Shown one piece after another: positions 1 to 64,000 of a stretch of 64,000 bases of DNA (positions are counted from its first letter, which is position 1; every line of letters begins with the position of its first letter). This stretch comes from Daphnia pulex (lineage: Eukaryota; Arthropoda; Branchiopoda; Diplostraca; Daphniidae). A model generated the notes under the pieces. It saw only the letters and a program-made list of their open reading frames with translations. It was not told where the DNA came from and searched no databases. A program made the translations under genes and the position numbers. The DNA lies in the NCBI RefSeq assembly GCF_021134715.1, contig NC_060023.1:682001-746000 (forward strand), in the 5' to 3' direction.

Positions 1-800
1 CTGGTATTCCAAGTTTTATTTCTCGGTCGAACCGGCCAGCAGCCAGCTCTTCTTGAGGCAGATCTAAGGCGTCTGGTCTGTTCGTAGCACCCATAACCAA
101 TACCGGAATATTTCTGTCTCGGTTGCCAAAATGTTTCATAAAATTTTTAGTGAATTAAAGAAATTTAGGTGAAAAATCAAAGTTTAGCACCATACCAGGG
201 CAATAATCCTTCGTTCCGTCTCTCGTTGAGCAGTTTCTCTCTTTGGCATGAAGGCGTAAATTTCGTCTAAAATATTACACATGCAATCGTAAGACGTCGC
301 TTTTTAACACAGGAAACAGATTGGCTCTCCAAACTCATCACATACTAGCTCTGGAGCGGCATCTTTGAAAGAAAAAATAAAGAGGATTTTAAGTTCCTAC
401 ATGTAAAAGATAACAAACGCGAAGTATGGCCCAATAAATAAAATTAAGGCTAAGCATAAGCCAACGACTTTTTACCGCAGCATGGTGAACCGTGAAGAAG
501 AAATCCTCTCGGTGGTGACATGCCCAACTGTTGGTAAACTTCTGTATGGTTCATGTCAAGAATAAGCTTAAACAGTTCCTAGAAATCAATTTCAAAATGG
601 TTAATGAAATCCACTCATTCAAATTTATTGAGAATTAAAAACTGCTACCATGAGGAACTTTTTGTTGCCACTTGCCACCAACTTCTGAGAACTCTGTGGT
701 AAAGATAACAGATTGCAACACAAAAGTTTTGGACTTCTTTTTTGGTTTGGGCTTCTGGATCAACCCTTCTTTCTTTTTACAACAACTTTCTGTAACAGAA
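1..800 (-). pseudogene. NVL-like AAA ATPase, decayed fragment
   Basis: Reading the minus strand from about 790 down to 1 gives, in order, pieces of the first AAA module of nuclear VCP-like (NVL) proteins, which act in nucleolar ribosome assembly. They are a basic stretch followed by FSEVGG (about 670-690), HTEVYQQLGMSPPRG then a spoiled Walker A, GSPCCGKK (about 480-555), AAPELV (about 350), DEIYAFMPKRET in place of a DEID Walker B block (about 220-280), and GATNRPDALD followed by AAGRFDREIKLGIP (1-95). Between blocks, conserved stretches are missing and a stop interrupts the piece after AAPELV. The P-loop lysine-threonine is KK. These are signs of a dead copy rather than a gene with introns. 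It runs off the left edge, so the second AAA module cannot be seen. Confidence 0.6.
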
Positions 801-899
801 AAATAAAATTGCAATGAGTACTTGACATGATAAATCTGTTTTACTTTTTGATTGGTGTTGCCAGATGCCCAGATCCTATTTAGGCCTACCAAGCACATC

Positions 900-1375
900 A
901 ATCACCATAATGTCTTCAAATTGTGAGTCTTCTGCTGTATGATTACTACGAGTGCAGTACTTTGTAGGGATTCAATAGCAGTTTCCTACTCTCAGGGGTG
1001 TCAACTATTTTAGCAGTTTCATAATTAATCACTCCCATCATCGTTGGCATCCAGGGTTATTCTTATGTCTTCACACACTGGAAAAGATTATTAGTAATAG
1101 ATTTAATTAACTTCATGACTTTGATTCTCTTCTACCAATTCTTATGCAAATAAAATACACACCTTTATTTGCAGTTCCAAAAAAGATTATTTTTTCTTTT
1201 CTTTATCCTTCCATAGTCCAATGTTGTCTTTGAAGTTAATGCTTGCCTATTGTTTTTCCTGAAAACACATAACATCTTTAGTCCATTTATGAGATGATGA
1301 GCCAGCAAGCAATTTCTTAATCAACAAAATATCTAAAGTCTAAAAATAAACAAAATAAATTTCAAATAATTCACC
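900..1375. other. Intergenic, nothing recognised
   Basis: AT-rich sequence between the NVL-like remnant and the transposon. I see no convincing coding exon or repeat. Confidence 0.5.
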
Positions 1376-1384
1376 ATCTCAATC

Positions 1385-3219
1385 GGGTGTCCCTAAACTA
1401 TGGACTTGGACAGTCCATTTTGGACTACTAAACTATGGACTTCGATCGAAAACTATGGACTTCACCAGATGGCGCTGCCTGTCAAAGTCCATATTTTAGA
1501 ACCTGAACGCTCCACCAATGGCCATACTAAACTATGGACTTTTCCTGAAAAGTATGGACTTTATCCAAATTCAACATAAAACATAAACTACGAATCGTTC
1601 TATCATTTTTTTGTTTTAAATATTTAACGTCCGTTCAATAAACTACAAGAAGCCACGAGCTTTCTAGAGCTGGCGGGACACTTACTTTTTTAAAGCCAAA
1701 ATTTGTTTGGTTCATAGTTTTTTATTATAATAATAGTATCAAATGCCAGAACACTGCTTGGTAGAATTCCGTCGGCGGTAGGATATATTTTTGTAAAATA
1801 TTCTATTTTTTTGTTAATTTCTTCTAAAGTATTATTTTTTATTAATTCGCTGTCTTGCTTTATCCGATCTATAAAACGATTTAAATACAAGATGTTTTTC
1901 CGTGTTAATTAAAGGCAAAATCTCTTATATATTTTTAAGCTTCTATTTGCGAATTTAACTAATATTCCTTCCTCCTATATCCACATTACTCTCACTAAGT
2001 TTACCCGGTTCTAAAGATAAAATTGAAAATTCGGGTTGTCCAAGTAAAGCACCAATTGCAAGAGAAGCATGAGCTACATATCTTTTTTGCTTAATTAATA
2101 GGTTTAAGCTTTCTATCAGATGATGAGCTATGCTTTTTATATCTTCGATTCATACTTAAGATCTCATTTTTTTTTAAATTGACTTTTGCTTTTATATAAA
2201 ACAACGTATAGGGCAAGAACAGTCTTTAGAGACATAAGCGGTTCTGCAGCACATTTAAAATTAATTCCCTCTTTTGAGAAATGTGTTCATACTGTGTACC
2301 TAAAAGATCAATAGCTCCATTATTAACAAAACCACTACCATATCTTAAAAAAATAAAGGGATAAACATAATGGGTATAATGGGTAATGCGAAAGCCAAAA
2401 AGAAAGCGGAAGTTGCGGATTATATGCCATCGCATTTGCGACAGCCTGGGCATTTTCATTTAATCCATCTGAATTGAGGTTTGATGGGTCAAAAATGCGC
2501 TCCCATCTAATGAAATGCATTTCCGACGGCGCAATCATTCCTTTTCCAACCGAAGGACTCCGAACGCGTTCAAATTGGAGACCAAAGAAACAAATTTCCA
2601 TTCCCCTCTTCTGTGTGTGTCGGATGCCCGACTTTTGATTTCATAAACTCCTTCCTAAAAAATTTCACGTTATGGTACAGTGCAACATTTGCAAAGAATA
2701 TTTCCATCCGGAATGCGAGAACATACCTGAATCTGCCATCAAGTGCAAAAAAGTGCTCTGGTATTGCTCATCTTGCATTTAAACGTTAAATGACTTTGTT
2801 TTATTTCTTTTCTCAAATGTCAAATCAAGAATAATAAAACCTTTTTTGAAATGTTCAAAATGTACCTTGTAAATCGTGTATTAATATTCGCAATACACCA
2901 TTCGGAATGAATTTGTGGTTTGCTTAAATTTAATTAAAAGATATATTCATTTAACCTTTTAAAACTTAAGCGAAAATATTCGGATCTAAGCCAAGTTTAT
3001 ACATTTAAAGTCCATACTTTAGACGCCAAGTCCAGTGTTTCGGATATAACGCCATCTGATGGAGTCCATAGTTTCTGCAGGTTAAAGTCCATATTTTAGG
3101 TCCCCAAGTCCATAGTTTCGGACAGGCAGCGCCATCTGGTGAAGTCCATAGTTTTCGATCGAAGTCCATAGTTTAGTAGTCCAAAATGGACTGTCCAAGT
3201 CCATAGTTTAGGGACACCC
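1385..3219. mobile_element. DNA transposon, 99-bp TIRs, 9-bp TSD (Mutator-like candidate)
   Basis: The left end (1385-1483) and right end (3121-3219) are perfect reverse complements over 99 bp, starting GGGTGTCCCTAAACTATGG. The element is flanked by an exact 9-bp target duplication, ATCTCAATC, at 1376-1384 and 3220-3228. Both ends also carry many subterminal copies of AAACTATGGACTT or its complement, extending inward to about 1560 and outward from about 3005. A 9-bp duplication with long inverted ends is typical of Mutator-like elements, and the subterminal repeat clusters look like transposase binding arrays (inference). No transposase frame remains. A small PHD-like frame lies at 2672-2782. 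Confidence 0.8.
2672..2782 (+). CDS. PHD-finger-like fragment inside the transposon
   Basis: A 36-residue frame opens with MVQCNICKEYFHPEC and ends with WYCSSCI. The spacing C-x2-C, H-x2-C, then W-Y-C-x2-C is the second half of a PHD zinc finger, a chromatin-reader fold found at the ends of many transposon and host proteins. It lacks the first zinc pair, so it is either the last exon of a spliced element gene or a leftover. It lies within the 1385-3219 element on the plus strand. Confidence 0.4.
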   Translation: MVQCNICKEYFHPECENIPESAIKCKKVLWYCSSCI

Positions 3220-3228
3220 ATCTCAATC

Positions 3229-5824
3229 TGATCTTTTGATTTCATGCACGTGCAGTACAGTGCAGCAGACGAAGCTGAAAAGAAATGTTTTGTTTGTAAT
3301 CGCAATCACTAGATGCCGTTTAATAAAACTTTATTTGAGTATAGGATGAATCCCACGATCCTGATTCTGAATCGCGAATCCCGATGAACAGAACCGTCAC
3401 TCTCGTGATTAATCGGGCATTGAAACTGGAACAGGGAAGCACAAACTGGAAACTGGGTAACATTCCTACGGGAATCGAGAATACATGAAATTACTCGAAG
3501 TATAATCAGATCAATTTTGTGTAAAATATTGTCTTACCTGACATTGACTTTAAGAACCGAGTTTAAATATTACAGTAGACTAGTTATTCATAAGAGAATT
3601 GCTGAATCCATTTTGATTGAATCTGGGAAAAAAATTTGATTATTTTCTGTTGTGGATTGAATCCGAAGTTTCTATATTGCGTTTTGCCTTAATCTCGCGT
3701 GTCACAGGGGATCGAACAACTCCGTTGAATACGAATGATGCACACGATTTATTAATCATGAATTTGCATGCGATGGAAGGCCCGATCGAAAAGAAAATTT
3801 AAAATATTTGCCTACAACTCAAAAATTCGAGGTTATGGATTAGTACCCAAAACATAACAAAAGACAATCTATGAACTCTAAAATTATTTACAAATGTCCT
3901 ACCGTATCCAAAACAAATTTTTTTTTAAGTGAATTACTGCGCGCTACCAGCCTACCACTAATAAAATGGACGAGATTTCTCCAAGAGCAATCTTCTGATT
4001 ACGTCTACTCAAAGACGGTAAAGATAGAAATGCAGTTTCCTTCTTTGTTAGTCCCTTAACCCAGAATACCTGCACGCCAACTGACAACGAACCACAGAGT
4101 TGTTCAATAACAGTCCTTGAAACCCGTGCGCAATTTAGCCAAAACATACGACAACCATAATGGCGGCAAATGGAAACATCGATATTTGACCGCTAGTTAT
4201 TTGAATTAATCTTGATTTTCTTGGCCTTACTGCCTCAACAACACTCAACCCACCTAGCAAGAAAAAAAGCTAAGAAATGACACTGGAATCTTGGCAGTCT
4301 TAGCTTTTTCTTTGCCTATATTTGGTGGCTTGTGTATAAATCATACCGAAAAAAAAAATCACATCAGCAAGCAAACAAATCAAAAATTGGTGATCCACAT
4401 TAAGTTAATTCTAAATCTTTTCTCTCGCTCCTGTCTTTTTGAGTGACGATAATATTAAAGAAAAACGAGGCATGAGTTTACGACAGATGGAAAGACATTT
4501 GTTTACTATGCCATACATTGGTGGCGGAGGATGAAAAAACCCAGTCTTTCCTACGCATCTGTCCCAGAGAATTTGATACAGTTTGAATAATCGGCGACAT
4601 TGTAACTCGACTTGAGTAATCTTTTTTTCAAATTTTCTGGTTTACGTGTACATTTTTAAGCGTAACCAATGAAACACGATCGACATAGTTGCGTAGTTAA
4701 TAGACTCGATTTTCTCATTTATCGGTAAAGAGAGGCCTTGAGTTGAGATTCAGAAATGTGTAACTTTCTTCCTACATCCTAGCTAGCTCGAACTAGAGTA
4801 AATAAATAAACACAAATGTAGAACTTGCTAACCTTGTCGTCGGCGCCTCTGGTTTTCCTCGATTGGGATCCTCGATTGCCTTGATGAAACCAATCCAATT
4901 TTTCCACGCAATGCGAACTAAAACAAACACCCAAAAGTTACACAGTAAGTAGTAGATTCAACTGAAGAAAATAAAACCTTGTAAATTTTTCAAAGTTAAG
5001 ACTGTTAAATGTTATTAAATATTTCAGAGCGAGATATCAAATAATCATTGGTCCTTACCAGAACGCCAATGTCGTTCACGTTATTGATTCGCTTTTAAAG
5101 GATTTTTTTAACTGATACATTATTCCTGAGCTCAGTAACTTGTGAATAATGGATTTCCGGGATGAAACACTCATTCACGACACTATCGCACCATACCGGC
5201 CAACTACATTTGCGCCAAATATTAAATAACTATTAAATTCTCGGGAAACAGGTAAATATTTAGTTAGCGCTAACGATGTTGATTCGCTCGTGAGGGATTA
5301 TTATTCAACTGATCTATTATTTCGGAGCTCAGTATTCTGTGGACAATGTACTTCTAGGAAGCCGATTGATTATCAACAGATTGATGAAACAGGATCAAAC
5401 AGTGAATAGTAAAAAATTGAGAAACTTCCCAGCCATAAATGTTGCACTAGGACTTGACGTCAAAGCATTGCATTAGATATCCAACGGTCAATCGAAATCG
5501 AAATGGAATCCTAGATTAACCGGGTCGTGAATAAAACAATGGCGTACATCTATCATTTCCTCCTTTCTTTAGAGAGTGTAGCACTGTATAGCCAAAGAGC
5601 AACATAACAGATAAAAGAAATCCTCTCATCTCCTACTGATCAGTCCCCGTTGGCAACGATCAGCCTAATGATCTCCTTCGCGGCGCGGTTCTTAATAATT
5701 ACATTGAAATTCCCGTTAACATTAAATTTAAAGATCCCGTTCTGTGAAAAAAAAAAAAACTTTAAAACGATTTGTCGTTGGTCTGACGAACCCAAAGAAA
5801 ACAAATAGGCCTGTTTAATCTACA
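3229..5824. other. Intergenic; flank copy of the IR array
   Basis: From about 3540 to 3960 the sequence matches the blocks found upstream of the IR genes near 9030-9430, 13340-13740 and 25260-25690, but no receptor exons follow directly. At about 5040-5160 and 5240-5360 two diverged copies of one roughly 75-bp segment, both centred on GAGCTCAGTA, form a partial tandem duplication. A hairpin lies at about 4252-4316. No coding exon is seen. Confidence 0.5.
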
Positions 5825-8004
5825 ATGAATTTATTCACGTTACCTTTGCTCATTTGGTTGGCCGTTTCAAGTTGTGGCTCTTCAACGTCGTCGACGTGGA
5901 ATTCACTCAACGGTCGGCACATTCGTGTCATCTGGGTATGGTAAAAAATCTGAAAACTCAGTTTAACTTCAATCAATAAAAATGTATAATTACAATCATT
6001 CTAGCCTCGTTGGCAAGGCAACCCAAAGGGGTTGTCAGGGCCACTCAAAGGGGGCGTCGCTCTTGAATACCTGTCGACCAGATTGAATTTCACGTAAGAC
6101 CATTTTACGAACCATTTAATTGCTATATAAAAAGAACCATACCTTAATAAGTCTTACTTTTATTTCGCAGGTACGAAATGGTCCGAGTGACGGAAAACGG
6201 ACTGGAGCCACCGGCAAATGGGCGGGGACTCTTCAGCTATTTGTTTGATGGAGTTGAGTTTTCTTTTCCATTTTCCTTCTCTCTAGACTTGATAGCCAAT
6301 GAGTCAATTCTTGCTGGTAGTAATAAGACGACCTGAACATAATAAAATCGATACAAAAAAAAAAAGTTATTTTTCTATTGACACTAGATTAAACATTGCT
6401 TGTTTCATTTCTTTTTAACGAAAACATCATGAGATAAAATCCAGTAACCGGTCGTTTTACTTTTCGCCTAATCTGTCACAGCAATGCGACTTTTTAATTC
6501 AAGATGTACCGCCGACATTCCAGCGCAATAAAATCATCGATATGACAGCCTACTGGTTTTACGGTCAATTAGCATTCCTCATTCCCGTCCCAGATGAAAC
6601 GGCCAACATCAACGCCGTCGTCAAACCCTTTCAATGGCCGGTTCGTATATACTTACAAATTAAAAATTCGACATTTTCTTGCAAGTTGGTTATCGAATCG
6701 ACAGGTTTGGCTGGGACTCGGGGTATCCATTGGATGCGTCATCGCAGTTTTGCATTTAATCCAGCGCTACTTGCAATATCGATCAACAATCGAGGCGACT
6801 ATTAACCAACCTGAAAACCCCACAAAGAGTCAGAAAGGTGGTCGGCTTCGTCTCAAGAAATGGCAGATTGAAAAACAGTACCTCTACGTCTTCGGCAGTT
6901 TGCTTTCGCAAGGTTTCTATCATTTCGACACTAATAAGTTTTGTAGAGCGAAAGCCAGAGATATACGAAACTAACAGTTCTTTAATAATTAGGGGGTTTT
7001 TGTCCATCAAAACAATTCGCCTTTCGACTAGTCGCTGGCGTATGGGCCCTGGCCGCTTTCATCTTCGTCCAGGCCTACACGTCGACTCTGATCACCTACA
7101 TAGTGACACCAGTTAATCAACCGCTAATTACTTCCGCCTACGACATAGGCCATAGCGGAAAGTGGCGACATCCAGTTATTCGTCAGAAAAGCGGGAACTC
7201 CAGACACCATCATTTCGGCAAGTTCACATTTTCTTTGAACGGATCGTTCCGTTGATTTAGATTTATCTTTCCACTTGAAATTCGCAGGACAAAAACAATA
7301 CGGGCCTCAACCTAAAACTACAAGAGAGGCTCAACTCTAACCCAAATTCTCGATGCACTTTGGCGTCTGACTGCGTAAATTTCATTAGACCAGGATCAAA
7401 AAACGTCTTTCTCGACGTAAAATATTTCTTATTTTCCGCGTATTTTCATTCCAACAAGTCAAAAACTTTGTCGCTTTCAAATTTAATTTCTTAACCAATA
7501 GGCAATGGTTTACCTCAAAGATGAAGTAAGACAGGATTTTCGAAAGACTGGAAAATGCAACTTGCAAATAGCAAACGGTTTATTTATGACGGGTGTTACA
7601 ACGTTAGCCCTACCGAAAAACAGTCCCTACACCAAAAGTATTAACCGCGGGTAAGCAATCCGACCGATTCACTCATTATATGTCGCCGTTTTAATAACCT
7701 AAGCATTTTATTTTCCGCTGTCGATCAATGAAAAAGATTGTTGGAGTTGCAACAAACTGGACTGCTCGACTACTGGGACCTGTGGTTCCGCCCCATGCCC
7801 CCTCAATGTACGGGAAATGTCCAAAGTGGGAAAGCAATGCCGAAAAACAAACTGGCCCCACTTTCCTTAAAAAATTTGACGGGCGCATTTCTGGTCATTG
7901 CCGTTGGATTCGGCCTTTCCCTTTTGGCATTTCTCTGCGAAAAAATTATTTCTATGCGTGACCGCCACAGCATCCGCACCCGAACGCCCAATAACAGACA
8001 GTAA
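5825..8004 (+). CDS. Ionotropic receptor-like channel IR-a, frameshifted
   Basis: Nine exons: 5825-5935, 6005-6093, 6171-6252, 6482-6640, 6705-6912, 6993-7217, 7288-7416, 7502-7650, 7737-8004. IR proteins are divergent ionotropic glutamate receptors, usually chemosensory cation channels in the dendritic membrane. The order is signal peptide, first ligand-binding lobe, M1 (exon 5), pore loop, M3 with AYTSTLITYIVTP in place of the SYTANLAAFL signature, second lobe, then M4 (exon 9). There is no amino-terminal domain. Exon 6 is 225 nt, against 218 or 221 nt in the paralogues, and carries one extra base near 7146-7150 that shifts the reading frame away from the conserved second lobe. It is either a young pseudogene or a sequence error. 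Intron 6 starts GC. Without the extra base the product would be about 472 residues. Confidence 0.65.
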
Positions 8005-9450
8005 TTTACCGTTTTCTAAGCATGTTCCGAGTAATGCAATTATACTCATTTACGTCAGTGCATTTAAAGAGATGAAGATAAAAGAAGCAGGCATTTTTTA
8101 AACAAGTTACGCAACAGAAGCTTACCTCAATTTTGCACTTCAAAATACTGTTTTAAAGCATCCATATAACCGATGATTGAATAATTTCAAAATGGACAGT
8201 TAATCAATGTTAAAATAGTTGTGTTAGAGTTTACAGTTGTTTTTTTGTGTGTTAACTTGTGCGATAAAAAATTTGTCGATAAAAACCAGAAAATCGAAGT
8301 CCCAGAAAACTTTGCAACAACAACCGCAGTTAAAATTCATTTCAATCCTCCACCACATCAAAACAAACTCCCACATCATCAATTACGTGAAACGAATGTA
8401 CCTATTATTTCGGGTGATTAAAAATTCGGAAAAATACAGAAATCCATCATGCAATCGCATCCATCAGATCCAATTTTTCTCCTGTGTCAACTCACTCGAC
8501 AACTCCCAAGGCTTATTACTATATCGGCAGGGGTTCTCCTCTATAGACGACCTAAACAAAGGTGAAACGCTATCTACATCGAATTTCTGAAACAGGCTGA
8601 GGGAAGATCGACCAATTCTAATCTAATCCCTATCGACAGAAAATGTAATGTGGGAATAATCGTTGTGAAAGGAAAATTCTATACTATACTTACTGCCTCC
8701 ATCCGACTTTATAGGAAATCAAAAACATTTCAAATTGCAAATGGAAATGCATAAATCAAATCCGAAGTTAGAGCGCTGGAAGTGAGTTTAGGAATAAAAC
8801 GCACGCAAAGAGAAATGTGAAATAAATGCAAATTACCTTGATGCTGCATCGAATTTATTCCACGCCATATTGCAATCTTTTAAGTTGCATCCAGCATCGC
8901 GACAGCCGAAACAGGAAACTGGACTTCATTCCTGCTGGAAAAAAGAATACACGACATTACTTGAAGTCTGATCAAATCAATTTTGAGTAAAATATTGACT
9001 CGCCTGATATTGACTTGAGGGATCGAGTTTAAATATTACAGCAGGCATTCGTGAGAAGGGAAATGTTCAATCCATTTTGATTGAATCGGGGGGAAAAAAA
9101 TTGGATGTTTCGTTGGAAGTTTCTAAGGCGTTCGCCTTAATCTCACATGCCGCAGAAGATCGAACAACATTGAATACGAATGCGGAATACGATTTATGAA
9201 ACTTGGATTTACATGCAACATAAAGTCCCGATGGAAAAGAAATTTCAAAAACTTTGCCTGCAACTCCATATTCCACGCTTGGACAAAACAATACCTCACC
9301 GGATGAATACGAGCAGCAGCGCATCCATAACATAACACAATCTATGAATTTTAAAATTATTTACATTAGTCCTACCAACTCGACAACAATTTTTTTTTTT
9401 TTTTTTTTTTTCAATCCAGTGAATAACTGCGCACGTTGAATATTCTTGTC
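8005..9450. other. Intergenic between IR-a and IR-b
   Basis: The second half (about 8620-9430) is the shared upstream block that recurs before IR-c (about 12890-13740) and IR-e (about 24640-25690), including the segment GGCGTTCGCCTTAATCTCAC. A run of about 21 T lies near 9391-9411. No coding exon is seen. Confidence 0.5.
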
Positions 9451-9480
9451 GGATATTTATAGGACCGTTGCTGGCAACAA
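9451..9480 (+). promoter_or_regulatory. TATA-type core promoter of IR-b
   Basis: The segment GGATATTTATAGGACCGTTG lies about 75 bp before the IR-b start codon. The same block, with small changes, lies before IR-c, IR-e and IR-f, which marks it as the likely core promoter. Confidence 0.5.
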
Positions 9481-9527
9481 AGACACTAGATACTAATCAA
9501 GCAGCTGATCCGTTCAACTGAATCGCA

Positions 9528-11590
9528 ATGTCGCTCTTGCCTTTCTTAATATTTCCCGTTTGTTTCTTCATTTCTATTCGCGGTTCCTCATCAATGGCAA
9601 ACACGCTCAACGGCCAACACCTCCGCGTCATTTGGGTAGGAAAACACCAACGATTTGTTGCGATTCAATGTTGAAAATAAAGTTGAATTAACCCATAATG
9701 ATGCGGTACAGACACGTTGGAGTGGAAACCCTAAGGGGCTAGTTGGACCGCTCAAAGGAGGAGTACTCCTCGAATTCTTATCGCAACGTTTAAATTTCAC
9801 GTAACCAACTAAAAGAAATTGACTCAACCAACGTTTGAAACATTAAAATATTTCATCTTCCGGCCAGGTACGAAATGGTTCGAGTGACGGAAAGCAAACC
9901 TGAGCCGTCAGAAAAAGGACCAGGACTTTTTAGCTATTTGTGGAATCAAGTTAAGTTCGACCCATTTCAAATCGAAAGAAATCATTGAAACAAATTAACG
10001 GGCTGATTAAATAATTCTGATGCACAACTAATATCTGAATTTTTAAGAAATCCGATTTGCTGGTCCACGATACGATCGCGACCTTCCAGTACAATTCAGT
10101 CGTAGATTTCACAATGCCATGGATTTACGATGATTTCGCTTTCCTCATTCCCGTCCCTAATGAAACGGCCAACATCAACGCCGTCGTCAAACCATTTCAA
10201 TGGCCGGTTTGAATATTTAAATGACTTGAATTTAACCTTTCGTATTCAACAGCATCTACTTTTATTCGATCACCAGGTTTGGTTAGGACTGGGGATATCG
10301 ATCGTTTGCGTCATCGCAGTTTTGAATTTAATCCAGCGCTACTTGGAATATCGATCGCTAATTGAAACACCTTCAAGACCAATCGACAATCCAGCGACTG
10401 AAAAAATAATCACCAAAGGAGAAACCGGAAAACAATATGTTTACGTCTACGGCACTTTGCTGTCACAAGGTTTAAAACAAGGAAATCAAATGACATATTT
10501 TGCATGCTGTAAGAAAATAAATGTGATTGGCAAATCACAACTTTTTTATTTGTTAGGTGGTCCTTGTAGGTCGAGAAAATTATCCTATCGACTAGTCGCT
10601 GGCGTTTGGATCTTGGCCGCTTTCGTCTTCGTCCAGGCCTACACCTCCACTCTCTTCACTTACGTCGTGACGCCAATCAGCGAACCGCTAATCAAATCTG
10701 TCTACGACGTTATTGACGACAATGGCAATGTCAATTTACTTGTACGGGAATCCGGATTTATGAATACTTTACTATCGGCAAGAAAAAAAAAATGTTTATG
10801 TACTTAAACATCAGACTTACTAGATTTTAACGTGCGACAGACCAACAATCATACAGGCCTATTCGGGAAATTAAGGATAAAAATGGACTCCTTCCCGAAC
10901 TCTAATTGCGGATCTATGTCTGCCTGCGCTGAAGCCGTCAAATCAGAATACAGAAACGTCTTCCTTGACGTAACCATTATAAAGATGAGATTTTTGGTGA
11001 TTTTAAAGCTTTTGAATTGACTAACTAAACTAGGCAAACGTATACCTAAAGGATGTAATCAGAACTGATTATAAAAAGACTGGCAAGTGTAACTATCACC
11101 TAACAAAAGAAGAATTCATCTCCATCAAGTCTTCGCTTGCTCTAGAGAAAAACAGTCCCTACACGCAAAGCATACAGCAAGGGTAAGCTGATTGATTCAG
11201 CAGAAAGATAGAATTGCTTTTCAATAATTGCTGGAATTTTGGTTTCGTTCATTGGCACAATGAAATAGAGTATTGAATCTGCAAGAAATTGGCCTGGTCA
11301 ACTTCTGGGACACTTGGTTCCGCCCAATGCCCCCTCAATGTACAGGAAAACCCCAAACTGGAAACAGAACAAACAAACTTTCGCCCCTGTCCCTGAAAAA
11401 TTTGACTGGCGCATTTGTAGTTTTATTGATTGGATTGAGTCTCTCTCTTTTGGCTTATCTTTGCGAAAAAATCATTTCTCTCCGTGAGCAACATGGCAGT
11501 CGCACGAGAAGAAAGTTGAAACAATGCCCAAATAACTTGATTGAGGTGTCATCTCAAAAGACAGAAGAACCCACCATCATCCTTGAATAA
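9528..11590 (+). CDS. Ionotropic receptor-like channel IR-b
   Basis: Nine exons: 9528-9635, 9712-9800, 9868-9949, 10048-10206, 10277-10469, 10557-10777, 10841-10969, 11034-11182, 11269-11590, giving 483 residues in one open frame. Exon 1 encodes a signal peptide. Exons 2-4 form the first ligand lobe, ending FLIPVPNETANINAVVKPF. Exon 5 starts with M1 (VWLGLGISIVCVIAVL). Exon 6 has the pore region and M3 (AGVWILAAFVFVQAYTSTLF). Exons 7-8 form the second lobe, and exon 9 holds M4 (GAFVVLLIGLSLSLLAYLCE) and a cytoplasmic tail. Intron 6 has a GC donor (GCAAGA). The signature that is SYTANLAAFL in classical glutamate receptors is AYTSTLFTYV, as expected for divergent IRs. The ligand cannot be told. 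Its 3' flank is nearly the same as that of IR-d. Confidence 0.85.
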
Positions 11591-13765
11591 GTAAAATTTA
11601 GATTTGTCAATAACTAAACTTAAACTGAACCACCCTATTGTTAACATATTATTCCATCCAAAAACTATCATAACCCTCTTTCTATTTAGCAGTCACACTG
11701 AACACATTTCAGGGGAAATGAAAAATTGATTTGCGAAGCTATTGCATCACCAAATGAATCACTACTAACCGAAAATTAAACAATACACGACGCCTACACG
11801 CACATTCTGTCCATCACGTCCAGCACTAACAATTGCTACTCAAGTCGATTGAAAAGAGTTCACGCGGACACTTCACAATCAAGATTCAGTTTTAATTGGG
11901 CACAGAAAATATTCGGTACCGTCAAATCGTGATTCAGAATAGTCGCTCGACACTTAGTAACACGGAGAAAAAGATTCCTACCTGATTTGTTGACAGGCAA
12001 GTCGATCATGTCGTTGGCTGGTTACCAAAATACCGTTGTCGGGAGAGGAAGAAACGACCGTTGTCGGCTGCTGGACGAACTGTCGGGACAAGTTGACCTT
12101 CTCGTCTATCGACTGATAAACCCACAGAATCCAGAGGAATTCCAACCGGACTTGAAATGGGTCGCAGGAATTGAAGTTTAGACTAAGAGAATCAGAAACA
12201 ATTATGACAAGCAAATTTTCTCTTCAGAATTCTGTCAGAATTTCATCACCTTCAGAAAGTCAGAAACATTTCGAAATGTAACCGTCACTGTAAAACTGTT
12301 CAAGGAAGTAAATAAATGTTATGAGCACGGCACACACAGTGTGTCCATCAAAACGGAGAATTAATATTTGTGTAACTTAATGCCATCATGAGAACACGAA
12401 CTGGGCCAAAAGAAGAAGGTTTGTACAGGGTAACGATGGGTTTCAACCGGATTCAACTCAAATGCTGTGGATACTTAATTATGGGCGAGCTCCAAATTGA
12501 TCAAAATCTGGTGGAACCGCATCGACTTTCGCGCTCCGGTTTCTTTGAAAAAAATAGAAATGAAGCAATAGGCAAATTTGCTTCTTGTTGAGATGCACAC
12601 TTCCAATTGTCATGTCAGATAGGTAATGCAAGCGTTGCATATTTGCATGAAAATGGACCCATTAGTGTTAAATATAGTTTGCAGTGCAGATTATTCACCT
12701 ATTGTAGTCGATGGTCGGGTGCATTGCAGTCGACAGCAGACAGTTCCTTCATGTTGCAACCGCAATTTTCAATACTGGGCAGGGCAGAAACGCTCTACTC
12801 AAGGCTCTACTACACTAAACACACTGGAATCGATTGTAAAAATCTGTAGCACACGAAGGGATATCAAATGAATTCCAATCTAATCCCGATCGACAGAAAA
12901 TGTAATGTGGGATTGGCCGTTGTTCCAAGAGGAAAGAACGAAAGACAATATCAGCTTCACAGATGTGTGATAAAAGAAAAATCCTGTGCTATCCGTTCTA
13001 CCTCCATCCGACATGACAGGAAATCAAAAACATTTTAAATTGCAAATGGAAATGCATAAATCAAATCTGAAGTCAGAGCGCTGAAAGCGAGTTTAGGAAT
13101 ATAACGCACGCGAGGAGAAGAGAGATGTTAAATAAATGCAGATTACCCTGATGCAGCATCGAATTTTTTCTACGTCATTGCAATCTTTTCAGTTGACATC
13201 CAGCAGCGCGACTGCCGAAACAGGAAACTGGACTGCATCCAGCTGGAATAAAGAATACACGACATTACTTGAAGTATGATAAAATCAATTTTGAGTAAAA
13301 TATTGACTCGCCTGATATTGACTTAAAGGATCGAGTTTAAATATTACAGCAGACAATCGTGAGAAGGGAAATGCTGAATCCATTTTGATTGAATCAGGGG
13401 GGAAAAAATTTAATGTTTCCTGTGGTGGATTGAATCCGAAGTTTCTAAGGCGTTCGCCTTAATCTCACATGCCGCAGAGGATCGAACAACTCCATCGAAT
13501 ACGAATAATGCACACGCTTTATTAAACTTGGATTTACATGCAACGTAAAGGACCGACCGAAAAGAAATTTCAAAAACTTTACCTAAAACTCCATATTCCA
13601 CGCTTGGATACCACGTACCGGATGAATACAAGGCCAACTGTTGCCATAACATAAGAAAACCTATGAATTCTAAAATTATTAACAATAGCCGTCTAAACAT
13701 AGACTTCGTAGTCTTCAAAACAGAAATTTTTTTTCAAGTCAGTGCTGCGCACGTTAAAGATTATC
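11591..13765. repeat. Duplicated flank A (copy 1) and upstream block of IR-c
   Basis: About 11591-12790 matches 22555-23800 after IR-d with small changes, so it is one half of a duplicated block. Short open frames in it (for example 11987-12181) keep a C-terminal stretch in both copies, but the two copies are so alike that this says nothing about coding. About 12880-13740 is the upstream block shared with the other IR genes. Confidence 0.6.
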
Positions 13766-13770
13766 GTTGA

Positions 13771-13800
13771 TATATTTAAGGGACCGTTGTTGGCATCAAA
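13771..13800 (+). promoter_or_regulatory. TATA-type core promoter of IR-c
   Basis: TATATTTAAGGGACCGTTG lies about 75 bp before the position of the lost start codon and matches the block before IR-b, IR-e and IR-f. Confidence 0.45.
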
Positions 13801-13846
13801 AACACCAGATCCCAATCGGATAGCTGGTCCGTTCAACTGAATCGCA

Positions 13847-16083
13847 ATATCACTCTGGCCTTTATTATTATTTCCCCTTTGGTTCTTCATTTCCATTCCC
13901 GGTTCCTCATCAATGAAAAACACGCTCAACGGCCAACACCTCCGCGTCATCTGGGTAAGCAAAAAACGCAACGAGTTAGCACGATTTTATGTTGAAAATA
14001 AAATTCTATCAACCTGACATTATTTGATGATGTGGTACAGACACTTTGGAGTGGAAACCCCAAAGGAATAGTCGGGCCGATCCCAGGAGGAGTACTCCTC
14101 GAATTCTTATCGCAACGTTTAAATTTCACGTAACCGACAAATAGAAATTGCCTAACACATTGCCTACACTGCGTATTACCTTGTTTCATTCTCGATTCCA
14201 TGGCCATCAGGTACGAAATGGTTCGAGTTACGGAAAGCAAAGTTGAGCCATCCGCAACAGGACGAGGACTTTTTAGCTATTTGTGGAATCAAGTTGAGTT
14301 CATTCCATTTTCTATTGATAAAAGAAATATTAATTGAAACACATTCTAATGGGCTACTTGAAAATAAACTCTGACATACATCTAAGAATTATCTGACTTC
14401 ATTCACATCATTCATTTCGTTATTTCACAGGAATCCGATTTGCTGGTCCACGATACGCTCGCGAACTTCCAGCGAAATAAAGTGGTTGATTTTACATTGC
14501 CATGGGGTTATTATCATTACGCTTTTCTCATTCCCGTTCCTGATGAATCGGCAAACATCAATGCCGTCGTCAAACCATTTCAATGGCCGGTTTGAATATT
14601 TAAAGAACTTCCAATAATATTTCAGATTCAACAGCATTTACTTTTATTCGATCACCAGGTTTGGTTAGGACTGGGGATATCGATCGTTTGCATCATCGCA
14701 GTTTTGAATTTAATCCAGCGCTACTTGCAATATCGATCGGTGATTGAAACGACATTTACACCAAACAACCATCCAGCACCGACTGAAAAAATAATCACCA
14801 AAGGAGAAACCGGAAAACAGTACCTCTACGTCTTTGGCAATTTGCTGTCACAAGGTTTAACTATACCCAACGAATCAAATGATTCGTTTATTTTGACAGC
14901 TGTACGAAAATTCATGGCAACAATAAGTCACAACTGCTTCATTATCAATTAGGTGGCGCTTGTCCATCGAAACGAATACCTTACCGACTAGTCGCTGGCG
15001 TTTGGACACTGGCCGCTTTCATCTTCGTCCAGGCCTACACGTCCACTCTCTTCACATACGTCGTGACGCCGAACAATCGCCCGCTAATCGATTCTGTCTA
15101 CGACGTTATTAACAATGGCGATGTCAATTTACTGGTCAGGGAATCCGGATTTTTAAATACTGTGCTATCGGTAAGGAAAAAGAGATGTCAATGTACTTTA
15201 ACAGCATCAGACTAACTAGATTTTAACTTGCGACAGACAAACAATTTTACGGGACTATTCGGGAAATTAAGGACAAAGATAGACTCTTTCCCGAACTCTC
15301 GATGCGGATCTATGTCTGATTGCGTTGGACCCATCAAACCAGAATCTAAAAACGTATTACTCGAGGTAAAATATAGTCAGTTTGCTGTTCTTTTTCTTTA
15401 CAAGATTTGAAGAATTTTTAATCTTTTTAAATTGATTAATTAAACTAGGCCAATGGTTACCTCGAAGATGTAATCAGAACTGATTTTAAAAAGACTGGAA
15501 AGTGCAACTTACAATTCGCAAAGGAAGCATTCATCACCGGCCCGCCGACGCTTGTTTTACAGAAAAACAGTCCCTACACGCAAAGCATGCAGCAAGGGTA
15601 TTTTTTTTTTCGTTTTTAAATGAGGTGTATATTCGCCGATGGCGAATGTTACCAATAATAATAACCAGCAAGGGTATAAGCCAGTACAGCTAACTACTTA
15701 ATAGAAGGGATAAATTTTTCTTAATTTTTGGAATTGTGGTTTCATTCAGCGTTTTGGAACAGCAAGAAATGGGGTTGACCGACTACTGGGACAGGTTGTT
15801 GCGACCCATGCCTCCTCAATGTACCGGAAAACCCCAAACTGGAAACAAAACAAAGAAACTTTCGCCCCTCACCCTGAAAAATTTAACTGGCGCATTTGTC
15901 GTTTTATCGGTTGGATTGAGCCTTTCCCTTTTGGCTTTTCTCGGTGAAAAAATTATTTCTTTACGCGAACAACATCGCAGTCGCAAAGGTAGCGAGTTGC
16001 AAGTGCAACAAGACCAAAATAACTGTCTTAAAGTGTCATCCACAATGACAGAAGAAGAAGAGGAACCCACCATCATCTTCTAA
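13847..16083 (+). CDS. Ionotropic receptor-like channel IR-c, start codon lost
   Basis: Nine exons: 13847-13954, 14041-14129, 14211-14292, 14431-14589, 14659-14854, 14953-15170, 15237-15365, 15449-15597, 15750-16083. All phases close, giving about 487 residues if read from 13847. The position that is ATG in IR-b, IR-e and IR-f is ATA here (13847-13849), while the signal-peptide frame after it is intact. The next in-frame ATG is 13913, after the hydrophobic core, so a protein made from it would lack a normal signal peptide. M1, AYTSTLFTYVVTP (M3) and M4 are all present. Intron 6 uses an ordinary GT donor (GTAAGG), unlike the other five genes. Intron 8 holds a small insertion. Its 3' flank is shared with IR-e. 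The tail has an acidic run EEEEE. Confidence 0.8.
15590..15676. mobile_element. Small insertion with 11-bp target duplication in IR-c intron 8
   Basis: CAGCAAGGGTA occurs at 15590-15600 and again at 15666-15676. Between them lie 65 bp that begin with poly-T and contain a 7-bp inverted repeat (ATTCGCC-GAT-GGCGAAT). A direct repeat plus a poly-T start is what a truncated retro-insertion in reverse orientation leaves. The first copy spans the exon 8 end and its donor, so the gene has two possible donors. Confidence 0.55.
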
Positions 16084-17590
16084 TGAGTTGAATTTAGATT
16101 TTTAAACATAACTAAACTTAAACTGAACCACCCTATTATTAACACATTATTCCACCCAAAGCTTTCTATTCAGTATCGTACTTGACACTTTTGATTGCAC
16201 ATTTCACTTTTTTCGATGCCAAGGTGCGCGGGTATCGGGAACACGAAAAGGAAAAGAGCCCAGCAAAATGAAAATTTCTTAAATCGAAAGAATTCAGAAG
16301 AACGGATTCAATAAAACGGGCATCGGTCAAGTAGTGGCCAACAACTATTTAAAACTAAGATCGAGCACATTATCGCGCCTCTTTTAAAAAAGTAAAACCC
16401 CAAAAATGTTGTGGCCTGTCAGCCTATTTGTATGTCCCTGATGTTTGTCATAAAAGAGACCGTCCCCGAAAAAATGTACAACACAGCTGACAACAGCTGA
16501 TTCGATTTCCGAATCGATGACGACATGTCCCTCCTAATTATGAAGCTTCGCATTGTTGACATTGCCTTGTGCTATACATTCCATTCAGCAGAGAAGTGAG
16601 ATTCATTACAATTCGCATGTCCCGCTGTGTCGGAAAAGTTACAAGGAGCCGAGAGCCAAGGAAGAAATAAGACGATGCGGGTCGATGTCGACATACGATC
16701 AAAAATAAACACTTGCAATGACAAAAAGACCAACGATTAGTTTTCCTAATTGAATGCGAATAAGTTGGTACACTTGAGACATTCATAGGAAGAAAATGGA
16801 AAATTGATTTGCGAAGCTATTGCATCGTCACTTTATGAATTACTAACTGAAAATTAAATCGATGCAAGTCTAATCGAATCGGCACGATTTCTCAATCGTT
16901 TTTCTCCATTTGATATTTCCCAACAAATCTTGTCCGTCACATAATTCCAGATCGTCACAACCAGATAACGAACTATTGCCATTCACTAGGAGAAGAAACT
17001 GCAAGAACTGATGCGAGAAAATAAAGATCCTACTAACCTTTGAATGAACTTCCTCAACTGATGGGATTCCAATCGAGAGCCTTGGTGTCTTGTGGTGAAC
17101 GATGGCCTTGTTCCGAAACTCATGGCTGCTCAATCCCACAGGAAATGATGGCAAATTCTAAAAAACAAAATAAAAAATTAATTCAAATAAACTTCCCAGG
17201 AAATAAATCAGTACAAAAAATCAAAATCTCTCTTGAATAACTAGAAAATGCGAGGTTAACAGTTTTGCATATTAAGTAACAAACGTTAATACATATTATA
17301 TAAGAAACGCAGACGTGGCAGTACGAAAATAGCCACAAAAAGCGAACAAAACATTAGTCCGTTTGAACAGAATGTTATCTCCCTTACTGATAATCCACGT
17401 TCGACCTTTAAAAAAGTTGGACCCTTTGCGGTAAACAAATAAGACCAAATCTTGTCAAACAAAGTACGTTTTCATCTCCCTTCATAAATCCCCTCCTCAC
17501 TTTCGTCAAGATCCAACAAGGAAAGGTTAAAAGGATTTAAAAAAAATTAGACTGATAGCAAAAATAAATAGAGCATGTAGAGACCCTTCA
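16084..17590. repeat. Duplicated flank B (copy 1), then intergenic
   Basis: About 16084-16440 matches 27897-28260 after IR-e (same order and nearly the same bases), the second half of the block duplication. From there to the C1q promoter I see no coding exon. Confidence 0.55.
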
Positions 17591-17596
17591 ATTTCA

Positions 17597-17604
17597 TATA
17601 AAAT
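17597..17604 (+). promoter_or_regulatory. TATA box of the short C1q gene
   Basis: TATAAAAT lies about 70 bp before the ATG at 17671, consistent with a focused promoter for a secreted-protein gene. Confidence 0.5.
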
Positions 17605-17670
17605 GGAGAAGCTTCGCCCCTTTGGACACACAGAAGAACAATCGGTACTCCTGTTAACACCGCAAAGAAA

Positions 17671-18718
17671 ATGGTTCGTCGTTTAATAATATTTCAAGTC
17701 GCTGTTTTGTTGTTGGCTTGGTCGACATGTTCAACCGCCGCTGCCATCGATTTGGAGGATAAACTGCAACAGCTAACCGACACGTTTGTAAGAATTCCAT
17801 CAAATGATTCCATAATTAATTCTAAACACTACATTATTCTTCTTGCAGACGCGATTCAAAGGAGAAATGGAGGAAAAACAAACGAGACTGCAAGCGGAAG
17901 TGTCTGAATTAAAGGCACAAATTACTGGACTAGAAGCCCAACTTCATCGGCAAGAATCGATTGTCACCATTCTGCAGAATCCAACGTCGTTTATCCCGAA
18001 AAGCGTGAATGAAATTCAATCAAAGTTAATCAACGGAATGCCATCTTCGTGCGTCGACCTACGGTTGAATGGGCATATCTGGAGCGGTCTCTATTCCGTC
18101 ATGGGTGTCAACATGGTCGAAACGGTCTATTGCGATTTCTCCAAAGGAATTGAAGATCCAGGTAAGCTAGAAATTGTTGTAAATTCGACTCCTAATAGCA
18201 CGATTCTAACTTAAAATTGATATTCCAATTTCGTAGGACTACAGAAATGGATTGGCTATACCGATGTCAAATCGGTGCCAGTCTACTTTTACGTTCAAAA
18301 GGGCAGCAATTTCAACCTCACAAACACTCCGATCCCATTCGAACGCGTTATGAACAACGTCGGAAACGCTATGAATATAGACACTGGGATCTTCACGGCA
18401 CCCGTAACAGGGACTTACTTCTTCGCTGTATCCGGAATGGTCTCCTTTACCGATGATACCGCTACAACAAGACGAGAGATCGGTCTAGCCTTGTATTCGA
18501 ACGGGAACGAAATCGGTTTGGCTCTGGCTGACGTAGTCGGCAACATGGGACAATTCGAAACGTACGATATGGAATCGACTCTCAATCTCAAGTCGGGAGA
18601 TCAAGTGTGGCTGGCCATCAAGTACAAATCGACAGACACTCACGTATTTGACAATTTCCAGCACCACAATCACTTCACTGGTTGGCTTCTACAACAAGAT
18701 TTCGACAATTCGGTGTAG
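17671..18718 (+). CDS. Secreted C1q-domain protein, short form
   Basis: Three exons (17671-17787, 17849-18161, 18237-18718) give 303 residues. Residues 1-24 are a signal peptide. About 26-80 is a heptad-rich coiled coil (KLQQLTDTF, then EMEEKQTRLQAEVSELKAQI). It is followed by a cysteine-bearing module, SSCVDLRLNGHIWSGLYSVM to VETVYCDF, which resembles the start of fibrinogen-type domains. The last 150 residues form a C1q jelly-roll with the hallmark GIFTAPVTGTYFFAVSG and a C-terminal GWLLQQDF. C1q-domain proteins usually trimerise and bind ligands outside the cell, often in immunity or adhesion. A polyadenylation signal AATAAA follows near 18824. It sits between IR-c and IR-d, inside the receptor array. 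A copy of its last 60 codons lies at 40071-40250. Confidence 0.88.
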
Positions 18719-19998
18719 CCCTAGCCCTACATGCGAGTGTAGACGAATGAATACGTAGGCAAATGCAGCCAATAACAAACTAACAGTATCACCTGATAAA
18801 AGTTGCAATTGAATATTAAACCAAATAAATATTGATAACATTACAATTTAAATGCAAAGCTTAAATTATTTCAAGCAATTATATCTTATCAATTTTAACG
18901 CTTCTTTTAACTTGGAAAACGAAAATCGGTTGTAAAACTTAGTTCAATAAGAACGATTTTTTCACCAGCGTCGTCGACCAACCCATCAAAATTTGACACA
19001 CTGAGCACTGAATCGATGGGCGCGAAAGTTCCTTATTGGTTAATTCTTTAATTCTCGAGTGAAAAGAATGACAAAAATGGGACTAAATTCTTAACCAGCA
19101 AAGATTACAAATACAAGTTAAAAATCAAAGTGGCCTTACCTTGAAACGAAGTTGTTCCTTCTTCACATAGATGCACAGCAGGACACACTGAAGATGGCAT
19201 TTCAGAAACAGTAAATCGTTTCCATTGATTTATCATTACATCAGGTTTTTCATCATCATTTCATCATCAAATCAGCTCCAGTTGGCAAAAAACCTAAGAA
19301 AAAATGGGATAATTATAAGAAGAGTGAATCTTATTAAGAAACTTGGGACTTAATGGAACTATACCCTTTAATGTCAATGCTAATTTAAACTAAACATTCA
19401 GCCAAACAGAAGGATCTACAGAGTTTAGATCAGGTCATGAAAGCTTTAGGGTAGGGTACACTATCAACTTTTTACAACACTAGATTTTAAGGGTGCACTA
19501 CTAAGTAGCATACAGTTTTCTTTTAAATCAACTAACTATTTTATAGTGGAAAAGCGATAACAGAAATCCAATGGAGTAATTCCCATAACATACAAACATA
19601 TCCAGCTCGTAAAAGGAATTGGAGAGTGAAATATTTGTTTGAGATACAGAATAAATCTGATGTCACACAAGATTAAACTTGAATCATTATGAAAAGTACC
19701 CTTCTAAGTTATTCAATCAGGAATGGAATACTGTTGCAATAAAATAAGGATTACATTCTACTCTCATGCACACAAGTTTTAATTGGGATTTACAATATAT
19801 CATTAAGAAAGGCATGATGAGTAGTTCATTACCGAAAAACTAAGTTAGTGATATATTTTTTTCGTTCCAACCTTTCCAAGTAGGCGGGAAATCACGACTT
19901 CAGTTCCCATGGGGCGATGACAAAGGAATAGAATGGCAGGAAGCATCAGACGATATTCAATCACTCACGCTGATGATCGAGTCACCTAGCGGTAGGAA
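18719..19998. repeat. Segmental duplication, copy 1
   Basis: Together with the last part of the C1q gene (from about 18538), this sequence recurs at 40070-43198, where a 1.85-kb element interrupts it. No coding frame is evident. On the minus strand both copies keep splice-like signals around a segment near 19140-19300 (acceptor TTCTTAG, donor GTAAGG), so a noncoding transcript is possible. Confidence 0.65.
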
Positions 19999-20002
19999 AA
20001 GA

Positions 20003-20540
20003 TAGCTTCCATCGACGTCCAATCGGCTCATCGGCTAACACCTCCGCGTCATCTGGGTAATAAACACAAATTCAAAGATGAATCATTGCAATTAAGATCA
20101 ATCAACTTGACATGAAACAATTTATTGCAGACACGTTGGAGTGGAAACCCCAAAGGATTGACTGGGACCGCTTAAAGGTGGGGTACTCCTCGACTACCTG
20201 ACGGCCCGTTTAAATTTCACGTAACTAACCAAACCAAATCCACTTGCCTGGCTTCCTAAACACATAAACTGCCACGTAACTTATTTCATTCTGCGATTTC
20301 TATAAATCGCGGTCGCAATGTCATATCCATTGCTTTGTAAAATTCTAGATATCCGATAACACGAAAAAGTAAAATATTCAGAATGAATCACGCGAGGGTG
20401 AGGAGCTGTCGGCAAGAGCGGACCATGATGCAAGTCTATTCGAATCGTCAATAGAGAAATAAAAAAAAAATTTCCCCTTAATCTTTTGTAGTTTAGTAAC
20501 TAGCATTGATTTTAAGCTTATCGTCAATTGAAACCGAATT
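20003..20540 (+). pseudogene. IR-like remnant 1: exons 1-2 joined to 3' flank
   Basis: 20009-20055 matches the end of exon 1 of IR-f, and 20131-20220 matches its exon 2 but is 90 nt instead of 89, so the frame is broken. About 20221-20330 matches intron 2. From about 20345 to 20540 the sequence matches the region just after IR-f (31500-31720). The middle seven exons are gone: an internal deletion of a whole receptor gene left only its two ends. The deletion remnant then runs straight into exon 1 of IR-d. Confidence 0.75.
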
Positions 20541-20561
20541 TCTATTCCCAGTTCCTCATCA

Positions 20562-22554
20562 ATGGCAAACACACTCAACGGCCAACACCTCCGCGTCATT
20601 TGGGTAGGAAAACACCAACGATTTAGTGCGATTCAATGTTGAAAATAAAGTTGAATTAACCTATAATGATGCGGTACAGACACGTTGGAGTGGAAACCCT
20701 AAAGGAATAATTGGACCACTCAAGGGAGGAGTACTCCTCGAATTCTTATCGCAACGTTTAAATTTCACGTAACCAACAAAAAAAGAAAGTGACTCGACTG
20801 ACGTCTAACACATTACCTTATTTCATTATCCATACAGGTACGAAATGGTTCGAGTGACGGAAAACAAACCTGAGCCATCAGAAAAAGGACCAGGACTTTT
20901 TAGCTATTTGTCGAATCAAGTTAAGTTCATTCCATTCTCTATTGAAAAAATAATTCAAACAAATCAACGGCCTGTTTAAAAACATTTTGATGTACAATTA
21001 AGAATTATACTACCTTTCACAGCAATCCGATTTGCTGGTCCACGATACGAGCGCGAGCTTCCAGTACAATTCGGTCGTAGATTTCACATTGCCGTGGATT
21101 TACGATCATTTCGCTTTCCTCATTCCCGTCCCTGATGAATCGGCCAACATCAACGCCGTCGTCAAACCATTTCAATGGCCGGTTGGAAAATTGAAATAAC
21201 TTGCCACGATATTTCTTATTAAACAGCATCTAATTTTATTCGATCACCAGGTTTGGTTAGGACTGGGGATTTCGATCGTTTGCGTCATCGTAGTTTTAAA
21301 TTTAATCCAGCGCTACTTGCAATATCGATCCATGATTGAAGCGACATTTAGACAAAACTACAATCTAACGGCTGCCAAATGGGAAACCAGACAACAGTAT
21401 CTTTACGTCTTCGGCAATTTGCTGTCGCAAGGTTCCACACACGGATACCAAATGACTTAATAAGTATAAGTCAAAACCTCTTAATTATTGATTAGGTGGA
21501 TCTTGTAAATCGAAAAGATTACCCTACCGAGTGGTCGCAGGCGTTTGGATCTTGGCCGCTTTCGTCTTCGTCCAGGCCTACACGTCGACTCTCTTCACTT
21601 ATGTCGTGACGCCAATCAGTCATCCCCTAGTCGATTCTGTCTACGACGTTATCAACAATGGCGACATCAATTTACTGGTCAGGGAATCCGGATCTATGAA
21701 TACTATACTATCGGCAAGTTAAAAAAATTTCAATGAAACTTTACAACATAAGGAACTTACTTAATTGTAACGTGCAACAGTCCAACAATTACACGGGCCT
21801 GTTCGGGAATTTAAGGGAAAAAATCGACTCCTTTCCAAACTCTCGATGCGCAACAGTGTCAGACTGTATCCGCCATAATAAACCAGAATCTAAAATCGTA
21901 TTCCTCGAGGTAAAATATAGTTAGTTTGCTGTTCTTTTTCTAACAAGATTTAAAGAATTGTTAATTCTTCCAAATTGATTAATTAAACTAGGCCAATGTT
22001 TACCTCAAAGACGCGATCAGGAATGATTTTAAAAAGACTGGAAAGTGCAACTTGCAAATAGCAAAAGAAGAGTTCATTGCCATTATGTCGACGCTTGTTC
22101 TACAGAAAAACAGTCCCTACACGCAAAGCATGCAGCAAGGGTAAGCTGGTACAGCTAGCTTCAATAGATGAGATAAGATTTTGTTAATTACTGGAATTTT
22201 GGTTTCATTCTTTGGCACAATGAAAATAGAATATTGAATCTGCAAGAAATTGCCCTGGTCAACTTCTGGGACACTTGGTTCCGTCCAATGCCTCCTCAAT
22301 GTACCGGAAAACCCCAAACTGGAAACAAAACAAAGAAACTGTCACCCCTGTCCCTGAAAAATTTGACTGGCGCATTTGTCGTTTTATCGGTTGGATTGAG
22401 CCTTTCCCTTTTAGCTTTTCTCGGAGAAAAAATTGTTTCCATACGTGAGCAGTTCCGCCTTCGCAAAGATGATAAGTTGCGACAAAACCCAAATAACTTG
22501 ATTGAGGTGTCATCTCAAAAGACAGAAGAACAACCCACCATCATCCTCGAATAA
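20562..22554 (+). CDS. Ionotropic receptor-like channel IR-d, 5' end replaced
   Basis: Nine exons: 20562-20603, 20680-20768, 20838-20919, 21023-21181, 21251-21431, 21496-21713, 21781-21909, 21992-22140, 22230-22554, with all phases closing (457 residues). Homology to the exon 1 of its paralogues begins only at about 20540, just after the hydrophobic core. Upstream of that is the 3' flank of the deleted receptor, with an in-frame TGA near 20530. The signal peptide, its start codon and the TATA block are therefore missing, and translation could start only at ATG 20562. M1, M3 (AYTSTLFTYVVTP) and M4 are intact. Exon 3 reads LSNQ where relatives have LWNQ. Intron 6 has a GC donor. Either a new upstream exon serves it or it is an intact-looking dead gene. 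Confidence 0.75.
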
Positions 22555-23820
22555 GTAAAATTTAGATTTGTCAATAACTAAACTTAAACTGAACCACCCT
22601 ATTGTTAACATATTATTCCATCCAAAACTATCATAACCCTCTTTCTATTTAGCAGTCATACTGAACACCTTTCAGCGGAAATGAAAAATTGATTTGCGAA
22701 GCTATTGCATCACCTAATGAATCACTACTAAACGAATATTTAAAAATACACAACGCCTATACACGCACATTCTGTCCATCACGTCCAGCACCGACAGTCG
22801 CTACTTCAGTCGATTGAAACGAGTTCACAGGCACTTCACAATCGAAAAATAGATCGAGTTAAAGTTTAAATTCGGCACAGCAAATATTAGAGAGCGTGGA
22901 ATCGTGATCCAGAATAATCGCTCGACACTTAGTAAATTGAAAAAAAAAAAAAGATTCCTACCTTCTATCTGATATTTTGACAAGCATATCGATCATGTCG
23001 TTGGCTGGCGACAACACCGTTGACGGGAAATGAAGAAACGACCGCTATCGGCTGCTGGACGAACTGTCGGGACAAGTTGACCTTCTCGACTATCGACTGA
23101 TAAACCCACAGAATCCAGAGGAATTCCAACCGGACTTGAAATGGGTCGCAGGAATTGAAGTGTAGACTAAGAGAATCAGAAATAATTATGACAAGCAAAT
23201 TTTCTCTTCAGAATTCAGTCACCATTTTCCCCCCTTCAGAAAACCAGAAACATTTCTTAATGTAACCGTCACTATCATTGAACTGTTTAAGGAACTGAAT
23301 AAATGTTATGAGCACGGCATACACAGTGTGTCCATCAAAACGGGGACTTAATATTTGTGTAACTTCTGCCATCATGATAACACGAACAAAGCCAAAAGGA
23401 GAAGGTGTGGACAGGGTAACGATGGGTTTCAACCGCATTCAACTCAAATGCTGTTGATACTTAATACAATGGGCGAGCTCCAAATTGTTCAAAATCTGGT
23501 GGAACCGCATCGACCCAATGAACTTGAATCGGATTTGCATCGACTTTCGCGCTCCCGTTTCTTTGAGAAATCAAAATAAAGCAAGAGTCAAATTTGCTTC
23601 TTGTTGAGATGAACACTTTCAATTGTCATGTCAGAAAGGTAATGCAAGCGTTGCATCTTGGCATGAAAATGGACCCGTTTCATCTTTTTAAAAGTGTTAA
23701 ATAGTGTGCAGAGCAGATTATTCACCTTCTGTAGTCGATGGTCGGATGCAATGCAGTCGACAGCAGACAGTTCCTACATGTTGCAACCGCAATTCACGCC
23801 ACGCGCCAGTGAATTGATAC
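22555..23820. repeat. Duplicated flank A (copy 2)
   Basis: Matches 11591-12790 after IR-b over most of its length, which supports duplication of the IR-b to IR-c block into IR-d to IR-e. No convincing coding exon is seen. Confidence 0.6.
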
Positions 23821-23891
23821 GCAAGGATTGCAGCTAGCAACAAAAACACTAGATAGTAATCTGGAAGCTCATTCGTCCAACTAAATTGAAG

Positions 23892-24120
23892 ATGTTGCTC
23901 TTATACCTTTGTTATTAATGACGGTCCACTTGGTTCTCCATTTCTATTCGCTGCTCCCCACCAACACCCAATCCGCTCAACGGCCGACACCTCCGCGTCA
24001 CCTGAGCAATAAATAAAACATTCTGAACGATTTAGCATGATTAAAAATAAAAATAAAATTGGATTATCACGGCACAAAATACTGTTACAGACACTACGAA
24101 GATAGAAATAAATGCACACC
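23892..24120 (+). pseudogene. IR-like remnant 2: decayed exons 1-2
   Basis: An exon 1-like stretch starts with ATGTTGCTCTTA at 23892, soon meets a stop, and ends in CTCCGCGTCACCTGAGC at 24003, where functional copies have TGG followed by GT. After a homologous intron, an acceptor at 24090 leads into only a few matching bases of exon 2 (24091 on). It is what is left of a further receptor copy between IR-d and IR-e. Confidence 0.65.
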
Positions 24121-25700
24121 AGTTTCTAAAACAAACGTCAAAAGAGTTTGGGTGGGATCTAATAGCCCTATATATAGATTGACTGATTTGAAAGGCTGAT
24201 GAAAAGTAATAAGTGACTGAGCAGAAGAGATCAGCAGCGTGGGTACCTGAATCAATTAAATTATACCGAGAAACGAAATTAGAATTCAATTGATTCCAGA
24301 AATAGTTTGATAAAAGAAATAAGGCTAATCTTATCTATTTAACAAATCATCTTGTATGAGGTTATCAGCGTGTGATCGAAATGAAATCAATTACAATTTT
24401 TTTAACGTTGAAAATTATTGATCGAATATGATGGAATTTACTGAAATCTATCACGAATTCCAGTCCTCTATTTTTCATGTGTAAACTCACTTGACTAAAG
24501 GCTACTTGCATCAGCAGGTTTTCGTCTAGACGACCTAAGCAAAGTTGAAACGCTTCTACATCGAATTTATAGACGGACCACAGAAGGAGGCAATTAGAAA
24601 CGGCCAAAATTGTAATCTAATAAGTCAACAAGGCACAACAAAGACCCGATCGACAGAAAAATGTTACGTGGGATCGATCGTGGTTCCAAGAAGAAAGATA
24701 AAAGGACCAGCTTCAAAGATGTGATTGACGAAGAGAACAAAAGTTTGATATTAAGTATACATAAACAAAGCTGTCATCAAAGTGTATGCCATCTCTTTGA
24801 CTTGAAGGTCGTCGTCATGGTGAGCATGTGAATAACAACAAAATCAACTAAATGTACTATCCGGACTACGTGCTCTACACAAATTCCTGACTTGATAGGA
24901 AATCATAAAACATTTCAAAAATCAAATGCAACCAATCAAATCTGAAGGCAGAGTGCTGGAATCGAGTTGATGAATAAAACGAACACGAAGAGAACAAGAA
25001 ATGCTAAATTAATGCAACTTGCTTACCCCACTTTCGGCTAAATGGCGGTGGATTGGAAACGTACATTGAAATTCGTCCGCGTCATTACAATCTTTTTAGA
25101 TGACATCCAGCAGCGCGATAGCCGAAACTGGACCAGAAACCACCAAATGGAAACTGGATTACATCCCTGCTGGAAACGAAAATAACAACAAACTACTTTA
25201 GGTATAGTCAAATCAATTTTATGCAAAATATTGACTCGATTAATAATTGACTTCAGTGGCCGAGTTTGAATATTACAGCAGACTCATGAGAAGGAAATCA
25301 GGAATATGCTGAATCCATTTTGATTGACTCACAACCTTGACATTTCCTACGTTGGTGGATTCAATCCGCAGTTTCTAAGGCGTTCGCCTTAATCTCACAT
25401 GCCGGGGACGATCGAACAATTGCATTGAATACGAATAATGCACACGATTTACATTAAACTTGGATTTACATGTGACACAACGGCCAGATTGAAAAGAGAA
25501 TTCAAAATATTTGCCTACAATTTCATATTCCACTCTTGGACAAAACAATACCGGATGAATTCAAGCGCATTTCTAGGCCTATCCATAACATTAACAGAAA
25601 ACAATCTATGAATTCTGAAATTGACAAAAGTCCTAGCGTCTCCACAACAAACATTTTGTTTCTAGTCGGTGAATTACTGCGCACTTTGAGAATTATGGTC
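24121..25700. other. Intergenic; upstream block of IR-e
   Basis: About 24640-25690 is the upstream block shared with IR-b and IR-c. The rest shows no coding exon. Confidence 0.45.
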
Positions 25701-25728
25701 GGATATTTAAAGGACCGTTGCTGGCAAG
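25701..25728 (+). promoter_or_regulatory. TATA-type core promoter of IR-e
   Basis: GGATATTTAAAGGACCGTTG lies about 75 bp before the ATG at 25778, the same block as before IR-b. Confidence 0.5.
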
Positions 25729-25777
25729 ATAGACACTAGGTACCAATCTGGCAGCTGGTCCGTTTTACGGAATCGTA

Positions 25778-27896
25778 ATGTCACTCTTACCTTTCTTAAT
25801 ATTTCCCATTTGGGTCTTCATTTCTATTCCCGGTTCCTCATCAATGCTGCCAAACACGCTTAACGGCCAACACATCCGCGTCATTTGGGTAAGAAAACAC
25901 TAACAATTTGGCATGACTTAATGAAGAAATTAAAATTCAATTGACCTGGCATTAAATGGATGCGGTACAGACACGTTGGAGTGGAAACCCTAAGGGGCTA
26001 GTTGGACCACTCAAAGGAGGAGTAATCATCGACTTCTTATCAAGACGTTTAAATTTCACGTAACCAACTAAAAGAAATTGACTTAGCTTCTGTTCGACAC
26101 ATAAAACATAACCGAACTTATTTCATTTTCCATACAGGTACGAAATGGTTCGAGTGACTGAAGGCAAAGGGGAGCCATCAGAAAAAGGACCAGGACTTTT
26201 TAACTATTTGTGGAATCAAGTTAAGTTCATTCCATTCTCTATTGAAAGAAATAATTCAACCGAATTAACTATAATGATAAGGAATAAGCTATAAACAAAA
26301 TTCTGACGCACACTAAGAATTATTTGATTTTCAAGAAATCCGATTTCCTGGTTCACGATACGATCCCGACATTTCAGTACAATTCAGTCGTTGATTTTAC
26401 AATGCCATGGATTTACGACTATTTCTCTTTCCTCATTCCCGTCCCTGATGAATCGGCCAACATCAACGCCGTCGTCAAACCATTTCAATGGCCGGTTTGA
26501 ACATTGAAATAACTTGACTTAAACCTTTCGTATTCACCAGCATCTACTTCTATTCGATCACCAGGTTTGGTTAGGGCTGGGGATATCGATCGTTTGCGTC
26601 ATCGCAGTTTTGAATTTAATGCAGCGCTACTTGGAATACCGATCGCTAATTGAATCACCTTCAAGACCAAACGGCAATCCACCGACTGAAAAAATAATCA
26701 CCAAAGGAGAAACCGGAAAACAATACCTTTACGTCTTCGGCAATTTGCTGTCACAAGGTTTGCAGAAGATAATCATATGACACATTTCGCCTGCTGTACC
26801 AAAATACATAGGATTGGCAAGTCTCAATTTTTTTATTTGTAAGGTGGGCCTTGTAGGTCGAAAAGATTACCCTATCAACTAGTCGCTGGCGTTTGGATCC
26901 TGGCCGCTTTCATCTTCGTCCAGGCCTACACGTCGACTCTCTTCACTTACGTGGTGACGCCAATCGAACAACCGCTAATCAAATCTGTTTTCGACATTAT
27001 CAACAATGGCGATATCAATTTACTGGTCAGGGAATCGGGAACAATGTATCCTTTAATAGCGGCAAGTGAAAAAATGTCAATTCCCTAAAGAACAAAAGCT
27101 TTACTCGAATTTAACCTGCGACAGACCAACAATTACACGGGCATATTCGGGCATTTAAGGAAAAAAATCGACTCCTACCCGAACTCTAAATGCCCATCTT
27201 TTCGTAGCTGCGCTGAAGCTGTCAAATTAAAATATGGAAACGTCTACCTTGAGGTAAATATGTCAGCATATTTTTGCGTCAGATGCTTTTTGCGATTGTT
27301 CAGATTGCGATTTTAATCTTTCAAAATCGATTGATATAACTAGACAAGAAATTACCTAAAAGATGAGATCAGGAGTGATTATAAAACGACTGGAAAATGC
27401 CACCTTCAATTTGCAAAGGAAGAATTCATCACCTTTGTTTCATCGTTTGTTCTACAGAAAAACAGTCCCTACACGCACAGCATGACCCTAGGGTAAGCTG
27501 GTACAGCAGAATAAAGATAGAATTGCTTTTCAATAATTGCTGGAATTTTGTTTCATTCCTTCACAATGAAATAGAATATTGAATCTGCAAGAAATTGGCC
27601 TGGTCGACTTCTGGGACTCGTGGTTCCGCCCAATGCCTCCTCAATGTCCCGGAAGACCCAAAAAAGAAAAAAAATCAAACAAACTTTCGCCACTTTCCCT
27701 GAAAAATTTGACTGGCGCATTTATCGTTTTATTGGTTGGATTCAGCCTTTCCCTTTTGGCTTTTCTCGGCGAAAAAATTGTTTCCATACGTGAGCAGTTC
27801 CGCATTCGCAAAGATAAAAAGTTGCGACAAGACGCAAATAAATTTATTGAGGTGTCATCCCAAAAGATAGAAGAACCCACCATCATCATCGAATAA
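25778..27896 (+). CDS. Ionotropic receptor-like channel IR-e
   Basis: Nine exons: 25778-25888, 25971-26059, 26138-26219, 26336-26494, 26565-26757, 26844-27061, 27125-27253, 27344-27492, 27575-27896, giving an intact 483-residue protein. Signal peptide, first lobe, M1 (VWLGLGISIVCVIAVLNLMQ), pore, M3 (AGVWILAAFIFVQAYTSTLF), second lobe, M4 and a charged tail are all in place. Intron 6 has a GC donor (GCAAGT). Exon 8 begins TRNYLKD, where relatives have an AN(V/G)YLKD-type start. It is the closest match to IR-b in exons 1-6, and it shares its 3' flank with IR-c. That fits a block duplication with later conversion among members (inference). Confidence 0.86.
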
Positions 27897-29450
27897 GTTG
27901 AATTTAGGTTTGGCAAGAACTAAACTTAAACTGAATCACCCTATTATTAACACATTATTCCACCCAAAGCTTTCTATTCAGTATCGTACTTGACACTTTT
28001 GATTGCACATTTCACTTTTTTCGATGCCAAGGTGCGCGGGTAAAGGGAGCACGAAAAGGAAAAGAGTCCAGCAAAATGAAAATTTCTTAAATCGAAAGAA
28101 TTCAGAAGAACGGATTCAATAAAACGGAGCATCGGTCAATTAGTAGCTAGCAACTATTCAAAACTAAGATCTAGCACATAATTGCGCCTCGTTTAAAAAA
28201 GTAAAACCCCCAAAAAATGTTGTTGCCTGTCAGCCTATTTGTATGTCCCTGACCATTTGTGACCCATAAATGAGATCGTCCCCGCAAAAATGTATACAAC
28301 TCTCACACCATTCGTTTTTTTTTGTGAAGAACTCAACATCACGCACCTACAAAAGTGCGTTCATCTTCGGGAATGGAATTCAGGATGAACCGAATCAACA
28401 TGTAACTGGGCGGAAGAAACGAGTAGAAACATCGTCTCGTTTCGACGATGTGGAGGGAAAATGAAAATTTGATTTGCGAAGCTATTGCGTCATCACTACA
28501 TGAATTACTAACCGAAAATTAAATCGACACGCGACACCTACACGCACACTCTGCAGTCTGCCCATCGCGTGCAACACTGACGAAACGGTCGCTAATTCAG
28601 TCGATTGAAACCAATTCACGGGCACTTCACAATCGAGAAATCGATCGAGTTTCAGTTTAACTTGGGCACAACGAATATTCGGTAGCGTATAAAATCGTGA
28701 TTCACGAATAATGGTCTAACACTTTGGAACATGCGAGGGAACATGGAGAAAGAGACTTCCTACCTCATTTGTAGACGGAAATCAGGAGCTGGACGTGTCC
28801 GACAGGACGAGATGACCTTCTCGACTATCGACAGACCAAATCCAAAAGGCTTTCTTTTGGATCGGTGGTCACTCGGCTGGGTTATAAACGCCACAGAATA
28901 AATCGGGATGAATTTTTTGTTTCCATTCAAGCACATTCAAGCACATTCGTTATGTAACGTGCTGTGTGTCAATGCTCCATCTGTGCAACAAAGTGAATCA
29001 GAATTGAATATTTTTAATTAATATAGCAAGAGGATTTAGCCGCATCAATTTTGAACTCAAATTAGTCGTCCATCGCTTTGGAGAGGGAAAAGTTCCAGTC
29101 TCATTTCAATTAATACGATGGTAAGATATTCATTCATCACGCGATGGGTAGAGCATCATGAATCGCCGATTGGGTAGAAGAATAACTAATTGATTTGCTC
29201 ATACAATTGCTATGGCAACTAACATTGAGTTTGAGCTGATTTTCGATTACATCCCAAGTTTCGCTTAATACTGGCTTCGCATTAATCTAACATCAAGAGT
29301 CTCCCGGCTGCGGATTCGAACAACTTTAGAGAATACGAATATTGCACGGATCCGTAACGTTTCAAAAACTATCCACGAATTGATTGACGGTGCTGGTCTC
29401 CAAAACAAAGTTTCACGTCAGTGAATTACTGAATTGTTAAGTTAGTTAGG
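27897..29450. repeat. Duplicated flank B (copy 2), then intergenic
   Basis: The first 360 bases match 16084-16440 after IR-c. The stretch around 28450-28830 resembles flank A more loosely (the CTTCTCGACTATCGAC segment). No coding exon is seen. Confidence 0.5.
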
Positions 29451-29453
29451 CTC

Positions 29454-29482
29454 GGATATTTAAGGCATCGTTGCTGGCCACC
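29454..29482 (+). promoter_or_regulatory. TATA-type core promoter of IR-f
   Basis: GGATATTTAAGGCATCGTTG lies about 75 bp before the ATG at 29531, a variant of the block shared by the array. Confidence 0.45.
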
Positions 29483-29530
29483 AAGACATTAGATACTTAT
29501 CTGGCAGCCCATTCAAACAACTGAATCAAA

Positions 29531-31483
29531 ATGTCGCTCTTACCTTCCATCATATTTTCAGCTGCGATCACCATATTTATTGGCGGCATCTCATCGACGT
29601 CCAATCTTCGGCTCGGCGGCCAACACCTCCGCGCCATCTGGGTAATAAATCAACGTCAATTCAAACATTAATCATTGCGATTTAGATCAATTAACTTGAC
29701 ATAAAACAATCGATTGAAGACACGTTGGAGTGGAAACCCCAAAGGATTGCTGGGACCTCTCAAAGGTGGGGTACTCCTCGACTACCTGACGGCCCGTTTA
29801 AATTTCACGTAACTAAACAAAACCAAATCCAATTGACTGGCTTCTTAAACACATTAACTAACCACGTATACCTAATTTCATTCTACCTCCAGTTACGAAA
29901 TGGTTCGAGTGACAGAAAACCGACAGGAAGCAACGGAAAAAGAACGCGGACTTTTCAGCTATTTGTTGGATCAAGTTGAATTTGTTCCATTTCCTACTGA
30001 TATCCAATTAAAAATGATCCGATCTTTAACAGCAATGCGATTTGCTGGTCCACGATACGGTGCCCACATTGCAGACCAGCAAGATCGTTGATCTCACATT
30101 GCCATGGGCTTACGACTTTTTCGCTTTCCTCATTCCCGTCCCTGATGAATCGGCCAACATCAACGCCGTCGTCAAACCTTTCCAATGGCCGGTTGGAAAA
30201 TTGAAATAACTCCCAATAATAATTCACATTCAACAGCATCGATTATTCGACAGGTCTGGCTGGGACTAGGAGTATCGATCGTTTGCGTCATCACAGTTTT
30301 GAATGTGATCCAGCGCTACTTGGAATATCATTCCGCACTCGAAACTACATTCAGTTCAAACGACAATCCACCGGCTGAAAAAATAATCACCAAAGTCGGA
30401 ACCGGAAAAGAATATCTCTACGTTTTCGGCAATTTGCTATCGCAAGGTTATAACAATTATAAGGAAATAAAATTGCATAATTGGCCAGCTGTACGCCACA
30501 GAGCATTAATAAGTCACAACTTTTCCATGATTGATTAGGTGGATCTTGTAAATCGAAACGACTACCTTACCGACTGGTGGCTGGCGTTTGGACCCTGGCC
30601 GCTTTCATCTTCGTCCAGGCCTACACGTCGACCCTCTTCACTTACGTCGTAAAGCCAATCAATCACCCGCTAATCAATTCAGTCTACGACATTATCAATA
30701 GTGGCGATATCAATTTACTCGCCAGAGAAGATGGATTCGTAACTATTTTGTTTTCGGCAAGTAAAAAAAAAATGTCGATGAACTTTGACAACAACTTATT
30801 TACATTGTGTGCGACAGACCAACAACAACACCCTTTTCGCAACATTACGACGAAAACTGGATTCCACCCCGAATTCTCGATGCGTCATGCCGTTTGAATG
30901 CCTTCGAAATATCAAACCAGAACATAGAAATGTCTACATTGAGGTAGGATGTTTGCTGTTTTTTCTACAAGAATTCCAGACAAGTTACTAATTGTAAAAT
31001 TGACTAATGTGAACTAGCCAAATGTTTACCTGAAAGACGCGATTAGAAATGATTTTAAAAAGACTGGAAAGTGCAACTTGCAAATGGCAAAAGAAAGATT
31101 CATTGGAATCATGTCATCGTTCGCCCTTCCGAAAACCAGTCCCCACACCAAAATTATAACCCAAGGGTAAGCAAGTAGAGGTCAGGGTCATTCCCGGTCA
31201 TTCCCCTTTTGTCTAAATTTTGTTTCACGTGTGTTAATAAATAAAAAGGATATTGGAACTGCAACAAACTGGGCTGATCGACTACTGGGATACCTGGTTC
31301 CGACCCATGCCTCCTCAATGCAACGGAAAGCCGCCGATGGAAAGCAAGAAAAAGAAACAATTACCACTTTCCCTGAAGAATTTGACCGGAGCATTTGTCG
31401 TTTTACTGGTCGGACTGAGCCTTTCTTTCCTGGCTTTTCTTTGCGAGAAAATCATTTCTCTGCATCGTGGTCGTCGCGGTTAA
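29531..31483 (+). CDS. Ionotropic receptor-like channel IR-f
   Basis: Nine exons: 29531-29641, 29720-29808, 29893-29974, 30033-30191, 30254-30446, 30539-30756, 30818-30943, 31018-31166, 31249-31483, giving 453 residues. The signal peptide is MSLLPSIIFSAAITIFIGGI. It has the same lobe and M1-M4 order as its neighbours but a shorter cytoplasmic tail that ends soon after M4 (SLHRGRRG). Exon 7 is one codon shorter (126 nt). M3 is AYTSTLFTYVVKP. Intron 6 has a GC donor (GCAAGT). It groups with IR-a in exon 9 (LELQQTGLxDYWD), so the two outer genes look older than the four between them (inference). Confidence 0.85.
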
Positions 31484-33665
31484 TTATGTCCATTTCCCCG
31501 CTTTGTACAGTTGAATTTCCAATCACATATCAGACAACACGATAGTCAAATATTCATCAATCACGCGACGGTGTGGGGCAGTCGACAAGAGCGGACCACG
31601 AATCCACGATGCAAGTCTAATCGAATCGCCGATAGAAAATTAACAAATTGCTTTCCCCCTATAATTTTGTGCTTTAGTAATTAACATTTGATTTCAAGCT
31701 TATCGTCAATTGAAACCGAATTCCTAATAAATACAATAGGTTCGCATTCACATCGAGCGCTATAATAACTTAATTGTGTTGGTATCTTCCCAAATTACCT
31801 TGCATCTGCGCCAGCAGTCCTGGCATGCCAACAGCCTGGCTCGTCTACACCTACGGTCCAACAGTCGATATGCCCCTGCCAATGCCAGATGTCTAAGAGA
31901 AATAAACAAAGAATTAATGTACAGCCGAAATTGAATACAGAACGGAATATCTAAGGCAACAGGATAGACTCTTCCTTCTTATAATGTGTGCGTTTATTAG
32001 GTAAGGAATGTAATTACGTTTATCCGCTCGGTCATATGCATATTTTGGGAACGGCTTTGAACGGCCTTGAAGCACCGACAGACGTGGGTCACAGAGTAGA
32101 TCGATCTTGAATGCCCTCCAGATTTCATTTACTTCAAATAAACTGTTATGTGGAATGATGAGGCGAATGGACATACACCTAGAAATTCGGGTCGGGAAAC
32201 AAAGATAGCACCGAAGGAACTTGTCAGTCTAGTATTAGCGATCACGTTCAGTCGGTTATCCATTGCACCTGCGATAAAAAGGAATGAATTAACTGGATAT
32301 ACTTCAACTACAAACCATATTAGGCTCAGTCTAAGATCTAAAGATAATTTAATCAAGAAGTTTCCTAACTTTCCTTCTTGTTGGTTACTTGGCATTGAAA
32401 AGCGGGGAATACCACAACACTAAACAAAAAAACAGAAAACAAAACAAAAAACAAAAAAAAGTCAGCAAAATAACCTGGCAGTAATTCGCTGGGCCTGGGG
32501 GGTCATGTTTTGTTAGAGGCGGGATTTTTCCTCGCAGTCACTTTACGATTTTACATAACCAGAAACGTGACTGTAACCTTGTGCTGCGCCGAAGTTTCGA
32601 CCAGCACACAAGAGAAAGATTGCAAATGCAATTTAAGAGGCGCACAACAATAAAAGTTGATGTCCAAAGGTGTCACGTTGAAACACGTTGAGGCCGAGGC
32701 CCATACAAAGAGGAACTCGGGGATCGGTTGGATGGCGTGAAAAGAATTTCCTTTAACTAAAAATCGAGAAAAAAATAATAAATAAAGTAGAAGAAAATTT
32801 ACTAGAAAAAGTTGAAATCCAGAATTTTTAGAATGTGTTATCATGGCTTGTGTCTAGACACTGACCTTCGACAAGAAGCTGTATGACTACTATATTTCTA
32901 CTTCTATCATTCTAGAATCTACACATATTTAGATTCATTGTTACGAGCCTTCGAGCGAAGGAGAAGTTTTCTTATTTTTCCTAACATCATGTTTCACGGT
33001 CAAATGGTCATCCAACTCTTCACCGAGTCGGACACTTGTTTGGTTGTTTTTTTTTTTGTTTTTTTTTTATTTTCTTTTGAACGCGGGTATTCTTTATGAT
33101 TTGGCAATCGTTGGGTCAGAGAAACGATACTATTTAATATCGTAAAAATTTCAGTTAAAGTTCATTCACGACGAAACCGACACTAAACAAATTGCGATAA
33201 CACGATTGATCAGGAATAGTTTCCACCTCAAATGGATTTGAAGCCAGAAAAGAAAAACAATTCTCTTTCATTTCTAAATCAATTAAAGGCGACCCTGCAA
33301 TATTTATAGGCATTCAATTTTATTCGAGTCTCTCGAATCAATTTCGTTTCTCGCATCTGGAATAAAAACAATTACTAAGCGAATCAAGATAATCGACACA
33401 TCATAACTAACTTATTCCTCGCATATTTCATCCGCCCAAAGAAATTCCAAACAACAGAAAAAAAAGTGACCGGACTTGAACTTTCTGTGGGCATATCATA
33501 TAACCAGCTCTTATTAGAACCAAAATCAAGGGGAGCAAGGTATGTTATTACTTTTCGAGAGGCAAATAACAATTTTTTACTTCAGGGGCTAGAAGGTTAA
33601 AACGGTAAGGGGAACCTGTTTTACCAACTGGAAATATGGACGAGAACGTAAGACACGCCCAATAG
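31484..33665. other. Long intergenic stretch
   Basis: 31500-31720 is the flank whose copy closes the remnant at 20345-20540. Around 31780-31895 a short plus-strand frame ends TYGPTVDMPLPMPDV; I do not recognise it and cannot support an exon. The rest is AT-rich with A- and T-runs near 32420-32460 and 33045-33070. Confidence 0.4.
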
Positions 33666-33672
33666 TGGAGGG

Positions 33673-33680
33673 TATATAAA
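33673..33680 (+). promoter_or_regulatory. TATA box of long C1q protein A
   Basis: TATATAAA lies about 52 bp before the ATG at 33732, and the spacing fits a start site just before the first exon. Confidence 0.6.
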
Positions 33681-33731
33681 GGTAGAGCCTCTCCTCGCTA
33701 GTAGTTATTGCAGTTTCATATTTAGCAAACG

Positions 33732-36700
33732 ATGACAAAAATACCGGTAAGATTTCATTACACATACTATTAAGAAAAGATTGAACTTAACAATTGAATT
33801 TAAGTCTGCCTACCATCGTTTATGATTTAATCATGATTTGACAATAAAGATGATTGTTGTTTTTCTTTTCTTTTTTCGTCAATACATATTTTAGTTGATT
33901 GCTGTTTTTTCGGTTTGGCTCTTTGTTGTTTATGGCCAAATACCCTTCAATAACTTTGACCCTTATCACCCCTATTACATTCCCTACACTTCAACGTTTA
34001 CCAATCAACCCATTAAACACGTTAATGATGAAACGGCAGCTCAGTCTAGCGGAACTATTGAATTCAAAAATAATCCGAGCATTAGGGACCTTTACTATCG
34101 GGGTGGCATTTTTTTAAGAATAAAACAACTTGAAGAAACGACTGCTAGTTTAACAAGGCAACTGAAAGGTAAGAGGAAATCATTTTAGCAAACCCGTCAC
34201 ACTGAAATATTATTAAATAATGAAAATAATCCTAATCGTTAAATATTTAATAGAATAGAGATGTTTCTAACTTTCAATCGACTTTTACAGACACAAATGA
34301 CAATTTATTAATTGATTTAATTTTAACAGCGATGCAAACTGCTTTAGACACTAAGGCCGACATAACAGCGTTGGCCTTAAAGGCCGACAAAACAGCGTTG
34401 GCCTTAAAGGCCGACAAAACTGCGCTGGACGAAAAGGCCGACAAAACAGCCCTGGACGATAAGGCCGACAAAACAGCCCTGGACGATAAGGCCGACAAAA
34501 CAGCCCTGGACGATAAGGCCGACAAAACAGCCCTGGACGATAAGGCCGACAAAACAGCCCTGGACGCTAAGGCCGACAAAACAGCCCTGGACGATAAGGC
34601 CGACAAAACAGCCCTGGACGATAAGGCCGACAAAACAGCCCTGGACGATAAGGCCGACAAAACTGCGTTGGACGCTAAGGCCGACAAAACAGCCCTGGAC
34701 GATAAGGCCGACAAAACAGCCCTGGACGATAAGGCCGACAAAACAGCCCTGGACGATAAGGCCGACAAAACTGCGTTGGACGCTAAGGCCGACAAAACAG
34801 CCCTGGACGATAAGGCCGACAAAACAGCATTAGCCGCTAAGGCCGACATAACAGCGTTGGACGATAAGGCCGACAAAACAGCCCTGGACGCTAAGGCCGA
34901 CAAAACAGCCCTGGACGATAAGGCCGACAAAACAGCCCTGGACGATAAGGCCGACAAAACAGCCCTGGACGATAAGGCCGACAAAACAGCCCTGGACGAT
35001 AAGGCCGACAAAACAGCCCTGGACGATAAGGCCGACAAAACAGCCCTGGACGATAAGGCCGACAAAACAGCCCTGGACGATAAGGCCGACAAAACAGCCC
35101 TGGACGATAAGGCCGACAAAACTGCGTTGGACGCTAAGGCCGACAAAACAGCCCTGGACGATAAGGCCGACAAAACAGCCCTGGACGATAAGGCCGACAA
35201 AACAGCCCTGGACGATAAGGCCGACAAAACTGCGCTGGACGCTAAGGCCGACAAAACAGCCCTGGACGATAAGGCCGACAAAACGGCCCTGGACGATAAG
35301 GCCGACAAAACAGCCCTGGACGATAAGGCCGACAAAACTGCGTTGGACGCTAAGGCCGACAAAACAGCCCTGGACGATAAGGCCGACAAAACTGCGCTGG
35401 ACGCTAAGGCCGACAAAACAGCCCTGGACGATAAGGCCGACAAAACGGCCCTGGACGATAAGGCCGACAAAACAGCCCTGGACGATAAGGCCGACAAAAC
35501 TGCGTTGGACGCTAAGGCCGACAAAACAGCCCTGGACGATAAGGCCGACAAAACTGCGTTGGACGATAAGGCCGACAAAACAGCCCTGGACGATAAGGCC
35601 GACAAAACTGCGTTGGACGCTAAGGCCGACAAAACAGCCCTGGACGATAAGGCCGACAAAACAGCCCTGGACGATAAGGCCGACAAAACTGCGTTGGACG
35701 CTAAGGCCGACAAAACAGCCCTGGACGATAAGGCCGACAAAACTGCGCTGGACGATAAGGCCGACAAAACAGCCCTGGACGATAAGGCCGACAAAACAGC
35801 CCTGGACGATAAGGCCGACAAAACAGCCCTGGACGCTAAGGCCGACAAAACAGCCCTGGACGATAAGGCCGACAAAACTGCGTTGGACGCTAAGGCCGAC
35901 AAAACAGCCCTGGACGCTAAGGCCGACAAAACAGCCCTGGACGATAAGGCCGACAAAACTGCGTTGGACGCTAAGGCCGACAAAACAGCCCTGGACGATA
36001 AGGCCGACAAAACTGCGTTGGACGATAAGGCCGACAAAACAGCCCTGGACGATAAGGCCGACAAAACAGCCCTGGACGATAAGGCCGACAAAACTGCGTT
36101 GGACGCTAAGGCCGACAAAACAGCCCTGGACGATAAGGCCGACAAAACAGCCCTGGACGATAAGGCCGACAAAACAGCCCTGGACGATAAGGCCGACAAA
36201 ACTGCGCTGGACCCAATTAATACTGCTTTAAATAGTAAGGCAAAAAAAAACAGCTTCAAACTAAAAATATTTTAACAAATTTTCGAAAAATTTAAAGGAA
36301 AAATAATTCATTTTTACAATTTTGTTATAGAAATTACCACTCCCAGTTCTATTGGTAAAATCCCCACCTCATGTGGAGACCTCAAGACTATCGGATTCGT
36401 CAAAAGCGGAATCTTCTCCATCATGGACGGCAAACAAGTCAAAAACGTCTATTGCGATTTTACTAAAACAGCCGATTCAGGTACCGTAAAATATTTCGTT
36501 CAATATTTTTTACACATAGGCCTACTCGCCTACAGTATTCCACGCAGTATATAAAACATAACTTTTCTTTTTCTCTCGTTCGACCTCTTCATATGAAATA
36601 GAGTTGCAGAAAATGATCGGCACTGTCGACGTAAAATCTACAGCTATTTATTTCCACGCTAAAATGACGAATGTTTATTCGGCTGCCCTAACCACCATTC

Positions 36701-37053
36701 AATTTGATCCAATCAAACTCAATGTGGGAACTGCCCTTAACCCTGCCACTGGAATATTCGTCGCCCCTACACCAGGGAAATATTATTTCGCATTTTCGGG
36801 TATTAGTGATAGCGGCGTCAAAGCAAGAGTTCTGTTGCAGATGATGAAGACTGGAACAGCGGATTGGATCCTAGTAGGAGAAGGGTACGGTGACACCACC
36901 TTCAAGACTTTTTCCATGCATGCTACATTGGAACTTGTCAAAGGCGACCAAGTTAGGCTATACTTATCAGAAGGAAGAATTCACGATAATGTTTTACATA
37001 ATTATTTTAATTATGTCGGTTGGCTAGTGGAAGAGAACGAATTAACAGTTTGA
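33732..37053 (+). CDS. Secreted C1q protein A with a 69-unit nonapeptide stalk
   Basis: Five exons (33732-33746, 33895-34168, 34330-36234, 36331-36480, 36602-37053) give 931 residues. Exon 1 encodes only MTKIP; the signal peptide continues in exon 2 (LIAVFSVWLFVVYGQ), followed by a Pro/Tyr-rich segment and a short coiled coil. Exon 3 is 1905 nt of exact 27-bp units encoding ADKTALDDK and variants with A or E at position 8. Lysine codons of the first and last unit (34353 and 36189) are 68 x 27 bp apart, so there are 69 units with no indel. Exon 4 is the cysteine module (TSCGDLKTIGF to VYCDFTK). Exon 5 is the C1q domain (GIFVAPTPGKYYFAFSG). The exon 3 donor was set at GTAAGG (36235) because this alone keeps the phase into exon 4. 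It is probably a secreted trimeric fibre with C1q heads (inference). Confidence 0.88.
34353..36215 (+). repeat. 27-bp coding minisatellite, 69 units
   Basis: A tandem array of GACAAAACAGCCCTGGACGA-type units, all exactly 27 bp. Two main sequence versions alternate (CAGCCCTGGACGAT and CTGCGTTGGACGCT). Near-identity across units shows ongoing homogenisation by unequal exchange or conversion. Confidence 0.95.
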
Positions 37054-37267
37054 TTTTGTTTTGTACGGTCGTACCATGTAGCTGTTTTTTATCTACAGAC
37101 GATGAATACGAAAATATAACTTGTGTGAGGTGAACGAATAAATAAAAAGTAGGCATTTTACTTTTAAATGGATTTCTTCCGCGTTCTTTCTCGATAATGT
37201 TCTACAACAATATAGAAATCAAAATGCTCAAATGACGGTTAGCTATTCGACTACAGCCAACACCTGT

Positions 37268-37520
37268 TCCATTTAGTTGTGTCAAACTCAATTTGGGAAA
37301 CGCCTTTATCCCTAGTACTGGCATTTTCGTCGCCCCCACACCAGGAAGATTGCTTATTCCGGTATTGCTGGTAGCACTGGTGCCCTACGAGTTGATTTGC
37401 AGCTGAAGACTGGAACAGCTGATTGGGCCCTTGTAGGAGAAGCAAACTCTAACAGTGCCTATCAGACTTGTGCTCTCTCCATTCTACACTGGAGCTTCTC
37501 AAAATTGCCAGAAAAAGTAA
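37268..37520 (+). pseudogene. C1q-domain fragment
   Basis: The frame VKLNLGNAFIPSTGIFVAPTP matches the C1q domain of protein A. A deletion then shifts the frame to AYSGIAGSTGALRVDLQ and KTGTADWALVGE, and a second shift leads to SLHSTLELLKIA. It has no signal peptide, stalk or C-terminal strand and lies just after protein A, so it is a truncated tandem copy. Confidence 0.75.
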
Positions 37521-38110
37521 TGACTTGGCATCATTCAAAAGAGGGGAAAAAAACCCATGGGGCAAACAAAGGGGGTCAGCACCAAATTCACTAACAAACT
37601 CTGATCTATTAGGTGTTCCGCAAATGGAGCACGGCACAATAAGTGACAGTTATACTTCCGCGTGGCCAGAAGGGGGCCCTAATCAAGCTCTTGATTGAAT
37701 TCGTATGTGCTATCTACGCTTGCTGGGCAGGCTTGAGCTACACAAAAGGTTTGCAATGCGCGTAAACTGAAACAAGATTTGTTCACTGTAGTACTTTACT
37801 CGTAATTAAATTCGTTAAAAGTTTTAAGTTCAACCGATCAATATTAAACGATTTGTCGATTTGTCACTACAACGGCCGAGGTTACGTAGTTGCCTTACCA
37901 CTCTACCTGCTACGCACAGATCCCATTTAAAAATGTGTGAAATGAACATCAAAATTTATTTTTCAAATAAAATTTTAATGAGAACAATGTGGGTTAAAAC
38001 CCAAAACATTCCATTTTCATAATAACTAAAAAGCTCGACTTTAAAAAATACAACATTTTTACAAAAACAGCTACGTATGATGACAAGCGGATTCACTCAT
38101 CTCGGTTCGA
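37521..38110. other. Intergenic
   Basis: I see no coding exon or clear repeat between the C1q fragment and the next promoter. Confidence 0.4.
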
Positions 38111-38113
38111 GTC

Positions 38114-38121
38114 TATATAAG
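38114..38121 (+). promoter_or_regulatory. TATA box of the coiled-coil gene
   Basis: TATATAAG lies about 52 bp before the ATG at 38173. Confidence 0.5.
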
Positions 38122-38172
38122 CATAAGAGGGGCAAGCCCATCGATAACAATCAACAACTGGAATTTCGATAA

Positions 38173-39459
38173 ATGACAATGATCGCGATGCCATTTATCG
38201 TGATGCTGATACTCGGAATTTTATTTCCCGCATTCGCTTGGATCGGATTCAAACTGACCGATTTCTTCCAACGGAAAACCAAACAGGAACCAGTCCCGGA
38301 CCAACCAGACGTTCACCATTTAGTGGCGACAGTACCCGAAGGCAAAGTTGACAAGCTCGAAAATGATGAACGATTTAACAAACGAGAAATCGATCGATGT
38401 GAAAAGCAATTTCAAAACCTGAGCACAGTCATAACGAATGATGTGGAAGAAACCCCAACAGACAATGAAAATTTGGATCAGGGCTTTCAAGAAATGGCCT
38501 CCGAGAGCGAAAGGGATCGCCACATAACCGAATCGCAATTACGGCAGGAGAATAACGATCTGAAAAAGGCATTGGTGAGCTTGCAGGAAAAGAATCAGCG
38601 AATGGCAGAGGCTCACCAGACTTTTCCCCCGTCAGTTCCGATCGCCAACAACTTGGCTACTGAAAACCAGTTGTCTATACTTCAATCCCGAATCGAAAAG
38701 TTGGAGAAGGAAAAGGTCCTACATAGTGAAACTGTTTTGGAATGGGAGGTCGCCGAGTCCCAGCTCAGGAAAGAAATTACAGACTTGGAAAACGTTGTGA
38801 GAAACCACAAAAAGGCCCTGTCAATCAAAGTGTTTGAAGTGGACTCACTGGAACAAGAAAACGAACTCCTGACGCAGAATCTGGATTCAGTCACCACAAA
38901 CCTTGAAATTCAATTGAACAAATTAAGCCATTTGGATCCTGAGCTGTCTGATGAGCAATTCGCCACTTCCTTCCCATTAGAAACCCAAAACCAAGAAGCC
39001 AAACAGGAAGCAATAATGTGGCGAACGAAATTCGAAGCTTTGCAAAGCGAAAACCGGAAAATGTGGCAGATTCGTGAGGATACGCTGCGTTCCGGGCAAA
39101 AAGCGAAAAGGTTGGCTGACGAACAACTGGCAGCACTCGCGGAAGCTCTTACGGCTCTGCAACAAGCCATTCCGGATCCCAAAAAAGGAGCTGCGGAAGC
39201 GGAGGCAAAGGTGGGCGGGACGTGGGACAAATTCAAACCAAGCCTAAGTTACGGACGAGACTACTGGTATGATCGGTGGGTTAAGAAGAAAACTGGAATT
39301 CAACCACTATCACGAGAAGAACTCGAGTTCATCAAATTACTTCAAAGCAAAGGGTCCCAATTGTACGAGAGAGCCACCATTCTCCAAGAACATGCAGAAA
39401 ACCTCAAAGAGAAAAGCAAAGATTTGAAAAGGAGAGCAAAACAACTTTCAGGATTGTAA
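38173..39459 (+). CDS. Membrane-anchored coiled-coil protein, unknown function
   Basis: A single uninterrupted frame of 428 residues. Residues 5-29 (AMPFIVMLILGILFPAFAWI) form one hydrophobic segment, either an uncleaved anchor or a signal peptide. Most of the remainder, about 45-340, is charged with Leu/Ile/Val spaced as in coiled coils (for example LENDERFNKREIDRCEKQF and LQSRIEKLEKEK). A short less helical part (GRDYWYDRWVKKKTGIQPL, about 360-380) precedes a final basic helix. I do not recognise the family. A long intron-free frame among intron-bearing genes may mean a retrocopy or a young gene (inference). A TATA box sits upstream and the frame ends in TAA. Confidence 0.75.
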   Translation: MTMIAMPFIVMLILGILFPAFAWIGFKLTDFFQRKTKQEPVPDQPDVHHLVATVPEGKVDKLENDERFNKREIDRCEKQFQNLSTVITNDVEETPTDNENLDQGFQEMASESERDRHITESQLRQENNDLKKALVSLQEKNQRMAEAHQTFPPSVPIANNLATENQLSILQSRIEKLEKEKVLHSETVLEWEVAESQLRKEITDLENVVRNHKKALSIKVFEVDSLEQENELLTQNLDSVTTNLEIQLNKLSHLDPELSDEQFATSFPLETQNQEAKQEAIMWRTKFEALQSENRKMWQIREDTLRSGQKAKRLADEQLAALAEALTALQQAIPDPKKGAAEAEAKVGGTWDKFKPSLSYGRDYWYDRWVKKKTGIQPLSREELEFIKLLQSKGSQLYERATILQEHAENLKEKSKDLKRRAKQLSGL

Positions 39460-40070
39460 AGCAAAATAATTAGACTGATGTGTTAAGTGGAGGCTGCAAA
39501 TTGCCTAACTTAACGAAGCTACGCTGTAACTGCGGGTTGTGGGCGATATTCAATTGAAACAAATCTATCGAGAACCGAATGCAAGGAAGCAGTAAAAATT
39601 CGCAGTAAATGGTTTCATAGAAGAAAGAAAAAAGCCTTAAACAACAGTACCGAATCAAAATCCTAGCATACACAGGCAGACACGAGACAGCACACTTAAG
39701 ACTATGAGAAATTGAATATTGAATCGGTATTTCACTTACTCAGAGGTAGCATGCCCTAGATGGAGATGATGATGCAACCAAGGCAAAACTCCCAAGGTTT
39801 TCAGTTTTGTTGTGGACATCCAATCACTGTAAAATGGAAAGAAACACTCTTTATTGAAAAAAAAATTTTCGTGATTTTTTCCTTGTGCATAGCAAATTAG
39901 GGAAACAATGTAGGCCAGTATACTTCATTAAAACAAGAAGTTGGGTTACAATCCTTAGAAAACTAGATTAGTATCTGATGTTCCATCTAGTTTCTGTTTT
40001 TGACTCAGTGATGCCATCTTTTGCATTCAACAGTTTCTCAAATACATTTCTCATATAAAAATACATTGTT
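39460..40070. other. Intergenic
   Basis: No coding exon seen between the coiled-coil gene and the duplicated C1q fragment. Confidence 0.4.
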
Positions 40071-40250
40071 GGCAACACTGAACAATTTGGAACGTCCGAC
40101 ATGGAATCGACACTCAATCTCAAATCGGGAGATCAAGTGTGGCTGGCCATCAAGTACAAATCGACAGACACTTACGTATTTGACAATTTCCAGCACCACA
40201 ATCACTTCACCGGCTGGCTTCTACAACAAGATTTCGAAAACTCGGTGTAG
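40071..40250 (+). pseudogene. C1q 3' exon fragment (copy of 18539-18718)
   Basis: Sixty codons read in frame through MESTLNLKSGDQVWLAIKYK to GWLLQQDFENSV and a stop, nearly the same as the end of the short C1q gene. No upstream exons are present, so it is a dead end of a segmental duplication. The sequence after it also follows the 18719-19998 copy. Confidence 0.8.
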
Positions 40251-41210
40251 ACTTACATGCGAGTGTAAACGAATGAATACATAGGCAACTTGTAAAACTT
40301 AGTTCAATAAGAACGATTTTTTCAATAAATTCACCAGCGTCGTCGACCAACCTATCAAAATTGGACACACTGATGAGCACTGAATCGATGGGCGCGAAAG
40401 TTCCATGAGTAATTCTTTAATTCTCGAGTAAAAAGAATGACAAAGATGGGACTAAATTCTTAACTAGCAAAGATTACAATATAAGTTAAGAATCAAAGTG
40501 GCCTTACCTTGAAACGAAGTTGTTCCTTCTTCACATAGATGTACAGCAGGACACACTGAAGATGGCATTTCAGAAATTGTAAATCGTCTCCATTGATTTA
40601 TCGTTACATCAGGCATTCAGCTCCAGTTGGCAAAAAACCTAAGAAAAAATGGGATAATTTTAAGTAGAGTGAATCTTATTAAGAAACTTGGGACTTAATG
40701 GAACTATACCCTTTAATGCCAATGCTAATTAAAACTAAACATCCAGCCAAACAGAAGGATCTACGGAGTTTAGATCAGGTCATGAAAGCTTTAGAGTCGG
40801 GTACACTATCAACTTTTTACAACACTAGATTTTAAGGGTGCACTACTAAGTAGCATACAGTTTTCTTCTAAATCAACTAACTATTTTATAGTGGAAAAGC
40901 GATGGTTAAAGTCTATTTTAGCCGACCAAAACCTTACTTAATTCTACTTTATTTTAACTTTATTATACTTAATTTTTTCCTTAATTCTCAATTATTACTA
41001 CACACTCACTTAATTTACACTTTACTTCACTTCACTTTACTTTACTTCACTTTACTTAAATACGAGAAATTTCACGTACAACCTCTCTGTTCCCTACCGT
41101 GTAGCAGACTGGCATCCTGTCAATATTATTAAAACACTGTTGCCAAAAATTCATAATTAATACATAATAGTGAAATATTATTTATTTTATTTATTTTCAC
41201 ATCGTAGCAA

Positions 41211-41285
41211 TGTCGATTAGCACTGTGGTATAGCACTGGATTACAAACTCATGGCTCAGTGGTTCAAATCCGAGATCAGGTGAAA
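41211..41285 (+). other. tRNA-like unit 1 (A box and B box)
   Basis: TAGCACTGTGGTATAGCACT resembles a tRNA D-arm with A box, and GGTTCAAATCC fits the B box exactly at a tRNA-like distance. The anticodon arm is poor, so it is a tRNA-derived promoter unit rather than a working tRNA. Confidence 0.4.
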
Positions 41286-41487
41286 TATATAAATTAATTT
41301 TTTTTTATTTTAAAGTAAGGGTCAATCAAGATTTACTTTACTTTTTATTTTAACGTTGTATTATTTTATCCTACTTTATTATGAAGTTCATTGTGCCATA
41401 TAAATACAGCTTTATTCAAATTATTACAGTTCACTTTATTATGATATAACTGTAAATGTTATTAAAACATTTTGCGTATCGAGGAAG

Positions 41488-41562
41488 TGTCGATTAGCGC
41501 TGTGGCATAGCACTAGAATTCTAACATAATGGTTGGTGGTTCAAATCCACGATCGATGAAAG
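41488..41562 (+). other. tRNA-like unit 2 (A box and B box)
   Basis: A second, diverged copy of the unit at 41211: TAGCGCTGTGGCATAGCACT followed by GGTTCAAATCC. Both face the same way inside the 40904-42749 element. Confidence 0.4.
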
Positions 41563-41770
41563 TAGCATCAAATCATTATAAACTTTACTGTATTAATAAC
41601 AACTTGTAAGTGGCAATCAAGTTGTTACTTTCTATTACTATACTTTATTATTCATATAAAGGTCATGGAACTTTACTATATTATATCATGATGAAGATAC
41701 TTTACTTTACTTTACTTTATTATGATTTTGACGTTTCATGTATACTTATAAGATAAAGTAAAGTATAGTA

Positions 41771-41820
41771 GGTTAGGTTAGGTTAGGTTAGGTTAGGTTA
41801 GGTTAGGTTAGGTTAGGTTA
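41771..41820 (+). repeat. Interstitial telomeric repeat, (TTAGG)10
   Basis: Ten uninterrupted GGTTA units, the arthropod telomere repeat in another register, lie in the middle of the 40904-42749 element. Confidence 0.9.
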
Positions 41821-42474
41821 TAATAAGTATAATATGGCTGACAAATTTCGATGTTTGTTGGCTGTTTTCGTTAACAAATCATTTAGCGTAAAAAGCGTAA
41901 GTTGAAATGGTGGGCTTTTGGGGGACAATCTGGATAAAAATAAAAAAAAAGGGGGGGTTGGGGGGGTCTCCCCCCCACAAAAAAAAACATTTTTACTGCG
42001 ATTCATTGCCAAACACTGCACATTGATAAAAAATTTACTTTCATATTTAAGTTTATCATGTGTTGCGTGGAAAACTTATCAAATAAAATTTGTCCAATCC
42101 AAAATTTTAATATTCAAAGTATAAGTATGGCTCAAATTGTGATGCATGCAACGTCTGAGAATTTCCGTAGCAGACGACACCTGAATTAGTTTGATTCTTG
42201 ACGGTGGTAGTGCAACATCTCAGGAATTAGACGGGCGTATTTTGACTAGACTTTTTGTAGCTAATAACGACTCAGAAGTGTATCACAGATTGTTCGTGAA
42301 ACCAAAAACTCGCCATCTTAACTGCAGAATTTGGGATTTGCTTTTACGAAGAAATCATGTTGATTCCTTAATAAGGGACATTAGAGTTGTGCTGTTAAGT
42401 TCGTTTTGTATTGCGGCAATTGGATTACCTTTAAGGAAATAAAGTAAGTGGTATTTTTACTTTACCTATCTAAT

Positions 42475-42690
42475 TCACTTTGCTTTACTTAATCTAGATA
42501 AGTAACTAAGCGGGAATAAGCCCGAGCATACCGTAAAAATATAGTTGTTTTTGGTTATAGTATAGTAAAGTATAATGAAGTATGATTTGATGCTTTATTA
42601 TACTTTATTATACCCACCCAAAACCCCTGTATTTCCTCGCTACGCTCGGGCTCATTCCCGCTTAGTTACTTTTCTAGATTAAGTAAAGTA
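42475..42690. repeat. Foldback with ~50-bp arms
   Basis: The left arm (about 42475-42527) and right arm (about 42632-42690) are near-perfect reverse complements around the shared core AGTAACTAAGCGGGAAT, with a loop of roughly 100 bp. It lies just inside the right end of the 40904-42749 element. Confidence 0.75.
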
Positions 42691-43198
42691 AAGTGAATTA
42701 GATAAGTAAAGTAAAGTAAGAAGTTGGTCGGGTAAAATAGACTTTTACCAAAGCGATAACAGAAATCCAATGGAGTAAATTCCCATAACATACAAACATA
42801 TCCAGCTCGTAAAAGGAATTGGAGAGTGAAATATTTGTTTGAGATACAGAATAAATCTGATGTCACACAACATTAAACTTGAATCATTATGAAAAGTTAC
42901 CCTTCTAAGTTATTCAATCAGGAATGGAATACTGTTGCAACAAAAAAAAGGAATACATTCTACTCTCATGCTGCACACAAGTTTTAATTGGGATTAACAA
43001 TATATCATTAAGAAAGGTATGATGAGTAGTTCATTACCGAAGAACTAAGTTGGTGTTATATTTTCGATCCAACCTTTCCAAGTAGGCGGGAAATCACGAC
43101 TTCAGTTCCCATGAGGCGATGACAAAGAAATAAAATGGCAGGATGCAGCAGACGATATTCCATCACTCACGCTGATGATCGAGTCACCTAGCGGTAGA

Positions 43199-43818
43199 AA
43201 AAAACAGTTCAATGCCCATTTTTTAAAAAGAGTATTTGCGGTTAAAGTAAAAAAGTAGAACTTAACTCATATTGCATAGCTGATATTTTATCGGACACAT
43301 ATTATTATAGTGTACAGCAGAGAAGGGGGGAAAAACGACATGAAACTCGCTAAATAGTAATAAATGTATCTAGATAAGCTAATTGTTAAATAATGAACAG
43401 CTTTGCGATGTTCATTTGTTCAGCAATTAACAGTTTTATTTGTCTACGAACTATCGCAATGCATACACATCGAATACAACAGGTGACATCCTAGAATCAT
43501 TACAACGGCTCCATCCAATTTTGTATATATTTTCTCTTTTATTAGCTTTAAACAGGTGTTCCGCAATCAGTTTGATATCAAACAAAATATTCTCGTCATT
43601 GGAACACTTGTGCAACAGACTGCCGGCTTGCGATGCACATGCTACAGCATCTGTTAACTAGTAAGGGTTTTGAATAGCGCGACACCCTTAAACTGCCGGT
43701 GATAATAGCGCAAGTTAAATTAAATGCTTTAAAGTTTTATTAGTCCCATGCCATTTCTAAAACAATACACCTTGTTAGGAAATAAAGGCATATTTTAAGC
43801 CGGTTTATAAAGGGTATT
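43199..43818. other. Intergenic
   Basis: No exon can be supported downstream of the GH7 gene on the minus strand. Short frames near 43440-43660 are unrecognised. Confidence 0.4.
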
Positions 43819-45136
43819 TTAAGCCGTTGATCCAATGGGACCGTATTTGATGTTGCTGTAGGTGACATTAGGGTTCGAGTAGCTGTAAACGGGACAAGGA
43901 CCATACGGTGGTTTGTCCAACCAGCCCATAAAGTCAGGATTTTTCAGATCGCCCCACAGACCCATGGTGAGGACCATTCCATTCTTCAGTCCCTGGGTCA
44001 TGCTGGCCGATATTCCCCCAATGTTATTCAGCCCGTAATAACTGCAGTAAGCGTCCGATAAAGAATTGAAATTGCCGCCAACCTGCCAGAAAAGTCAAAT
44101 ACAAGTTTTGTTTGATTCAAATTTCAAAAGGATTATTTTTACCGTGGGATTGGGTATCGTCCTCCCATTTTGCTTGTAGATGCGCTGAATTTCTTTCAAA
44201 TTTCCCGTGTCTTTTCCATCGACGGTGACGAAGCGGGTGGTTACGGTGAAAGGTTTGGTGGTATCGACGCAATAGGAGGAACCTCGGCCGTAAAAATCCG
44301 TTTTTCCCAGCGGATAAGGCATGAATCCGCATCCGGTAGGTTCGCAATTGTTGGCTCCTTTGCAGGTGTGAGTGGCTAGCAGAGTGGTCAAACTGTTGGA
44401 TTCTATGATGTCCAACTCGTAGCAGTTGGGTTTGTTGGTCTGGGCTAGTTGGGCATCGCAGTAGCCTGTTCCGTAAACGGGTCCTTTGTAACCATACTTG
44501 GCTTTTCCTCCATCGGCATCCATTCCGACGAAGAAGAAGGCGGCGTTCAATCCGCAACCGACGGTGGACAAGTCGACGTCGAAACTGATTTCTCGGTTCA
44601 GCAGGTAAACCATCTGGTAGCTAAATGAGGACATCCATGAGAATTTGAGTTACTGGAATAATGTGCTGAGGAGTCAGTGTTATACCTGTCAGGACCGGAC
44701 GCAGTGGTCAAGTAGATCCTGGGACCTGGAGCAGTGGCCACGTATTTAAGGGTTAGACTAGTTTTCGAAGGGGAAACAGTCAATCCAAATAGAGTTTGAT
44801 ACTCATTGACAGTCGGAATCTGAAATGCAAATCACATTTTGTATAGAAACTAAAATCAAGTTCTTTGGAAATTACTATTACCTTATCGCATTTTTTGGGA
44901 TCGTAGCAGAGATTGTAGTAGACGCCCCTCCAGTTGTTATCGACCACCAAACCGGTGGTTAAAGGTTGACAATTACCCAAACTGCTGCAGGTCTGGACGA
45001 TGAAATCGAGGGCTCCTAAAGTGCGATCTTCTACAACGGGATTCTCATCCGCACCTTCGGCTAATAGGGCGCTGTTGACTAATACAAGAAATGTAATTAG
45101 CAATTGAACTAGGTGTCTGTTGACGTGTTTCTCCAT
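43819..45136 (-). CDS. Glycoside hydrolase family 7 cellulase
   Basis: Four exons on the minus strand (45136-44882, 44819-44686, 44620-44143, 44082-43819) give 376 residues. GH7 enzymes cut beta-1,4-glucan chains (cellobiohydrolases and endoglucanases) with retention of configuration. The protein has an N-terminal signal peptide and then family blocks in order: NWRGVYYNLCYD, SFDVDLSTVGCGLNAAFFFV, GMDADGG, KYGTGYCD-like (VYGTGYCDAQL), the catalytic segment ELDIIESNS, GCGFMPYPLGKTDFYG, and the end TYSNIKYGPIGS. The nucleophile Glu, assisting Asp and acid/base Glu of the E-x-D-x-x-E motif are all kept, although the usual Trp before the last Glu is Ile. At 376 residues it is shorter than the roughly 430-residue fungal catalytic domain, because loops before the catalytic strand are trimmed. 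Crustaceans, including Daphnia and gribbles, are known to have GH7 genes. Confidence 0.92.
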
Positions 45137-45210
45137 TTTGTCGAGCAGTAGCTAGTAAAGTTTTGTAGTAAAGTTAGAAAAAATACTGAACAAGTGTTCG
45201 TTCAATTCCG

Positions 45211-45220
45211 TTATTTATCT
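45211..45220 (-). promoter_or_regulatory. TATA-like element of the GH7 gene
   Basis: On the minus strand AGATAAATAA lies about 80 bp before the GH7 start codon. It is weak but well placed. Confidence 0.3.
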
Positions 45221-47066
45221 GTTGGCCACCTGGTTTCCCAGTCGTTGTCCCTTTTAGTTTTGCTTAGCGCGCAATATGCTGTAAAAACATTTAGGATGCG
45301 CATTTCTACGTGTGAATAAGCGAACATTTGAACAGGTGTTTCATCAAATTAGTGCGCAAATGTTGAATAAAGCTGGGATGACTAAATGCAATGATGAACA
45401 CGTCGATCTGTTTAATTACCTCGACCAAATTCTGTTTATTTACCTGTTTAATTACCTCGGTTTAATTACCCTCTCGACCAATGTGCGTCGAAGGGGTTAT
45501 AGTCCAAACAAGACTAAAAAATGTGGAGGTCGTCCGGATGGGGTGTTTTTCTCAAGGATTTTCTCATATTGCTGGACGAGAAGCAACCTTGTCTTTATTA
45601 AATAGTTTTCCATCTAATTAGGTGAAAATACATATATTTTAGCTCCTGCTGCTCCCAGTTGCTCCAGTCTAGTGGAAGTGATGAAAATAATGAATTTAAT
45701 ACCTGAAGAGTGGGAACTGTGAATGACTGTCAGTCCATTTTCATCACATGTTGACAGGAATGAAGATCGGCTTTGCGCAAAGTCCTCTTGTGTTTTAACT
45801 GTATCACAGCTTTCTATCGCAAGTGACCAATGGATCGGCTGATGATGTCTTGAAGTGGTGACTGAGCTGGACATCGAAATGTTATAATCAAGAGAGAGGT
45901 GGTGATGTGGAAGTGGCACCTTTTGCTTCTCTGTCTGCGAACCACTAAACAAAAGTGACATGATCACTCACTGTCAAAGTCCAGACATAAATAAAATAGC
46001 CAAAAATTGTCTTTCGACAGGCAAGGAAAAAAACGCTCATTAGTGAATTCTTCTCTCTTTTTTTCTTCCAAGACCAACGCCCTTAGAACATGGAAGCACG
46101 ATAGTGCCATTCAAGTTCCATTCAAGGACATAATCCCAAATTGGCAGTCACGTAGGGAGTTACCTTTTTTAGCAACTCGACATTTCTCACGTAAGTATTC
46201 GTTCCTGCAGAGGAATTGTTTGTTTACTTTGGACTGAGGCGCCATTGCCGCATAATTTTAATTAGAGAACTTAGAAGTAAAAAATAATTGTCAAATATAA
46301 AATGAGAAAACTTCAATTTTTAAAAAAATAGCTAGAAATGTCAAATGTTATCACAATTATTATTATTTTTTCGGTTTTTTACCTGTGAAGTAAAAAGTAA
46401 AATTGATTTCCACTTATTTTTCAGAGTATTTGCGGGGAATAACCGAGGAGATGAGAGAAAAATAAAATCTGAAGGACTTTAGGTCCGGTTCTTTTCCTCA
46501 TTAATTTCTGAGCAAAAGACGATGAGAAGCGACCTTGCAACCATTAAAAAACAAACATTAGTAGTGATGTTTCATTTTGATTACAAGCGTCACATAAATT
46601 TACAAATATGAAATAAAAGGATCAAAATGAATGGGCTAGTTTTTATTTCAATAGGAGATTCAGAAATCAATTAATTTTGATCGATATGCTTAAAACAGTT
46701 CCTAGAAAGATCAACTTGATGTGTTCTTATATAACAATTATTTCTCAGAGAAATTTCTCAGGAGGAAAACAGAGAAACAAAATCTGAAGGTCGTCGTCGG
46801 GTGCGGTTCTTTTGCTCGAGGATATTCTCCCGAGACGACGCGCGTGTCATTGCCCGCACCTAAATAGAGAAAACGCGGGATTTTTTGACATTCCACTTTC
46901 TGTTACACACGTAATCGAAAACTTGACGGCAAGTGAAAATGTTGACACATCAACACTCACACACATTTCAGTTTACAGTTAAGTGAATTCCAGCATCACT
47001 TGATGCTAAATTTTGGGCCATTTAAAAAAAATTAACTTTTAATGTCAAATGCATATCCCATGTAAG
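45221..47066. other. Intergenic with three related ~80-bp segments
   Basis: Segments near 45519-45605, 46464-46555 and 46776-46860 share the order (AAAATCTGAAGG or ATGTGGAGG)-(TCC/TGC)GG-TTCTTTT-(GACGAGAAGC or GACGATGAGAAGC). They look like diverged copies of one repeat. No coding exon is supported. Confidence 0.35.
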
Positions 47067-47068
47067 TA

Positions 47069-47268
47069 TCCTACAAAAAAATCCGAACACAGCTCTTTTT
47101 TCTAAAGCCCAGTTCAATGTATTTTTTTGTTTTTAACTTTGAAGACTTCATATTATATGTAGAATTAATTGTTTTACAAAGTTCATTTATTAGAATTAAG
47201 AAAAAAAATGCCGAAATATTTTTTTTAAATAAAGAAAGCGACCAAGGTGTTCGGATTTTTTTGTAGGA
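47069..47268. mobile_element. 200-bp MITE, mariner-type (TA target)
   Basis: Perfect 22-bp inverted ends (47069-47090 and 47247-47268, starting TCCTACAAAAAAATCCGAAC) are flanked by TA at 47067-47068 and 47269-47270. Short length, TA duplication and no coding frame define a mariner/Tc1-type miniature element. Confidence 0.8.
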
Positions 47269-47719
47269 TACCACCAAAAAAAGTATTGTTCAAAAAGTGT
47301 TTTGGTTTTTATTGTATCATGTTTGATTTTGGTTTTAATTTTACCAGACGTGACCAGTCCTGTGTAGCTACTACGTGTGGCCTTTCAACTATATATCTAT
47401 CAAGCCGAACCTTATATCGCCTTATATGAAATTACCAGTCAAGGAACTCAAGTCAAGTCAAGGAAGAAAGCGTTTGATAGTTACGGATTACTCTAAATCA
47501 TCATTCAAATTTCTTTGCAAGAAACTTGCGCGATAAACAATATGTAAATAATATGGAATTGAAATTCTAATAGAGGCGATGTCACGTAGGAGCCTGAAAC
47601 CTGAAAATCGATGGACAACAACAGTGAGAAACTGAAAATGGAAATAATTTATTTAAATAACCTGTTCTGTGCTGGGCGTTAGTCAGACAAGAATTTTGCA
47701 AACGCTGAACATTTAAGGG

Positions 47720-47727
47720 TATAAAAG
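47720..47727 (+). promoter_or_regulatory. TATA box of long C1q protein B
   Basis: TATAAAAG lies about 108 bp before the ATG at 47835, in a context (GGGTATAAAAGGTAGA) like that of protein A (GGGTATATAAAGGTAGA). Confidence 0.55.
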
Positions 47728-47834
47728 GTAGAATTTCTTTTGATTTTGTAGTTATAGCAAAGACATTTAGACCACTGAGATCTCCAGTCGGTCAACACAG
47801 CAGTTTGATATTCATCGTCGAGAAAAAGAAAAAT

Positions 47835-50800
47835 ATGACAAAAATATCGGTAAGATTTTCAGTGAATTCAAAATTGATTCGTCCTTTTTCTCAACATTAA
47901 AAATGACGTAAAATTTACCTTTTGACTTTTACCGTGATTGATGATTATGTCTTTTAATTTATAATTAATATATGTATGTATATAGGTGATAGCTGTTATT
48001 TGGGTTATGAACTGTGCCTTCTGCGGCCAGTTACCCGTTAATAACTTTGGGCCTTATCAGTCCTACTACGCTCCTTATCCTTCAATGTTCGTCGTTCAAC
48101 AACCCAACACGCAATTAAATGTTGAAACACCGACAGGATCTCAATCAGGCGGAACTGGTGAATTGGGCAACCCCTTCAACATGAAAACTTTTTCTTTTCA
48201 AGAGACCGTGACTTTTAAAATCAATCAACTTGAAGCAAAAATTGCGGATTTGACACAGCAATTAAAAGGTACAATTATTCATTCTTATCACACCACAAAA
48301 TATAATATACTTACTTTTTTAATTAAGTAAAGTGAACTACTGTAACAACAAAATAATTGTCAAAAACCTCTTTACAGCAACAAATGTTAAGTTGGCGGCC
48401 AAAGCCGAAAAAACAGCGTTGGACGAAAAGGCCGACAAAACTGCGCTGGACGCTAAGGCCGACAAAACGGAGTTGAACGAAAAGGCCGACAAAACTGCGC
48501 TGGACGCTAAGGCCGACAAAACAGCCCTGGACGAAAAGGCCGACAAAACAGCCCTGGACGAAAAGGCCGACAAAACTGCGCTGGACGCTAAGGCCGACAA
48601 AACGGAGTTGAACGAAAAGGCCGACAAAACTGCGCTGGACGCTAAGGCCGACAAAACAGCCCTGGACGAAAAGGCCGACAAAACAGCCCTGGACGAAAAG
48701 GCCGACAAAACTGCGCTGGACGCTAAGGCCGACAAAGCAGCCCTGGACGCTAAGGCCGACAAAACAGCCCTGGACGAAAAGGCCGACAAAACAGCGCTGG
48801 ACGATAAGGCCGACAAAACTGCGCTGGACGCTAAGGCCGACAAAACAGCCCTGGACGAAAAGGCCGACAAAACAGCGTTGGACGAAAAGGCCGACAAAAC
48901 TGCGCTGGACGCTAAGGCCGACAAAACGGAGTTGAACGAAAAGGCCGACAAAACAGCCCTGGACGAAAAGGCCGACAAAACAGCGCTGGACGATAAGGCC
49001 GACAAAACAGCCCTGGACGAAAAGGCCGACAAAACAGCGCTGGACGATAAGGCCGACAAAACAGCACTGGACGAAAAGGCCGACAAAACAGCGCTGGACG
49101 ATAAGGCCGACAAAACAGCCCTGGACGAAAAGGCCGACAGAATTGCGTTGGACGCTAAGGCCGACAAAACTGCGTTGGACGATAAGGCCGACAAAACAGC
49201 CCTGGACGCTAAAGCCGACAAAACAGCCCTGGACGAAAAGGCCGACAAAACAGCGCTGGACGATAAGGCCGACAAAACAGCCCTGGACGAAAAGGCCGAC
49301 AGAATTGCGTTGGCCGATCTGGCCTCCCAATCAGCTTTAGACGAAAAGGCCGACAAATCAGCGCTGGACGCTAAGGCCGACAAAACAGCGCTGGACGAAA
49401 AGGCCGACAAAACAGCCCTGGACGCTAAAGCCGACAAAACAGCCCTGGATGCTAAGGCCGACAAAGCGGCCCTGGACGATAAGGCCGACAAAACGGCCCT
49501 GGACGCTAAGGCCGACAAAACTGCGTTGGACGATAAGGCCGACAAAACAGCCCTGGACGCTAAAGCCGACAAAACAGCCCTGGATGCTAAAGCCGACAAA
49601 ACAGCCCTGGATGCTAAGGCCGACAAAACAGCCCTGGACGCTAAAGCCGACAAAACAGCCCTGGATGCTAAGGCCGACAAAACGGCCCTGGACGCTAAGG
49701 CCGACAAAACTGCGTTGGACGATAAGGCCGACAAAACAGCCCTGGACGCTAAGGCCGACAACACTGCGTTGGACAATAAGGCCGACAAAACTGCGCTGGA
49801 CGCTAAGGCCGACAAAACAGCCCTGGACGCTAAGGCCGACAAAACTGCGTTGGACGATAAGGCCGACAAAACAGCCCTGGACGCTAAAGCCGACAAAACA
49901 GCCCTGGACGAAAAGGCCGACAAAACAGCCCTGGACGATAAGGCCGACAAAACAGCCCTGGACGAAAAGGCCGACAGAATTGCGTTGGCCGATCTGGCCT
50001 CCCAATCAGCTTTAGACGAAAAGGCCGACAAATCAGCGCTGGACGCTAAGGCCGACAAAACTGCGTTGGACGATAAGGCCGACAAAACTGCGCTGGACGC
50101 TAAGGCCGACAAAACAGCCCTGGACGCTAAGGCCGACAAAACAGCCCTGGACGATAAGGCCGACAAATCAGCGCTGGACGCTAAGGCCGACAAAACTGCG
50201 TTGGACGATAAGGCCGACAAAACTGCGCTGGACGCTAAGGCCGACAAAACAGCCCTGGACGCTAAGGCCGACAAAACAGCCCTGGACGCTAAGGCCGACA
50301 AAACTGCGTTGGACTCTAAAGCCGACAAAACAGCCCTGGACGTAAAGGCCGACAAAACAGCCCTGGACGATAAGGCCGACAAAACAGCGCTGGACGATAA
50401 GGCCGACAAAACAGCCCTGGACGAAAAGGCCGACAGAATTGCGTTGGCCGATCTGGCCTCTCAATCAGCTTTAGACGAAAAGGCCGACAAAACAGCGCTG
50501 GACGCTAAGGCCGACAAAACAGCCCTGGACGCTAAGGCCGACAAAACAGCCCTGGACGCTAAGGCCGACAAAACTGCGTTGGACTCGAAAGCCGACAAAA
50601 CAGCCCTTGACGAAAAGGCTGACAAAACAGCGCTGGACGATAAGGCCGACAAAACAGCCCTGGACGAAAAGGCCGACAGAATTGCGTTGGCCGATCTGGC
50701 CTCCCAATCAGCTTTAGACGAAAAGGCCGACAAAACAGCGCTGGACGCTAAGGCCGACAAAACAGCCCTGGACGCTAAAGCCGACAAAACAGCCCTGGAC

Positions 50801-52183
50801 GATAAGGCCGACAAAACAGCGCTGGACGACAAGGCCGACAAAACAGCCCTGGACGAAAAGGCCGACAAAACAGCCCTGGACGCTAAAGCCGACAAAACAG
50901 CCCTGGACGATAAGGCCGACAAAACAGCGCTGGACGACAAGGCCGACAAAACAGCCCTGGACGCTAAAGCCGACAAAACAGCCCTGGACGAAAAGGCCGA
51001 CAAAACAGCCCTGGACGATAAGGCCGACAAAACAGCGCTGGACGACAAGGCCGACAAAACAGCCCTGGACGCTAAAGCCGACAAAACAGCCCTGGACGAT
51101 AAGGCCGACAAAACAGCGCTGGACGACAAGGCCGACAAAACAGCCCTGGACGCTAAAGCCGACAAAACAGCCCTGGACGAAAAGGCCGACAAAACAGCCC
51201 TGGACGATAAGGCCGACAAAACAGCCCTGGACGACAAGGCCGACAAAACAGCCCTGGACGATAAGGCCGACAAAACAGCGCTGGACGACAAGGCCGACAA
51301 AACAGCCCTGGACGCTAAAGCCGACAAAACAGCCCTGGACGAAAAGGCCGACAAATCAGCCCTGGACGCTAAGGCCGACAAAACAGCTTTAAATAGTAAG
51401 GCAAAAAAACAGCTTCAAACTAAAAATGTTTTTACAAATTTTCGATAAATGTAAAGGAAGAATCGTTCATTTTTATAATTTTGTATAGAAATTACCACTC
51501 CCAGTTCTATTGGTACAATCCCAACCTCATGTGGAGACCTGAAGACTATCGGCTTCGTCAAAAGCGGAATCTACTCCATCATGGACAGCAAACGAGTAAA
51601 AAACGTCTATTGCGATTTTACTAAAACAACCGATGCAGGTAGTATTAGGCTACAATAAAATATTTCACTTTAATAATTGTAAATAATAACTTTCCTTTTG
51701 TTCTCGTTTGACAACTTTTCTAACAAAATAGAGTTGCAGAAAATGATCGGTACAGTCGACGTGAAATCAACACCTACTTATTTCCACGCTCAAATGTCAA
51801 AGACTTATTCGGCTGCCCTAACCACCGTTCAATTTGATTCAATCAAACTCAATGTGGGAACTGCCCTTAACCCTGCCACTGGAATATTCGTCGCTCCTAC
51901 ATCAGGGAAGTATTATTTCGCTTACTCGGGCTTAAGTGATGCAGGCGTCAGAGCACGAGTTAGGATGCAAACGGCGAATGCTGGAACAACGAATTGGAAA
52001 CTAGTCGGAGAAGGGTACGGTGACCCCTCCTACAAGACTTTTTCCATGCATGCTACATTGGAACTTGTCAAAGGCGACCAAGTTAGGCTGTACTTATCAG
52101 AAGGAATAATTCACGAGGCTAATTTAGCTTATTATTTTAATTATGTTGGTTGGCTATTGGAAGAGAACGAGTTAACGGTTTGA
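47835..52183 (+). CDS. Secreted C1q protein B with a 111-unit nonapeptide stalk
   Basis: Five exons (47835-47849, 47986-48268, 48378-51395, 51489-51638, 51732-52183) give 1305 residues with the same structure as protein A: MTKIS in exon 1, the rest of the signal peptide in exon 2 (VIAVIWVMNCAFCGQ), a Pro/Tyr-rich piece and a short coiled coil, a 3018-nt stalk exon, the cysteine module, then C1q (GIFVAPTSGKYYFAYSG). Lysine codons of the first and last unit (48401 and 51371) are exactly 110 x 27 bp apart, so there are 111 units. Position 8 varies among D, A and E, and ELNEK units occur near the start. A special unit, IALADLASQSALDEK, occurs four times. The donor was set at GTAAGG (51396) by phase. 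Proteins A and B arose by duplication and then expanded their stalks separately. Confidence 0.88.
48401..51390 (+). repeat. 27-bp coding minisatellite, 111 units
   Basis: Every unit is 27 bp and in frame. Marker units (AGAATTGCGTTGGCCGATCT) start at 49301, 49976, 50435 and 50678, spaced 25, 17 and 9 units apart, which records higher-order block duplications inside the array. Confidence 0.95.
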
Positions 52184-53751
52184 TTTGATTGAACGATCGT
52201 CCCAAGTATAGCCGTTATAATCTACAGACGATGAATCCGAAAATTTAAAAAATGTGGGTAACGGTGTGAGGTAAATAAATAAGAAGTGGGCGTTTTACCT
52301 TTAAATGGAATTCCTTCCATTATAGTGGTCATTGACTCATTTCTTGTCCAACAATTTCCGCATTAAAGTTGAATCATTGAGAAAAATACATCATTTCCAT
52401 CGTGGAGAGAACTGTTTGTGTTATTAATAATTAATTTATGCATGATGATTAAGTTATTCAGAGTAATGTCGAGTTAATTCGAGTAATGAATTCTTTGTTT
52501 TTGGAAAAAGGCTGAAGGTTGAGGAAAATGATGCACTTTCCAGAGCAAGAAAAAAAGGAATTTGCTGAAAATCGGAAAAAAACGCTCTTTAAGCACTCTA
52601 GGCTATGTCTCACCTTGAAACGAGGCAGTCTGGAATGTTAAAAAGGGCGTTTTTTCCAATTTTCACCAAGTTTTACTTTTTCTTGGTCTGGAAAGTAAAT
52701 CAATTTCTTTAGCCTAGAGCCTTTTTCTTAAAACAAAGACTTGCATTTTTCTGACACGCCACTAGGTGGTTTTGGACAGAAAAATCGCTGTCCCAATTTC
52801 TGTGCAGGAACGTTCAACCAGGGTCATGCAGTTATTGACTGCAGAATAACCTTATACACTAGACCGACCTACTGCACACATCTCTCGTGAGAGAATGGTG
52901 TGAGCTCGGGGGTGAAAGCAGCTTTGCTCACCAGGGGAATTGAACCCACGTCTCAAAGAGCCTCGACTACTAAGCGACGCCTTGTCCAATTCACCCACTC
53001 GAACTTCTATTTATTTACGATAAGAGAGGGATTTGTACTTTATTTTATATCTTGGATGTTGCATATACATATGGTTACTTTAGCATTTAACCTCCAAAGA
53101 AATTGTAATTAGATTTTTGTATTTTCAATTAGATTTCTGTTTTTACTTTCTTTTTAAGTAAGAACCGAAAACCTGTACATAATTGAACGGTCGGATATTG
53201 TAGCAATTAACAATAAAAAATTTGTGGACAAGAGATCAAGAAATAGGAGCGTTATTTTAATGTTAACTTATTTTTATAAATTTACTGGTGCCTTAAGTGT
53301 TAACAACACGGTTAAAAATTTTAAATACATTTAGTATTTTAAAATTAATTTTTAAAACAGTTATAAGAACAAGAATCAGCAATTAAAAGGAGAAAGAGGA
53401 GGATACTCCAAAATGGAGTATCAGTATAAAGATATGTATCGATTAAGAATCACGTATAGAATTGTATTAATTAATTTATGCATACCATCGCACTCACAAG
53501 ATGAATTTATCACATTTAATTCAAATCAGAAGGAGAATGCTAATTAGGCTCACGAAGATATAAGAATCACCATGACGAAATTATCTTTTTTTTTAACCAT
53601 TTTTAAAAAAAACATTATACCTTCTAAAAAATTAAACAGTTTTGCCTGAAAAAGTTATTTGTTCGATCTTATCATTTGTGAAAGCGACCACCATTCCATA
53701 ACAAATCACAAAATTGAGAAAAGGAAAAAGAATAAAAAAAGCTTATGACTT
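52184..53751. other. Intergenic with a foldback and a tRNA-like SINE remnant
   Basis: About 52485-52598 and 52637-52755 are imperfect inverted arms, a foldback of roughly 270 bp. On the minus strand, 52990-52910 contains TTAGTAGTCGAGG and GGTTCAATTCC, like A and B boxes, a probable tRNA-derived SINE piece. The remainder is AT-rich without exons. Confidence 0.45.
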
Positions 53752-56401
53752 TTAAATGGCTTCCAGGGTAAGTCGGAGTCCGTCGCTGAAATGGGACGAC
53801 AATATTCGGGAGCAGCAAAGTGATTTGACGACGTCGATGCCTTGGACGACGTCGCCAAAGCGTAGCGATGTCTTGGGTTGGTGATTGCCGGGACTCTTGT
53901 CACGAAGGAGAAACACGAATTGCCATCCGGTGACACGTCGACTGTTGCCATCTCTCCTGTGGGAGCTCTGGATGCCAGTGATGCCCACCTGGCATGATTT
54001 TTCGGCGCATTCAGAGTCCACCCATATGGCATAATTCAACAATTCCGGAACTACCGGCTGGAACAGGGCGTTCTTCACTTTCAAACTTACGGACGTATCA
54101 CCGGTCGACTATCAAAAAATTTATGATAAGTCAAACAAATTTACAAAACATGAACTCATTTTTTAAAAATTTACCTTAACAATCCGCCGACCAATTTTTC
54201 TTGGATTACCAATGCAGAATTCCCACAATTCCTGAATGAATTTGCTGCTACCAAAGAGCGCCCAAGGTTTGATGTGAATCTTGCCCAGCAAGCGGCCTCT
54301 CTTCGTGACCGAAAGGAGAAAAATGGATCGGTTGATATCGAACTTGAGCGGCAGCGACAAAACCGTGTGGATTCCAATTGTCAATTCCCGCCGGTGTTCC
54401 AAAGCTTCAAAACTTCCCGGAATGTCTTCTTCTTCCAACAGTTCAGCTAGGTGATCCATCAACTTCGTTTGGGTCATGGTGGCCAGACATCTCGGTACTC
54501 TTCTACTGGCCAAACATTCGTCCCTGAATCTGTCCAGGCAATTACCAACGACGTTGTCGGGAATTTCAATCGAACAAGCCACCAATCGCGAACCCAGGTA
54601 GATAATTGTCTCCTTCAATAAGTCGTACGCCCTGGGCACAGATAATAATATGTTAATTCTGAATTTCAATTTTAATTAGAGGTACATTTTTACTTTTTAG
54701 CAACGGAGGGTTCGGAATATAAGGACATTTTCCAGAGGAATTCCAGTCCGGGTGTAGGATCGATCACATCATCGGTGAAGGTGTCTCCAGCCGAGCACTG
54801 GACAGCCAAGAAGAAATGTTGGAAACAGTCGATGAAGAAATGAGTTTGGTACGTCATCTGGCGAGGATCTAGCTTCAAAATGTGATGGTGGAAAATTCGC
54901 TGGTGGCTTTTAGGGTCCAGGACGTTCATTTCGATAGCTCTGCTGAACCATTCGAAGCACACGTCGGAATCTGAGGCGGAAACAGTTCCGCCTACAAGGC
55001 AGGTCCAGATGGAAACGGCATCCGAGTCGCTCAACACCAATTGACCATATTTAAGGATCATTAGAATGAATGTAAGTCGTTCTTGAATGGCTGCCGGATG
55101 AGCTTGGTTAGCTCCCGTCCAGTTTAAACGAACGTCTGCCATGTAGGCCACGATTTCAGCTACGGCTAGATCTAGTAGGTGCCATTCTTGATTGAGAAAC
55201 ATGTAAATCTCCTTGTACTTTAGCCAGACCAACTCGGTGAATTCGGCGGATTGTTGGTAGTGGTCGTTAGACGAGGCCGATTTGACGGCGTACAAGTAAC
55301 ACAAGTGACGGATCAATTTCATGGCTACCATCACGGATCGCTGCTGTTCCCTGTGCTGGATTATCTGGATGCAGTTCAGGATCCAGTGGCTCACCAGATC
55401 GCTGTTGAAGCAATCATTCAAAATCTTGCACTGGATGTCGATGCAGGAATCCATCAGTTCATCGGGCGTGTCTGGGCATTGCACGAACTCCAAAATGACG
55501 TCTAAAACCTTTACGTTAAAGTGATATCAGCTATGGAATGACAAAATGTAGTAGTCATGCAAATACTTGAAATGGGACGTCATCGTAATCAGTCTCGTTG
55601 GCCAAAGTACGAATAAAATTCAACAATGCGTAGCGTTGGGTCACATCGACCGAGTTCCAACGTGCCTAGACAAGAAAATAGAGATAAGGAAATCTAGGAA
55701 ATGAGGGCGCAACAACCTGTGATATGTGAAATATGCACCTGAATGTCGCTGATAAGGTAGTTCACGTGTTGGAGCGTGAATTCTTTGACGCAAGAAATGA
55801 CAGTCTGATGCAATTGAACAACATAAGCCCCGTTTGTCCAACGGTCTTGAATTTTCCAAACAGGTTCCAACGATCTTGTCGAATCTTTCACGACAAACTG
55901 AATAATTTTGCGCAGTTGATCGAAAAACACTTTGTCTTCCGGCGAGTGAATTTCTAGTAGTTCTTTTATAAAATCATCCACTTCCAAACTGCATATAACC
56001 GTAAGAAAAAAAATTATCAACAATTTTATTCTACCATTTAAAAAAAAGTTTAATGAAAACCTCTCGGAGAGACACGTCAGTTTTTGACATTTCAATTTTT
56101 CGTTCAACTTGATCATGTGCAAAAGAGCTTGATTGGTTGGCAGTTGCTCAACGCTTTGCAAACGGTCAGACCGACGACAAACCGGACATTTAATTACTGC
56201 TCCATGATTATAGATTTGCTGTCATTTGAATCACATTAATGACCATGTTTTAAAATATAAAATGAAAAGTAATTTCACCTTGAGGCACGTGAGACAAACG
56301 GTGTGAGAGCAAGACAATAACTTGGGTTTGACCTGATGGTCATCAAACTGCAAATAGCAGACACGACACGTGATGTAATGCTCCGTTGCGTCCTCTTCCA
56401 T
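53752..56401 (-). CDS. RING finger fused to USP9X/fat-facets-like scaffold
   Basis: Seven exons on the minus strand (56401-56279, 56218-56061, 55988-55739, 55665-55567, 55508-54694, 54631-54175, 54108-53752) give 752 residues with all phases closing. Residues about 11-60 form a RING: C-R-V-C, then CSHTVCLTC, then CPVC, the fold that recruits E2 enzymes in ubiquitin ligases. From about 170 to 580 the protein matches the N-terminal helical scaffold of USP9X-type deubiquitinases: VAYMADVRL, QERLTFILMILKYGQL, CFEWFSRAIE, ILKLDPRQMT, LEFLWKMSLYSEPSVAKKAY, and IGIHTVLSLPLKF near the ubiquitin-like part. The cysteine protease domain is absent; a 118-residue unrecognised tail ends the protein. Joining a ligase RING to the substrate-binding part of a deubiquitinase would reverse its output (inference). 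The RING exons join the scaffold through a phase-compatible intron. Confidence 0.78.
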
Positions 56402-57543
56402 ATTTGCACACCAAACCGTGGGCGAAAATGTACTAACCGTTAGACAAGTGAAGGAAAAAAAAAATAAAGGTCTACAATGAGATAAGAAAAAGATCTTATC
56501 AGCTTTTTTTTTATCCAAAACTTGAGGGGCGATTGGGGTTTAATTTTTAAATTCGAATCACTCCCGAAAACTTAGTGAATAGATTTCTCATTTAAATTAT
56601 AGAAAACTGACGTCATTATTTAAAAAGATTTTTTTGTTAAGTAATGGAGTGAGAATTAATTTTTTTTTTTCAAAGACATGCTTTTCTATTTAAAATATCC
56701 TCGTGGTAAATTTTGTGTAATGGCCGACTTCCGACTTGAAGTGCAGTCTGCTGCTAGTGCTAGTCTTTATCATTTCGGGAAACCATGCTTTCTTTGAGCC
56801 CATGATCATGCAGTAGGCTATTAGCTTATCTATCATGATATCGGATGGATTGAGATTAGTGATCAAATGTTAAATATTTGTGTAAGTCTCTATCAAGTTT
56901 ATTTCATTTCAAACTATATTACTTCATGCTTAAATTAATTGGTTCTACTCTTAGCCTCTTAGCACACCTTGGTCCTACTTCTAGCCTCCAATAGAAAAAC
57001 TAGAGCCTTCCCTTGTCACATTAGGAGAGTTCTTGAACTTCGTACCATTTGTAAGTAGCTTAAATCTTATCATTTTTCTTGATACCCCAAGTACTATACA
57101 AAATGAAATCAGGTTCCTGGCATCAAGCGATTATTTTGTCTTGAGGTGTGTAATAATACAATTTATCGTGGGAGTTTCCACACTTCTCAACAAGTTCCAT
57201 AGTAAAACCAGGATATAATTCTAGAAGTACAGTTGTAATACATTGTATTAAAAGTAAATTCTCAAGATTGCAACTTTCAAATGTGTGTCATGCATTTTTG
57301 GACAGAATCGTGAATCATTTTACGGCTGCATCACTTTTCTTCTTATGGCAGTCTGATTAGTATTCAAGTGGATAACTGCATGAGATTAAATATCAAGATT
57401 TCAACTTGCTAGCAATAAATTGTCGATATAAATATGTATGTAGCTTATCATCATGTGTGCCACCAGCAGCAACATGAGTTGCATTTTATCTCTTTTTTCA
57501 GTTTTAGATTTCCCTCCAGGCAGTGGCCCTTTCTTCATTAGGT
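56402..57543. other. Intergenic
   Basis: AT-rich. No exon or repeat could be supported. Confidence 0.4.
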
Positions 57544-58188
57544 TCACGCATCTATCATCCGACGCAGTTCGTGCTCGTTGTACTGGGCGTATATGTTGCT
57601 AATGTCATCGGGATGAGTGGCGTAAACCGGAAGAAAGTGTCTCCTCATTCCCCTGACGAGCCTCAACACGAAATGGAACAAACGGTAATTGGGTATTGCT
57701 ACTTCATTACTGCTATCGCCATGTTTTTGGTGCTGTCTGCCCTCTATGTCATTATTATAGCCGTAATCCGTCAGTCTTTTGAATTCACCAGCACTACTTT
57801 CCAAGAGATGGCGAGGAACAACGTCGGGGTAGTAATCTCTCGAGTCAACATTGTCTGTAGCTCCAAGGTAATGCTGGAAGGGACACTGGTGATGGTAATA
57901 ATCATCGTACTGGCTGTTGTGTAAATAAAACCTGTACAAATAACAAAACAAGACATTTAGTGACTTGTAAATGTTTGTACAGGCCATCACTAAAGTAGAT
58001 TTACTCGGTAGGGATTCGATGGTGGAAAATGACGGCCGAATCCGCAACTAGGACCAACAAGAAACCCGTTGCTATAATAATCAGACCCTGTTTTAATCCA
58101 ATGGTAAATCAGTGATAAATTATTACATACCAATATGCTAATTTAATAACACCAAATTTCAATTGCACAGGTACACTACCTTCATCAT
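57544..58188 (-). CDS. Small predicted secreted protein, unknown
   Basis: Three exons on the minus strand (58188-58180, 58087-58005, 57931-57544) give 159 residues. Exon 1 is just MMK. Exon 2 supplies a strong signal-peptide core, GLIIIATGFLLVLVADSAVI, and ends in GA; exon 3 starts with G to continue EFYLHNSQYDDYYHHQCPFQ. The mature part is rich in Tyr, His, Asp and Arg and ends HELRRMIDA. One Cys only, so no disulfide scaffold. I do not recognise the family. A tiny first exon before a signal-peptide exon also occurs in the C1q and cuticle genes of this window. A competing plus-strand frame covers the same bases, so the strand is not certain. Confidence 0.5.
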
Positions 58189-58752
58189 TGGTGAGTCAAT
58201 GATGAGACCAGGAAAGGAGGAAGAAGAAAGCACAGCCACTCGACCCAAAAGAACCAACGTTTCTAAAAACCTTCCAGCTGTGTGGCACGTAGACAACGTC
58301 AGCATCGAGCAGGCCAAAAAAAAAAGGCGAGTTATTTATTTGGCTTTAATTCAAACAAGAAAAAAAAGAGAAAAGGGACCCGTCAATCCTTTCCTTCATG
58401 GGAACGAAGCCAAGGCATTGGCAAACAGAGTTCTTTTTTGTCTGTCCAAAGTCCGTTTTTTTCTCTTTCCATCTTATACCTCGACGGGAGACTCTTTGAC
58501 TGTGTCCCATCTTATTTTTGTTGTTGTTATATAGCAGGCGCAGGCTCATCCATTATTCATGATCATCCCCTATGTGTGAGCAGTTCCTTGATCGTCGGTT
58601 CGTTTGAAATACCGCAACATGTACACCCCAATCCATTTTTAGACAATCGACAAATAATTGCAAAAACGAGTCAACAAGTGTATTGACAATCAACGGGGTC
58701 GGATATTTTGATTTCGAAACATGCTGGTCAGATAGGTGGTGATAGAAAAGAC
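58189..58752. other. Intergenic
   Basis: Open frames on the plus strand here have low-complexity Lys runs and no recognisable domain, and I do not call them. Confidence 0.4.
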
Positions 58753-59349
58753 TTAGAAGTAGTAAGAGTAGGCTGGATATTGCGGGAATCCGTAATTGAA
58801 TCCGTAACCGAAACGGGCAGCGGGAAAGCCGTAGTAACCGTACGGGTAAGCTGCTGGTAGGGCCACAGTTGAGATGACGGGCGCGGCTTTAGCTTCGACT
58901 ACTGGCACTTCGGCAACAGCTGGAACAGCAGGTACCTCTGGCACAGCTGGAACTTCAGGAGAGACGGGCAAATGGTCACCTGTGGCACGGTAACCTTTCT
59001 CATCAGCTTCGTAGTTGATGGTGTAAGTCTTGCCTTCGGCGACGTAACTAATCCGATTGCAATTTTTTTTTAAATTTCAGGATCGTCAAACAACTTTTTA
59101 GTGAAAAATGATGAAGTCCCTTATTACCTGTAGGATCCTTTGACAGCGTTGCCAGCATCTCCAGTCTGGGAGTGTTTATGATCTTCCACGTCGTAACTCA
59201 GGATTTCCTCGGGAGCCGGGGCAGCCAGAGCGACAGCCAAGAAGCAAACAATCAGCACCTGTTTAAAAAAAAGGCAGTTGGTAAATCAGCAGTTGGTTTG
59301 AATTACAATTTTAATCTAGAAATATTATTCAACTTACCGTCTTGATCAT
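58753..59349 (-). CDS. RR-type chitin-binding cuticle protein
   Basis: Three exons on the minus strand (59349-59338, 59258-59128, 59047-58753) give 145 residues. A four-residue first exon (MIKT) and VLIVCFLAVALAAPAPEE form the signal peptide, cleaved near APA. Residues about 25-80 are a Rebers-Riddiford chitin-binding domain of the soft-cuticle (RR-1) kind: SYDVEDHKHSQTGDAGNAVKG, then SYVAEGKTYTINYEADEKGY. The tail is rich in Pro-Val-Ala repeats (VPAVPEVPAVPAV) and then Tyr/Gly/Phe (YPYGYYGFPAA), both typical of extracellular cuticle proteins. The short exon 1 with a phase-0 intron after the first few codons is common in arthropod cuticle genes. A TATA-like TATTTAAG lies about 80 bp upstream. 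Confidence 0.92.
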
Positions 59350-59426
59350 TTTCTTTTCTCGTAAGGGGTTTTGGGAGACTGGAGAGCTGAAACTGCTGTG
59401 TGTTTCAATGCCGTCGCGTTTGCGCT

Positions 59427-59434
59427 CTTAAATA
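59427..59434 (-). promoter_or_regulatory. TATA box of the cuticle gene
   Basis: On the minus strand TATTTAAG lies about 80 bp before the ATG at 59349, followed by GC-rich sequence, as in many cuticle genes. Confidence 0.45.
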
Positions 59435-59449
59435 CTCGAGTAGCCCATC

Positions 59450-62012
59450 CCGGAAGATTTCAGAAATCACTCCTGGATTCACGCATGAACCACACCCAAA
59501 AGAACTCCTCCCAAGATGCGTTCGACACAAGGTCGCCCGTCAGTTCTATCGTTGGACAGTTTAGATATGGAAGATATCGTTTTTTCCTCCAGGCTTGTAC
59601 TGCCTGCCCATCAGGAAGCGGATTTTACGCACAAGGTATACAACACAACATATAATGACACATTCTCCAGTTTAAATATGGAACACGGATGGCAGAAGCA
59701 CACACACACACAGGAAAAGTGTGTGAGACCTTGGCGGTTTTCTCTTGTTCTAGATGCGCAATGCCAAATCGAGCGCGTCAGGATAGTTCCTAGTAAATCT
59801 TCTTTTGTTTTCGACCTTGACGGATCACTTTTGCACAAAGGTTTTTCTTTTTGTGTGACGCCATCGCCTTTTTATTGCTTCCTGGATGGTTCGGTAGTCG
59901 ATAATTTTAGTTGCTGCGTGTCCACACCCCAGTTCTGCCAAGCTTTATGATTACATGCTACGTGCTATTTTGCGTCTGCCTAGTATTAACCCAACTTATC
60001 CGTTTTTAAGTTATGAGAACTTTTGATTTGACTGTCAGACTGATCATATTTATTTCCCTGTTGATATCAGATACAGGTATGAATAGCAGTAACTCTGCGG
60101 GTTATCTGACAGGAATGACGAATCATTTATTTTTTCTTGTCACGATTTAAATTTTTGGTAGAAACATTTCACGAGAATTTTCACGCGTTTCTTTTAATCA
60201 AGCGACAAACTTTTATCGATAGTTGAATCATTGGTAGCAGCGATTGCCAGTTTATTTGAACAGTTTAATTCTGGCGGACTATACAAGGCCATCGATATGT
60301 CTTTTCTGTTTCAAGATGTAGCCAGAGGGCTTAAAATTTGTACCGGTTGGTTTCGTGTCAAGCAAACTTTAAAATGCCAAGTGGAAGTAATGAACTGAGT
60401 ACTTTAGCGCGTTTACTTTACGATCGTCTAGACTATTACACTATACTCTCACATTTGGTTATGTGTTACAGAGAATAAGACAGCGTACATAGGCTTGTCG
60501 TGACAGTCGCAGTTGGAGCTGAAACAGTTGGGCGGATGGGAGACAAGCCAAAGAGCTTTCATGAGATGACTGCTGAATTTTATTGTGGAATAGCAGGTGA
60601 GTGTAAGGTGAGGTGTAAGGTGAGTGAGTGTAAAATTCTAATAAAAGCTTTTAAAATATTGACGTTATCTTTTCCTCAGGTCATGAGTGGATTACAAGCA
60701 TGCCAATTGGACGCACCTGTTTGACTGCATCTAATGGAATTTCCAAAGGTAATTCCCCATTTTTTTTCTTTTTCCCGTTTAAATTCACGTGACGAAGGAA
60801 ATTCGGATAAAATATTTGCCAGGAGAACAGCTAGGGTGTATTAAGTATTAACAACAGGCTCGCTTGGTTAAAGGACAGTCCGTGTTTGTTTACTCAGTAG
60901 AAACGTGTAGTCATAACGTATTGCACCATGTCGGTGCAGTTTCTCCCTTGCGTCAACTATCAATATCCATTAAGACAATAAATAGACCGTTAAAATTTCT
61001 AAATATTTATGAAAAGGCCCAACCCTTTTTTTCCCCACTAGGCAGTGAAAGAAAAATCGCTTAACTGTAGTTTTATTGTCGACGTTTTTCATGGCTATCT
61101 GAAAATGGTAATCAAAATCTATTAAGTTTCCACCAAATTCGTAGGCACGTATGAAATATAACGGGGATAAATTGCCGTCTAGTTGATACACGGCACTTTC
61201 AGTCATGTACAACAAGTTTCCTTTTGAAATTGATGTCTTTAGAACTTGTCTTATCTATTTGTCTACGTCATCGCAATGTCGGCACGCGTTATGTTGATAA
61301 ACTACTCCACACTCGCCTCTGTGAGCTCCTTTAGAAAGTCTAGACCGTGTCAAGGTCTCGGCCGGCTGTACGTTTGTCCCGTTTGTTTTGCTCTCTGTAC
61401 CCTTTGTAATGTATACAGTAACATGCAGTCACCCCAGGCTGTTTGTATCTGTTTAGTCCGACCAGCATCATCCCCATTTCCTGTTTCATTCGATATCAGT
61501 CCGAGTCCATTTATCTAAATTTAAAAATTTATTTATTTCCCGCCTCGACTAATTAAGCTTCCGTCAATGTTTTAACGATGCTCACATCCGCATCTCAGCC
61601 CGCACACACAGAGATTGCTGCAATTTGTTTGAAGTAACGTTTATTGCTTGTTTAATCAAAGATGAATCTAAATTTTGAATGCTGTTGCTTTCTAGTTGCT
61701 ATGGATTTTCCGCTGGATGCCATGGAGGCCGGCGTACGTGACTGCAGGATGTTTTAAATGGGCAGCCACACTTATGGAATGAATAATCAACACGGAGAGT
61801 TGGGTTGACCTTCGACTGGGGGGAGAAATTTAGAATGTTTATTGATGACCATAAGTTCGATTCGCCTGCCCTCCGGCGCTTGTTGTCCTCATGTCAAGAG
61901 GTTAGTCTTGGTCCAGACTTTGAAAGAGAAAGTTGGAACGGGACGTTGTGTTGCCAAGAGACGCAATTGAGGGTGTTGGCCAATCCTGGAGGGATACTCA
62001 GTCCACTTCACC
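59450..62012. other. Intergenic / possible 5' leader of the sulfotransferase
   Basis: Two plus-strand segments have splice-like borders: one ending at GTGAGT near 60598, and one from CAG at about 60680 to a GTAATT donor near 60750. They could be noncoding leader exons, but no protein domain is seen. The rest shows nothing I can support. Confidence 0.3.
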
Positions 62013-63421
62013 ATGTCGTCCAACGAAGAAGAGCAGCCGACTTCATCGCCATTAAATGTCAAGTTTGACGTGGTTCCCGAAACGCTTGAACCTTCCTACA
62101 AGGAGCATTTCCCAGTGTTTGTCAATGGATTAGTTCAAGGAGAGCCGGGCGGATTCGTCTTCCATCCGCACTACGCCCAAAATGCCAACAAGATTTACAA
62201 CATGAAAGTGAGGAGCGACGACGTCTGGATCCGCACTTTCCCCCGATCCGGTAATTAAACTAAAATTTAAATTCATTAAATTAAATTTTATTAAATTTTG
62301 TGGGTTGTTTTTAAGGTACAACTTGGACGTCCGAATTGGCCTGGCTCATCATGAACGATTGCAATTTCCAAGAAGCTGCTCGAGTGCCGCTAACTGTCCG
62401 ATCGCCCAATATCGAGTAACCAATTTTGTTTATCTCAAATTCCTGAAGTGATACTTAATCATAATAAATTTGTTATCCAGTACCAATTACTTTGCCAATT
62501 GGGGAGATTTCGCCCCGCCGGAAATAATGGATAACCTCATCACTATCGAAAAGATTGAAGAGATGACGTCACCCAGAGTCATCAAGTCGCACTTGCCCTT
62601 TCAATTGCTGCCACCCAATTTACTCGACACTGCCAAGGTCCGCACATTTTTTCCAATTACATTTTTAAAAAAGCATTTGATTCATTTTGTGTTTGACTGA
62701 TGACGTCAGGTGATTTACGTTGCCCGCAATCCCAAGGACGCCATCGTTTCCTTCTTCTATTTCCACAAATTAGTGAAATTGTGCTACTACGCTGGAGAAA
62801 TGGACGACTTTGTCGACTACTTTCTCAACAACAAACGTAAAACACGTACAATGGAAATAACAAACACATTTTGAATAATTTAAAATTAATTGCAGTGCTG
62901 TGGACTCCCTATTTCCCCACCGTCCTCGAGGCTTGGGCCAAACGTGACCATCCCAACTTGTTATTTCTTTTCTACGAAGACATGAAGAAGGTATGCAGTT
63001 TTAACAAAGGAATGGTACGTGTAATTTGATTGAATTGCCCGCAGGATTTGCCCAGTGAAATCCAGAAAATCGCCGCTTTCCTCAACAAAACGGTGACGCC
63101 AGAGCAGATTGAGAAGCTGGTCGATCACGTGGATATCGACAAATTCGCCAAGAACGAGTCGGTCAACATGACCCGCGAGATCAAAGCCGGCCTCTCCAAC
63201 GAAGGCCACACTTTCATCCGCAAAGGTGTGATAATTTATCTTGATTGACCTTGTATAAATCCCCGTGTTTTAAAAAAAAATACTGTGGGGTTATTTGGTT
63301 CACAGGTGAAACGGGAGGCTGGAAGAACCATTTCAGTCCGGAAGTGAACCGCAAAATCGACGAGTGGATCGAAAAGAATTTGGAGGGATCCGATTTGAAA
63401 TTCGTCACCGAACTCGACTAA
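62013..63421 (+). CDS. Cytosolic sulfotransferase (SULT type)
   Basis: Seven exons (62013-62250, 62316-62415, 62481-62637, 62710-62836, 62896-62990, 63045-63225, 63306-63421) give 337 residues, near the usual 290-350 of the family. These enzymes move sulfate from PAPS to hydroxyl or amine groups of steroids, amines or xenobiotics in the cytosol. The 5'-phosphosulfate loop is TFPRSGTTW (canonical TYPKSGTTW). The catalytic His lies in KSHLPFQLLP, the 3'-phosphate site in ARNPKDAIVSFFYF, and the late PAPS loop is RKGETGGWKNHF, where the usual motif is RKGxxGDWK, so the Asp is Gly here. No signal peptide or membrane segment is seen, which fits a soluble enzyme. AATAAA follows the stop at once. 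Confidence 0.92.
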
Positions 63422-64000
63422 AAAATAAAGAAATGGCGATTTTTATTTTTTAAATCATTTAATATTCGCTAGCTGTGAATCTGAATGTGCCAACCTGAAC
63501 TCACCGATTGCAACTGGAATCGGATTGTTGTAAACGTCAAATCTCCTCTGCATACTCTCCGATAACCGTATATTCAAAATATATTACACCTCAAGGCAAA
63601 GGTATAACCATTTTTATTTTATAATCGAGTTAAAAGAGATCGAATTTCGGTTATTTGCAACTAAAAATAAAAAATCGTGACTTTATCGACTCGTCATTCT
63701 CACCTTACGAACTCCTCGCCGCCCATCCATATAATGACGTGCTCTTATTCCCAAATGGCACACGCATGCAATAGTTGAAGCTTTTAATTCTTGTTCCCTT
63801 AGGTGAGATAACGCCCATGAAGGGTCGTTATCCTTTTTCTTTTTACTATTTCCAAGGTAAGATAAAATTCCTTCCTTTCAGACCTGTCGGTGGCAGCAGC
63901 ACTCAAGAACATCTCCAGTGCCAACGTCGATGTAGGTGGAGCTGCGCGTGTACTATTCTTTTAAAAATTAATACACTCGAGTCTTTTAAATTATTCAAAG
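63422..64000. other. Intergenic at the right edge
   Basis: A hairpin-forming segment at about 63805-63835 (GATAACGCCC / GGGTCGTTATC) precedes a T-rich run. A splice-like acceptor at about 63882 opens a frame (LSVAAALKNISSANVDVG) that may be an exon of the next gene, but cannot be confirmed. Confidence 0.3.

Follow-up and report, generated by a model that had tools for sequence, protein, structure and literature searches.

A predicted Daphnia pulex gene that joins the RING and tail of a TRIM-like family to a scaffold of USP9X origin

The gene and its product

The window analysed here, a stretch of 64,000 nucleotides from Daphnia pulex (NC_060023.1, positions 682,001 to 746,000 of the forward strand, or C7:682-746 kb in the coordinates used below), contains a gene of seven exons on the minus strand, running from 56401 to 53752. 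When rebuilt from the DNA, the exons form a single frame of 752 amino acids (Table 1), and the six introns, all GT-AG, measure 58-73 nt. Elsewhere in the window are two arrays of a 27-bp unit, one with 68.9 copies at 34352-36212 and the other with 110.5 copies at 48404-51387; the second lies within a 1041-aa open frame made of a repeated ADKTALD-type unit, and just after it comes a frame with a C1q domain (51683-52183; PF00386, E 3.6e-13). A fragment of a cuticle protein is found at 58753-59076 on the minus strand (Chitin_bind_4, E 5.1e-7).

Table 1. Exons of the fusion gene (positions in the window), the open frame through intron 2, and loci elsewhere in the genome with a related tail
Feature	Location	Strand	Content
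Exon 1	56279..56401	minus	Start codon; RING, first half (ligands C12, C15, C31, H33, C36, C39)
Exon 2	56061..56218	minus	Second half of the RING (C52, C55) and LPTN motif; phase 2 exit like that of the cluster genes
Exon 3	55739..55988	minus	Start of the USP9X-derived scaffold; 5' intron in phase 2, the phase of a nearby USP9X intron
Exon 4	55567..55665	minus	Scaffold; both boundaries in phase 0, matching USP9X introns
Exon 5	54694..55508	minus	Largest scaffold block; 3' boundary in phase 2, matching a USP9X intron
Exon 6	54175..54631	minus	Chimeric: end of the scaffold and first part of the C-terminal domain
Exon 7	53752..54108	minus	C-terminal domain (remainder), stop codon; phase 0 break between exons 6 and 7 placed as in the cluster genes
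Open frame, exon 2-intron 2-exon 3	55694..56221	minus	No stop; in frame with or without splicing of intron 2
Tail loci	C7:282-326 kb	minus	13 (tandem cluster, by eye)
Tail loci	C7:587-612 kb	plus	5 (tandem cluster, by eye)
Tail loci	C9		2 (by eye)
Tail loci	C10		1 (by eye)

Several features of the DNA bear on whether these exons belong to one gene. A codon score, trained on a small set of 2643 codons, was highest for the assigned frame in all seven exons and negative in the introns, with thin margins for exons 2 and 7; over the whole coding sequence, a reverse frame scored 0.148 versus 0.155 for the assigned frame. No stop interrupts the 752 codons, even though the scaffold differs from the USP9X paralog at 65% of its aligned residues. 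Moreover, the end of the RING and the start of the scaffold are contained in one open frame that passes through intron 2, which makes it unlikely that they belong to two separate genes. A Pfam scan of this read-through, from exon 2 into exon 3, found no family at E 0.01.

An earlier note on this DNA had proposed a complete N-terminal RING fused to a scaffold like that of USP9X, a ubiquitin-removing enzyme, and both parts are borne out. The RING matches Pfam zf-RING_5 (PF14634) over residues 12-57 with an E of 3.1e-7, above the cut-off of that family, and its set of zinc ligands, of the C3HC4 type, is complete (eight of eight). The last ligand is followed by an arginine, a residue that in this position has a role in E2 activation. 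The nearest match of the RING in the PDB is TRIM32 (5fey, E 3e-11). For the scaffold, Pfam ARM_UBP24_USP9X-Y (PF25010) matches residues 112-446 over profile positions 78-419 of 420 (E 1.1e-47), and residues 107-518 align in one collinear stretch with positions 422-842 of the USP9X chain in PDB entry 7yxx (E 1.5e-40). The profile search against USP9X scaffold models that the note had suggested thus came out in its favour, and the likeness, as the note had argued, is not due to chance. The limits given there for the scaffold, residues 170-580, were wrong, since it really occupies about 410 residues from near 107 to 518, with a weak likeness continuing to about residue 568. Overlooked altogether was a further C-terminal domain in residues 582-752, which matches no Pfam family.

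The statement that the gene lacks a protease also holds up: the reading frame stops at 53752, Pfam finds no UCH protease in the protein, and the 66 UCH matches of the genome all fall outside the window. No zf-B_box was found in the protein among Pfam matches up to E 10, and the place of the TRIM coiled coil is taken by the USP9X scaffold. By definition, then, the fusion protein is neither a TRIM (no B-box match) nor a deubiquitinase (no protease), and by its RING, its tail and the structure of its gene we assign it to a TRIM-like family. Searches found no relatives of the whole protein in plasmids and no relatives of exon 5 in viral contigs.

Sources of the RING, the tail and the scaffold

A search of the genome with the whole protein yielded at least 41 RING matches outside the fusion gene, of which at least 28 map to C7:283-371 kb or C7:577-610 kb; these counts are lower bounds, with 60 of the 91 candidates scored. 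The best 12 RING matches outside the fusion gene all fall within these two clusters, and residues 582-752 match the same C7 family as the RING. When the genome was searched with the tail of one family member, 42 exon matches were obtained at E 0.1 or better, corresponding, when grouped by eye, to 21 loci besides the fusion gene (Table 1), and the fusion gene itself was recovered at E 0.0125. The tail closest to that of the fusion gene belongs to a locus at C7:4043 kb (L054), with a score of 171, a z of 31.5 and none of 500 shuffles as good. In a tree of the RINGs, the placement of the fusion gene has a support of 26, and the nearest relative is not resolved.

The family members that were read consist of a two-exon RING, a helical-looking stretch and the tail, and several of them carry, between RING and tail, a B-box-like WCxTCG...H stretch that is not called by Pfam. 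The likeness of the fusion gene to this family (C7:282-328 kb, C7:587-612 kb and L054) extends to gene structure. The RING is split at the same place, and its second exon has a phase 2 exit in each of the seven cluster genes inspected by eye, although in one of them the donor was deduced from the frame of the acceptor. The LPTN motif in exon 2 resembles the LPNN/LPTN of the cluster. The C-terminal domain is interrupted in phase 0, at a position shared with the fusion gene, in all 14 cluster pairs read. Where the family has its B-box-like and helical middle, the fusion gene instead has the USP9X scaffold exons. From these comparisons we conclude that RING and tail come from the TRIM-like family, the fusion gene being a member in which the middle was exchanged. 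No description of the tandem C7 clusters, whose RING/B-box-like genes share this tail, was found in the open papers searched.

Where did the replacement come from? The genome contains, as the earlier note had proposed to check, a separate USP9X gene with its protease, located at C7:4631.7-4637.7 kb (scaffold exons at C7:4636.1-4637.7 kb, UCH at C7:4631.7-4632.9 kb), as well as a USP24-like gene at C2:7241.7-7248.5 kb. All 11 genome matches to PF25010 at E 1 or better are in USP9X, the USP24-like gene or the fusion gene. The scaffold of the fusion protein is identical to the USP9X of the same genome at 140 of 400 residues (138 of 399, or 35%, in a second alignment), and its alignment with the USP24-like gene is weak. 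Daphnia and human USP9X are identical at 298 of 417 residues (71%), which implies that the copy in the fusion gene has changed much faster. At sites where these two USP9X proteins differ, the scaffold sides with the Daphnia protein 30 times and with the human protein 10 times, and the duplication therefore postdates the split of arthropods and vertebrates.

The introns tell a similar story. Three introns of USP9X recur in the fusion gene at aligned places and in the same phase (in the contexts given, the hyphen marks the intron): before residue 178 (phase 0, Q-A), before residue 211 (phase 0, Q/K-VL) and in codon 482 (phase 2, AA-R). The fusion gene lacks one further intron that USP9X has near residue 345. 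The kept introns indicate that the scaffold was copied as DNA and not from a messenger, and we conclude from alignment and gene structure that it derives from USP9X by duplication of DNA.

At the 5' joint, the RING exons exit in phase 2 and the USP9X exons are entered in phase 2, a combination that points to a seam made by exon shuffling. The seam intron itself (AG-N) is in phase 2 in both the fusion gene and USP9X; it falls in a region that does not align, its distance to the first aligned residue being 13 residues in the fusion and 19 in USP9X, so that identity of place cannot be shown. The 3' seam falls inside exon 6, where the likeness to USP9X is clear up to residue 518 and the family tail begins near residue 582. 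Residues 536-568, when compared with USP9X, reach a score of 36 versus 23.4 +- 4.6 for shuffled sequences, 22 of 1000 of which were as good.

A local origin of the fusion was considered because a B-box/cyclophilin gene (L072, at C7:4662 kb) shares its strand with USP9X and lies upstream of the USP9X exons at a distance of about 23 kb. Within the 9.8 kb adjoining these exons there is no convincing match to the RING or the tail (best E 0.041), and the long frames in this segment are on the opposite strand; on the evidence of these 9.8 kb, the candidate was rejected.

Affinities of the C-terminal domain

The C-terminal domain is likely to be cyclophilin-like and, judging from its sequence, is probably a much-changed, catalytically dead cyclophilin. 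Direct searches did not reveal such a relation. None of the 14 members of the first tail alignment matches the cyclophilin profile PF00160 up to E 10, a phmmer search of the PDB with the tail gave no cyclophilin up to E 10, and the tail profile gave weak unrelated PDB matches and no cyclophilin. A single-sequence AlphaFold model of the tail had a mean pLDDT of 34.9 and was unusable, and a first hhalign comparison with cyclophilins gave short local matches only.

Pairwise and profile comparisons give mixed signs of a relation. Two genes on C7 have cyclophilin domains that Pfam recognises: L072 (PF00160, E 5.2e-15; PDB cyclophilin D, E 2.3e-27), with a B-box below the cut-off, and a gene at C7:1130 kb (L075) that combines a RING-like stretch, seen by eye, with a cyclophilin (PF00160, E 1.2e-6). 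The tail of the fusion protein aligns with L072 at a z of 5.5 (none of 500 shuffles as good), with a cyclophilin A at 2.9 (7 of 500) and with L075 at 1.8 (32 of 500). For the L054 tail, 5 of 500 shuffles were as good as its alignment with cyclophilin A, and 75 of 500 were as good as its alignment with L072.

Profile comparisons gave results that depend on the set of cyclophilins used. When a 15-tail profile was aligned globally with one built from 10 cyclophilins (hhalign), the alignment was collinear over the full length and scored 24.2, or 29.6 once a 16th tail had been added; none of 60 column shuffles and none of 60 block shuffles were as good as the global scores, and 1 of 60 block shuffles was as good as the local score of the 16-row alignment. 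With a set of 4 cyclophilins, between 2 and 6 of the 60 block shuffles equalled the score, depending on the setting (globally, 6 and 4 of 60 for the 15- and 16-row alignments). The first alignment of the tails, in which two rows carried wrong letters later corrected from the DNA, had led to the same conclusions; it scored 24.0 against the 10 cyclophilins, with none of 100 shuffles as good in both nulls, and against the 4-cyclophilin set 49 of 100 shuffles were as good in the global comparison. No catalytic stretch of cyclophilins is recognised in the tail, which would accordingly serve for binding. A possible counterpart of L072 is Drosophila CG5071, reported in PMC2533329 as a tripartite motif protein with a cyclophilin domain.

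Predicted activity and alternative readings

The fusion protein can be compared with three known systems. With USP9X and fat facets it shares the stretch collinear with human USP9X 422-842, and with the USP9X of its own genome the three intron places and phases plus the phase of the seam intron; unlike these proteins, it has only part of USP9X, no UCH, a RING in front and another tail behind. Its relation to the TRIM-like family has been set out above. Like the TRIM-cyclophilins of PMC2533329 and PMC3137616 (CG5071, TRIM5-CypA and zebrafish ftr52), it combines an N-terminal RING module with a tail that is probably derived from cyclophilin, but it shows no B-box match and the cyclophilin profile does not detect its tail. 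The exchange of modules among TRIMs by shuffling is already known (PMC3137616). No description of a RING-USP9X scaffold protein was found in the open literature searched, and no TRIM-cyclophilin family like this one in Daphnia was found by title in the literature searched.

The reading that we moderately favour is that the gene encodes a chimeric RING-type ubiquitin ligase, formed from a TRIM-like gene whose middle was replaced by duplicated exons of the USP9X armadillo scaffold. An ancestral gene with a RING, a B-box-like Cys/His stretch, a helical stretch and a cyclophilin-like tail would have had its middle swapped for these exons. In the resulting protein, the RING would recruit a charged E2, the alpha-solenoid scaffold would act as an arm on which a client or partner is held, and the catalytically dead cyclophilin-like tail would provide a second binding site, such that the client of the fusion protein would receive ubiquitin. 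Considering the fast divergence of the scaffold, these clients are expected to differ from most of those of USP9X. Membership in a TRIM-like family would offer another source of client choice, one that the earlier note had not considered.

A tentative alternative is that the protein serves in defence in the manner of TRIMCyp, with a tail that reads targets of pathogen or self origin and a USP9X piece that acts as a spacer or assembly arm. The tail is shared by about 21 tandem and dispersed loci, as grouped by eye, and RING genes with cyclophilin domains have precedents in the TRIM-cyclophilin gene CG5071 of Drosophila and TRIM5-CypA of primates (PMC2533329) and in a zebrafish TRIM with a cyclophilin (PMC3137616). 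Against this reading, the relation of the tail to cyclophilins is only moderately supported.

If the scaffold still recognised what USP9X recognises, the fusion protein could instead be a ligase opposing USP9X on the same clients, as the earlier note had proposed, in which the scaffold binds the clients or partners of USP9X and the RING marks them for breakdown. The nearly complete coverage of the PF25010 profile, the origin of the scaffold by duplication of USP9X and the retention of a protease-bearing USP9X in the genome all speak for such an arrangement. Still, it appears somewhat unlikely, given that most of USP9X is missing from the fusion. Client sharing between the two proteins is doubtful because the scaffold is only 35% identical to a USP9X that is itself 71% identical to the human protein. 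Also unlikely, by a little more, is the fuller version of this idea, in which a single working gene encodes a ligase made out of a deubiquitinase; this ligase would attach to the clients or complexes of USP9X and reverse the action of USP9X, with the dead-cyclophilin tail as a second reader.

TRIM proteins usually dimerise, and with the middle of the family replaced by the scaffold, the usual dimer may be lost in the fusion protein. This consideration favours a RING-bearing decoy without ligase activity, which might pair through its RING with the RINGs of TRIM-like proteins or compete with USP9X through its scaffold; the retention of all eight zinc ligands argues against it, and we regard it as improbable. 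Lastly, a false join of two adjacent genes, or a chimeric pseudogene that is decaying and makes no product, are very improbable readings, for although Pfam found no family in the read-through across intron 2, the open frame shared there by RING and scaffold, the stop-free coding sequence of a diverged copy, the uniformly GT-AG introns and the best codon score of the assigned frame in every exon all stand against them.

Read as a chimeric RING-type ligase, the gene would be a case in which the scaffold of a deubiquitinase has been reused in an apparent ligase, and in which the intron phases record how the joint was made. It also brings to light a fairly large family of RING genes that have a cyclophilin-like tail in common, and it makes it possible to test whether one client-holding platform can serve both ubiquitin-adding and ubiquitin-removing enzymes.
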